NCBI GenBank assembly: GCA_012961935.1
Contig: DTYI01000133.1
Location: 1-43,323 of the forward strand
DNA from: Thiotrichales bacterium
GTDB lineage: Bacteria > Pseudomonadota > Gammaproteobacteria > CAZUMV01
DNA: 43,323 bases
Reading direction: 5' to 3'
The notes beneath the pieces are model-generated. The model was not told the DNA's origin. It did no database searches and saw only the letters and a program-made list of their open reading frames with translations. Shown here piece after piece: positions 1 to 43,323 of this stretch (within the stretch, counting starts at the first letter, position 1; the number at the start of each line of letters is the position of its first letter). Position numbers and translations under genes: made by a program.

Positions 1-401
1 AAATCATTCCTGATGATTTTGTCGCGCATTTTTAAGTGTGTACTTCTTTTTAACAACATCGCAGATGCGCAAGTCCGTTTTTTGTGACGCGACAAGAAAG
101 AGACGAAAAAAACGCACCCGTCATTCGCCTTAATCCGTTGCTGCAAGCGTCAATCGGGGTCGTGCTGCAGGCGCTCCCGGTGCCGGCATCACTCAATCGC
201 CCATCCGAGTAGCAGTCTGGTGCAGAACAGGAATCAAGCCGTGTGCGGGGTGTCTTTTCTTTTGGTTCGTTTTCTTTGGACAAGAAAAGAAAATGATCTC
301 GTAGCCTTTCGACTAAGCAGAAAAAGAAATGCAAACTTAATAGGCTACGAAATATACCCATGAATTTTCTTATAGAAAAGATAAATTCGTTACGAAACGA
401 T
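1..401. repeat. Gene-free stretch, probable dispersed intergenic repeat
   Basis: No convincing gene is present. The minus-strand ORF of 142 codons (50-478) runs out of the 3' end of the ABC permease in another frame and has the low-complexity, cysteine- and arginine-rich composition of non-coding DNA. Its tail, with phrases such as FFSSLSCRVTKN, resembles spurious ORFs I recall being called repeatedly in proteobacterial intergenic repeats. That resemblance is from memory and unverified. The first 19 bases form a hairpin with 7-bp arms, AAATCAT and ATGATTT. I see no RNA gene or clear promoter here. Confidence 0.4.
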
Positions 402-1559
402 TCATGTCGCTGTTCGTCTACCATAAAAAAACAAAGCCAGCCCAAATAGGCCAGTCGCCAACAATAAAAGCTTCCCAATTTCTGGTAGAATATTTTCCAG
501 CGTACCCTGCCGTAATAAGATATCCAGATAACCCTCCAGCCCCCAGTTCATGGGTGAGAATTTTGCGACGCTTTGCATGAAGTCGGGCATGATAAATATG
601 GGCACCATGATGCCGCCGATTGCGGCCAGTAGCAGGTTGCTGATGCCGCCGATTGTGGTTGCCTGTTCGGTTGTTTTGACTAGCGTGGCAACCAGTAAGG
701 CAAAGCTGATGGCGGTGACGCTGATTGCCATTGAGATGGGGATGAGTAGCCACGGGTTTTCTGGTAATTGCAGCGCATCGCCGCCGAGCAGTGGCACAAG
801 GTAAATGCCGACTAAAAACATCAGCAGGGTTTGAATTAGATTGATGCCCAGGTAAGGGATTAATTTTCCGATTAATAAAAAACTACCGGGGATGGGGTAG
901 GTCTTTAGACGTTGTAAAGTGCCTTGCTGTTTTTCAATCAGGAAGGTGGTTGCGATCGGGATCACGACAAAGAACATGGAAAATATTAACCAGGCTGGTA
1001 CGCTTTGCTGGACTGAGGTTGGTTGTTTCGTTTTGCCTTTGCTTTTGAATAATTCGTGAACGGATATTAGTTCAGATAATTTTGTGTCTTGAGTGTCTTC
1101 AGGATTTCTGGTTTGCGGAACCTTTTTCAGAAGCTGCTGCAGTTTTTCTGCGGTTAGAACCTGGCTGATTGATGCAAGAATAAGTTGCCGCAGTTGGGGA
1201 GGTGTAGAAGGTGCGTAATAAATTTCCAGTTGTGGTTGTTCAGCAGAGTTTATGTTTTTTGGAATCAGTATTGCCGCGTTGATCTCATCATTTTTTGCAG
1301 ATTCTTTTATGGTTTCAATTTCTTGAAAAGAAGCAACCTGAAAACCTTTTATATTCTCAAGTTTGCTTTTTAATTGGTGGCCACTGTCTTCCAGCCATAA
1401 ACCAATTTCAGGTTTGTTATCGGTTTCCTGCTCCATCGTATTTTTCAGGCTGAGTGACATAATCAGGATGAAGGTCATCGGCATGATGAAAAGCACAGCA
1501 AGTGCGTGGATGTCGCGAGTGACCAGTAAGAGTTCTTTTTTCAGGATGGCCGCAAACAT
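402..1559 (-). CDS. ABC-2 type exporter permease
   Basis: Membrane subunit of an ABC-2 exporter that works with the ATPase encoded just upstream. It has an N-terminal membrane segment (ALAVLFIMPMTFILIM), then a soluble extracytoplasmic domain of roughly 170 residues, then about five membrane segments ending near FGLALFFYGRR. This is the usual layout of YhaP/NatB/DrrB-like permeases with a large external loop. The ORF track starts 21 codons earlier, but that extension overlaps the ATPase gene. I choose the ATG at 1559 (MFAAILKKELLL), one base after the ATPase stop, which implies translational coupling. The substrate (drug, sodium or lipid) cannot be read from the sequence. Confidence 0.85.
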   Translation of the reverse strand: MFAAILKKELLLVTRDIHALAVLFIMPMTFILIMSLSLKNTMEQETDNKPEIGLWLEDSGHQLKSKLENIKGFQVASFQEIETIKESAKNDEINAAILIPKNINSAEQPQLEIYYAPSTPPQLRQLILASISQVLTAEKLQQLLKKVPQTRNPEDTQDTKLSELISVHELFKSKGKTKQPTSVQQSVPAWLIFSMFFVVIPIATTFLIEKQQGTLQRLKTYPIPGSFLLIGKLIPYLGINLIQTLLMFLVGIYLVPLLGGDALQLPENPWLLIPISMAISVTAISFALLVATLVKTTEQATTIGGISNLLLAAIGGIMVPIFIMPDFMQSVAKFSPMNWGLEGYLDILLRQGTLENILPEIGKLLLLATGLFGLALFFYGRRTAT

Positions 1560-1560
1560 G

Positions 1561-2475
1561 TTAGTCCCTGAGTGTTGTGCGTGTGAGTTTAAAAAATAAT
1601 GATTCCAATGTCTGGCTGCCAAATTCTATGTGCGTGATGTTGAGCCCATTTGCCTGTAGTTTTTGTATGAGTTCAGGCAGTTTTTGCGTGTCTTTTAAAA
1701 TGGCTTCAAACTGGTTGCCCTGTTGTTTAAAACTGTCCTGCGCAAAAAATGGCATGAGTGTTGCGCTTTTTGCGTTGATCTCCCGGTCGGTCTGAATGCT
1801 GATATGTGTTTTCTGTTTTAGTAAATCATTTATTTTTCCAGTCATTAAAATATTTCCATGATCCATAATGGCGATGTTGTCGCAAAGTTGTTCAACCTCC
1901 TCCATATAATGGCTGGTGTAGAGAATGGTCGTGCCTTTTTCATTCAGTGACTTTATGGCCTGCAAAATAAAATGACGGGACTGTGGGTCGATGCCGACAG
2001 TGGGTTCGTCTAGAATGAGTAATTCTGGATTGTTGAGCAAGCCAATTGCCAGATTAAGGCGACGTTTGAGTCCGCCTGAAAAGTGTTTAGCTACTCTGTT
2101 TTTATGAGAGTCGAGACCAGTTGTTTCGACAGCTTTTTCTATGCTGTATTTTCTGTTTTTGTTGGGAGATAGTGCAGCAAAGAAAGAAAGATTTTCAGAA
2201 ACAGTTAGCTGAGGATAAAAAGCATAATCCTGGGGTACGACTGAAAGTTGTTGCAGGATGCGTGAACGATGCCGGTCATAGTTCATGCCACTGATTTCGA
2301 GGCTACCTTTTTGTGGTTTGTTTAATCCGGTGATGAGCGAGATCAATGTCGTTTTGCCTGCACCGTTCGGGCCCAGTAATCCAAATATTGCGCCTCTTCG
2401 AATCTCAAGGTTAACAGCGTTGAGTACCCGTGTTTCAGTGTCGTATGAGAAATCTATGTCGCGGGCTTTTATCAC
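1561..2475 (-). CDS. ABC transporter ATP-binding protein (CcmA/DrrA-like)
   Basis: Cytoplasmic ATPase that powers the ABC-2 permease next to it. It has Walker A GPNGAGKTT near residue 35, signature SGGLKRRLNLA near 134, Walker B LLILDEPTVGID near 153 and the switch histidine in TSHYMEE. After the nucleotide-binding domain comes a C-terminal extension of about 85 residues, as in DrrA/NatA-type ATPases. The start is GTG at 2475, with no obvious Shine-Dalgarno sequence. Transcription diverges from the DUF4390-ntrYX operon across a 123-bp gap. The substrate is unknown. Confidence 0.9.
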   Translation of the reverse strand: MIKARDIDFSYDTETRVLNAVNLEIRRGAIFGLLGPNGAGKTTLISLITGLNKPQKGSLEISGMNYDRHRSRILQQLSVVPQDYAFYPQLTVSENLSFFAALSPNKNRKYSIEKAVETTGLDSHKNRVAKHFSGGLKRRLNLAIGLLNNPELLILDEPTVGIDPQSRHFILQAIKSLNEKGTTILYTSHYMEEVEQLCDNIAIMDHGNILMTGKINDLLKQKTHISIQTDREINAKSATLMPFFAQDSFKQQGNQFEAILKDTQKLPELIQKLQANGLNITHIEFGSQTLESLFFKLTRTTLRD

Positions 2476-2598
2476 GGTAAATGGTTGAATCTTTGAAACA
2501 GCGCATTATGCCGGATGGACTAAAAAAATGTAATGACTTCTATATCGTGTGAAAATAGCAGAGAATGATAGATTCTTCCCTAAATATAACGGTCTGGT

Positions 2599-3174
2599 TT
2601 GAGTAAGCTCGCTTTTAAAAACAAGCTTTTATTTCTGTTGATGTGTTTCGCAGTGGCGCAGCACGCTGCATTCGCAGAATCAATCGATGCAAAATTTTCG
2701 ATTAGCGATATCAGGAGTGAATTAAAAGAGGGTGTTTATCATTTAAATGCCAGACTGGATTTGCAGTTGGGTGATGAAATGCGCGAAGCACTGCGCAACG
2801 GCGTGCCGCTGGTTTTTGTGCTGGAGCTGGAAATTCTTGAGCCCAGATTTAAATGGCTGAATCGTGAAGTTGCGCATGTCGAGCAGCGTTATGAGCTGCG
2901 TTATCATGCGCTCAGTCAACAGTATTTGCTGACTAATTTAAATACGGGGATTCAGTCGGCCTTCCATAACCTTACCTTTGCTTTGAGTAAATTAAGTTAT
3001 ATTGAAAATTTACCGCTACTGGATGCGGATGTTATTGAAGGTCGGGATGATGTGCTTGCCCGGCTGCGGATTCGGCTTGATGTGGGCAAGTTGCCATTGC
3101 CGCTTAAAATTCGTGCCTACACCAGTCAGAACTGGTATACAACAAGCACCTGGGTGCGGTGGGCATTGCAATGA
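2599..3174 (+). CDS. DUF4390 domain secreted protein
   Basis: Predicted exported protein of about 191 residues. It opens with a signal peptide (KNKLLFLLMCFAVAQHAAFA, cleavage expected after AFA), followed by a beta-rich domain matching the DUF4390 family, which commonly sits directly upstream of NtrY-like kinases. The start is TTG at 2599; the in-frame ATG at 2641 would destroy the signal peptide, so TTG is preferred. Its stop overlaps the ATG of ntrY (ATGA at 3171-3174), so the two are translationally coupled. A role in modulating the kinase from the periplasm is inferred from this linkage only. Confidence 0.8.
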   Translation: MSKLAFKNKLLFLLMCFAVAQHAAFAESIDAKFSISDIRSELKEGVYHLNARLDLQLGDEMREALRNGVPLVFVLELEILEPRFKWLNREVAHVEQRYELRYHALSQQYLLTNLNTGIQSAFHNLTFALSKLSYIENLPLLDADVIEGRDDVLARLRIRLDVGKLPLPLKIRAYTSQNWYTTSTWVRWALQ

Positions 3175-5369
3175 GGCGCTGGCGCTGGATCATCCGTTCT
3201 CTGCCGATGCTGGTGTTGTTTGTCCTGATTCTGGTGTCGCTCAATTTCATGAGTCTTGCGGCGAGCGACTCGGATCGGTTTGATCAACTTTATATCGGCC
3301 TGCTGTTATTTAATGGCGCGATGCTGCTATTGCTGACGGTTATTATCATTGTCCGTCTGTTTGTTCTCATCCGACAACTTTATAAGCGAGACTCTGGCGC
3401 TCGCCTGACCTGGCGTCTGGTATTGATGTTTATCGTTGTTGCGCTGGTGCCCGTGCTGATGGTGTATGGCTTTTCAGTTCGTTTTCTCGGCAGCGGTATT
3501 GATAGCTGGTTTGACGTGAAAATTGAGCAATCACTTGAAGATGCGCTGGAACTCAGTCGGTTGTCGCTTGAATATCGCATGCAGGAAGACCTCAACCAGG
3601 TCGAGCAAGCCGCGGAGGAACTGGCGAATATTCCTGAGGTACTGGCTGGTTTGAGCTTGAACGATATCCGTCGCCGCGCGGGTGCAGTGGAGATGGCGCT
3701 GTTGGGAAATAATAATCGGATTATCGCAACCAGCAGTGAGCAGTATGAGCTTGCAGTTCCCAAATTCCCGACGGAAGATATCATGTTGTTATTAGGCCAG
3801 GGGCAAAACTATATCGGTCTGGAACCCGCCGGAGAAGATGGCTTGCGTATCCGTGCGGTGGTGCGAATCAAGCCGGATGGGCGTATTTCCGAGTCCAAAG
3901 TGCTTGTGGCATTATTTCCGGTTTCACAACGTATCAGCGCACTGGCCGATAGTGTCCAGGCGGCTTATGGTGAATACAAAGGGCTGGTTTTCCTGCGCAA
4001 GCCATTGAAGCGCAGCTTTAAACTGACGCTGGCGCTGGTCTTGCTACTGAGTACCCTGTTTGCGATCTGGGCTGCATTTGCCATGGCGCGAAGGTTGCTC
4101 TCGCCGATTGTTGAACTGGCTGAAGCAACCAGGGCTGTCGCCGCGGGTGACTATGAACAAAAATTACCCGTGTTGCAGTCTGATGAGATGGGTTTTCTGG
4201 TTAAATCTTTTAATGAAATGACAGCACGCATGGATCAGGCGAGAATGGCCGCCGAGTTGAGTCAACGTGTGGCGGAAAGTCAGCGCAGCTATTTACAGGC
4301 TGTTCTGGGGCATTTAACGACCGGCGTATTGACCATTGATGCGGGGAATAACCTGCGTACCGCCAATGATGCGGCCAACGCTATCCTGGAAACCCGAATG
4401 CTGTTGCAGCAATATATCGGCAGGCCGTTTGCTGAAGTCTGCAAAGGTTCGCCGTTACTGGAAGATTTCTGCAAGAAGATTGGCCCTGAGCTAAGGAGTA
4501 GAACACCAGAATGGCAGCGGGAGGTGCATCTGTTCGGCGCGACCGGGCGGAAAGTTTTACTATGCCGGGGTGTGGAATTACCGGCAACTGCCAGTAAAGG
4601 GAGTGGACAAATTATTGTCTTTGATGACGTTACTAATATGATCAAAGTTCAACGAGATGCTGCCTGGGGTGAAGTGGCAAGGCGCCTTGCGCACGAAATC
4701 AAAAACCCGCTGACGCCGATACAGCTTTCAGCGGAACGTTTGCAGCATAAGCTGGGAAAGGATTTGTCGGCGAAGCAACAGGAAGTTTTGCAGCGCGCCA
4801 CCCATACCATCATTCAACAGGTGGACGCGATGAAAGAAATGGTCAACGAGTTCAGGGATTATGCCAGCACACCGGAGCCAGTGCTGGAGAAATGTGATTT
4901 GAATGCGCTGGTTAAAGAGGTTGCTGATTTGTATACCGATTTTCGTCCGGGAGTTCAGGTGCAGTTAGATCTGGATAAACGTTTGCCGGAAGTCATTGTG
5001 GATGCTGGACGGATTCGCCAGGTGCTACATAATCTGATTAAAAATGGCTTTGAAGCCCTCAAGGCTGAAACGCAAGGTGAACTGAATATCGCCACCCAGA
5101 AGTTTTCATCAGCCCAGGGTGATTATGTTGAGTTACGCGTCAGTGATAGCGGACATGGTATCTCAGAGGATATGATAGATACCCTGTTCGAACCTTATGC
5201 GACCAACAAGACTAAAGGTACTGGACTGGGGCTTGCGATTGTAAAGAAGATTGCTGAAGAGCATGGTGGTATTGTGATCGCCAGAAACCAGCCGCAGGGT
5301 GGCGCACAAATTGTTATTCGCCTGCCGAGTCGTCGGCGGCTGAATACTGTACAGGAGAAAACTGCATGA
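3171..5369 (+). CDS. ntrY: NtrY-like sensor histidine kinase
   Basis: Membrane sensor kinase of the NtrY/NtrX pair, about 732 residues from the ATG at 3171. The track start at 3159 is a GTG four codons upstream. It has three N-terminal membrane segments (LPMLVLFVLILVSL, LLLLTVIIIVRLF, LVLMFIVVALVPVL), a periplasmic sensor region, a fourth segment near residue 285 (TLALVLLLSTLFAIWAAF), HAMP, PAS, then HisKA with RLAHEIKNPLTP (phosphorylated His) and HATPase_c with N box NLIKNGFEAL, G1 DSGHGIS and G2 GTGLGLAI. All catalytic motifs are intact. It overlaps ntrX by 4 bp. NtrYX systems are linked to nitrogen and redox control in other proteobacteria; the signal here is unknown. Confidence 0.93.
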   Translation: MRRWRWIIRSLPMLVLFVLILVSLNFMSLAASDSDRFDQLYIGLLLFNGAMLLLLTVIIIVRLFVLIRQLYKRDSGARLTWRLVLMFIVVALVPVLMVYGFSVRFLGSGIDSWFDVKIEQSLEDALELSRLSLEYRMQEDLNQVEQAAEELANIPEVLAGLSLNDIRRRAGAVEMALLGNNNRIIATSSEQYELAVPKFPTEDIMLLLGQGQNYIGLEPAGEDGLRIRAVVRIKPDGRISESKVLVALFPVSQRISALADSVQAAYGEYKGLVFLRKPLKRSFKLTLALVLLLSTLFAIWAAFAMARRLLSPIVELAEATRAVAAGDYEQKLPVLQSDEMGFLVKSFNEMTARMDQARMAAELSQRVAESQRSYLQAVLGHLTTGVLTIDAGNNLRTANDAANAILETRMLLQQYIGRPFAEVCKGSPLLEDFCKKIGPELRSRTPEWQREVHLFGATGRKVLLCRGVELPATASKGSGQIIVFDDVTNMIKVQRDAAWGEVARRLAHEIKNPLTPIQLSAERLQHKLGKDLSAKQQEVLQRATHTIIQQVDAMKEMVNEFRDYASTPEPVLEKCDLNALVKEVADLYTDFRPGVQVQLDLDKRLPEVIVDAGRIRQVLHNLIKNGFEALKAETQGELNIATQKFSSAQGDYVELRVSDSGHGISEDMIDTLFEPYATNKTKGTGLGLAIVKKIAEEHGGIVIARNQPQGGAQIVIRLPSRRRLNTVQEKTA

Positions 5370-6718
5370 CAGCACAACGTATATTAGTGGTGGATGACGA
5401 GCCTGAAATCCGCAACGCAGTAAAGGACATTCTTGAAGACGAAGGCTTCGATGTCAGCCTGGCTGAAAGCGCGGCCCAGGCCAGAGAGCAACGTAAACAG
5501 CAACAGCCTGATCTGGTGCTGCTGGATATATGGATGCCGGATGAAGATGGCGTCAGCCTGCTCAAAGACTGGAAGCAGAATGAAGACATGCAGACCCCTA
5601 TCGTGATGATGTCGGGTCACGGTACGGTGGAAACAGCCGTTGAAGCAACTCGACACGGCGCTTTTGATTTTATTGAGAAGCCGCTTTCTCTAGCCAAGTT
5701 GTTGCGCGTAACAACTCAGGCGCTTGAATCCGCCAATCAAGCCAGGCCTGCTACAGCTCCTAAAATCGAAGTGATAGAGCCAGTGGGAACCAGCCCGCAA
5801 ATGCAGCATCTGCGTGAGCAGCTTCAGCGTGCAGCACAGCATGACACCTGGGTGATGCTGACAGGTGAAGCCGGTTCCGGCAAATCCATGGTGGCGCGTT
5901 ACATTCACGCCAACAGCGCCAGGGCTAAAAAGCCATTTATTGAGCTGACCACGATGGGGCTGGATGCCGAAGAAATCACGGCACAGCTGTTTGGTCGTGA
6001 CGGGCAGGCTGGGTTGCTGGAGCAGGCCAGCGGCGGCACGTTATACATCAACGAGGTCGCGAATCTTGATTTACAGGCTCAGGCATTATTGGTCAATGCG
6101 CTGGAACAAAAAGGCATCACGCGGAAAAGCGATGGACAAAAAATTGCGCTGGATATGCGGATTATGGCGTCTACCCAGCACGACCTGAATCAGCGCGTGG
6201 CGGATAAAGCCTTCCGCGAAGACCTGTACTACCATTTGAATGTTCTTCCTTTGCGGCTGCCTGCTCTGCGTGAGCATGCAGAAGATATTCCAGAGCTGTT
6301 GGCTTTTTATGTCGATTACTTCAACACTTATGAAGGATTGGCGTTTCGACATTTCACCCTGGCGGCGCAAAACTATCTGCGCTATTACAGTTGGCCGGGT
6401 AATGTCCGGCAATTACGTAACCTGGTGCAGCGATTGCTGGTCATGGGAGATGGTACTGAAATCAGTCAGGATGAAGCAGAAGAAGCGTTGCTCAGTGATC
6501 GCGTGGCTCAGGTGCAGGAAGGCGCGTCCGACATTCTGGGTGAGGCGATGGAGCTACCGTTACGTGAAGCACGAGAAGTTTTCGAACGCGAATACCTGAT
6601 TCGTCAGCTGGAAAAATGTCATGGCAATGTCAGCCGTCTGGCCGAACGGGTAGGGATGGAGCGGACCCACCTTTATCGTAAAATGCGCGCGCTGGGTGTG
6701 AATCCAAAAAGAAACTGA
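5366..6718 (+). CDS. ntrX: NtrX-like response regulator lacking the GAFTGA loop
   Basis: Cytoplasmic partner of NtrY, 450 residues. The receiver domain has D10/D11, phospho-acceptor D54 (LVLLDIWMP) and K105. The central AAA+ domain has an intact Walker A (GEAGSGKS, 167-174), but the segment that normally carries the sigma-54 contact motif GAFTGA is shortened to LFGRDGQAGLLEQASGG. Walker B reads GTLYINEV, with Asn where Asp is usual. The C-terminal Fis-type HTH (GNVSRLAERVGMERTHLYRKM) is intact. It probably binds DNA, but classical sigma-54 activation is doubtful. It starts inside the ntrY stop (ATGA), with trkA 13 bp downstream. Confidence 0.92.
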   Translation: MTAQRILVVDDEPEIRNAVKDILEDEGFDVSLAESAAQAREQRKQQQPDLVLLDIWMPDEDGVSLLKDWKQNEDMQTPIVMMSGHGTVETAVEATRHGAFDFIEKPLSLAKLLRVTTQALESANQARPATAPKIEVIEPVGTSPQMQHLREQLQRAAQHDTWVMLTGEAGSGKSMVARYIHANSARAKKPFIELTTMGLDAEEITAQLFGRDGQAGLLEQASGGTLYINEVANLDLQAQALLVNALEQKGITRKSDGQKIALDMRIMASTQHDLNQRVADKAFREDLYYHLNVLPLRLPALREHAEDIPELLAFYVDYFNTYEGLAFRHFTLAAQNYLRYYSWPGNVRQLRNLVQRLLVMGDGTEISQDEAEEALLSDRVAQVQEGASDILGEAMELPLREAREVFEREYLIRQLEKCHGNVSRLAERVGMERTHLYRKMRALGVNPKRN

Positions 6719-6731
6719 GAACACTCGACAA

Positions 6732-8105
6732 ATGAAAATAATAATACTGGGCGCTGGGCAGGTTGGTTCCTCACTGGCCCAGCATCTGGCCAGCGAGGCA
6801 AATGACATCACAGTTGTTGATACCAATCGTGAGGTGCTTCGTGAGTTGCAGGATCGTCTTGATCTGCGCACGGTCGGTGGTCACTGTGCGCATCCAGATG
6901 TGCTGGAGCAGGCCAACGTCGAAGACGCTGATATGGTGATTGCCGTCACCGACAGCGATGAAACCAATATGGTCGCCTGCCAGATTGCCTACACGCTTTA
7001 TCACACGCCAACCAAAATCGCCCGGGTTCGAGAAGGGAGTTATCTGCAGCATCCAGAGCTTTTTGTGCAGGAGGCCTTGCCTGTTGATGTGCTGATCAGC
7101 CCGGAGCAACTGGTGACCGATCATGTCGTCCGCCTGATTCGTCACCCTGGTGCCTTGCAGGTGCTTGATTTTGCCGATGGCCGGGTACAACTGGTTGCCG
7201 TGCGAGCCTACTATGGTGGCCCATTGGTCGGACATGAACTGCGTGAACTCTCTGAGCATATGCCGGGTATTCAGACACGGGTGACCGCTATCTTCCGAGG
7301 TGGGCAGCCGATCAAAGTTGATGGCCATACCGTGATCGAAGCGGATGATGAGGTATTTTTTATCGCGGCCCCCAAACATATTCGCGCCATTATCAGTGAA
7401 TTACGGCAGGTCGATAAACCATACAAACGGATCATGATTGCAGGTGGCGGAAATATTGGTCGACGGCTGGCGCAGGCGCTGGAGTCACGCTATCAGGTCA
7501 AGATAATCGAGCGTGATGCCGAACGCTGCCGTTTCCTGGCTGAAGCCCTCAACGATACGATTGTGCTGCGCGCTGACGCGGCGGATGAAAGTGTGCTGGT
7601 CGAGGAGAATATCGAAAGCATGGACGTTTTTGTCGCGCTAACCAGTGACGATGAAGCCAATATTCTTTCAGCTATGCTGGCCAGACGTCTGGGTGCACGC
7701 AAGGTGATGTCGCTGATTAACCGACCCAGTTATGTTCAGCTCGTTGAAAGTGGTGTGGTGGATGTTGCTATTTCGCCACAGCAGATTACCATCGGCGCAC
7801 TGCTGACCCATATCCGCCGAGGCGATATGGTGTCCGTGCATTCACTGCGCCATGGTGCGGCCGAAGCGATTGAGGTCATCGCCCATGGTGATGCAAAAAC
7901 TTCCAAAGTTGTGGGTAGTCGGATTGATGAATTAAACCTGCCGGAAGGTACGCATATCGCAACATTGGTGCGTGAGGATCAGGTCATCATGGCGCACCAT
8001 GACGCCGTGATCGAAGCCGAAGATCACATCATTTTATTTGTCTCTGATAAACGGCGTATTACAGAAGTGGAGCAGATGTTCCAGGTTGGCGTGACTTTTA
8101 TCTAG
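6732..8105 (+). CDS. trkA: Trk potassium uptake regulatory protein TrkA
   Basis: Peripheral NAD-binding subunit that gates the TrkH potassium channel. It has the usual 457-458 residue length and two RCK modules in tandem. The first Rossmann fold has GAGQVGSSLA and the acidic VVDTNRE. The second has GGGNIGRRLA near residue 237 followed by KIIERDAERC. Each is followed by a TrkA-C domain. It lies 13 bp after ntrX and 20 bp before trkH. The ntrYX-trkAH order is familiar in gammaproteobacteria and suggests co-transcription. Confidence 0.95.
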   Translation: MKIIILGAGQVGSSLAQHLASEANDITVVDTNREVLRELQDRLDLRTVGGHCAHPDVLEQANVEDADMVIAVTDSDETNMVACQIAYTLYHTPTKIARVREGSYLQHPELFVQEALPVDVLISPEQLVTDHVVRLIRHPGALQVLDFADGRVQLVAVRAYYGGPLVGHELRELSEHMPGIQTRVTAIFRGGQPIKVDGHTVIEADDEVFFIAAPKHIRAIISELRQVDKPYKRIMIAGGGNIGRRLAQALESRYQVKIIERDAERCRFLAEALNDTIVLRADAADESVLVEENIESMDVFVALTSDDEANILSAMLARRLGARKVMSLINRPSYVQLVESGVVDVAISPQQITIGALLTHIRRGDMVSVHSLRHGAAEAIEVIAHGDAKTSKVVGSRIDELNLPEGTHIATLVREDQVIMAHHDAVIEAEDHIILFVSDKRRITEVEQMFQVGVTFI

Positions 8106-8125
8106 AGTCTGGAGCCATTAAAAAA

Positions 8126-9574
8126 ATGCAAATCCGGGTCGTACAAAGAATTTTGGGGTTACTGCTGATGATCTTCAGTCTCAGCATGCTGCCCTCTGCG
8201 ATTGTCGGTATGGTCGATGGTGGCCGAAGTGTTGCGCCATTCTTTGAAGGTTTTCTGCTTGTGCTGCTGGCTGGACTCGTATCATGGCTCCCGGCGCGGA
8301 ATGAAAAACGAGAATTACGTCTGCGTGATGGATTTTTAGTAGTTGTTCTCTTCTGGACAGTGCTTGGCCTGGCAGGTTCGGTACCTTTTATGCTTTCTGA
8401 GGCGCCCCATCTTTCTATCGCAGATGCAGTATTTGAATCGGTATCGGCGCTGACGACAACGGGTGCGACCGTCATTACCGGGCTGGATGATTTGCCCAAA
8501 AGTATTCTTTTTTACCGTCAGCAATTACAGTGGATGGGTGGCATGGGTATTATTGTGCTGGCGGTCGCCATCCTGCCCATGTTGGGTATCGGTGGCATGC
8601 AGCTTTACCGCGCGGAAACACCTGGGCCAGTCAAGGACAGCAAGCTCACCCCACGAATCACCGAAACAGCCAAGGCGCTCTGGTATATTTACCTGACCTT
8701 AACGGTTGCTTGTGGAGTGGCTTACTGGGCTGCCGGTATGGGCGTTTTTGATGCGGTTGTACACAGTTTTTCTACCGTGGCAATTGGTGGTTTTTCAACG
8801 CATGATGCCAGCATTGGTTATTTTAATAATGTAGCAATAGAATCCATCGCAATTGTGTTTATGCTGATATCGGGTGTAAATTATGCGCTGCATTTTACCG
8901 TCTGGAGAAATCATAATCCGATTACCTACTGGCATGATTCGGAATTCAAAACCTATATTATTCTGATTGGCCTCTCTGCCATGATTGTGATCGGATATCT
9001 TTTCCTTTCCACCAATACCCATCCTGTAGATGCTGTTCGGCAAGGTCTGTTTCAAACTGTCTCAATTGCCACCACGACCGGATTTTCCACAGCTGATTTC
9101 AGTGTCTGGCCTGCATTTCTGCCAGTATTATTGTTGTTTCTCAGTTTTTCTGGCGGTTGTGCAGGATCAACTGGTGGCGGCATGAAAGTGATTCGAGTGC
9201 TGTTGCTGCTCAAGCAGGGCAGTCGGGAATTGAAACGACTGATTCATCCCAATGCGCAGTTTGTCGTCAAGGTGGGGAACAAGCCTACGTCAGATACCGT
9301 GATTGAAGCGGTGTGGGGGTTTTTCTCTGCTTATATTTTGGTCTTCGTCATATTAATGTTACTGGTGATGGGTTCAGGGCTGGATCAGGTGACGGCTTTT
9401 TCTGCAGTTGCCGCCTCTATGAATAACCTGGGCCCGGGTCTGGGAAAAGTCGCCTCGAATTATCAGGGCATCAGTGATTTTGCCAAGTGGGTGTTGAGTT
9501 TTGCCATGATTATGGGGCGTCTGGAAATTTTTACGTTACTGGTGTTGCTGACCCCGGCTTTCTGGCGGCGTTAG
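8126..9574 (+). CDS. trkH: Trk potassium transporter membrane subunit TrkH
   Basis: Inner-membrane potassium channel-like subunit of 482 residues, the expected family length. Four pore repeats are recognisable by their filter segments: SALTTTGATVITG, STVAIGGFSTHD, IATTTGFSTADF and AASMNNLGPGLG. The conserved stretch GGCAGSTGGGMKVIR precedes the last repeat. It partners TrkA encoded directly upstream. The start is ATG at 8126, after an A-rich stretch with a GGAG about 13 bases upstream. I see nothing anomalous. Confidence 0.95.
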   Translation: MQIRVVQRILGLLLMIFSLSMLPSAIVGMVDGGRSVAPFFEGFLLVLLAGLVSWLPARNEKRELRLRDGFLVVVLFWTVLGLAGSVPFMLSEAPHLSIADAVFESVSALTTTGATVITGLDDLPKSILFYRQQLQWMGGMGIIVLAVAILPMLGIGGMQLYRAETPGPVKDSKLTPRITETAKALWYIYLTLTVACGVAYWAAGMGVFDAVVHSFSTVAIGGFSTHDASIGYFNNVAIESIAIVFMLISGVNYALHFTVWRNHNPITYWHDSEFKTYIILIGLSAMIVIGYLFLSTNTHPVDAVRQGLFQTVSIATTTGFSTADFSVWPAFLPVLLLFLSFSGGCAGSTGGGMKVIRVLLLLKQGSRELKRLIHPNAQFVVKVGNKPTSDTVIEAVWGFFSAYILVFVILMLLVMGSGLDQVTAFSAVAASMNNLGPGLGKVASNYQGISDFAKWVLSFAMIMGRLEIFTLLVLLTPAFWRR

Positions 9575-9591
9575 AGACGTTTGGTTTTGGT

Positions 9592-10206
9592 ATGAATCAA
9601 AATGAAAAATGGAATCAGCGCTATTCAGAAATGGCTGAGGCTGGTGAACCTGCGAAAGTATTAACGGACTTCTCCCATCTTCTGCCCGCTGAGGGTATTG
9701 CGCTCGATCTGGCTTGTGGCCTGGGCGCGAATGCCCTGTTTCTTGCGCGTCAAGGACTGACAGTGCAGGCCTGGGATACAAGCCAGGTCGCGCTAACAAA
9801 GTTGCAGGCCAGTGCTGCCTGCCAGCGGTTAAAGATTCAGACACGACAGCGAGACTGTGAACAACATCCACCCGAGCCTGAAACACTGGATGTGCTGGTA
9901 GTGAGCCATTTTCTCTATCGTCCCATCCTGAATGCGCTTGTTGAAAGCTTGCGACCAGGTGGGTTGATTTATTATGAAACGCATACTCTGGAACGGCCTG
10001 GCCATGTAACCGGGCCATCAAATCCGGACTACTTGCTAAAACCGGGTGAGTTACTTGATGTATTTGGCCAGCTTCAGGTTCATACCTATCGTGAAGACGG
10101 GATGGTCGGTGATTTGCAGAAAGGGTGGCGAGGGAAGGCGAGTATTGTTGCCAGCAAGGCGGGCTCTAGCCCGCATTTCTCACAGGTTATCACGAATCTC
10201 GCTTGA
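9592..10206 (+). CDS. Class I SAM-dependent methyltransferase with element-derived C-terminus
   Basis: Small cytoplasmic methyltransferase, 204 residues from the ATG at 9592. The track start at 9487 lies inside trkH and is rejected. The SAM-binding motif is LDLACGLGANALFLA near residue 38, followed by an acidic turn (VQAWDTSQVAL); LRPGGLIYYETHT is a typical post-II motif. It resembles the TehB/tellurite-resistance-like methyltransferases, but the substrate is unknown. The last 15 or so residues (roughly SSPHFSQVITNLA) and the stop codon are encoded by the left arm of the palindromic element at about 10165-10336, so the native C-terminus has been replaced. Confidence 0.82.
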   Translation: MNQNEKWNQRYSEMAEAGEPAKVLTDFSHLLPAEGIALDLACGLGANALFLARQGLTVQAWDTSQVALTKLQASAACQRLKIQTRQRDCEQHPPEPETLDVLVVSHFLYRPILNALVESLRPGGLIYYETHTLERPGHVTGPSNPDYLLKPGELLDVFGQLQVHTYREDGMVGDLQKGWRGKASIVASKAGSSPHFSQVITNLA

Positions 10207-10340
10207 TCTTTAATTCCACAAGGGATTTGTCTGAACTCGGAAATACACTCTGGTATTCCGCTCCTTCAGACAAACCCCTTGTGAAATCAAATCTGCAGCG
10301 CGATATTCGCAACACCCTGTGAGAAATGTGGGCTAGTTGA
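10161..10340. mobile_element. Palindromic MITE-like element overlapping the methyltransferase 3' end
   Basis: Two arms of about 70 bp form an imperfect palindrome. The left arm begins CTAGCCCGCATTTCTCACAG at about 10166 and runs to TTTGTCTGAA at 10235. The reverse complement of the right arm (about 10265-10336) begins CTAGCCCACATTTCTCACAG and ends TTTGTCTGAA. The centre holds a small inner hairpin (GGAAATA/TATTCC). Both ends carry CTAG, which could be a 4-bp target duplication or part of the repeat. There is no transposase inside, so it would be non-autonomous. The parent family is uncertain; IS1380-like is a weak guess. Confidence 0.7.
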
Positions 10341-10358
10341 TAACGGTCAATGTTAGTT

Positions 10359-10390
10359 ATTAACCCGACATATATTGTTGCCGGGTTAAT
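10359..10390. terminator. 9-bp perfect inverted repeat, possible old terminator
   Basis: ATTAACCCG (10359-10367) pairs perfectly with CGGGTTAAT (10382-10390) across a 14-base loop. No clear U-tract follows on either strand. It may be what is left of the original terminator of the trk-methyltransferase unit, now separated from it by the palindromic element, or an operator for the cytochrome gene at 10474. Either role is inference. Confidence 0.35.
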
Positions 10391-10473
10391 AAATGTGGTT
10401 GAATTATCCTCACGCATTTGATCGAACAGCATGTTAGAATATTTAGATATACATTATTAAGGTGGAAATACGG

Positions 10474-10890
10474 ATGAAAAAATTGCTAACTGCAACACTT
10501 ATCATTGGCGGCGCTATGCTGGTAGCGCATGGTTGCACTAAAAAAGAAGAACCAGTTGTTAAGACGGTCAGCTTTTCTAAAGATATCGCACCGATATTGA
10601 CAGCAAACTGTCTGGAGTGTCACAAACCAGCGGGTACCGGGCATATCGCCAGTGGTTTGATGCTTTCATCCGAATCTGCGCCTGATGTGCTTTCCTACGA
10701 GGGGCTAATGAAGGGCACCAAGTATGGCCCGATTGTGATCGCCGGCAATTCTCTGGGTAGCGCCCTGAATATGCTGGTCGAAGGCAGGGCTGACCCTTCA
10801 ATCAGGATGCCGCATGGCAAAGATCCGTTGACAGATGCGGAGCTGGAACTGCTGAAACTCTGGGTAGATCAGGGTGCAAAAAACAATTAA
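10474..10890 (+). CDS. Exported monoheme cytochrome c (PSCyt1-like)
   Basis: Periplasmic or lipid-anchored electron carrier of about 138 residues. The start is ATG at 10474, placed 8 bases after a good AAGGTGG; the track start 4 codons upstream is rejected. The signal sequence KLLTATLIIGGAMLVA ends in AHGC, an imperfect lipobox, so lipidation is possible but not certain. One heme site, CLECH, lies in ILTANCLECHKPAG, and the SIRMPHGKDPLTDAELELLKLWVDQGA tail matches planctomycete-type cytochrome c domains, also common in other bacteria. It faces the tetraheme gene across a shared bidirectional terminator. Confidence 0.82.
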   Translation: MKKLLTATLIIGGAMLVAHGCTKKEEPVVKTVSFSKDIAPILTANCLECHKPAGTGHIASGLMLSSESAPDVLSYEGLMKGTKYGPIVIAGNSLGSALNMLVEGRADPSIRMPHGKDPLTDAELELLKLWVDQGAKNN

Positions 10891-10908
10891 AGCAACAATT
10901 TCACTGAT

Positions 10909-10938
10909 AAAAAAGGCTGTCATCTGACAGCCTTTTTT
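10909..10938. terminator. Bidirectional Rho-independent terminator
   Basis: The stem GGCTGTCA/TGACAGCC (10915-10932, 2-base loop) is flanked by AAAAAA on the left and TTTTTT on the right. It therefore works on both strands between the converging cytochrome genes at 10474-10890 and 10947-12131. Confidence 0.9.
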
Positions 10939-10946
10939 GTTGGTGC

Positions 10947-12131
10947 TTATCGTTTGGAATAATAATTTGCTATGTCCTGAATTTCAGATTCCATCAGGGG
11001 CAAAGACATTTTGTGCATGGTGCTCATGTCGCGGCCATCACCCTGATAAGCATGCAGTGCCCTGACAGTATAGTCAGCGCGCTGGTTGGCCAGGCGGGGA
11101 TATCCCGGACGTTCGCTCTTGCCATCCTCGCCGTGACAGCGATTACATTTCTCAGCCCAGGCTTCTGCGCTGAGAGCCTCGCGCGTGACTTCAGCCTCAC
11201 CACCTGCACCGGGGGCGTGTCGCGTATTGGATGCGTAGAAGGTGGCAATATTTTCAAGATCGGCGTCACTTAATGCAGCGACCATGCCGGGCATGACAGC
11301 GTTATCACGGCTTCCGTCCTTGTAGCTTTTCATGGCCTTGGCCAGATAAGTCGCATCCTGACCAGCCAGGCTTGGATTTGCGTTTGGGCTGCCGCTATTG
11401 CCGTCGGCTCCATGACAGCCTGCGCAGGTTGCGGCGGCGGCTTCGCCTGCAGTTGCATCGCCGCTGGCAGGCGTGGATGGATTTTCCAGTGGTTGTTCTG
11501 CATAAAATGTCGCGATGGCCTCAATATCCGCATCGCTCAACGCGGCAACCATGCCCGCCATAACGGGATCTTTGCGTTCCTGAGTTTTATAGGCCTTTGT
11601 TGCAGCCACCAGATAGTCTTTACTCAATGCCGCCAGGCTGGGTGTGCCGGGTAATGCACTGACGCCAGTTGCACCGTGACAGCCTGCACAGGCTGCCGCC
11701 GCTGCAGGTGCAGCAGCCTGTTCTGCTTCTGCTTGCTCAGGTTCTTCAGCCACTTTTACAGGCTCGGGATTGGTGTTGATGTCAGGCCCGGGCAGGCTGG
11801 CATAATAACCGGCGATATTGGCGATATCCTGCGCGTTGAGTTCTGCAAGGGCAGTTGCCATTACTTCATCCTTGCGTGTTTTGTCCTGATAGGCCTGCAT
11901 GGCGCTACGTAAATACTCAGCATGCTGACCCGCCAGGTGTGGCGTTTCAGCAGTGGAACTGATGCCATTTGAGTTATGGCAACCTGCACAGGCCTTGGCA
12001 GCGGCTTCACCTGCGGCGATATCAATTTTTATTTTGGGGGTCTCAGGTTGCGTCTCGGTCTGTTTTTCAGGCTCATTGCCACAGGCCGTCAGTAAAAATG
12101 CCAGTGATATGACGGGGAAAATAATTTTCAT
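10947..12131 (-). CDS. Tetraheme cytochrome c lipoprotein with four tandem class I domains
   Basis: Envelope electron-transfer protein of 394 residues. The signal peptide ends in a good lipobox (LLTAC, Cys17), so it is probably a lipoprotein. Four CXXCH sites occur: CAGCH at 48, CAGCH at 148, CAGCH at 236 and CNRCH at 329. Each sits in a c553/c4-like domain of about 90-100 residues with a candidate Met ligand in MATALAEL, MAGMVAAL, MPGMVAAL and MHKMSLPL. Domains 1-3 are close repeats, joined by Ala/Pro/Glu-rich linkers; domain 4 is more distant. This looks like internal duplication. It is transcribed away from the membrane cytochrome at 12390 across the region with the FNR-like box. Confidence 0.88.
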   Translation of the reverse strand: MKIIFPVISLAFLLTACGNEPEKQTETQPETPKIKIDIAAGEAAAKACAGCHNSNGISSTAETPHLAGQHAEYLRSAMQAYQDKTRKDEVMATALAELNAQDIANIAGYYASLPGPDINTNPEPVKVAEEPEQAEAEQAAAPAAAAACAGCHGATGVSALPGTPSLAALSKDYLVAATKAYKTQERKDPVMAGMVAALSDADIEAIATFYAEQPLENPSTPASGDATAGEAAAATCAGCHGADGNSGSPNANPSLAGQDATYLAKAMKSYKDGSRDNAVMPGMVAALSDADLENIATFYASNTRHAPGAGGEAEVTREALSAEAWAEKCNRCHGEDGKSERPGYPRLANQRADYTVRALHAYQGDGRDMSTMHKMSLPLMESEIQDIANYYSKR

Positions 12132-12232
12132 GGTTCAGTCCCAATATGTTTTCAATTAAGTTAAGAATCCCTGCAAGCTCGGTATAATCACTTCTACAGG
12201 GTGTATTTCACCTTATTCAGACGATGATGTTC

Positions 12233-12281
12233 TTGATTCACGTCAATGCTAAAGATGATGTATAGTATATAAATATGTTCT
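12233..12281 (+). promoter_or_regulatory. FNR/Anr-like box with class II promoter geometry
   Basis: TTGATTCACGTCAA (12233-12246) matches the FNR/Anr consensus TTGAT-N4-ATCAA with one mismatch. A -10-like TATAAA lies at 12268-12273, which puts a start site near 12280, about 41 bases from the box centre, as for class II FNR-activated promoters. It would drive the membrane cytochrome gene at 12390. It also lies about 100 bases upstream of the tetraheme cytochrome start on the other strand and could serve both. Regulation by oxygen is an inference. Confidence 0.5.
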
Positions 12282-12389
12282 AATATAAAAGCTGGTGTCG
12301 GGAATGTGGTTTGGGGGCGTTCTTTTATCGAAATAAACGCTACGTGAATTGCATTCAGATCTGAAACAAAAAAATCCGGGATTATTTCA

Positions 12390-13154
12390 ATGACTCGAAC
12401 AAATCATCATCATTTTCTTGCCTTGCCTCTAAGTTTGCGGATGGTCTATACCATGACGCTGGTGGTGCTGGGCCTGGGCTATCTATTTGCCATGATCCAT
12501 ATTTTTTCATCACACGCAGGGCGTGATGGTAAAGCAAGCCTGTCAGTGCAGGATATCATGATCGCTTATAGCGGTAGTGAAAGCGATACGAAGCTCGAGT
12601 CCGCGCTTAAAGGACCGATGCAAAGTATGCTGCCACCAGCAGAATCCCATGAGATTATTGCATGGGTGCGTGCAGGTGCGGATCAGGCTGCTTACGAAAA
12701 AGATGTTGCGGGTATTGTAAAGAACCGCTGTCTGTCTTGCCACGATGGTAGCAATCCGCATATCCCCAATTTATCTGATATCTCCGGGGTGATGCCGCTG
12801 GTTGAGAAAGATACTGGAATGGATATTTTCACTCTGGTCAGGGTGTCGCACATCCACCTGTTTGGTATTACATTTATTTTCTTTATCACCAGTATCATTT
12901 ATACGCATGCTCATGTGCGCCCGCTGTGGTTTAAATGTATCGTAATTGTTGTACCTTTTCTGACGATTATTTTTGATATTTTGTCGTGGTACCTAACAAA
13001 AATGTGGACACCTTTTGCCTGGGTGGTGTTAATTAGTGGCGCCTTCATGGGACTGTCATTTGCGATTCAGGCTTTCACCTCGCTCTATCAGATGTGGCTA
13101 TATAAAATGCCACCAGACCTTGAAGAAAGCGGTGGGCAGTTACCTGTCTTGTAA
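12390..13154 (+). CDS. Membrane-bound monoheme cytochrome c, four predicted TM segments
   Basis: Inner-membrane protein of 254 residues. One membrane segment near 18-40 (VYTMTLVVLGLGYLFAMIHIF) is followed by a periplasmic loop of about 110 residues holding a single heme c site, CLSCH (114-118). Three more membrane segments follow near 155-172, 182-203 and 209-231. Histidines at the membrane edges (H37, H154, H156) could be heme or quinone-site ligands. I recall homologues being misnamed as elongation factor-1 alpha in databases; this is from memory. A role passing electrons between the quinone pool and periplasmic cytochromes is plausible but unproven. A strong terminator follows. Confidence 0.75.
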   Translation: MTRTNHHHFLALPLSLRMVYTMTLVVLGLGYLFAMIHIFSSHAGRDGKASLSVQDIMIAYSGSESDTKLESALKGPMQSMLPPAESHEIIAWVRAGADQAAYEKDVAGIVKNRCLSCHDGSNPHIPNLSDISGVMPLVEKDTGMDIFTLVRVSHIHLFGITFIFFITSIIYTHAHVRPLWFKCIVIVVPFLTIIFDILSWYLTKMWTPFAWVVLISGAFMGLSFAIQAFTSLYQMWLYKMPPDLEESGGQLPVL

Positions 13155-13172
13155 AGAGAGAAACCCTCTCAC

Positions 13173-13208
13173 AAAAAAGGCGTCCTGGTGACGCCTTTTT
13201 TTTTATTT
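13173..13208. terminator. Bidirectional Rho-independent terminator
   Basis: AAAAAAGGCGTC pairs with GACGCCTTTTTT around a short CTGGT loop, with a long T-run to the right and A-run to the left. It separates the membrane cytochrome (plus) from the small membrane protein (minus), whose last codons overlap the T-run. A smaller GAGAG/CTCTC hairpin lies just before it. Confidence 0.9.
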
Positions 13209-13577
13209 TTTATGTGTGACACTGCAGGTTCGGTTTGCTGAATCACGGATTTCTTTACCCAGGGTGAAGGTATAAATCCAGAACAGAAACGGAGTGAGCA
13301 GAATCAGAAACAGGATAATCTTGCTGATGCCGGGAACCAATGCGGGCAGTGCCAGCGCAAACAACCAGGCTATCACTAATATCGATAGATACAGCACACA
13401 GTAGCCGGTTTTATAACAGGGGTTGACCTTTTTACTCCACAAAATATGAATAAAAGGAACGACCTGCGCGAGCAGAATCAGAACACTGATGAGTATGGGG
13501 TTGATATCCTCACTAGCCGCCGCACTTGCAGGGACAAGAAAGAGAACACCAGCGACTGACAGTAAAATACGCAACAT
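13203..13577 (-). CDS. Small hydrophobic membrane protein of unknown function
   Basis: Unrecognised protein of 124 residues. A signal peptide or first membrane segment (LRILLSVAGVLFLVPASAAA) is followed by about three hydrophobic segments (LISVLILLAQVVPFIHIL, YLSILVIAWLFALALPAL, IILFLILLTPFLFWIYTF) and a short polar tail with one Cys. A Cys pair-like NPCYKTGYC sits between segments. No catalytic motif is evident. It lies downstream of SOR on the same strand, but the 76-bp inverted repeat separates them, so co-transcription is uncertain. Confidence 0.6.
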   Translation of the reverse strand: MLRILLSVAGVLFLVPASAAASEDINPILISVLILLAQVVPFIHILWSKKVNPCYKTGYCVLYLSILVIAWLFALALPALVPGISKIILFLILLTPFLFWIYTFTLGKEIRDSANRTCSVTHKK

Positions 13578-13621
13578 CCTAAAAACTATAGATCATTCCT
13601 GGCCCTGTGAAAAATAAGTAT

Positions 13622-13697
13622 TTAAGGATACTCTGAATAGATCTGGTTGAATTTCAGCCAGCGTAAATCAATCACGACCTATTCAGAGTATCCTTAA
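13622..13697. repeat. 76-bp element with perfect 19-bp terminal inverted repeats
   Basis: TTAAGGATACTCTGAATAG (13622-13640) is the exact reverse complement of CTATTCAGAGTATCCTTAA (13679-13697), with a 38-base non-palindromic centre. It lies 8 bases after the SOR stop. It lacks a T-tract typical of a terminator, so a tiny MITE or a processed 3' hairpin is more likely. Confidence 0.65.
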
Positions 13698-13704
13698 TTA
13701 ATAA

Positions 13705-14652
13705 CTACTTTTTCCCTTGTAATATTTCCCGGTAGCTGTGTTCGGCAAACATGGAATCAGACAGATACACGCTGGGTACGCGAATACAATTATTGAAAAC
13801 TTTCGGCCCGTGGATAAAAAGAATTTCGGGTTTGACGTGCACATGCGGCATACCACTTTGCGCCGCAGCCAGCGATTCAAATTCAACCATCACCAGATAT
13901 TGAGCGGGCAGGGTATAACCTTCCCAGACTTCAGCGGTGCGTTTGAGTTTACTGCCGGAACTGTCCTGCATGTCTTCCATGATCGATTCCACTGTGGCGT
14001 GCGCGCTGCCTAATGTGGACAGGCCAATCCGTTTCAGAATCTGGTAGCCGATGACGCCGCTGGTTTCTTTTAGCATATCCATTACCTGCACTTCGGCTTT
14101 TTCGAATTCTTCTTCCTTGCCGTGCTTGATAATGTGTTGCGCCATGACCGTCACCGTTTCGCCAGAATTCAGCGCATAACCGGATGTATCGCCGTTGTTT
14201 TCAAAGCCCATTTTCAGCATCTGATTTTTAGAAATAAGTTTGGGCAGGTCGCTTTTGACGATTCGGTAAACGGGTTCTTCCGGCCCGTCGAGTAGAACGT
14301 CGCCGCATTTTGCGCAGGTATCGACGACCACGTCCTCAAACGTCTCGTGGAAATTTTCGTGCGCTTCCCAACTGTCCCAATAGGTAATCTGGTCAATCCA
14401 GATGTGTGATAACGCCTGACGCATGTCTGAACTGGCGCCCCAGCGCATGCCCATGGGGCAGGCGCCCACCTGTTTCATTAAATCAAAGCCGCTAAAGCCT
14501 GGCGTCAAAGCAGTCGCCAGACACATTTTTGAACTGGCCTGTTTCATCATCTGCATCAGGTTCGGATCGTTCTCGACAAAAACCCGGTTGATGGCAACGT
14601 AAAGGGGAGATTTGGGTTCGCTGTCGAAGAGCTTCTTGAGTACATTAGGCAT
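13705..14652 (-). CDS. sor: Sulfur oxygenase/reductase (SOR)
   Basis: Cytoplasmic enzyme that disproportionates elemental sulfur with O2 to sulfite, thiosulfate and sulfide without external cofactors; 315 residues, close to archaeal SOR (about 308). By eye it aligns along its whole length to Acidianus SOR. The persulfide cysteine is C44 (SKMCLATALTPGF). The mononuclear iron ligands are H98 and H102 (AHENFH) and E126 (GPEEP). The cysteine pair CAKC is C113/C116, and the conserved RWG appears as MRWGA. The C-terminus (YREILQGKK) matches REYLNE-type ends. There is no signal peptide. A likely Shine-Dalgarno AAGGA precedes ATG at 14652. It follows amrS on the same strand by 91 bp. Confidence 0.9.
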   Translation of the reverse strand: MPNVLKKLFDSEPKSPLYVAINRVFVENDPNLMQMMKQASSKMCLATALTPGFSGFDLMKQVGACPMGMRWGASSDMRQALSHIWIDQITYWDSWEAHENFHETFEDVVVDTCAKCGDVLLDGPEEPVYRIVKSDLPKLISKNQMLKMGFENNGDTSGYALNSGETVTVMAQHIIKHGKEEEFEKAEVQVMDMLKETSGVIGYQILKRIGLSTLGSAHATVESIMEDMQDSSGSKLKRTAEVWEGYTLPAQYLVMVEFESLAAAQSGMPHVHVKPEILFIHGPKVFNNCIRVPSVYLSDSMFAEHSYREILQGKK

Positions 14653-14743
14653 GGGTTAATTTTCCTTATTGTTGATCAGGTTGGTGGTTCTATTCTAGCC
14701 CGCAAACTGCATAAAGACCCATGTTTTTATGCTGGTTGCGGAT

Positions 14744-15847
14744 TTAGGCCATTTCACGGTGGATTCTGACCGGCATCCGTTTCGCGCCCCAATGACCCGG
14801 CTCGGCTTCGAATACGCCTGCGCAAGCCGTACCACATTCCGGGCAGCAGCCGTTTTCATCCAGATTCCAGGCGGTGATTGTGTACCAGTCGCGGCCGATC
14901 AGCTTATGGTTGCATTGATGACAATAAGTGCTTTCACCATCCTCATCGTGTACGTTGCCGGTATAGGCGTAGCGGACACCGTTTTTAATTGCAATCTCTC
15001 TTGCGCGTGTCAGTGTTTGCGGTGGTGTGGCTGGCGTATCCATCATTTTCCAGTCCGGGTGAAAGGCTGAAAAATGCATCGGCACATCCGGGCCGAGATT
15101 TTCAACCACCCACTTTGTCATGGCATCCAGTTCCTCGTCAGAATCGTTGTGTCCAGGAATAAGCAGGGTCGTTGTTTCCAGCCAGCAATCTGTTTCATGC
15201 TTGATATATTTTAAGGTATTCAGTACGGGCTCAAGGTGGCTGCCGGTGATTGACCAGTAGAAGTCTTCGGTAAATGCTTTTAGATCGACGTTCGCAGCAT
15301 CCATATATTTAAAAAATTCTGCCCGCGGTTCGGGGGAGATATAACCCGCCGTTACTGCAACTGATTTAATATTGCGCTCGTGGCAGGCAATGGCTGTATC
15401 AATCGCATACTCCATGAAAATAACCGGATCATTGTAAGTGAAAGCGATGCTTCGACAACCTAACTCCTGTGCTGTTTCTGCGAGTTTTTCTGGTGATGCC
15501 TGATCCATCAGCGTGTCCATTTCGCGGGACTTGCTCATATCCCAGTTCTGGCAAAACTTGCAGGCGAGGTTACAGCCCGCGGTGCCAAAGGAAAGCACGG
15601 ACGAACCCGGCAGAAAATGGTTGAGCGGTTTTTTTTCAATCGGATCAACGCAAAACCCACTGGAGCGCCCGTAGGACGTCAGAACAATTTCACCATTCTG
15701 GTTCGCGCGCACAAAACACAGGCCGCGTTGGCCTTCTTTTAACTTGCACTCGCGTGGACAAACATCGCATTGAACCCGGCCATCATCCAGCTTATGCCAG
15801 TATCGCGTTGGGTGTGTGTTTTCCAGCAGAATTTTTTCTGTATGCAT
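14744..15847 (-). CDS. amrS: AmmeMemoRadiSam system radical SAM enzyme AmrS
   Basis: Cytoplasmic radical SAM protein of 367 residues, of the PflA-like family found with MEMO1 and AMMECR1 proteins. An N-terminal Cys cluster (CDVCPREC near 27-34, C44) precedes the cluster-binding CNLACKFC (C92, C96, C99). The glycine-rich SAM region and LKAFTEDFYW follow. The C-terminus carries a zinc-ribbon-like pair, CHQC and CPEC. It diverges from amrB across 71 bp, so the three system genes probably share a control region. The substrate of this family is not known to me. SOR lies directly downstream. Confidence 0.9.
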   Translation of the reverse strand: MHTEKILLENTHPTRYWHKLDDGRVQCDVCPRECKLKEGQRGLCFVRANQNGEIVLTSYGRSSGFCVDPIEKKPLNHFLPGSSVLSFGTAGCNLACKFCQNWDMSKSREMDTLMDQASPEKLAETAQELGCRSIAFTYNDPVIFMEYAIDTAIACHERNIKSVAVTAGYISPEPRAEFFKYMDAANVDLKAFTEDFYWSITGSHLEPVLNTLKYIKHETDCWLETTTLLIPGHNDSDEELDAMTKWVVENLGPDVPMHFSAFHPDWKMMDTPATPPQTLTRAREIAIKNGVRYAYTGNVHDEDGESTYCHQCNHKLIGRDWYTITAWNLDENGCCPECGTACAGVFEAEPGHWGAKRMPVRIHREMA

Positions 15848-15918
15848 ACTTTAAATATATGCGTTATCGAGCAAATATCAATGCTTGAAAAAAAATTAAT
15901 ACAAGCCATAGTTAAGAT

Positions 15919-16710
15919 ATGGAAAATAGAATACGACAAGCGGCGGTGGCCGGGCTATTTTACCCGGCTGATCCCACCGCACTGTCCTCACAAATTGATG
16001 CGTTTTTAAATGCGGCCGAATGCAAAGAATCATCGCCCAAAGCAATGATTGTTCCGCACGCGGGTACGATTTATTCCGGCCCAGTCGCCGCAAGCGCTTA
16101 CGCGCAGCTAAAAAACATCGGCCATAAAATTAAGCGAGTTATTTTGCTTGGGCCAGCGCATCGAGTTGGTTTTCGTGGGCTGGCTGCACCCAGTCATCAA
16201 TATTTTGAAACGCCATTGGGGCAGATTGAAATCGATCTTGAAGCAGTAAAAAAAATTACAGAGAAATTCCCGCAGGTAATTCTGGATGATCGGCCGCATG
16301 CAGAAGAACATAGCCTGGAAGTTCAATTGCCTTTTTTACAGAAAACACTGGGAAATTTTAAACTGCTGCCACTGGTTGTCGGTCAGGCAACGGCAGATGA
16401 AGTCGCGGAAGTGATTCGTGAATACTGGGGCGGGCCGGAAACATTGGTTGTGATCAGTTCAGACCTGAGCCATTTTCATGATTATGCAACCGCAATAAAA
16501 CGGGATAGTAAAACTTCCGCAGCGATTGAAACGTTGCATGGTGAAATGATTGGCCCGGAAGACGCCTGCGGATTTTTACCCGTCCGTGGCCTGTTGAAAA
16601 TAGCGGAAGAAAAGAATTTAAAAGTGGAAACAATTGACCAGCGAAACTCAGGTGACACCGCTGGCGATAAAAATCGGGTCGTAGGTTATGGCGCTTATTT
16701 ATTTAACTGA
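15919..16710 (+). CDS. amrB: AmmeMemoRadiSam system protein AmrB (MEMO1 family)
   Basis: MEMO1-family protein of 263 residues, related to extradiol-dioxygenase-fold metal enzymes. It has the N-terminal RQAAVAGLFYPAD, the metal-site-like VPHAGTIYSGPVAASAY (H47), LGPAHRVGFRGLA, the HSLEVQLPFLQ signature, ISSDLSHFHDY and the C-terminal GDKNRVVGYGAY. The start is ATG at 15919 without a clear ribosome-binding site. Its 3' end overlaps amrA by 23 bp, which points to coupled translation. The biochemical role in bacteria is not established; human MEMO1 binds iron and copper. Confidence 0.92.
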   Translation: MENRIRQAAVAGLFYPADPTALSSQIDAFLNAAECKESSPKAMIVPHAGTIYSGPVAASAYAQLKNIGHKIKRVILLGPAHRVGFRGLAAPSHQYFETPLGQIEIDLEAVKKITEKFPQVILDDRPHAEEHSLEVQLPFLQKTLGNFKLLPLVVGQATADEVAEVIREYWGGPETLVVISSDLSHFHDYATAIKRDSKTSAAIETLHGEMIGPEDACGFLPVRGLLKIAEEKNLKVETIDQRNSGDTAGDKNRVVGYGAYLFN

Positions 16711-17260
16711 CGAACAGCGCAGCCAGTTATTGCAGGTCGCACGAAAATCTATCCACGAGGGCTGTGAGAAAAACGCGCCTTTACCTGTTGATGTGAAAAA
16801 GTTTGAGGCGGCTTTACAAAACAAAGGCGCATCTTTCGTAACCTTGAAAATAGAAGAGGCATTGCGTGGTTGCATCGGCACACTGGAAGCCAGTCGGCCA
16901 TTAGTTCAGGACGTGTCGAGTCATGCTTTTGCCGCAGCTTTTACTGACCCAAGATTTTCGCCCGTCACCCGTGATGAACTGGAATTAATCACCATCAGCA
17001 TCTCCGTTCTGACACCCGCGGAAAAAATTGAATTCAAAGATGAGCTGGATTTGCTGGAAAAAATAAATCCCGGCGTCGATGGTTTGATTCTAGAAGCAGG
17101 CAGGTATCGAGGAACCTTCCTGCCAGCAGTCTGGAAATCGCTACCAGAAAAAATTGACTTTTTACAACAGCTAAAACGCAAAGCCGGGTTGCCGGAAAAT
17201 TATTGGTCAGAAGAGATTAGTGTTTCCCGATATCATACGGTCGAGTTTGCGGAATCATAA
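16688..17260 (+). CDS. amrA: AmmeMemoRadiSam system protein AmrA (AMMECR1 family)
   Basis: AMMECR1-domain protein of 190 residues. The family hallmark appears as ALRGCIGTLEASRPL near residue 59, followed by AFTDPRFSPVTRDEL, ISISVLTPAE and a C-terminal WSEEISVSRYHTVEF. The ATG at 16688 lies inside the end of amrB. The conserved cysteine in RGCIG suggests a catalytic or modification site, but the reaction is unknown. Its stop overlaps by 6 bp the end of the toxin gene on the other strand. Confidence 0.92.
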   Translation: MALIYLTDEQRSQLLQVARKSIHEGCEKNAPLPVDVKKFEAALQNKGASFVTLKIEEALRGCIGTLEASRPLVQDVSSHAFAAAFTDPRFSPVTRDELELITISISVLTPAEKIEFKDELDLLEKINPGVDGLILEAGRYRGTFLPAVWKSLPEKIDFLQQLKRKAGLPENYWSEEISVSRYHTVEFAES

Positions 17261-17584
17261 CTCTGGCTCTCGCAACCATACAGGTATATCACGCTGATTG
17301 TGAAGCATGCGCCAAACGTCAATATGGTCGTCACGCTCTACGTAAAACAGTAGGTAGGGATACTTTTTGATATGCCAAAATCGAAGATCGGGCAACCCAA
17401 GTTCACCTGCATAGCGAGGTGATCCAGATGCGGGGTGACGGCTAATGTGTCTGATGGCTTTCTCCAAAGCCGTGATGAAACCGTCGGCTGCATCAGGCGC
17501 ACCTTGCTCGAGATAGTAAGCTATTGCATCTGCAACGTCCTCTTGCGCTTGAGCACGCCGAAGGACAGGTTTTCCTGTTGTCAC
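17255..17584 (-). CDS. parE: ParE/RelE-family toxin
   Basis: Toxin of a type II toxin-antitoxin pair, 109 residues. It has the ParE pattern: RRAQAQEDVADAIAYYLEQG at the N-terminus, ALEKAIRHISRHPASGSPRY in the middle, and the beta-strand end YPYLLFYVERDDHIDVWRMLHNQRDIP. ParE toxins poison DNA gyrase, and RelE relatives cleave mRNA; the sequence does not settle which. It follows the antitoxin with a 4-bp overlap, the normal order. The C-terminus overlaps the amrA stop on the opposite strand. Confidence 0.88.
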   Translation of the reverse strand: MTTGKPVLRRAQAQEDVADAIAYYLEQGAPDAADGFITALEKAIRHISRHPASGSPRYAGELGLPDLRFWHIKKYPYLLFYVERDDHIDVWRMLHNQRDIPVWLREPEL

Positions 17585-17814
17585 GCTTTTTGTTGGGCAG
17601 ACTTGCGCAGCCTTTTGAAATAATCTGCATCGAAGTGTCCAACAGCTTCAGAGCCTGCCCCGGCAAGCAGCATCTCACGCAAGGCCGTACGATCCTGATC
17701 CTTCCGGATCAGCTCCCGCATGTACTCACTGCTGGTACTAAAACCACGCCGGTTAACCTGTTCATCCACAAAGGATTTTAGTGAATCTGGTAGAGAAATA
17801 TTCATTGTACTCAT
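17581..17814 (-). CDS. parD: ParD-like ribbon-helix-helix antitoxin
   Basis: Antitoxin of 77 residues. The N-terminal ribbon-helix-helix motif MNISLPDSLKSFVDEQV-x-GFSTSSEYMRELIRKD is typical of ParD/CopG proteins that bind their own promoter. The C-terminal part binds and neutralises the toxin. Two in-frame ATGs (17814, 17805) are possible starts. The -10-like hexamer ends only six bases before the first, so translation is either leaderless or begins at the second. Confidence 0.88.
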   Translation of the reverse strand: MSTMNISLPDSLKSFVDEQVNRRGFSTSSEYMRELIRKDQDRTALREMLLAGAGSEAVGHFDADYFKRLRKSAQQKA

Positions 17815-17849
17815 ACCATGATACTAGCTGTTTTGACAAAAATTGGCAA
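17815..17849 (-). promoter_or_regulatory. Putative parDE promoter
   Basis: On the minus strand, TTGCCA (17849-17844) and TAGTAT (17826-17821) are separated by 17 bases and lie directly before the antitoxin ATG. The predicted start site falls at or next to that ATG. ParD normally autoregulates here; I see no clear operator palindrome. Confidence 0.4.
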
Positions 17850-17931
17850 AACTAACAGATTTTCGTCCCTACGCATCGGGGCAGTAAGCCCGTAAGTTGA
17901 ATAACGCAGGAACTATTGCCTGGAGTCCTGA

Positions 17932-19176
17932 TCAGGCTGCCTTCCTGCTGGCAAACTCGACCAGTTTTTTGATCGTTAACCCCTGGATCACGATTGACAG
18001 GACGACAATGATATAAGTAATCGTGACAATGATGTCGCGTTCCTGGCTGGGGGGTAATGATAATGCGAGCGCGACTGAGATACCGCCGCGCAGACCGCCC
18101 CAGGTGAGTATTTTGACGACATGCGGGTGAAAGTCTTTACGCAGCCGCATTAAATTAATCGGGATGCCGACGCTGATAAAACGCGCCAGCAAAACAACCA
18201 GTGCGAGGATTAATCCCGCGATAATATGGTTTCCGGAAAAACTCAGTACGATCACTTCAAGTCCGATTAAAACAAATAAAACCGCATTCAGTATTTCGTC
18301 GAGTAATTCCCAGAAAGTATCCAGGTGTTCGCGGGTGGTTTCACTCATCGCCATGTGACGACCGTGGTTGCCAATAAACAAGCCAGCAACGACAATCGCG
18401 ATGGGGCCGGATACGTGTATTTGGCTGGCGAGTGCGTAACCGCCTGCAACCAGCGCCAGCGATAATAATACTTCGACCTGATAATTATCGACGCTTTTCA
18501 ACATGCGATAAGTAATCCAGCCGATGGCAAATCCAAACACTGCGCCGCCCAGTGCTTCTTCGGCAAATAGCAATGCAATTTCGCTGGCGTTTGCATCTTG
18601 ACCACTGGTTGCAATGCCGAGTAGCACGAGAAAAACAACCACTGCTACGCCGTCATTAAATAATGATTCTCCGGCGATTTTTGTTTCCAGACTTTTTGTC
18701 GCGCCAGCCGTTTTTAAAATACCCATTACTGCAACCGGGTCTGTCGGTGCAATCAGTGACCCAAATAATAAGCAGTAAATTAATGGTATATCAATTCCCA
18801 GCCAGCCAAAAATATAGTAACTGGTGAAGCCGACGATAAAGGTTGTGGTGACGACGCCGATGGTTGCTAAAATACCGACGATCCATTTCTTTTCCAGCAA
18901 GGCTTCCAGGTTGATGTGCAGTGCGCCTGCAAATAACAGGAAGCTGAGCATGCCATGCATAAGCGTTTCGTTGAAGTCTATATTGTTTAGAATTTGTTCG
19001 GCATATTGCTCGCCGAAGCCAATACCAAAATGACTTAGAACAACCAGGATGAGCGAGAACACCAGTGCAATCAGCATAATCCCGATGGTGGTGGGGAGTT
19101 TAATGAATTTGTAATTCAGGTATGCGAAAACGGCAGCGATGGATAGCAGTAAGCTGGCTGTATCAAAAATGCTCAT
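17932..19176 (-). CDS. nhaP: Sodium/proton antiporter, CPA1 (NhaP) family
   Basis: Polytopic inner-membrane antiporter of 414 residues with about 12 hydrophobic segments. Diagnostic motifs are the unwound-helix SLIAPTDPVAVMG, the ion-binding ESLFNDGVAVVVF (the ND pair of electroneutral CPA1 exchangers) and the late LTWGGLRGGISVALALS. The C-terminus ends soon after the last helix, so there is no long regulatory tail. It probably exports Na+ in exchange for protons and would complement the Trk potassium system in ion balance. A 117-bp gap separates it from the toxin-antitoxin pair. Confidence 0.92.
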   Translation of the reverse strand: MSIFDTASLLLSIAAVFAYLNYKFIKLPTTIGIMLIALVFSLILVVLSHFGIGFGEQYAEQILNNIDFNETLMHGMLSFLLFAGALHINLEALLEKKWIVGILATIGVVTTTFIVGFTSYYIFGWLGIDIPLIYCLLFGSLIAPTDPVAVMGILKTAGATKSLETKIAGESLFNDGVAVVVFLVLLGIATSGQDANASEIALLFAEEALGGAVFGFAIGWITYRMLKSVDNYQVEVLLSLALVAGGYALASQIHVSGPIAIVVAGLFIGNHGRHMAMSETTREHLDTFWELLDEILNAVLFVLIGLEVIVLSFSGNHIIAGLILALVVLLARFISVGIPINLMRLRKDFHPHVVKILTWGGLRGGISVALALSLPPSQERDIIVTITYIIVVLSIVIQGLTIKKLVEFASRKAA

Positions 19177-19326
19177 TCGTAAACTTCATAAAATTTTGTG
19201 AATCGCCAGCATACCCGTAGAGGGCAAAATGTAAAGATAAATTGATCTAGATTAAAGCTAGTAATTGTTTTGAATGAGATAATTTAAAGTTCGGTAGTAT
19301 TGATAGTAAGCGAGGCATTGAAATCA

Positions 19327-20268
19327 ATGGGCAAGAAAAACAAAGAACTTAAGCTTAAGGAAAATAAAAGCAAAGGCACTTTGAAGTTGGCCAGGCCAGG
19401 CAAGAAAAATAAAAAGAAAATGCATGGCCGTCTTTCGCGTAAAGCTATTTTCAAGCATGGAAACTATCCGTACAAAGAAAAAATAAAAACAGCCGAGTAT
19501 GAAGCGCGAAAATCCGAGTTGCAGATTGAATTACTGAAAATGCAAAACTGGGTCAAGGAGACTGGTCAGCGGATAGTGATTTTATTTGAGGGCCGGGATG
19601 CGGCAGGCAAGGGTGGCACCATCAAGCGTTTTATGGAACACATGAACCCGCGGGGTGCCAGAGTGATTGCGCTGGAAAAACCGACTGAACGGGAAAAAGG
19701 CCAGTGGTATTTTCAGCGCTATATAAATCATTTGCCGACCGCGGGTGAAATCGTCATGTTCGACCGTTCCTGGTACAACCGTGCAGGCGTGGAAAAAGTG
19801 ATGGGGTTTTGCTCTGCTTCTGAATATCTTGAATTCATGCGTCAGGCGCCGGAGTTTGAAAGAATGTTGGTGCGCGACGGGATTTACTTTTTCAAACTTT
19901 GGTTTTCAGTCAGCCGTGAAGAACAGTTTCGTCGCTTCAGAAAGCGTAAAAAAGACCCATTAAAACAGTGGAAGTTAAGCCCTGTTGACATGGCGTCTCT
20001 GGATAAATGGGATGACTATACTGAGGCTAAAGAAGCCATGTTTTTTTACACAGACACCGCCGATGCACCCTGGACGGTGGTTAAGTCAGACGACAAAAAG
20101 CGTGCTCGGATTAATGCCATGCGCCATGTGCTCGCCAGCTTGCCTTATCCGAATAAAAATTCGGATATCGTGATACCACCTGATCATTTAATCGTCGGGC
20201 CAGCTTCGGTTATTTATGAAGAAGGTGAAGAAGTGTCTGATTCACCCGTTTCCATCATCAGAACGTAA
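19327..20268 (+). CDS. ppk2: Polyphosphate kinase 2 (PPK2)
   Basis: Cytoplasmic nucleotide kinase using polyphosphate, 313 residues from the ATG at 19327. The track uses an upstream TTG at 19300. A lysine-rich N-terminal tail of about 40 residues precedes the catalytic core. Walker A is FEGRDAAGKGGTIKR and Walker B VMFDRSWYNRAGVEKVMGF; lid-like RKKDPLKQWKLSPVD follows. This is a single-domain PPK2 of the class I type. In vivo direction (GDP/ADP phosphorylation or polyphosphate synthesis) cannot be told from the sequence. A small conserved protein follows 33 bp downstream. Confidence 0.92.
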   Translation: MGKKNKELKLKENKSKGTLKLARPGKKNKKKMHGRLSRKAIFKHGNYPYKEKIKTAEYEARKSELQIELLKMQNWVKETGQRIVILFEGRDAAGKGGTIKRFMEHMNPRGARVIALEKPTEREKGQWYFQRYINHLPTAGEIVMFDRSWYNRAGVEKVMGFCSASEYLEFMRQAPEFERMLVRDGIYFFKLWFSVSREEQFRRFRKRKKDPLKQWKLSPVDMASLDKWDDYTEAKEAMFFYTDTADAPWTVVKSDDKKRARINAMRHVLASLPYPNKNSDIVIPPDHLIVGPASVIYEEGEEVSDSPVSIIRT

Positions 20269-20301
20269 CTCATTCTTTCTTAGATCCCTGGGTTTAAAAT
20301 T

Positions 20302-20532
20302 ATGACTGAACAGCAAACTGCACACGCAACCAAAGTCGTTAATCGTTTTCGCGCCATGATCGGAGATACCTGCTCGCAGCTGCTGGATGAAGAGCATTGG
20401 GAAGAGTTGGTGTTGCTGGTTGAATCGGCTATGGATGCCGTCGTGCTCGACGCCGAAGAAAAAATATGCGACCAACTGGAAGATATGGTTAAGAAGATCC
20501 GATCGGATGCAGAGCATTTTGATCGCCCCTGA
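20302..20532 (+). CDS. Small acidic protein of unknown function
   Basis: Unrecognised protein of 76 residues, rich in Glu, Asp and hydrophobic helix-forming residues (EEHWEELVLLVESAMDAVV). It is predicted soluble and largely helical, with one Cys in each half. It lies 33 bp after ppk2 on the same strand and is probably co-transcribed with it. No motif supports a function. Confidence 0.65.
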   Translation: MTEQQTAHATKVVNRFRAMIGDTCSQLLDEEHWEELVLLVESAMDAVVLDAEEKICDQLEDMVKKIRSDAEHFDRP

Positions 20533-20841
20533 TCGGAATTAATAATTCAGATCTGCCAGCCATATAGTTATCGATTTGACCAGCCGTTTTACAGTAAGCG
20601 ATTTCTGCTGAAAAAGTCATACGGGCAGGACCATTGGGAATGGTTGCCACTCATCGCAGTAAAATAACCACTGAAGCTTTTCATAAACATTTTCTTGAGC
20701 CTTATCACGACGTGATTTTTTACAAATAGTTATAAAGGTAGCAGCCAGTTTTGTTTGAGCTGGCATGTTGTCACACACATTTTTGCAGAATATTCTGAAG
20801 ATCAGGATGCTGTCAGATTTAATTAAGTAAAGGGAAAAGAA
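20533..20841 (+). promoter_or_regulatory. 309-bp gap with promoter and perfect palindrome before the polyamine-binding gene
   Basis: No gene is visible. A possible weak terminator, ATCAC-GAC-GTGAT followed by T6, lies near 20705-20725. Closer to the gene, TTGTCA (20768-20773) and TATTCT (20791-20796) with a 17-base spacer make a reasonable sigma-70 promoter. The perfect 12-bp palindrome CAGAATATTCTG (20786-20797) covers its -10 and could be an operator. A good ribosome-binding site (AAAGGGA) precedes ATG 20842. Confidence 0.45.
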
Positions 20842-21906
20842 ATGATGAATCGCAATTTGATCAGCTCGCTTGCTGGCGTGATCCTGTTAATTACCATGCT
20901 TGTTTCATCACCAGTCTTTGCAGAATCACCACCACGTGAATTAGTGCTGCTGAACTGGTCTGAATATCTGGATCCTGAATTAGTTGAGAAGTTCGAGCAG
21001 CTACACAATGTCAAAGTACGTGAGGTTTATTTCGAGAATGATGACCTGCGCGACGAGCTGTTACTTGATACAGATGGCATGGGTTATGACCTTGCAGTCG
21101 TGAACGGGATTATGGTTGATACTTATCGCAAGCGGGGCTGGCTGGCCGTTGCAACCGAAAACAAAATCTCGAACCTGAAGCATGTTGACGAGTATTGGCT
21201 CAAGTCATTCGACGGTGCTGAGGGTTATGCGGTTCCCTACTTTTGGGGAACGCTCGGAATTGCCTATCGTGCGGATCTTGTGCAGACACCTCCAGGGAGC
21301 TGGATGGATCTGTACAAACCCAATGAGCAACTACGTGGGAAGATTGCGATGGTCGAGTCACAACGGGATGCCCTGGGGATGGCGCTGAAAGCACTCGGCT
21401 ACTCAGCCAACAGCATCGACAGCCGCCAGATCCGCGAGGCCATGGAGCTTCTGTTGACCCAAAAGCCCTACGTCAAGAGCTACGGTTATCTTGTGCTGGA
21501 TGAGAATTCCGCTCTTGTCAGCGGTGACGTTGTCATGGGCATGATATTTAGCGGCGATGCACTCATGCTAAAGGAACACCATGATGAGATACAGTACGTT
21601 GTTCCGAGAGAAGGCGGCAACATCTGGGTTGATTACCTGGTGGTATTACAGGGCTCAAAGAACAAGGATCTTGCCTATGCCTTTATCAATTTTCTGAACG
21701 AGCCCAGCCACGCAGCGCAACTCGCTGAGTTTGTGTATTACGCAAGCCCTAACAAAGCAGCTGAAAAGCTGCTACCCGCCGACTTTCTGGAAGACCCTGT
21801 CATTTATCCGAGTGAGGAGGTCTTGTCTAGATCTGAGGCATACACGCCTCTGCCGTTTCGTGCAACAAAAACGCGTAATACGAATTTTGCGCGCCTGAAT
21901 CAGTGA
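20842..21906 (+). CDS. Periplasmic polyamine-binding protein, PotD/NspS-like
   Basis: Exported substrate-binding protein of 354 residues in the PotD/PotF (SBP type 1) family. The signal peptide is cleaved near SPVFA-ES. The mature start ELVLLNWSEYLDPELVEKFE is the classical PotD opening; AVPYFWGTLGIAYRAD and EGGNIWVDYLVV are family motifs. No potABC genes are present. Instead a membrane GGDEF-EAL gene follows by 34 bp, the arrangement of Vibrio NspS-MbaA, in which the binding protein senses norspermidine/spermidine and controls c-di-GMP. A sensor rather than a transport role is inferred. Confidence 0.88.
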   Translation: MMNRNLISSLAGVILLITMLVSSPVFAESPPRELVLLNWSEYLDPELVEKFEQLHNVKVREVYFENDDLRDELLLDTDGMGYDLAVVNGIMVDTYRKRGWLAVATENKISNLKHVDEYWLKSFDGAEGYAVPYFWGTLGIAYRADLVQTPPGSWMDLYKPNEQLRGKIAMVESQRDALGMALKALGYSANSIDSRQIREAMELLLTQKPYVKSYGYLVLDENSALVSGDVVMGMIFSGDALMLKEHHDEIQYVVPREGGNIWVDYLVVLQGSKNKDLAYAFINFLNEPSHAAQLAEFVYYASPNKAAEKLLPADFLEDPVIYPSEEVLSRSEAYTPLPFRATKTRNTNFARLNQ

Positions 21907-21940
21907 TCCATGCAGCCGCTACAGTATTTGGAATTAGCCT

Positions 21941-24403
21941 GTGAAACTTCGAACCAAGATTCCGTTTCTACTCGTTCCGCTCATCGTCCTGTCTCTTCTG
22001 GTGCTTGGATGGTTTGCCTACATGCAACTGCGAGAGGCATCCGAGCAGCGCATGTTTGCAGAGATGAGCGCATCGCTCAGCCATCTCAGAGCACATATAG
22101 AAACGGAAGTCGAGACTGCGCGCGGTAATATAAAGCTTCTCTCTAACCAGGTACTGATCAAGAAATATATCCTGACTGAAGACGAAGAGGAGCGGTATAC
22201 CCTGCTTCAGCCTGTCTTGTTGCGATTGTTCTCGTCCTATCAGGAAGCCTTCCCGGAATATTACGAGATTCGCATTTTCCTGCCAGATGGTTATGAGGAT
22301 GCTCGCCAGACGCGGCCTTACATTGACAATCTCACCGATGAAGAAGGCGGCAGCGCTTTTTTCAAGGCCCTGCAAGCTTCAGGAGATGATATTTTAACAA
22401 CAATATATCTAAATCCTGACAACAAGAGGATGTCCCTGTTTATTGGGAATCCCCTGATTCTTGTTGACCGGGCTGTCGATCCCGTCGGTATTGCTCCAAA
22501 ACTACGTGGTTATGTTGGTCTGACTGTTGACCTCAGTGAGCTGGAGACCCAAATCCGCGATGAGATTATCAGTGATAGCGGCTACCTGTTTGCAACCGAT
22601 GCCGCAGGGAATGTTATTTTTGAGTCTTCCAAAAGACCGGTGGATGATTCCATACCCACAGCATTTGCCGAATCGGTTCTGGAATCAGAAGCGGGTGAGC
22701 CCATGTTGGCGACTTTCAATGGAGAAAGTGCATTTCTCTCAGCAACGCGTCTGCATGATGATCTCAATCTATTTGCAGTCTTGCCAGAAAGTGAGTTACG
22801 CATGGTCAGCTATAAGCTTGCCCTCGTGGTAGCGGCCATCACACTGGTGACCATTCTGGTTACGACACTGTTCATGGTGATGGCGATGGAGTACCTGGTT
22901 ATCCGTCCGATACACCGTCTTCGCAGGATCGCAAAGGAAATTGGTAGTGGCAGCTGGTCTGCCGAAGTTGGAGGTGTGACTGCCAGTGATGAAATTGGTG
23001 ATCTCGCTATGGCGTTTAGGGAAATGGCTATAAATCTGCAGCAATCCGATGAGCAAGTGCGCATTCTTGCTTATCACGACAGCCTGACAGGCCTGCCCAA
23101 TCGTACCATGTTCCAGGAATATCTTGACCAGTCGATCTTGCATGCAAAGAGAAACCAGCAATCCCTTGCAGTGATGTTTCTCGATCTCGACAACTTTAAA
23201 CAGGTCAACGATAGTCTGGGACACTATGCGGGTGATGCTCTGCTGCAGAAAGTTGCACAGCGCGTCACAAAGGTTTTACGCGGAGGTGATTACCTTGCCA
23301 GGGGGAGTTCCCAGAATAGCGGCGAAAAAATTCTGGCGCGGCTTGGCGGGGATGAATTTATTATCCTGTTGCCTGATATCCCGGATTCTCTTGCCGCAGG
23401 TGTGGTGGCCCAGCGGCTTGTCGAGGCGCTCGCCAAACCGGTTATTGTCAGCGGGGAGGCGTGTTATGTGAGTGCCAGTATCGGCATTACCCTCTACCCG
23501 GATGATGGCAGCAATACCAATGAGCTGATTAAGAACGCGGATATAGCCATGTACCATGCCAAGGAGAAGGGTAAGAATAACTACCAGTTTTTTGAGAACC
23601 TCATGAATGTCGCAGCCAGGGAGCGGATGAAGCTCGAAACCAAACTGCGTAGCGCACTGGAGCGCGGCCATCTGGAGCTGCACTACCAACCTCAAATCGA
23701 TAGCCTGACTCACAAGGTGGTTGGCCTTGAGGCCTTGCTGCGCTGGCGGGATCCGGAGGATGGTCTGATTTTGCCGAATGATTTCATTCCAGTCGCTGAA
23801 ACATCCGGTCTGATTCTGCCGATCGGTGAATGGGTTCTACACGAGGCGTGCCGGCAGGCTCGCGCCTGGCAAAATGCAGGCTACCCGCTGCCGTTAATGT
23901 CTGTCAATGTTTCGAACGTCCAGTTCGCAAGGCAGGATGTTGCCTCGATTGTAGAAGCGGCCCTCGGCAGCAGTGGACTGGATCCGCGTTGTCTCGAGAT
24001 CGAGATTACCGAGAGCACCATGATGAGTGATCCGGAAATTGCTGCGCAGGTTCTTGATGATGTAAAGGGGCTTGGGGTTGGTATTGCGCTGGACGATTTT
24101 GGTACAGGCTATTCCTCGCTCGGTTACCTGCGGAGGTTCCCGATCGACACACTCAAGATTGACCGGGGTTTTATCAGTGAGATCGATGAAAAGCAGGCAG
24201 ATGCAGAAATTGTCGGGGCTATTGTCGCCATGGCGCATACGTTACACCTGCGCGTCGTTGTCGAGGGAGTCGAAACGCAGAGTCAGTTGGATATCGTAAC
24301 TGAGCGGCAGTGTGATGTGATTCAAGGCTTCCTGTTCAGCCGCCCGTTGCCGGCTGATGAAATCGTTCGGCTACTGGCTGAGCCCAGTCTAAGAATTGCG
24401 TGA
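21941..24403 (+). CDS. Membrane GGDEF-EAL protein, MbaA-like
   Basis: Bifunctional c-di-GMP enzyme of 820 residues with a GTG start. TM1 is near 8-28; a periplasmic sensor of about 260 residues with Cache-like GYLFATDAAGNVIFES follows; TM2 is near 291-314; HAMP covers about 317-369. The cyclase domain holds an intact GGDEF (469-473), but no RxxD I-site precedes it and about 12 extra residues (RGSSQNSGEK) sit just upstream. The phosphodiesterase domain from about 565 has EALLRW (597), VNVSNVQF, EIEITES, DDFGTGYSSL, LKIDRGFI and VVEGVET, all expected active-site residues. The upstream periplasmic polyamine-binding protein probably docks on the sensor domain. Confidence 0.9.
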   Translation: MKLRTKIPFLLVPLIVLSLLVLGWFAYMQLREASEQRMFAEMSASLSHLRAHIETEVETARGNIKLLSNQVLIKKYILTEDEEERYTLLQPVLLRLFSSYQEAFPEYYEIRIFLPDGYEDARQTRPYIDNLTDEEGGSAFFKALQASGDDILTTIYLNPDNKRMSLFIGNPLILVDRAVDPVGIAPKLRGYVGLTVDLSELETQIRDEIISDSGYLFATDAAGNVIFESSKRPVDDSIPTAFAESVLESEAGEPMLATFNGESAFLSATRLHDDLNLFAVLPESELRMVSYKLALVVAAITLVTILVTTLFMVMAMEYLVIRPIHRLRRIAKEIGSGSWSAEVGGVTASDEIGDLAMAFREMAINLQQSDEQVRILAYHDSLTGLPNRTMFQEYLDQSILHAKRNQQSLAVMFLDLDNFKQVNDSLGHYAGDALLQKVAQRVTKVLRGGDYLARGSSQNSGEKILARLGGDEFIILLPDIPDSLAAGVVAQRLVEALAKPVIVSGEACYVSASIGITLYPDDGSNTNELIKNADIAMYHAKEKGKNNYQFFENLMNVAARERMKLETKLRSALERGHLELHYQPQIDSLTHKVVGLEALLRWRDPEDGLILPNDFIPVAETSGLILPIGEWVLHEACRQARAWQNAGYPLPLMSVNVSNVQFARQDVASIVEAALGSSGLDPRCLEIEITESTMMSDPEIAAQVLDDVKGLGVGIALDDFGTGYSSLGYLRRFPIDTLKIDRGFISEIDEKQADAEIVGAIVAMAHTLHLRVVVEGVETQSQLDIVTERQCDVIQGFLFSRPLPADEIVRLLAEPSLRIA

Positions 24404-24421
24404 AGTGAAAATAAACAGGGC

Positions 24422-24460
24422 ATGACAGCTATTAGTTTAATTGCTATAGTGTGAAACTAT
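24422..24460 (+). promoter_or_regulatory. oxyR promoter with overlapping OxyR-like half site
   Basis: ATGACA (24422-24427), a 17-base spacer and TATAGT (24445-24450) form a near-consensus sigma-70 promoter for oxyR. ATAG-N7-CTAT (24446-24460) overlaps the -10 and start site. This matches one half of the OxyR recognition pattern and fits negative autoregulation; the second half is not conserved. Confidence 0.5.
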
Positions 24461-24485
24461 CTATATCTGCTAATAGATAGCATTC

Positions 24486-25412
24486 ATGACATTAACTGAT
24501 CTTCGCTACATCATCGTGCTTGCGCGTGAACGTCATTTCGGGCGTGCGGCTGAAGCCTGTTTCGTCAGTCAGCCGACTTTGAGCGTTGCCGTAAAAAAGC
24601 TGGAAGATGAGTTGGGCGTCACGTTGTTTGAACGCAGTCACTCAGATGTTAGTTTAACGCCAGTTGGTGAGCAGGTGATTGATGCTGCACAGCGCACACT
24701 AGAGGCGGCAGAAAGCGTCAAACAAGTTGCCAGTGCAGGCCAGGATCAGTTAACTGCGCCACTTAAACTGGGCGCGATTTATACGGTTGGGCCGTATATT
24801 TTTCCTGAGTTAATTCCGCACCTGAAAGAAATCGCCCCGCAGATGCCTTTGATTGTTGAGGAGGGCTATACCGCCGATTTAACCGAGCAGCTTAAACAGG
24901 GTGAGCTGGATGTGATCCTGATTTCCCTGCCTTTTGAAGAACCCAATATCCTGACGCTGCCTTTGTACGAGGAACCATTTGTGGTGTTGCTGCCTGCGGC
25001 ACATCCTTTAACTGCAAGAAAAACACTTTCATCGAAACAGTTAGAGAAGGAATCAATGTTGTTGTTGGGTGCGGGTCATTGTTTTCGTGATCAGGTGCTG
25101 GAAGCCTGCCCGGGCTGCTTGCCGAAATCGGTGCAGGGTGAACATGCCGCAATGGTTGTTGAAGGTAGCTCAATTGAAACGATTCGGCACATGGTGGTAT
25201 CAGGCATGGGGTTAACTGTTCTGCCCTGTACGGCTGCCGGAACTGATCGTTATTCGCAAAGATTACTGGCGATCAGGCGCTTTGTGCGGCCGATACCAAA
25301 ACGAACTATTGCGCTGGCATGGCGAGTCAGTTTTCCGCGACCACAGGTTATCGATGTGATGCGTGAAGCGGTTGCAGCTTGCCAGTTCAGTTGTGTAAAG
25401 CACTTGGTTTAA
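24486..25412 (+). CDS. oxyR: Hydrogen peroxide-sensing regulator OxyR
   Basis: LysR-type regulator of 308 residues. The N-terminal winged HTH reads LRYIIVLARERHFGRAAEAC-FVSQPTLS. The effector domain carries the redox pair C199 (GAGHCFRDQ) and C208 (EACPG), at exactly the E. coli OxyR positions, so peroxide sensing by disulfide formation is well supported. C25 and C209-region residues are otherwise unremarkable. The gene precedes a peroxiredoxin gene by 136 bp, with an OxyR-like site between them. Confidence 0.93.
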   Translation: MTLTDLRYIIVLARERHFGRAAEACFVSQPTLSVAVKKLEDELGVTLFERSHSDVSLTPVGEQVIDAAQRTLEAAESVKQVASAGQDQLTAPLKLGAIYTVGPYIFPELIPHLKEIAPQMPLIVEEGYTADLTEQLKQGELDVILISLPFEEPNILTLPLYEEPFVVLLPAAHPLTARKTLSSKQLEKESMLLLGAGHCFRDQVLEACPGCLPKSVQGEHAAMVVEGSSIETIRHMVVSGMGLTVLPCTAAGTDRYSQRLLAIRRFVRPIPKRTIALAWRVSFPRPQVIDVMREAVAACQFSCVKHLV

Positions 25413-25424
25413 CCAATCCAGTCT

Positions 25425-25461
25425 ATAGTATTTTACTATCGAAATAATTTATAATATCAAT
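25425..25461 (+). promoter_or_regulatory. Putative OxyR site and -10 of the peroxiredoxin gene
   Basis: ATAG-N7-CTAT (25425-25439) is followed at the expected 7-base spacing by ATTT and CAAT, which match the second half site at 2/4 and 3/4. A perfect TATAAT lies at 25450-25455, while the -35 position (AGTATT) is poor. An activator bound over -35 would fit this layout. Confidence 0.5.
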
Positions 25462-25548
25462 TGTATTAATTAATCAGTATTCTCTAATATGTACTCCATG
25501 GCAGGCGAATCTGCTGGCCACAATTTTTTAATTAACTGGAGAAATACG

Positions 25549-26205
25549 ATGCAAGAAAATACTGTAACCGAGATGACTGTCGGCATGCCGCGTTTGAATG
25601 AGCCTGCGCCGGCGTTTGAAGCAAAGACCACGCATGGCGTGAAAAAGCTTTCTGACTACAAAGGAAAATGGCTGGTGCTGTTTTCACACCCGGCAGATTT
25701 CACGCCGGTCTGCACTACGGAGTTTATGGCATTCGCGAAGTATCATGAAGAATTCCAGGCTGCGGGTGCAGAACTGCTGGGCCTGTCCATCGACAGCTAC
25801 TTTAGCCACATTGCCTGGGTGCGGAATATCAAGGAAAACTTTGGTGTCGAGATTAATTTCCCGATTATCGAAGACCTGTCAATGACAGTAGCCAAAGCTT
25901 ACGGAATGATCCACCCGGGTGCGGCGGATACTTCTGCGGTACGTGCTACCTTCATTATCGATCCGGAAGGTATTCTGCGCGCCATGGTTTACTACCCGAT
26001 GACCAATGGTCGTTCGATCCCGGAATTTCTGCGCATCATCAAGGCGCTGCAAGCTTCTGACGAGCATAAGATAGCGACCCCAGAAGGTTGGCAACCGGGT
26101 GACAAGGTCATTGTGCCTCCACCCCAGGATGCTACAGCGGCCGAAGCGCGCATGAACGAAGGCTATGAATGTACTGACTGGTATTTCTGTAAAAAAGAAA
26201 TCTAA
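25549..26205 (+). CDS. Peroxiredoxin, Prx6 type
   Basis: Cytoplasmic thiol peroxidase of 218 residues. The start is ATG at 25549, 8 bases after GGAG; the track start 20 codons upstream is rejected. The peroxidatic cysteine is C55 in HPADFTPVCTTEF. IIDPEGILRAMVYYPMTNGRS is the Prx6 signature. The C-terminus has C208 and C214 (YECTDWYFC), the spacing of archaeal Prx6/Tpx enzymes (about C207 and C213) that can form an intramolecular disulfide. It probably reduces H2O2 or organic peroxides under OxyR control. It ends in a strong terminator. Confidence 0.93.
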   Translation: MQENTVTEMTVGMPRLNEPAPAFEAKTTHGVKKLSDYKGKWLVLFSHPADFTPVCTTEFMAFAKYHEEFQAAGAELLGLSIDSYFSHIAWVRNIKENFGVEINFPIIEDLSMTVAKAYGMIHPGAADTSAVRATFIIDPEGILRAMVYYPMTNGRSIPEFLRIIKALQASDEHKIATPEGWQPGDKVIVPPPQDATAAEARMNEGYECTDWYFCKKEI

Positions 26206-26230
26206 TCTGCATTTTTCATAAAAACCGTTT

Positions 26231-26265
26231 TGGCCAGAACTGTTTTCGGTTCTGGCCATTTTTTT
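26231..26265 (+). terminator. Rho-independent terminator of the peroxiredoxin gene
   Basis: A perfect 10-bp stem, TGGCCAGAAC (26231-26240) and GTTCTGGCCA (26249-26258), with an 8-base loop and a T7 tract. Confidence 0.93.
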
Positions 26266-26361
26266 GCGTATACTTGGAGGCATGCAAAACCTCGACGATA
26301 TACAGTAGTGGTAAAAAGGGGGCGGTAAGGGTAAAGAGGTCTGTATGATTCAGTCAGCAGC

Positions 26362-26436
26362 TTGATGATTTAAAAAAAGCCTGCCAACCAGGGCAGGCAT
26401 TTGATGAGAATGAGATGAAACGCAATGGACAAAATG
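26362..26436 (+). repeat. Direct repeat copy 1: leader and first codons of a lost gene
   Basis: This segment matches 26661-26734 at roughly 90 percent by eye, including the inner hairpin GCCTGC/GCAGGC and the start region ATGGACAAAATG. After this point the sequence switches to the palindromic repeat at 26442, so the downstream gene body has been lost or displaced. It is the 5' end of a paralogue of the pseudogene at 26723. Confidence 0.7.
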
Positions 26437-26441
26437 TGTTT

Positions 26442-26542
26442 AAGGGTACTGACCCCTTTTGCCCCTTTTGCCCGCTCCTTTTGCCCGCCTTTTGCCCGGC
26501 TCCTTTTACCAGGGAAAAGGGGAAAAGGGGTCAGTACCTTTT
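26442..26542. repeat. Palindromic GGGGTCAGTACC-type repeat element
   Basis: The left arm AAGGGTACTGACCCCTTTTG (from 26442) and the right arm, whose reverse complement is AAAGGTACTGACCCCTTTTC (to 26542), extend to about 31 bp. The middle holds three to four tandem CCTTTTGCCCG units. Similar AAAAGGGGTCAG ends are common in gammaproteobacteria near IS200-like REP-associated (RAYT) transposases. No transposase is present here. Confidence 0.6.
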
Positions 26543-26621
26543 AATGCCCCATGGACGTAGGTAGAGCAATGCAGGCGCTATTGCCGAGCGACAGCGTGTC
26601 GAGAGGGTTAATCCCCCTCAT

Positions 26622-26642
26622 TCCCCCTTTTAAAAAGGGGGA
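26622..26642. repeat. Perfect C/G-tract palindrome
   Basis: TCCCCCTTTT and AAAAGGGGGA form a 10-bp perfect inverted repeat around one base. It resembles dispersed intergenic CCCCCTTTT/AAAAGGGGG repeats and is probably part of the same repeat-rich patch. Confidence 0.5.
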
Positions 26643-26660
26643 GGTGTAGTGATTGTAAGG

Positions 26661-26734
26661 TTGATGATTTAAAACAGCTTGCCAACCAGGGCAGGCATTT
26701 GATGAAAACGAGATGAAACGCTATGGACAAAATG
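26661..26734 (+). repeat. Direct repeat copy 2: leader of the pseudogene
   Basis: Second copy of the 75-bp repeat. It ends in the first codons (ATGGACAAAATG) of the pseudogene at 26723. Conservation of the non-coding leader between copies suggests recent duplication. Confidence 0.7.
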
Positions 26735-27150
26735 GGAAACAATAAAACAACCGTCATGGGCTTGTGGCTGTTGTTGCTGAGTTGGCTGCTGACAGGTGCT
26801 GTGCACGCCGAGCCGGTTTGCACTGAAGTCAAGATCGAGATCAAACAGGAGCTGACGCTGGAGCGTCAGGCGTTTGATGCGAATATGAAAATCACGAATG
26901 ACCTCGACAGCATCCCGCTACAGGATGTGACGATCAACGTCAATTTCAAGGATGAGGATGACAACCCGGTGCTGGCGACTTCCGACCCGAATGCGACAGG
27001 CGCGAAGTTTTTATCCGCATCGATTCCATGACGGGGGTGGATTCGGTTGTTGTCTAAAACAAGTTGGATTGTTTTCTGACCTGTTACGTTGATGCAGATG
27101 GTTCGGTGACCACGGATATTGAGGTTTCCGAAGGGGTGTATAATATGTAA
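26723..27150 (+). pseudogene. Frameshifted and shortened secreted-protein gene
   Basis: The first 102 codons encode a signal peptide (VMGLWLLLLSWLLTGAVHAEP) and the start of a beta-domain (IEIKQELTLERQAFDANMKI). The frame stops at 27031 after a TTTTT run. Moving to the next frame at 27013 restores sensible sequence (IRIDSMTGVDSV), which meets one TAA at 27055 and then continues in the same frame (CYVDADGSVTTDIEVSEGVYNM) to 27150. This fits loss of one T plus a large internal deletion. I recall intact relatives as much larger secreted proteins, but that is from memory. Confidence 0.75.
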
Positions 27151-27171
27151 AAGTAAAGTAAGGAGGAGATG

Positions 27172-28290
27172 ATGAAGCATGTCCTGTTGATATGTGCTGT
27201 TGTACTGCTGTCTGCGTGTAACCCGTCTGAAAAAAATGAAGCAAATAAAAAGGAGGTGGCAGCAGCAACCGAAAATGAATTCAGCCGTGAAGAAGTTGAT
27301 CATGCGTTTGGTACGAAAGCAGGGAAAACGGTTTACCCGGAAACCGCAATCGACACCACGGCAACACCAAATATTGTCATTGACGAAAAGTCCAGCTCAG
27401 ACGAGCCGCTAAAGTTTTATGAAATTTCAAAAAATACCTTTATGTTTTTTGGAAACATTGCGGAGGTGGATGAGGTTAATCGGGGCAGCAATGGTAATGC
27501 TGGTTTTGTGATCACGGATGAAGGTGTCGTGGTGATTGATTCCCTGGGTTCCCCAAAACTTGGGAAACAAATCATCGCGAGTGTTAAGGAAAAAACTGAC
27601 AAACCAATTCGTTATTTAATTATTACCCACAACCATCCCGACCACGCATACGGCGCGCCTGTTTTTCGAATGCTAAAAGACGTAACAGTCATTGGTCATG
27701 AAGGCACGCTAAAATATTTAAACTCTGATCGCATCGATCATTCAGTCGCTTATCGCAAAACATTTATCGCTGCGGATATGGAAGGTTTTGAGGCCGTTGA
27801 GCCCGATGTGCTTGTTGGCGGTGAACGTTTTTCAAAACACAGTTTTACGCTGGGTGGAAAGACGTTTGATATCTACAACACGGGCGCACATCATTCTTAT
27901 GGTGATCTGGTTGTGCATCAGGTTGAAGATAATATCGTCTGGATTTCCGACCTGGCATTTAATCAGCGCGTGACCTTTATGGCGGATGGCGGTTCGCAGA
28001 CGGCGATAGAAGGCCAGAACTGGTTGCTGGAAAAATTCGCTGATGCAAAGTTAATGGTGCCGGGGCATGGCAGTGCTCAGACACCACCATTCGAAATGGT
28101 CAGTAAAACACGTAGCTATATGCAGCGTTTGCGTGAGGTGATGACTAAAGCAGTTGAAGAAGATGTTGAGTTACAGGACGCAGTCGAATCGAATGAATTT
28201 GAAGACTGGAAAGATGTTCGTCTGTATAAATTAAATCACCGAAAGAACCTGGAGTTTGTTTACAGGGAAATGGAACAGGAATTATTTTGA
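27172..28290 (+). CDS. MBL-fold metallohydrolase lipoprotein (SoxH/quinoprotein-relay-like)
   Basis: Lipid-anchored metallo-beta-lactamase-fold enzyme of about 372 residues. Lipobox VLLSAC is near residue 17, followed by a charged linker of about 60 residues. The metal-binding HNHPDHAYG motif, HHSYGDLVVH, the ISDLAF acid and VPGHG supply the expected zinc ligands. It resembles SoxH and quinoprotein relay metallohydrolases, whose substrates are poorly known. AGGAGG five bases before ATG 27172 supports that start rather than 27169. It is convergent with cmoB, with only 6 bp between the stops. Confidence 0.85.
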   Translation: MKHVLLICAVVLLSACNPSEKNEANKKEVAAATENEFSREEVDHAFGTKAGKTVYPETAIDTTATPNIVIDEKSSSDEPLKFYEISKNTFMFFGNIAEVDEVNRGSNGNAGFVITDEGVVVIDSLGSPKLGKQIIASVKEKTDKPIRYLIITHNHPDHAYGAPVFRMLKDVTVIGHEGTLKYLNSDRIDHSVAYRKTFIAADMEGFEAVEPDVLVGGERFSKHSFTLGGKTFDIYNTGAHHSYGDLVVHQVEDNIVWISDLAFNQRVTFMADGGSQTAIEGQNWLLEKFADAKLMVPGHGSAQTPPFEMVSKTRSYMQRLREVMTKAVEEDVELQDAVESNEFEDWKDVRLYKLNHRKNLEFVYREMEQELF

Positions 28291-28296
28291 TAAAAT

Positions 28297-29271
28297 TTAA
28301 ACAGCTGTTGCTGTAAGAATTGCACGCAAAGGTGCTGGGTGTCCTTCAATTGTTTTATTTGGATCGTGCGGGTCAAGAAAGTCTGCCAGTGATTCAAATT
28401 CCATCCAGTCTGTTTGTCGTTGTTCTTCAGTTGTTGTTGGCGTGATATCGACAACTTTTATTTCATCAAACCCGCTGCGCTTAAGCCATGTAATTAGGGT
28501 TGGTGTGTCAGGAATAAACCAGACGTTACGCATTTTTGCATAGCGGCCTTCCGGCATGAAAACTTTTCCAACATTGCCGTCAATGATTAGTGTTTCCAGA
28601 ATTAATTCGCCACCAGGCCGCAGGCAGTCATGTAATTTGAATAAATGGCCCATGGGGGAACGGCGGTGGTAAAGTACGCCCATCGAGAAAACGCTGTCAA
28701 AGGCCTGTAAATTATTCGTCATATCTTCCAGCGTTTGTGGCAATACATCGATCAATAAATTATCCGTAAAATGTTTGATTGCGTGAAACTGCATCACATA
28801 GAGCATGGTGGGTTCAATGCCGATAACCTGTTTTGCCCCGGCACCCAATATCCGCCAGCAGTGGTAACCACTACCACAGCCAACGTCCAGAACCTGCCGC
28901 CCGGTTAACGGCTGAATGTGGTCTTTCAGGCGATCCCATTTCCAGTCTGAATGCCATTCTGTTTCGATGTGGATGCCAAAAATATCGAATGGCCCTTTGC
29001 GCCAGGGGTGTAGTTTGCGTAGTGTGTTTTCAAGCTGATTATGTTGTGAGTGACTCAGCTCTTCTTGTGCGCCTATTTTGACAAATGACTGGTCTAAAGC
29101 GATATCCGTTGTTTTAATCTTCGGTAACTCTGCAAGTATTTCCAGCCACTCGTTCAGGCGGCCATGTTTTTTGCTGGTCAGTTCATTATTTATTTTATCT
29201 GGCAGCGTTTCCAGCCAGGGCGCGAGCGATGATTCTGAAAGCCGCTCGTAAAGGTGTTTGTAATTAATCAT
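28297..29271 (-). CDS. cmoB: tRNA U34 carboxymethyltransferase CmoB
   Basis: Makes the cmo5U34 wobble modification by transferring a carboxymethyl group from carboxy-SAM; 324 residues, family length. It has WRKGPFDIFGIHIETEWHSDWKWDRL, the SAM site VLDVGCGSGYHCWRILG, FSMGVLYHRRSPMGHL and the C-terminal AVGHPAPLRAI-like end (EGHPAPLRAILTA). The partner CmoA, which makes carboxy-SAM, is not in the window and must lie elsewhere. Confidence 0.95.
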   Translation of the reverse strand: MINYKHLYERLSESSLAPWLETLPDKINNELTSKKHGRLNEWLEILAELPKIKTTDIALDQSFVKIGAQEELSHSQHNQLENTLRKLHPWRKGPFDIFGIHIETEWHSDWKWDRLKDHIQPLTGRQVLDVGCGSGYHCWRILGAGAKQVIGIEPTMLYVMQFHAIKHFTDNLLIDVLPQTLEDMTNNLQAFDSVFSMGVLYHRRSPMGHLFKLHDCLRPGGELILETLIIDGNVGKVFMPEGRYAKMRNVWFIPDTPTLITWLKRSGFDEIKVVDITPTTTEEQRQTDWMEFESLADFLDPHDPNKTIEGHPAPLRAILTATAV

Positions 29272-29331
29272 TAACAGGGGTGAATACTGTGGTGAAATAT
29301 TGCGCCCATGATAATGAATAAAAATTAAATA

Positions 29332-29760
29332 ATGAACTGGAAACGCTGGCTATTGCCGTTACTTTTGAGTGCGACTGCGCTGGCTTTTCAATATCTCCCT
29401 GAGAGTGGTGTTTTAAACATCACCACGCACAGTGCGGGCGAGGTGCTAGAGGCCTATGAAAATCAGCGGTCTGGTCTTTGGGTCGGCGTGTCAGGAGAGG
29501 TGGTCAGGATTATGAAGGATGACAATTTGGGTTCACGTCATCAGCGATTCATCTTGCGTCTCGAGAATGGACATACCGTTTTAGTCTCACACAATATTGA
29601 TCTGGCGCCGCGACTGCCTTTGCAGGAAGGTGATCAACCTGAGTTGAGAGGGCGTTATGAATGGAATCATAAAGGTGGCGTTATCCATTGGACGCACCAT
29701 GACCCGAAAGGCCAGTTGCCAGGCGGGTGGATTACGCTAAAAGGTAGAAAATATCAATAG
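29332..29760 (+). CDS. DUF3465 exported protein
   Basis: Small exported protein of 142 residues. An N-terminal hydrophobic segment (WLLPLLLSATALAFQYL) is followed by an OB-fold-like domain with SGEVVRIMKDDNLGSRHQRF, NGHTVLVSHNIDLAPRLP and IHWTHHDPKG, which match the DUF3465 family. Function is unknown. It is transcribed away from cmoB with 60 bp between. Confidence 0.85.
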   Translation: MNWKRWLLPLLLSATALAFQYLPESGVLNITTHSAGEVLEAYENQRSGLWVGVSGEVVRIMKDDNLGSRHQRFILRLENGHTVLVSHNIDLAPRLPLQEGDQPELRGRYEWNHKGGVIHWTHHDPKGQLPGGWITLKGRKYQ

Positions 29761-29822
29761 GCAGATTTACAAAGTGTGACTCGCGCCACCTTCTGGAAAT
29801 ATACTATACTTGAGGTACAAGC

Positions 29823-30041
29823 ATGGAGAACAGAATGCAGATGAGCACAATAGACAGGACGCCGACGGCAGGGTGTAGAAGGGCAGTAATGGATCGTAGG
29901 GTGAATGAGAAACTGGCAAAGTTTCCGTTGATTGATTCTAATGGTATCTATGTCGTCAGCGACAGGCGCAGGCTCCCGGACAGGCGAGTGAATGGTATCG
30001 TTGTTTCCTGGGGGGTTAATATCGATATAGATTCAGATTAA
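29823..30041 (+). CDS. Small basic protein with DRR motifs
   Basis: Unrecognised 72-residue protein. It contains two DRR motifs (VMDRRVNE and SDRRRLPDRRVNG) separated by FPLIDSNGIYVVSD. A good GAGGT ribosome-binding site seven bases before ATG 29823 and a TATACT -10-like hexamer at 29805 support real expression. Similar short DRRxxPDRR proteins occur in gammaproteobacteria without known function. Confidence 0.6.
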   Translation: MENRMQMSTIDRTPTAGCRRAVMDRRVNEKLAKFPLIDSNGIYVVSDRRRLPDRRVNGIVVSWGVNIDIDSD

Positions 30042-30072
30042 CCTTTTTGGGTTGATCAAGGGCTTATGTGGC

Positions 30073-30564
30073 CTATTTTTCCTGTTCGAGTTCCTGAAGT
30101 TCGGCGTCCCTTATACCGTTGATGGTGGCTTCAATGTGAAGCGTTTTGCCTGCCAAGGGGTGGTTAAGATCGATAAGTACTTCGTTTCCCTCAACACTCA
30201 GAACGGTTACGAGCTGTACGCCACTTCCGGTTGGAATTTCAAACAGCATGCCGGCTGTAATGTCATGGGTTGTTTCGAATAATGCAGCCTCCAGGGTCGT
30301 GGTTTTTTCTGCATCATGCTCTCCATAAGCTTGTTCTGGAAGTAGCGTGACTTTTGCGGTATCACCGGCTGATTTCCCTTCGAGCGCCTCTTGTAATTCA
30401 CTGAATAATTTTTTCCCCCCGTGCACATAGCTTAGCGGGGCGGAATCACTGGTTGAGTCAAGCAGGTCGCCATTGTCGTCCTTGATGGTATAGTCAATTT
30501 CTATGACTTTGCCTGATGCTACGACAGACTCCTTTTCTACGTTTTTTCCAAATTTCATCTGCAT
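30073..30564 (-). CDS. FKBP-type peptidyl-prolyl isomerase, SlyD-like
   Basis: Cytoplasmic prolyl isomerase/chaperone of about 163 residues. The FKBP half-domains (KVIEIDYTIKDDNGDLLDST, PLSYVHGG-x-LFSELQEALEGKSAGD) flank an insert-in-flap region (LLPEQAYGEHD to LIDLNHPLAGKTLHIE). It lacks the His/Cys-rich nickel-binding tail of E. coli SlyD and ends LQELEQEK. The second in-frame ATG at 30558 is an equally likely start because GAGG is better spaced from it. Convergent with the small DRR protein. Confidence 0.88.
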   Translation of the reverse strand: MQMKFGKNVEKESVVASGKVIEIDYTIKDDNGDLLDSTSDSAPLSYVHGGKKLFSELQEALEGKSAGDTAKVTLLPEQAYGEHDAEKTTTLEAALFETTHDITAGMLFEIPTGSGVQLVTVLSVEGNEVLIDLNHPLAGKTLHIEATINGIRDAELQELEQEK

Positions 30565-30677
30565 AATCCTCTAACACGCTTTACAGCCATATTACCTAAC
30601 TGTCTGGTCAGGAACCAGTACCGGGAACTCTGGAATAGAACAGGTATGTATTTTTGTGACCTGTTTGGAGCATCAGT

Positions 30678-31160
30678 TCACCTTGTCAATAAATGCGGTG
30701 TGTGCTTTTTCAGCCACGTCCTGGCTTCTTCGGCATCCTGCTCGAACCATGCCTGAGTACTACCCAGCCTGAAACTGTAGCCCCAGGTATCCATATCTTC
30801 CATACAGGTAGCTGCGCTATAACCTTGAATCTGATCAGCCAGCAGGATCTGTAAGTAACAGACCGCATTTTCCTCATCATAATCACCACCCGCATCGGTA
30901 TGCAGATTTACTCTTCGTGCATCAGGCATACAAATATAATGACAGGCTTCGTGCAGGAGAGAATGTATCGGGGTATCGGCACGAACATAGAGCTGGTTGC
31001 TGATCAGCCCGGCTTCGGGGTTTCCCCAGAATGAGCCTGGTATATCGTTGTTTAGCGGGACGTGGTGAATTGTCAGGCCATGGTTGGCCAGAAGTGCAGC
31101 AATGTCATTTTTATTTAAGTCATTGAAATAAATCATATTTGTCTGGGTTCTAGTCGTCAT
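30678..31160 (-). CDS. Conserved hypothetical protein with HExxH metalloprotease-like motif
   Basis: Soluble protein of 160 residues. HSLLHEACHYICMP near residues 66-79 gives an HExxH zinc-binding helix. A downstream acidic stretch (DAGGDYDEENAVCYLQ) could supply the third ligand, and an aromatic C-terminal part (DTWGYSFRLGSTQAWFEQD) follows. It has no signal peptide, so it would act in the cytoplasm. Metallopeptidase activity is suggested by the motif only; no named family is recognised. Start could instead be ATG at 31136 (MIYFNDL). Confidence 0.7.
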   Translation of the reverse strand: MTTRTQTNMIYFNDLNKNDIAALLANHGLTIHHVPLNNDIPGSFWGNPEAGLISNQLYVRADTPIHSLLHEACHYICMPDARRVNLHTDAGGDYDEENAVCYLQILLADQIQGYSAATCMEDMDTWGYSFRLGSTQAWFEQDAEEARTWLKKHTPHLLTR

Positions 31161-31301
31161 TTCTACAAATTACCAAATGGATCACATAAACCCTGGAACC
31201 CTTTTGTAAGAATGATTGTCTACTTTTTACAACAGTGTTATTTTAAAACATCAGTTTAGCTGACAGATTACAGGAAACCTGATTGTTCAGGGCGGGTTTT
31301 T

Positions 31302-31943
31302 ATGAAAGGGCAAACATCAAAATCGATAATCCGACATGCACAGCAAGGCATTTTGATATGTCTGTTTTTTGGCGTGGTGATTCCGGCTTTCGCTGGTCCT
31401 TATGTCGATTATGGTGTTTCTAACCTGCTTGAAAATTCTCAGGCGACCCGGCAGTTTAATCAGCGTTTTGGTTTCAGTTCCAGCCTGTATCATGATGACA
31501 TCATCGCTTCCTCATTTTTTGAGCTACAGCGGGAAATTGATACGGTTTCGCTACTTTCTGACTGGTACCCGAGGCATGGCTTGTTCCGTCTGAGTGCTGG
31601 CGTTCTTTACCAGCCTGAAGATATAAAACAAAAACAACATAAGCAACCGTTTCAGCTTCCGTTGCTGCTCCCCAATATCGAGACGGGTTTTTCTGGTCTG
31701 TCAACAGATGGCGTATCGCCTTATGTCGGGCTTGGCTGGGGGAACAATCAGTGGCAAGGATCAAAGCTGGGTTTCAATGTTGATATGGGTGTGCTTTATC
31801 AGCCTGATGAAAGGCTACTGGATAATAAAGCTGTTGACGCCTACAGGGAAAATACCAAACCCTCCGCGAATAACTTTCTTCGCAGCCTGGAAGACCTTGA
31901 ACTCTCACCTGTCTTTTCGCTGGGTGTTTCCTATAACTTTTAG
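31302..31943 (+). CDS. Predicted outer membrane beta-barrel protein
   Basis: Exported protein of 213 residues. The signal peptide is ILICLFFGVVIPAFA-GP. Alternating amphipathic strands such as SLLSDWYPRHGLFRLSAGVLY, SPYVGLGWGNN and GFNVDMGVLYQ, plus the terminal VSLGVSYNF-like end (FSLGVSYNF) with a final Phe, are typical of small outer-membrane barrels. No specific ligand or family is clear. It stands alone, with the next gene 97 bp downstream. Confidence 0.7.
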   Translation: MKGQTSKSIIRHAQQGILICLFFGVVIPAFAGPYVDYGVSNLLENSQATRQFNQRFGFSSSLYHDDIIASSFFELQREIDTVSLLSDWYPRHGLFRLSAGVLYQPEDIKQKQHKQPFQLPLLLPNIETGFSGLSTDGVSPYVGLGWGNNQWQGSKLGFNVDMGVLYQPDERLLDNKAVDAYRENTKPSANNFLRSLEDLELSPVFSLGVSYNF

Positions 31944-32040
31944 TCATACCCGCGCGCAAAAAAACTGGCCTGATTGCAAACAGGTGTAATTCTGCTATCT
32001 TTGCGATTGTCATGAAAATATAAACAGAAAGGAACAAGCA

Positions 32041-32853
32041 ATGACCGAGAATCCTTACCAACCACCTAAAGTGACTGTGTCAGACCCAGTTGATATGAGT
32101 GAGAGTGGGCTAGTCGAACCCAAAAAACTATCAGCAGGCAGAGGCTGGGGCTGGATTCAGGATGCCTTTAAATATTTTATGAGCAGTCCAGCCATCTGGA
32201 TTGTAAACGTGATTATTCTGCTTGTGATCATGATGGTACTGGCCTTTATTCCACTTATCGGCAGCCTGGCGGCTAATATTCTTGCGCCCATCTTCACGGG
32301 TGGTCTGATGCTAGGTTGTGCAGCACAGGATCGGGGCGAACAACTGACTGTCGGGCATTTATTTGAGGGGTTCCAGAAAAACACCGGTAACCTTGCGATG
32401 GTCGGTGTGTTGTATATGGTCGCTATGATTGTGGTTGTTGTCATTATAACTTTGCTGATGATGGTGATGGGAGGGGGATCTGGATTGTTTCCCATGATGG
32501 CCGGAATAGACTCTGACGCAGGCCCTTCACCTGATCAAGTTCAGTCGCTATTTGCGGTGGGTGGTATTGCAATATTAATTGGCCTGGCTTTGATTGTTCC
32601 GGTGGTAATGGCCTATTTTTTCGCGCCAGCTTTAGTTGTCCACCACGATCTGGGTGCGATTGAAGCGATGAAATTAAGCTTTAAAGGTTGCCTGAAAAAT
32701 ATTATCCCGTTTCTGATTTATGGCGTCATCGCTGTCGTGTTGGCAATTGTTGCCAGTGTCCCTTTCTTTTTAGGCTGGCTGGTTTTAGCGCCAGTACTGA
32801 CAGCCGCAATTTATGTGGCTTATAAAGAAATTTTCACTGAAAAAATCGAATAA
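32041..32853 (+). CDS. BPSS1780-like integral membrane protein
   Basis: Inner-membrane protein of 270 residues. The N-terminal NPYQPPKV tag and the GWGWIQDAFKYFMSSPAIWI opening are typical of BPSS1780/DUF-type membrane proteins. About six hydrophobic segments follow, with a Gly/Met-rich loop (GGGSGLFPMMAGIDSDAG) in the middle. A Shine-Dalgarno GAAAGGAA precedes ATG 32041. Function unknown. Confidence 0.8.
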   Translation: MTENPYQPPKVTVSDPVDMSESGLVEPKKLSAGRGWGWIQDAFKYFMSSPAIWIVNVIILLVIMMVLAFIPLIGSLAANILAPIFTGGLMLGCAAQDRGEQLTVGHLFEGFQKNTGNLAMVGVLYMVAMIVVVVIITLLMMVMGGGSGLFPMMAGIDSDAGPSPDQVQSLFAVGGIAILIGLALIVPVVMAYFFAPALVVHHDLGAIEAMKLSFKGCLKNIIPFLIYGVIAVVLAIVASVPFFLGWLVLAPVLTAAIYVAYKEIFTEKIE

Positions 32854-32897
32854 TTCAGCGTTAAAAACATCCCTTTAGTTGGAGTGCTTTCACTGGT

Positions 32898-33959
32898 TTA
32901 TTCTTCCAGCAACTTTAGTTGAGTATCCTTTGAAGCGGTATCAAACTGCATGCCGATACCGACCAGCCGAACGGGTTGTTGACATTTCCCCCATGCTTCA
33001 AGCAATAGCTTTTTATACAGGGATTGCCTGGATTTTAATGCAGGTATCTGATGAGTCGTCACTCTAAAGTCATAATACTTCAGCTTAATGAAAATGGTCT
33101 TGACAGGTCCCGGAGGTTTTTGCTGGATATTTTCATAGCGGTGTTGTAATTCTGTAAAAAGGTCGGGCAGGGTGTCTAGCAATTCTTTTTCGTTGCGCAG
33201 ATTTTTTTCAAAAGTCCGTTCAACACTAAGCGATTTTCTGATGCGTTTTGTTTTAACGGGACGCTCATCAACTCCGCGCGCATAGCCGTAGAGACTTTCA
33301 CCTAATTTCCCAAACTGTTGCAATAGTTTTTCAGCCGACCATTGTTGCAAGTCAGCACAAGTTTCTACATGTAAAAGTTTTAATTTCTTTTCGGTGACAG
33401 GCCCCACTCCGGGAATTTTACCAACGGGCAGGGCGCTGACAAAATCATAGACTTCATCGGGGGTAATGACAAATTGTCCATTCGGTTTGTTCCAGTCGCT
33501 AGCAACTTTGGCCAGGAATTTATTCGGTGCGATGCCTGCTGACGCGGTTAATTTTTGCTGTGAAAAAATATCTTTTCGAATTGCTTTTGCAATTAAGGTG
33601 GCGCTGCCCTGATGCAAGTCTACTTCGCTCACATCCAGAAAAGCTTCATCCAGAGACAGGGGTTCGATAAGCTGCGTATAGCGTTGAAAAATTTTATGAA
33701 TTTCAGCGGAGGCTTTTTTATATTTATCCATGTGTACCGGCAGCAGCACAACTTTGGGGCAAAGTTTCAAAGCCTGCGCGGAAGGCATGGCAGAATGCAG
33801 GCCGTATTTTCGGGCAATATAATTACAGGTGGTCAGCACGCCGCGCCCGTCTGGACGGCCGCCGACAGCAACGGGTTTGTTGGCCAGATCAGGCCGGTCA
33901 CGAATTTCAATCGCCGCGTAAAAGCAATCCATATCGACATGGATTATTTTTCGCTGCAC
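32898..33959 (-). CDS. dinB: DNA polymerase IV (DinB)
   Basis: Y-family translesion polymerase of 353 residues, the family length. Catalytic acidic motifs are HVDMDCFYAAIE (D9 region) and SLDEAFLDVSE (D/E pair near 103-104). The helix-hairpin-helix region (GKIPGVGPVTEKKL) and the little-finger domain (RKSLSVERTFEKN) are present. The C-terminus QLKLLEE lacks an obvious long beta-clamp motif beyond QLKLL, which is itself a plausible clamp-binding pentapeptide. No LexA box is evident near its start, where ibaG lies 3 bp upstream. Confidence 0.95.
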   Translation of the reverse strand: MQRKIIHVDMDCFYAAIEIRDRPDLANKPVAVGGRPDGRGVLTTCNYIARKYGLHSAMPSAQALKLCPKVVLLPVHMDKYKKASAEIHKIFQRYTQLIEPLSLDEAFLDVSEVDLHQGSATLIAKAIRKDIFSQQKLTASAGIAPNKFLAKVASDWNKPNGQFVITPDEVYDFVSALPVGKIPGVGPVTEKKLKLLHVETCADLQQWSAEKLLQQFGKLGESLYGYARGVDERPVKTKRIRKSLSVERTFEKNLRNEKELLDTLPDLFTELQHRYENIQQKPPGPVKTIFIKLKYYDFRVTTHQIPALKSRQSLYKKLLLEAWGKCQQPVRLVGIGMQFDTASKDTQLKLLEE

Positions 33960-33962
33960 GAG

Positions 33963-34205
33963 TTAACCTTGTTGCTCAGCCCACTCCTCAGGCGTGTAGG
34001 CTTTAATGGTCAGCGCATGAATTGCACCGCTGGCAATATGCTCGTTCAGTAGCTTGTAGACAAGCTGGTGTTCTTTGACCATGCTGAGTCCTTCAAAAGC
34101 CGAGCTGATGACAGTGGCTTCAAATTTGCTGCCGTCGCCTGTGACAATGGCCTGACTGTCAGCAAGGCTGGATTCAATAATTTTCTGGATGTCGTCCGGG
34201 TTCAT
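33963..34205 (-). CDS. ibaG: BolA-family protein IbaG
   Basis: BolA/IbaG protein of 80 residues. It has the GDGSKFEATVISSAFEGLSMVKEHQLVY core and the IHALTIKAYTPEEWAEQQ end that separate IbaG from BolA. It partners monothiol glutaredoxins in iron-sulfur or iron handling and has been linked to acid resistance. In many gammaproteobacteria it sits with murA and mla genes, but here it lies between pyrC-like and dinB, which is unusual. It may be co-transcribed with dinB (3-bp gap). Confidence 0.9.
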   Translation of the reverse strand: MNPDDIQKIIESSLADSQAIVTGDGSKFEATVISSAFEGLSMVKEHQLVYKLLNEHIASGAIHALTIKAYTPEEWAEQQG

Positions 34206-34224
34206 AATAATGGTATCGATATTG

Positions 34225-35559
34225 TTAGCGGTGAAATTTTAAACGATGACCGGGCTGAGAAGAAATAAAATTCCCGTCGTGATAAACCAGTTCACCCGAG
34301 ACCATCGTGCTGTGAATACGTGAGCGAAAACGGTAACCATCAAAAGGTGTCCAGCCGCACTTTGACAGTGCCGTGTCATGACTTGCCAGCGTTGGCTGAT
34401 TCAAGTCGATCAGCACCAGATCAGCCCAGTAACCTTCGCGTATGTAACCGCGTTCATGAATATTAAAACATTCTGCAACAGCATGGCTGGTTTTGTGCGC
34501 AATAAAAGGCAGAGTAAACTCACCATCATGATAATGTTCCAGCACAACCAGCAGCGCATGTTGCACCAGTGGCAAGCCGGAGGGTGCCTGAAAATAATTG
34601 CCCTGTTTTTCCTCCCAGCTGTGTGGTGCGTGGTCGGTGGCAATCAGATCGAGACGATTTTCATGCAAGGCCTGAATAATGGCAGCTTTATCTGCTGCTG
34701 TTTTAATCGCGGGGTTACATTTTATTAACGCGCCTTTTTCAGCGTAGTCTTCGTCGCTGAAATGCAGGAAGTGTACGCAGGCTTCAGCCGTGATTTTTTT
34801 ATTTGTCAGTGGTTCGGCGTCAAAACCTAGTGCTTCTTCTGCTGTTGTGATGTGTAAAACATGCAGGCGTGAATCAAAACGTTTCGCCAGCTCAATGGCG
34901 AGTTGGGATGATTTAATACAGGCTTCGCGTGAACGAATTTCCGGGTGCAGTTCAATCGGGATATCGTCGCCATATTTTTCGCGCATTTTGGCTTCGTTGG
35001 CGAGAATGGTTGGCGTGTCTTCGCAATGCGTCGCGATCAGTGTCGGCGCATGCTCGAAAATGCCTTCTAGTGTCGCCGGATCATCGACCAGCATATTGCC
35101 GGTCGATGCGCCCATGAAAACTTTTATGCCACAGGCTGCTTTGGGGTCGAGGCGTTTAATGTTTTCCAGATTATTGTTGGCCGCGCCGAAATAGAACGAA
35201 TAATTAGCTAACGATTTTTGACTGGCGAGGCTGTATTTTTCTTCGAGTATTTCCGAGGTTAAAGTATTTGGAATCGTGTTCGGCATGTCCATGAAGCTGG
35301 TGATGCCGCCGGCAACCGCCGCTCGAGATTCGGTTGCCAGCTCACCCTTGTGCGTCAGGCCGGGTTCGCGAAAATGTACCTGGCTGTCGATCATGCCTGG
35401 AAATAAAGCCATGCCTTTGGCGTCTATGGTGGTGTCTGCATCGTAGCTGGACAAATCACCAGCGATTTTTTCAAAACGGCCATTTTTAATCAGCACATCG
35501 CCTTCGGTGATGTCGCCTTCGTTGACAATTTTTGCATTCAGAATCAAATATGTGCTCAT
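34225..35559 (-). CDS. pyrC: Dihydroorotase
   Basis: Pyrimidine biosynthesis enzyme that closes N-carbamoyl-aspartate to dihydroorotate; about 444 residues, amidohydrolase class I type. The first metal motif reads SQVHFREPG, so the usual HxH is QxH. The bridging lysine is in CGIKVFMGAS, later ligands are in IATHCED, LHVLHITT and LIATDHAPH. The Q variant is one I recall in a DHOase subgroup (Bacteroidetes and some gammaproteobacteria), so it is likely functional. The start could be 35571 (four codons longer); 35559 gives better spacing to AGAG. Confidence 0.88.
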   Translation of the reverse strand: MSTYLILNAKIVNEGDITEGDVLIKNGRFEKIAGDLSSYDADTTIDAKGMALFPGMIDSQVHFREPGLTHKGELATESRAAVAGGITSFMDMPNTIPNTLTSEILEEKYSLASQKSLANYSFYFGAANNNLENIKRLDPKAACGIKVFMGASTGNMLVDDPATLEGIFEHAPTLIATHCEDTPTILANEAKMREKYGDDIPIELHPEIRSREACIKSSQLAIELAKRFDSRLHVLHITTAEEALGFDAEPLTNKKITAEACVHFLHFSDEDYAEKGALIKCNPAIKTAADKAAIIQALHENRLDLIATDHAPHSWEEKQGNYFQAPSGLPLVQHALLVVLEHYHDGEFTLPFIAHKTSHAVAECFNIHERGYIREGYWADLVLIDLNQPTLASHDTALSKCGWTPFDGYRFRSRIHSTMVSGELVYHDGNFISSQPGHRLKFHR

Positions 35560-35586
35560 ATTCTCTAGCATACCTGAATTAGTGGC

Positions 35587-36195
35587 TTATAAGAACGAAG
35601 AGCCGGGTTGGGTGAGGAATTCTATTTCTTCAGCTGTGGACTTTCGTCCAAGTATGGCGTTGAGATCGGGAAAACGACCAAAGCGGTCGATAACTTCCTT
35701 GTGTCGGATGGCGAAGTTCAGGGTTGAGGCATATTCATGGCGGATAGCTTCCGGCAGGCTGTCAATCAGTGCGGTAAAAGCGGCCACGCTTTGTATTTGT
35801 ACTTCGCGGTCTTCTGCATGCTCAAGCGGCAAGTAATAGAAAACACGCTGGGCCGGCAGCAATTTTTTATCATAACCTTTTTTAATGCCTTCAAATACAA
35901 GCTGCTGCGCCTGTTTATCCTGTGCAAATGCGCGCGCAGTCTCACGATAAATATGACGTGAAAACTGATCCAGTAAAATAACCAGGGCCAGTGAAGTCAG
36001 CGGTTGTTGCTGCCAGTGGTTCAGTTTGTTTTCGTAAGTTTGCTGGTGCAGTTTTCCAAAACGCTGGGTGATGATTTTGTCGTAAGCTTTGCCATTGCGA
36101 AACCAAATTTCCGATTGTGTTTTGGGGTAGTGCAATCCCAGTTCTTTTTCTCCAAACCAGAATTCCAGGATTTCTTTAGCTGCGTCTGTGTTCAA
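35587..36195 (-). CDS. DUF924 family protein
   Basis: Soluble helical protein of 202 residues matching DUF924 (TPR-like). Family features are EILEFWFGEKE at the N-terminus, LALVILLDQFSRHIYR in the middle, YYLPLEHAEDREVQ and FGRFPDLNAILGRKSTAEEIEFL at the end. Its role is not known. It overlaps the upstream HugZ-like gene by 20 bp, so the two are probably co-expressed. Confidence 0.9.
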   Translation of the reverse strand: MNTDAAKEILEFWFGEKELGLHYPKTQSEIWFRNGKAYDKIITQRFGKLHQQTYENKLNHWQQQPLTSLALVILLDQFSRHIYRETARAFAQDKQAQQLVFEGIKKGYDKKLLPAQRVFYYLPLEHAEDREVQIQSVAAFTALIDSLPEAIRHEYASTLNFAIRHKEVIDRFGRFPDLNAILGRKSTAEEIEFLTQPGSSFL

Positions 36196-36673
36196 TGACT
36201 TTGAGCTTGGGGCCGTCTAATGCGTATGCTTTAGCAAAACCTTGTACATAATTTCCGCTGAGCACTTCAAAACGGATCAGGTGAAAATCGGGCAGGCTTT
36301 TTAGTAGTTCGATGGTGTTGCCGAAGCGGGCTTCCATTTGATCAAGCATTGCAGGCCAGTCAGGGTTTTCGCGTGGTATGAAGGTGGCTTGTGTTTCAAG
36401 GGTGAGGCGTTGTCGGGCGAAGATGTTTTTGCTGTCTGTTTCAGCAGCGGTAAACATCAGGCTGGCGCGCGGATTGGTTAACAGGTTTTTTGTATGCTGA
36501 GCCAGTTCACTGACGAAGACGTATAAGTGCCCTTGCTCGTCTCGCAGAAAAGGAGCATAACTGCAATCGGGCTGGCCATCTTTTGATACAGTGGCCAGCA
36601 GCAGCGTTTTGAATTGCTCAAGAAAAGCATTGGCTTCCGCTTGCAGGGCTTGACTGCTTGATAGTGTTGGCAT
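36176..36673 (-). CDS. HugZ-like pyridoxamine 5'-phosphate oxidase-fold protein
   Basis: Protein of 165 residues with the split-barrel flavin-binding fold. LLLATVSKDGQPDCSYAPF is the PNPOx-like opening, and FEVLSGNYVQGFAKAYAL resembles the heme-utilisation protein HugZ. The heme-binding C-terminal His of characterised HugZ is not obvious, although IEHRRS contains one. The track start at 36715 lies inside the terminator hairpin and gives a nonsense N-terminus (MCRCNPCTWF), so ATG 36673 is chosen. There is no Shine-Dalgarno sequence; a U-rich stretch precedes the start. Confidence 0.82.
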   Translation of the reverse strand: MPTLSSSQALQAEANAFLEQFKTLLLATVSKDGQPDCSYAPFLRDEQGHLYVFVSELAQHTKNLLTNPRASLMFTAAETDSKNIFARQRLTLETQATFIPRENPDWPAMLDQMEARFGNTIELLKSLPDFHLIRFEVLSGNYVQGFAKAYALDGPKLKVIEHRRS

Positions 36674-36716
36674 TAGAAAAAAGCAAAACCATGTGCAGGG
36701 ATTGCACCTGCACATG
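36674..36716 (-). terminator. Terminator hairpin of the Kbp-like gene, abutting the HugZ-like start
   Basis: On the minus strand CATGTGCAGG (36716-36707) pairs perfectly with CCTGCACATG (36699-36690) over a 7-base loop and is followed by GTTTTGCTTTTTTC. This is a good Rho-independent terminator for the gene at 36735. The T-run ends next to the ATG at 36673. Confidence 0.8.
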
Positions 36717-36734
36717 ATCGATTAAGCGCTGTAG

Positions 36735-37178
36735 TCAGGCCGTCATATTTTCTTTGGGTATGCGTATGACCTGACCGGGATAAATCAGATCAGGATCTTT
36801 TATGACCTCCCGGTTAGCCTCGAACAGTTTGGGATAATCCATCGCGTTGCCGTAGAAGTTTTTGGCGATTTTCGAAAGGCTGTCACCCTTCTGGATGGTG
36901 TAATACTCGACTTCTACAACAGCTGCAGGTGCATTGATTGCGCTGATATCGACCTGCTCGACGCCATCAACGTTACCCGCCATTAAAATGGCCTTTTCCA
37001 TGGCCTCGGCTGACTGCGCATTGCCGCTGAGGACGACCTTGCCCTCCTCATAAACAACCTGCAGGCCATCCATGCCCGGATTGTCTTCTTCGATATGCGC
37101 TTTGATTTTTTCGGCAGGATCATCGTTCTTGCCGAACAGTTTTTTACCAATATTTTTGGCGAATGCAAAAAGCCCCAT
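36735..37178 (-). CDS. kbp: BON-LysM protein, Kbp/YgaU-like
   Basis: Cytoplasmic protein of 147 residues. A BON domain (AHIEEDNPGMDGLQVVYEEGKVVLSGNAQS) is followed by LysM (YYTIQKGDSLSKIAKNFYG to YPGQVIRIP). Length and order match E. coli Kbp (YgaU), a potassium-binding protein. There is no signal peptide. GAGGAG precedes the ATG by a normal distance. It fits with the Trk system elsewhere in the window only in theme; the two are not linked. Confidence 0.88.
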   Translation of the reverse strand: MGLFAFAKNIGKKLFGKNDDPAEKIKAHIEEDNPGMDGLQVVYEEGKVVLSGNAQSAEAMEKAILMAGNVDGVEQVDISAINAPAAVVEVEYYTIQKGDSLSKIAKNFYGNAMDYPKLFEANREVIKDPDLIYPGQVIRIPKENMTA

Positions 37179-37223
37179 GGTGTGCTCCTCTGGTTATAAA
37201 AATCTTGATTAGTTGATATTGCT

Positions 37224-37784
37224 TTAGCGTAAAAACTTTGCGGCCATCCCCATTACATCATCAATGACTGAGCCATCGTTATCGGCATCCAGAAACGAAG
37301 AGAGCAAGCTGGAGGCGCCAGATGACTGGTTTCCGCCGCCAAGTAACTGGCTCAGTGCCCCACCTTTGGAGTGAGTTTGTTTGCTTAGTGCACCCATTGC
37401 CATGGTCGCCACAATTGGCAACATTTTCTTCAATATGCTATCGCTGATACCGGTTTCTTTTTGTACCTGACCAGCCAGAGATCGGCTCGCGTCTTTACTG
37501 CCCAGAATATGTCCAAGAATTTTATTGCCATCCTGCAATGCTGATGGTGTAAAAGCTTCCTGTGAATTTTCCAGGTAGCGTTGATGATTGCCTTTCTGAA
37601 TTGCACCCATTAGTGCTTCAAGCCCACTTGGCTGTGCCGTTCTTGTCTGAACGCCTTTGTTCAGGCCGCCGAGCAATTTTGCCAGTGCAGCAACAGTATT
37701 GTTTGTGTCTAGCCCGGTATTGTTGGCAAGTTGTTTTACAACAGCGCCGCCCTGGGCTTCAATGATGGTTTGTAATAGCCCCAT
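37224..37784 (-). CDS. DUF937 family protein
   Basis: Soluble protein of 186 residues. Two DUF937-type helical repeats (VVKQLANNTGLDTNNTVAAL and SLAGQVQKETGISDSILKKM) are followed by a Gly/Ser-rich linker and DADNDGSVIDDVMGMA, an EF-hand-like acidic loop. E. coli YidB is a relative. AAGGAG lies 8 bases before the ATG. Function unknown; it is probably in one transcript with the Kbp-like gene 45 bp downstream. Confidence 0.85.
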   Translation of the reverse strand: MGLLQTIIEAQGGAVVKQLANNTGLDTNNTVAALAKLLGGLNKGVQTRTAQPSGLEALMGAIQKGNHQRYLENSQEAFTPSALQDGNKILGHILGSKDASRSLAGQVQKETGISDSILKKMLPIVATMAMGALSKQTHSKGGALSQLLGGGNQSSGASSLLSSFLDADNDGSVIDDVMGMAAKFLR

Positions 37785-37982
37785 TTTCAGGTCTCCTTAG
37801 AGTGTTTATATGTAACTTTAATCGTGTTTTGTTCGGATAGTTTATACGCAGGAACATGACTGCTTCTGGCATATGAAATTGGTACCCAATGAAAAGAGTA
37901 TATAGCGCTATTGTGCAGAAGCAAAAATATTTTACAAATGTAGAAAATTAGAGCTTCAGATCAGGCTTTGATCTGGGTTTGC

Positions 37983-40205
37983 TCAGTCTGATTTGTCGTT
38001 TTTGTCGTTTCGATCTTCCTTGTCAGCTGCGATACGCCGAGCTTCTTCTTCGAGAATTTCTGTTTCCAGGTCGAAAGGCAAATCCAGCCCTTCTTCTGTT
38101 AAATCTTCGGCAATGTAATTAATGTCATCAGATGCCTGTTTGTATTCAGGTATTGTAAGATCCTGATCCTGATCCTCAACCGAGATGGTGTCCTGGTCAA
38201 AATTAGTTGGTAGGTCATCCGGTCCGAGCAAGGCAGGGTCGGTATCAGAGAAAGTCGCGTCAGAGAGAAAGTCTGTCATATCCTCATTGAGTACAGTCTC
38301 ACTGGTGATGAGTTCAGGGTGGGTCGGGTCGTCGAGCGGGTTCATGACTTCTGTTTCACCCGTTGCAGACAAAATACTCGTGACGGCAGTTTCAGCGCCA
38401 GGAGTCGACGCAGTAAATGCCTTGTCGCAGATTGCCTGAATCTTTCGATGGGTTTCTTCGTTACGATCCGGGAATTCACGGAATAATTCAACCGAAAGCG
38501 ATTGCATCTCGTCCATTTTTCCCGTTTCAGCCAGTAAGCGAAGTTTTAGTAATCTGTAATGTGTGTTCTCAGGATCTTCTTCCAGAAGCCTGTTAATGCT
38601 CTTCTCGGCCAGGGAATACTGATGGTAGGCGAGATAAATTTCTGCCTCCTGGGCTGAGTCCATTTCGGCTGTCGTTTCGGATTCAACTTTGATTTCATTT
38701 TCAGTTAATTCAGTTGAAGTGCCAATCTGGGTAGGGCTGTCTTCATCAAGCGTTTGGATACCGTGAATAGTCTGGTTGCCGATGACCGTTGGGTCATCTT
38801 CAAGCAGGCTTTGCGCCGTCGCTGGCTTTGTGCCGGGCAGGGCAGTATCAGGATGGTCGATCTCTGCTTCTGCCATATTGGCGACTTCTCGCGGTACAGG
38901 TGAGGTGTACTGGCCAGCGGTTGCGAGGGCTGGTTGTTTCTTACGTCTGAGGCCAAATACTGCCAATAGCGCTAAAAGCAGACCACCTAATATCCACGGC
39001 AACCCGTCAAGCCAGCCAGCCAGCGATTTTGTAGAAGTTGTTCCGAGCGTATTTTTTTGCTGCATTTCTGCCAGCGCCTTGATTTCCATGCGCAGTTTTT
39101 CCATTGCCTCATGCGTGGCTGACAGCTCTGCCCGGGTGTCACCAAGTGCTTCTTGCAGAGAACTGTTTTCGCCCTGCAACTCGGCGAGTTGGGTTTGCAT
39201 TTCAAGCACAGCAGCTTCAGCTATCTTTGTGCTTTCGGCAGTGCTTGTCGTTTCAACTGCGGTGGCCGTTGCGTCTGTTCCCGTATCGGTTGTTGGTTGT
39301 TGCAGTGTTGGGTCAGGCGGCAGAATCTCAAGCCTGGGCTCTACTGGTTCAACGGCAACGGTTTCAGTCTGTTTAGGTGGTTCGGGTGTGGGCTCAGGTG
39401 TAGGTGCAGGTTTGGGTTCCTGAGTGACGGCTACGGGAGGTGCTGTCACTTCAGTCAGATTTGGAATAACCAGATCTACATTTGCCTTGAGCCGATCCAT
39501 GGAACCCATAAATGCATCAGGATTTGCTGCATAAATGGCCTCCATATATTCGCGCATGCTCAGGTCCGTGCCACGACGGGCAGCCTGGGCGATTAGTGAT
39601 AATGAATCACCTCGACTGACCGTGTATTTATCACCGCTGATTTGAATGGGTTTGCGGGTTTTGCGTCGAGGCTTTCGAGATTTTGCCGCTGGTGCCGGAC
39701 GGGACACAGTGGTTTGTGCCTGTGCCGGAGTGGTTAGATGCTCACGAATAACCGGGCCTGGTTCAGGTCGTGCAGCAGCCAGGTAATTAGGAGGATCCAG
39801 TAGAACGGATACTTCTTTAACCAGGTGTCCTTTTTCCCAACTGACATCAATCAGAAAATTAAGCAGGGGTTCGTAAAGAGAACGTTGGGAGATAATGTTG
39901 AGTTGGAGCTTTCCACCAGGAGAGCGGGTTATGTTAAAACGTAAATCGCGCAAAATATTCGCGTAGGGCAGGCCGGCACGATTATGCGCAGCAGGATTGG
40001 CCAGTCCGGCAATGATTTCTTCAGCCGAAACTTTTTCTCCACGCGCAAGATAAATGGGGATGCTGGCTGAGAGGGGTTCGTTCAGGGCGGAATTGATGTT
40101 TAATTCACCCAGACCCAGTGCTGAAGCTGACTGTAAAGCACACAGCAGAGGCAGTGACAATGCGATTTGCTGTTGCAGTTTGCTGACTGTTCTCTTCGGT
40201 TTCAT
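37983..40205 (-). CDS. fimV: FimV-like polar/pilus assembly protein
   Basis: Envelope-spanning protein of 740 residues. Signal peptide (LSLPLLCALQSASA) and the FimV N-domain (LGLGELNINSALNEPLSA) come first. LysM is near 192-250 (KYTVSRGDSLSLIAQAA), then a Pro/Thr-rich linker, a coiled coil near 330-385 (LEMQTQLAELQGENSSLQEAL), one membrane segment near 400-420 (LPWILGGLLLALLAVFGL), and a cytoplasmic acidic region with a TPR pair (AEIYLAYHQYSLAEKSINRLLEEDPEN). FimV proteins organise the pole, type IV pili and cAMP signalling. The extreme C-terminus ends in a charged DKEDRNDKNDKSD tail rather than the usual compact FimV C-domain. Confidence 0.92.
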   Translation of the reverse strand: MKPKRTVSKLQQQIALSLPLLCALQSASALGLGELNINSALNEPLSASIPIYLARGEKVSAEEIIAGLANPAAHNRAGLPYANILRDLRFNITRSPGGKLQLNIISQRSLYEPLLNFLIDVSWEKGHLVKEVSVLLDPPNYLAAARPEPGPVIREHLTTPAQAQTTVSRPAPAAKSRKPRRKTRKPIQISGDKYTVSRGDSLSLIAQAARRGTDLSMREYMEAIYAANPDAFMGSMDRLKANVDLVIPNLTEVTAPPVAVTQEPKPAPTPEPTPEPPKQTETVAVEPVEPRLEILPPDPTLQQPTTDTGTDATATAVETTSTAESTKIAEAAVLEMQTQLAELQGENSSLQEALGDTRAELSATHEAMEKLRMEIKALAEMQQKNTLGTTSTKSLAGWLDGLPWILGGLLLALLAVFGLRRKKQPALATAGQYTSPVPREVANMAEAEIDHPDTALPGTKPATAQSLLEDDPTVIGNQTIHGIQTLDEDSPTQIGTSTELTENEIKVESETTAEMDSAQEAEIYLAYHQYSLAEKSINRLLEEDPENTHYRLLKLRLLAETGKMDEMQSLSVELFREFPDRNEETHRKIQAICDKAFTASTPGAETAVTSILSATGETEVMNPLDDPTHPELITSETVLNEDMTDFLSDATFSDTDPALLGPDDLPTNFDQDTISVEDQDQDLTIPEYKQASDDINYIAEDLTEEGLDLPFDLETEILEEEARRIAADKEDRNDKNDKSD

Positions 40206-40321
40206 GATCCTGGTCTGAATGTAAGGCGCGTTCTATGGCGTCCCTGTTAGCGATTCTGCTTCATTATGGCTCTGAATTGTAATCAATCAGGACGCATTCT
40301 GCGAGCGATGATGCTGATTTA

Positions 40322-40359
40322 GCGGTAGATTCTGATATTTTACGGTCAGAATCTACCGC
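40322..40359. terminator. Perfect 14-bp inverted repeat between the OmpA-domain gene and fimV
   Basis: GCGGTAGATTCTGA (40322-40335) pairs exactly with TCAGAATCTACCGC (40346-40359) around TATTTTACGG. It lies 53 bases after the OmpA-domain gene stop on the minus strand and about 117 bases upstream of the fimV start. No T-tract follows, so it may protect the mRNA 3' end or regulate fimV rather than terminate. Confidence 0.5.
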
Positions 40360-40412
40360 AGGTGGCCGATTCTGTGATCAAGATCGCGCTAGTTGGGACG
40401 CATGCGCGAGCA

Positions 40413-42377
40413 TTATTTTCGGCGCAGCTCCACACGCCGGTTTTGCGCGCGCCCTGCTGCACTGGCGTTGCTCGCAACAGGTTGGTCCGGGCCATATCCA
40501 TAAGCGCTCAGGCGTTCGGCCGCGATGCCCTGCCCAATCAGATAATCTTTTACGGCATTCGCACGAGTTGCAGAAAGAGCAATATTGAGTTCCCTTGAGC
40601 CTGTGTTGTCAGTATGGCCTGCGACCTCAATGTTTAGATTATCATTTTGTTTGAGAATCGTAGCCACGCGATCCAGCACTACCAGTGACTCGGCAGTAAA
40701 ATCGGCTGAACCGCTCTGGAAGTTAACGCCTTCCAGTGTAATGGTTGCCTCGGCGTGACAGCCGACCTCGTCCGCCTGTTTCCCGTCGGGTGTGCCTGGG
40801 CATAAATCAAGCCGATCCACGATGCCATCCAGATCCGTATCCGGCTCACAACCTTTTGCATTGACGCTGACTCCAGAACTGGTGTCAGGACAAATATCCA
40901 TTGCATCAGCCACACCATCCCCATCGCTATCGGTTGTCATTTTCTCCAGTTTGCTTTGTGCTTGTTGAGCTTTTTCCATTTCAGCTTTCAGTGTCTGGTT
41001 TTCATTTTCCAGACTGATGATCCGCTGATTCAGCGCTTCACTATTTCCCTGGCAGGTTTTGAGCTCATCCTTTAAATCAGACAGTTGTTGGAGTTGCTGT
41101 TCAAGTTGCTGGATTTTTGCATTGGCCGCTGCCAGTGATTCAGTTCGGGCCTGCAATTCACTCTCATTCTTTTGCAGTGATGCGGTTAATTCCTGGGTCG
41201 CCTGTTGCGAATGTTTGCTGGCTTCAAGCTGCGCAGTGAGTTGTGCCTGTTCGGTCTCCTTTGCCTGTAGCGCATTTTGTAGTTGCGCAATTTCCGCATC
41301 TTTGGTTTCAATCATGGCCTTGAGGTCGCCTGACTGTTTCTGGGCGACAGCCAGTTGCTCCTGCATGGCTTTGTAGTCTGTGCTCATGCTGGCGAGCCTG
41401 TCACGCGCATCCCGGCTGGCCGCTTTTAGCCCGGTCATCATGGATTCAATATTATTAAAACGCATCTTCATAGCGCCGATTTCGTCTTCGCGATCAGCCA
41501 CAGCCTTTTTCAGTCTGCTGATTTCTTCTGATTGTGTTTGTGCTTCTGTGATAGTGGCCTGAGCTGTTTCGAGATTGCCCTGTTGTTGGTGATGGCTTTG
41601 TCTGAGTTGATCCAGCTCTTGTTGCAAGGAAGTCATTTGGTTTTGTAACTGATCACGCTCAGCTTCCAGTTGGGAAAATGCTGCTTGTTGTTGCTGATTT
41701 TGCTCTGAGAGATTTTTTTCGGCTGAAGCCTGGTTTGTCTTCAGGACATTCAATTCGTCAAGCAAGGTCTGGTGCGCGGCCAACGCCTGATCCCGTTCTG
41801 CCGATAACGCCCCGAGCTGATCTTGTAATTGGTCGCGCTCTGCGGTTAATGCAGCCATGCTGGCTTCAATCAGGCTTAACTGTACAAGATTATCCTGCCG
41901 GGGTTGTGGCTGTTGAATACCCTGCAGGCTGTTTCTCAGATGCATGTTTTCTGTTTCCAGAGCCTGTAATCGTCGATTCAGATGCTGTAACTGCTGCTCC
42001 AGCATCTGACTGCGAGCATTTGGTTGGGGGGTGGATGGGTGCATGGGCGGCGGCACACGCGGGTCAGGAAAAACAGGCTCCGGTGGGTGTGCAGGAAAAA
42101 AGTCTGACCAGGGAGGAATGGGCATAGGCCGGGGTGGAGGGGCGAAACTCCCGCGTGGTCCTGGGCCAAAGTGGTATCGTGGTTCGTCTAATGCTTCCCA
42201 GGGTGGTTCCGGTAAAAATGGTGGCTCGAATGCCGGGCCTGCAGAAAATCTGTCTGGGAATGGTTCCGGAAAGAAAGGCTCAGGAAAGCTACTATCATTC
42301 TGCTCGCCGGAATGAGCCAATGTGGTTGTTAGCGGTACCAGTATAAGAGCCAGTATCAGTGGTGTGACTTTTAACAT
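40413..42377 (-). CDS. Coiled-coil OmpA-family protein with TSP3 repeats
   Basis: Large envelope protein of 654 residues. A signal peptide (ILALILVPLTTTLAHS) is followed by about 100 Pro/Phe-rich residues (FPEPFFPEPF), then about 350 residues of heptad-rich coiled coil (MLEQQLQHLNRRLQALETEN onward). Two calcium-binding TSP3-like repeats (DSDGDGVADAMDICP, DTDLDGIVDRLDLCPGTP) lead to a C-terminal OmpA domain with peptidoglycan-binding AGHTDNTGSRELNIALSATRA and AQNRRVELR. It probably anchors to peptidoglycan and projects a rod. No barrel is present, so outer-membrane insertion is doubtful. Confidence 0.88.
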   Translation of the reverse strand: MLKVTPLILALILVPLTTTLAHSGEQNDSSFPEPFFPEPFPDRFSAGPAFEPPFLPEPPWEALDEPRYHFGPGPRGSFAPPPRPMPIPPWSDFFPAHPPEPVFPDPRVPPPMHPSTPQPNARSQMLEQQLQHLNRRLQALETENMHLRNSLQGIQQPQPRQDNLVQLSLIEASMAALTAERDQLQDQLGALSAERDQALAAHQTLLDELNVLKTNQASAEKNLSEQNQQQQAAFSQLEAERDQLQNQMTSLQQELDQLRQSHHQQQGNLETAQATITEAQTQSEEISRLKKAVADREDEIGAMKMRFNNIESMMTGLKAASRDARDRLASMSTDYKAMQEQLAVAQKQSGDLKAMIETKDAEIAQLQNALQAKETEQAQLTAQLEASKHSQQATQELTASLQKNESELQARTESLAAANAKIQQLEQQLQQLSDLKDELKTCQGNSEALNQRIISLENENQTLKAEMEKAQQAQSKLEKMTTDSDGDGVADAMDICPDTSSGVSVNAKGCEPDTDLDGIVDRLDLCPGTPDGKQADEVGCHAEATITLEGVNFQSGSADFTAESLVVLDRVATILKQNDNLNIEVAGHTDNTGSRELNIALSATRANAVKDYLIGQGIAAERLSAYGYGPDQPVASNASAAGRAQNRRVELRRK

Positions 42378-42671
42378 TGAGGGCCTCCCGGTTATTTTGT
42401 TTGCCGGGATTATATGGGATATGGATTCGTTTGACGAATAGCATATAGCATTGTGAACTACTTAACGGTATGGCGATGTCTACTGCTGTACTCTACCAAC
42501 GCATAACCATTTGACTGGAATTTCATACAAGAAATCAACTGGATAGAGTGTTGTGTTCATTATCTATGCTAGACTTTGGCCGAACTTCCGGGAAGCGGCA
42601 GTAAAACGATAACCAGAAGTACAGTGAAATTTGGTTCATCAGCCACGAATAAATAAGAGAGTAACAGGAAC

Positions 42672-43184
42672 ATGAGAAAATTTTTAAAGCCTATTGCCCC
42701 AATTTTAGCAAGCGTTATGCTTTTGCAGGGTTGTCAAGGAGACGGTGATGCAGCGCCTGTAGGCAGCACATTAACGATTGCTCCGTCAGAAGTAACCTGG
42801 ACTATCTCAAATCCTGGTGCCTGTGACCCAAACGTCTATGCTGATAGATTGTTTGTCATAACTGCGAGTGATCCAACGGGTGCACCGCTGGGTGAGACAG
42901 ACTTACTCATGACGCTGCAATTAGCAGGCAACACATCAAATAGCCCCGTCATGACTTTAATTTCAGATACAGGCAGCGAGCCTGGTGTGGTTGATGCGGG
43001 TGATGAAGTTGTTAGCGATGTGGGTGATGGTGGCTACACTACGAAAACGAATGATGAAGGTATCGCAAAGATCATTGTACGAATGACACTTTCCTGTACT
43101 TACAAAGGAAGTCTGGATGTTTTTGGTTCGGGTGGTTTATTGTTTAATTCCGTTAGTCTTGCTGTGGAAGAAGACGAAGGTTGA
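42672..43184 (+). CDS. Predicted lipoprotein with Ig-like domain
   Basis: Exported lipoprotein of 170 residues. Signal sequence ends in the lipobox MLLQGC (Cys21). The mature part is acidic and beta-rich (SEVTWTISNPGACDPN, YADRLFVITASDPTGAPLGE, GYTTKTNDEGIAKIIVRMTLSC) and recalls a bacterial Ig-like fold; two later Cys may pair. No named family is recognised. AGGA precedes ATG 42672. The 294-bp region upstream shows no other gene, and nothing is seen in 43185-43323. Confidence 0.7.
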   Translation: MRKFLKPIAPILASVMLLQGCQGDGDAAPVGSTLTIAPSEVTWTISNPGACDPNVYADRLFVITASDPTGAPLGETDLLMTLQLAGNTSNSPVMTLISDTGSEPGVVDAGDEVVSDVGDGGYTTKTNDEGIAKIIVRMTLSCTYKGSLDVFGSGGLLFNSVSLAVEEDEG

Positions 43185-43323
43185 TTGAATAAAAGCATTT
43201 ACCCACATTATCGAGCCTGTAAATAATTCTGTGTAACTGCTCGTTATATTATCTCCGCATTTCCACCCACTATCTTCTGCTTGTCACCTATCATTCCTAC
43301 TATTGCCAAACCAACTAAATCTT

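Follow-up and report, generated by a model that had tools for sequence, protein, structure and literature searches.

The window, by which we mean the whole stretch of 43,323 nucleotides that was analysed, carries two adjacent forward-strand genes, both predicted at exactly the coordinates claimed for them (20842-21906 and 21941-24403). The preliminary description had placed a GGDEF-EAL gene 34 bp after a gene for a PotD-type binding protein, and coordinates, gap and domains are all borne out:

20842..21906, + strand: NspS-like periplasmic solute-binding protein (SBP; SBP_bac_8, PotD superfamily), 354 aa with signal peptide, assigned by Pfam, tree and ligand residues
21040..21054, + strand: codons of the sensor-type motif D67-D68-L69-R70-D71 in the SBP, in which D68 aligns with V. 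cholerae NspS D70
21907..21940, + strand: intergenic gap of 34 bp between SBP and receptor genes
21941..24403, + strand: MbaA-like receptor of 820 aa (TM1, periplasmic dCache, TM2, HAMP, GGDEF, EAL)
22022..22780, + strand: periplasmic dCache of the receptor, about residues 28-280, assigned by AlphaFold2, Foldseek and Pfam in homologues
22898..23044, + strand: HAMP of the receptor, residues 320-368 (Pfam)
23069..23581, + strand: GGDEF domain of the receptor, residues 377-547, with intact GGDEF and a canonical I-site position that is not conserved
23642..24346, + strand: EAL domain of the receptor, residues 568-802, with intact catalytic motifs

The SBP gene starts with ATG, with AAGGG upstream, and the receptor gene with GTG; the 34-bp gap contains no terminator-like site, which supports co-transcription of the two. 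Directly 3' of the receptor gene, 24486-26205 (+) encodes an OxyR-like regulator of the LysR type together with a peroxiredoxin; these genes probably lie outside the receptor operon because there is a promoter-like site at 24422-24450, between the receptor gene and the regulator.

The SBP has a cleavable signal peptide (cut between VFA and ES, by inspection) and matches Pfam SBP_bac_8 (E=1.7e-31), and among solved structures it comes closest to those of PotD proteins (e.g., 4eqb, E=3.4e-60). The genome, a 2.75-Mb assembly that is 95.8% complete, such that absences are subject to the missing few percent, yielded no PotB/PotC permease: its seven BPD_transp_1 permeases are of the oligopeptide, phosphate, nitrate/sulfonate and tungstate types, as judged from neighbours and sequence. 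Neither genome-wide nor near the SBP was there a PotA match above cut-off (model TIGR01187), in agreement with the initial claim that potABC genes are missing; no second PotD of the window type occurs in the genome, and its one other SBP_bac_8 protein is only remotely PotD-like. The window SBP is thus without the PotB/PotC and PotA partners of a PotABCD importer. A maximum-likelihood tree separated 32 sensor SBPs, including NspS of S. meliloti, from 13 transporter-type PotDs by a branch with 100/100 support. With S. meliloti NspS as the clade reference (the V. cholerae NspS sequence was outside the tree), the window SBP is of sensor-type ancestry, on the side of NspS and not of transporter PotD.

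The pairing of the two genes recurs in other bacteria. In a search of 56 relatives, a gene for the homologous receptor comes after each of the two nearest homologues of the SBP (54% and 48%), whereas most of the remoter homologues adjoin potABC instead; in a third genome both genes are broken by stops and frameshifts. A decayed-looking pair of this kind lies on the minus strand of a single-contig 3.4-Mb genome (L036, G036:C1:364000-376000, at ~4276-7773), where the stops and frameshifts reflect either decay or long-read errors. A scan of genome contigs with the single SBP sequence gave no matches, as did tblastn in plasmids with the periplasmic domain of the window receptor, and an alignment of the N-terminal SBP motif was used instead, which recovered 80 loci from 84,980 species genomes. 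The downstream gene had no role in choosing these loci, and in all 80 a receptor gene adjoins the SBP (75 GGDEF-EAL, 5 hybrid histidine kinase), at distances of -14 to +34 bp where starts could be assigned. PotB/PotC genes occur near none of 84 sensor loci, as compared to 11 of 13 controls. A search across gammaproteobacteria, as proposed in the preliminary description, gave the same picture: when a sensor-SBP profile was run against 369 genomes, the seven best matches (374-513 bits, all others scoring <=262 bits) all adjoined a GGDEF-EAL gene, and of 16 lower-scoring loci examined, none had one directly beside it. The adjacency of SBP and receptor is kept in other genera and is not due to chance. 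The pair is nonetheless patchy, being absent from the two same-family genomes, both less complete. The closest relative of the window pair (L069, JABDRC010000170.1; 77% SBP identity) comes from a metagenome-assembled genome (MAG) titled 'Halobacteria archaeon', a contig that is probably mis-binned or mis-titled gammaproteobacterial DNA.

These counts bear on whether the SBP might be an orphan transporter component that by chance lies beside an unrelated GGDEF-EAL gene. A sensor gene beside an SBP gene does not always share a function with it (PMC11113362), but with adjacency in 80 of 80 loci, an SBP in the sensor clade, and PotB/PotC absent from the genome and from every sensor locus, we regard this reading as very improbable and reject it on the strength of the conserved pairing and the missing PotB/PotC.

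The ligand site of the SBP was compared with both NspS and PotD. In V. cholerae NspS, norspermidine is modelled to touch eight residues (W41, D70, D90, F131, Y233, D236, W261 and D263, listed in PMC9993111), of which the window SBP has six (W39, D68, F134, D239, W262 and D264), with F236 for Y233, a Y-to-F change at a seventh position, and N88 for D90; the V. cholerae positions were placed through the alignment with S. meliloti NspS and not by direct comparison with the V. cholerae sequence. Residues D67, D68, R70 and D71 are invariant across sensor loci, which for D68 is partly circular since it belongs to the scan motif, although its presence in the window SBP is not. The predicted model of a homologous SBP matches the structures of VcPotD1 with norspermidine or spermidine and those of PotD. 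It is nevertheless conceivable, though unlikely, that the same SBP-gated c-di-GMP receptor responds to another cationic small molecule, such as GABA, 5-aminovalerate, agmatine or a diamine, in place of a spermidine-like polyamine. In Pseudomonas, the ligand of SBP_bac_8 proteins that had been annotated as polyamine-binding was found to be GABA or 5-aminovalerate, and these proteins showed no binding to the sensor domains of the neighbouring kinases (PMC11113362). Four ligand positions of PotD are also altered in the window SBP (S83 to N88, Y85 to I90, D168 to S173 and W229 to F236). The genome, moreover, has a match to spermidine synthase but none to the norspermidine enzyme NspC, and norspermidine is therefore not obviously self-made: the missing NspC favours another ligand, and the synthase a spermidine-like one. 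Also on the side of a polyamine are the amine-gripping residues, acidic and aromatic, which are retained (W39, E41, Y42, D68, D176, D239, W262 and D264) and the fact that NspS is the closest functionally studied relative of the window SBP.

In the receptor, the HAMP, GGDEF and EAL domains score above the Pfam cut-offs and dCache_1 falls below its own. As initially described, GGDEF and all EAL catalytic residues are intact (EALLRW, NVSNVQ, EITES, DDFGTGYSS, VVVEGVET and QGFLFSRP), while the position of the canonical RxxD I-site reads SGEK (by inspection) because of an insertion. Domains of this composition would allow a ligand-dependent switch in the sign of the output, without demonstrating one. 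An AlphaFold2 model of residues 1-307, built with 16 sequences, is of high confidence (mean pLDDT 90.3, pTM 0.81), and its periplasmic domain matches dCache sensors in Foldseek (crystal structures at E about 2.5e-11), among them a domain of a Vibrio GGDEF protein and one of a Vibrio kinase; Pfam dCache_1 was found in 15 of 16 homologues. The periplasmic domain is a dCache. Because amino acids and amines are commonly bound directly by dCache domains, and most Foldseek matches are to chemoreceptor domains that bind their ligands directly, we also considered that the dCache directly senses its own small ligand, with the SBP only modulating or delivering it. We judge this improbable: the receptor lacks R-x-W-Y of the classical amino-acid dCache motif and has AFF at that place (by inspection), and every strong match to the receptor among the 56 genomes searched adjoins the SBP. 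A read-through AlphaFold model of SBP plus receptor from a homologue, in which stops were read as residues, gave confident domains whose mutual placement was not confident (pTM 0.59), and is not counted as docking evidence.

The reading that we prefer, and hold to be likely, is that of an NspS-MbaA-type receptor, for which we infer the ligand, the docking and the direction of the response. In the periplasm, the PotD-like SBP would bind spermidine or a closely related polyamine, and in its liganded or closed form would dock on the dCache of the adjacent membrane receptor; the signal would then travel via TM2 and HAMP and shift the balance between diguanylate cyclase (GGDEF) and phosphodiesterase (EAL), such that c-di-GMP tracks external polyamine. 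In V. cholerae, norspermidine-bound NspS favours the cyclase activity of MbaA, and spermidine-bound or free NspS leaves the phosphodiesterase (PMC8967002). By analogy, the most likely role of the window pair is to translate external polyamine into c-di-GMP. Polyamine import lowers the periplasmic level in V. cholerae; in the window genome, where no Pot importer was detected, the receptor would sense external polyamine free of that step. Probable polyamine-to-c-di-GMP sensing would thereby extend past the vibrios and the rhizobia to gammaproteobacteria that are for the most part uncultured, the window being a case in a genome without a detectable Pot importer.

The S. meliloti pair (L033) lies directly upstream of purD and was matched to smc00991/smc00992 by architecture and gene overlap, as these are described in PMC9993111. 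It shares with the window a PotD-like SBP directly upstream of a TM-periplasmic-TM-HAMP-GGDEF-EAL protein, without pot genes, and the I-site is absent from both receptors. The two SBPs are 33% identical and fall on the same side of the 100/100 branch. However, the window receptor has a canonical GGDEF where S. meliloti MbaA has SGDEF, and the genes are separated by 34 bp where those of S. meliloti overlap, a gap wider than the 20 bp or less demanded in the published NspS-MbaA survey (PMC9993111). The periplasmic domains are weakly similar: window-type dCache matches ten rhizobial MbaA periplasmic domains with an hhalign probability of 81 and E=1.2e-5, and Pfam detects no Cache domain in S. meliloti MbaA. 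With V. cholerae NspS-MbaA (PMC8967002, PMC9993111), the window has in common the gene pair, the architecture and the six of eight modelled contacts, but V. cholerae MbaA carries EVL and SGDEF in place of canonical EAL and GGDEF, and the window genome, unlike V. cholerae, has neither a detected Pot importer nor NspC. The likeness to NspS-MbaA first proposed for this locus is supported by the clade of the SBP, by its ligand residues, by the conserved pairing and by the lack of PotB/PotC; the pair probably functions in the manner of NspS-MbaA, of which we would class it as a new and divergent representative.

The five kinase-coupled loci have a sensor-clade SBP and a homologous dCache-HAMP input, as in the window (hhalign E=1.3e-45 and 7.5e-27 for window-type dCache against that of kinase-coupled receptors), but a histidine kinase and receiver as output in place of GGDEF-EAL: in these, the gene after the NspS-like SBP encodes a hybrid histidine kinase with dCache and HAMP (L078:6993-9644, L079:6992-9634, L083:4295-6946, L088:6990-9617 and L089:6993-9635; kinase domains of L078 and L088 checked by Pfam). 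In the three of these loci that come from MAGs, a second large multi-domain kinase/receiver gene comes next. The kinase-coupled SBPs occupy two separate places on the SBP tree, which implies one or more changes of output within the sensor group; no description of such a swap behind an NspS-like SBP was found in the open-licence literature. LuxP-LuxQ resembles the window pair in that a periplasmic binding protein gates a membrane receptor whose periplasmic domain is of tandem PAS/Cache type, but LuxP belongs to another SBP class and binds AI-2, and LuxQ is a hybrid kinase. We are inclined to view the NspS-like SBP and dCache-HAMP receptor as a polyamine input cassette to which evolution has coupled two or more kinds of output (GGDEF-EAL and hybrid histidine kinase), the window pair lying in a mostly uncultured gammaproteobacterial branch that has purple sulfur bacteria (Lamprobacter, Halochromatium) near by and is not named in the available part of the published survey. 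This natural swap behind the same SBP and dCache offers material for testing how input sets the sign of the output.

Other PotD-like SBPs without pot genes have different neighbours. At L202:4221-6905 (G119), one of the 16 lower-scoring loci of the profile search, the SBP gene is directly followed by one for a soluble receiver-PAS-histidine kinase, and no membrane receptor was identified at that locus. At L200:5701-7853 and L201:3098-5253 (G077 and G204), the SBP lies beside a 362-aa membrane protein that resembles a sensor domain without an output domain, and both loci also carry a second, TAXI-like binding protein.

The organism was initially called a probable sulfur oxidiser, for which the window offers a single favouring feature: a match at 13705-14652 (-) to NF047630, which models sulfur oxygenase/reductase (177 bits, E=3.3e-52), a score that is well under the 400-bit cut-off. 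Next to it, at 14744-15847 (-), an AmmeMemoRadiSam radical SAM enzyme scores over its cut-off, and the adjoining open reading frames, including 16688-17260 (+), look like the remainder of that cluster.
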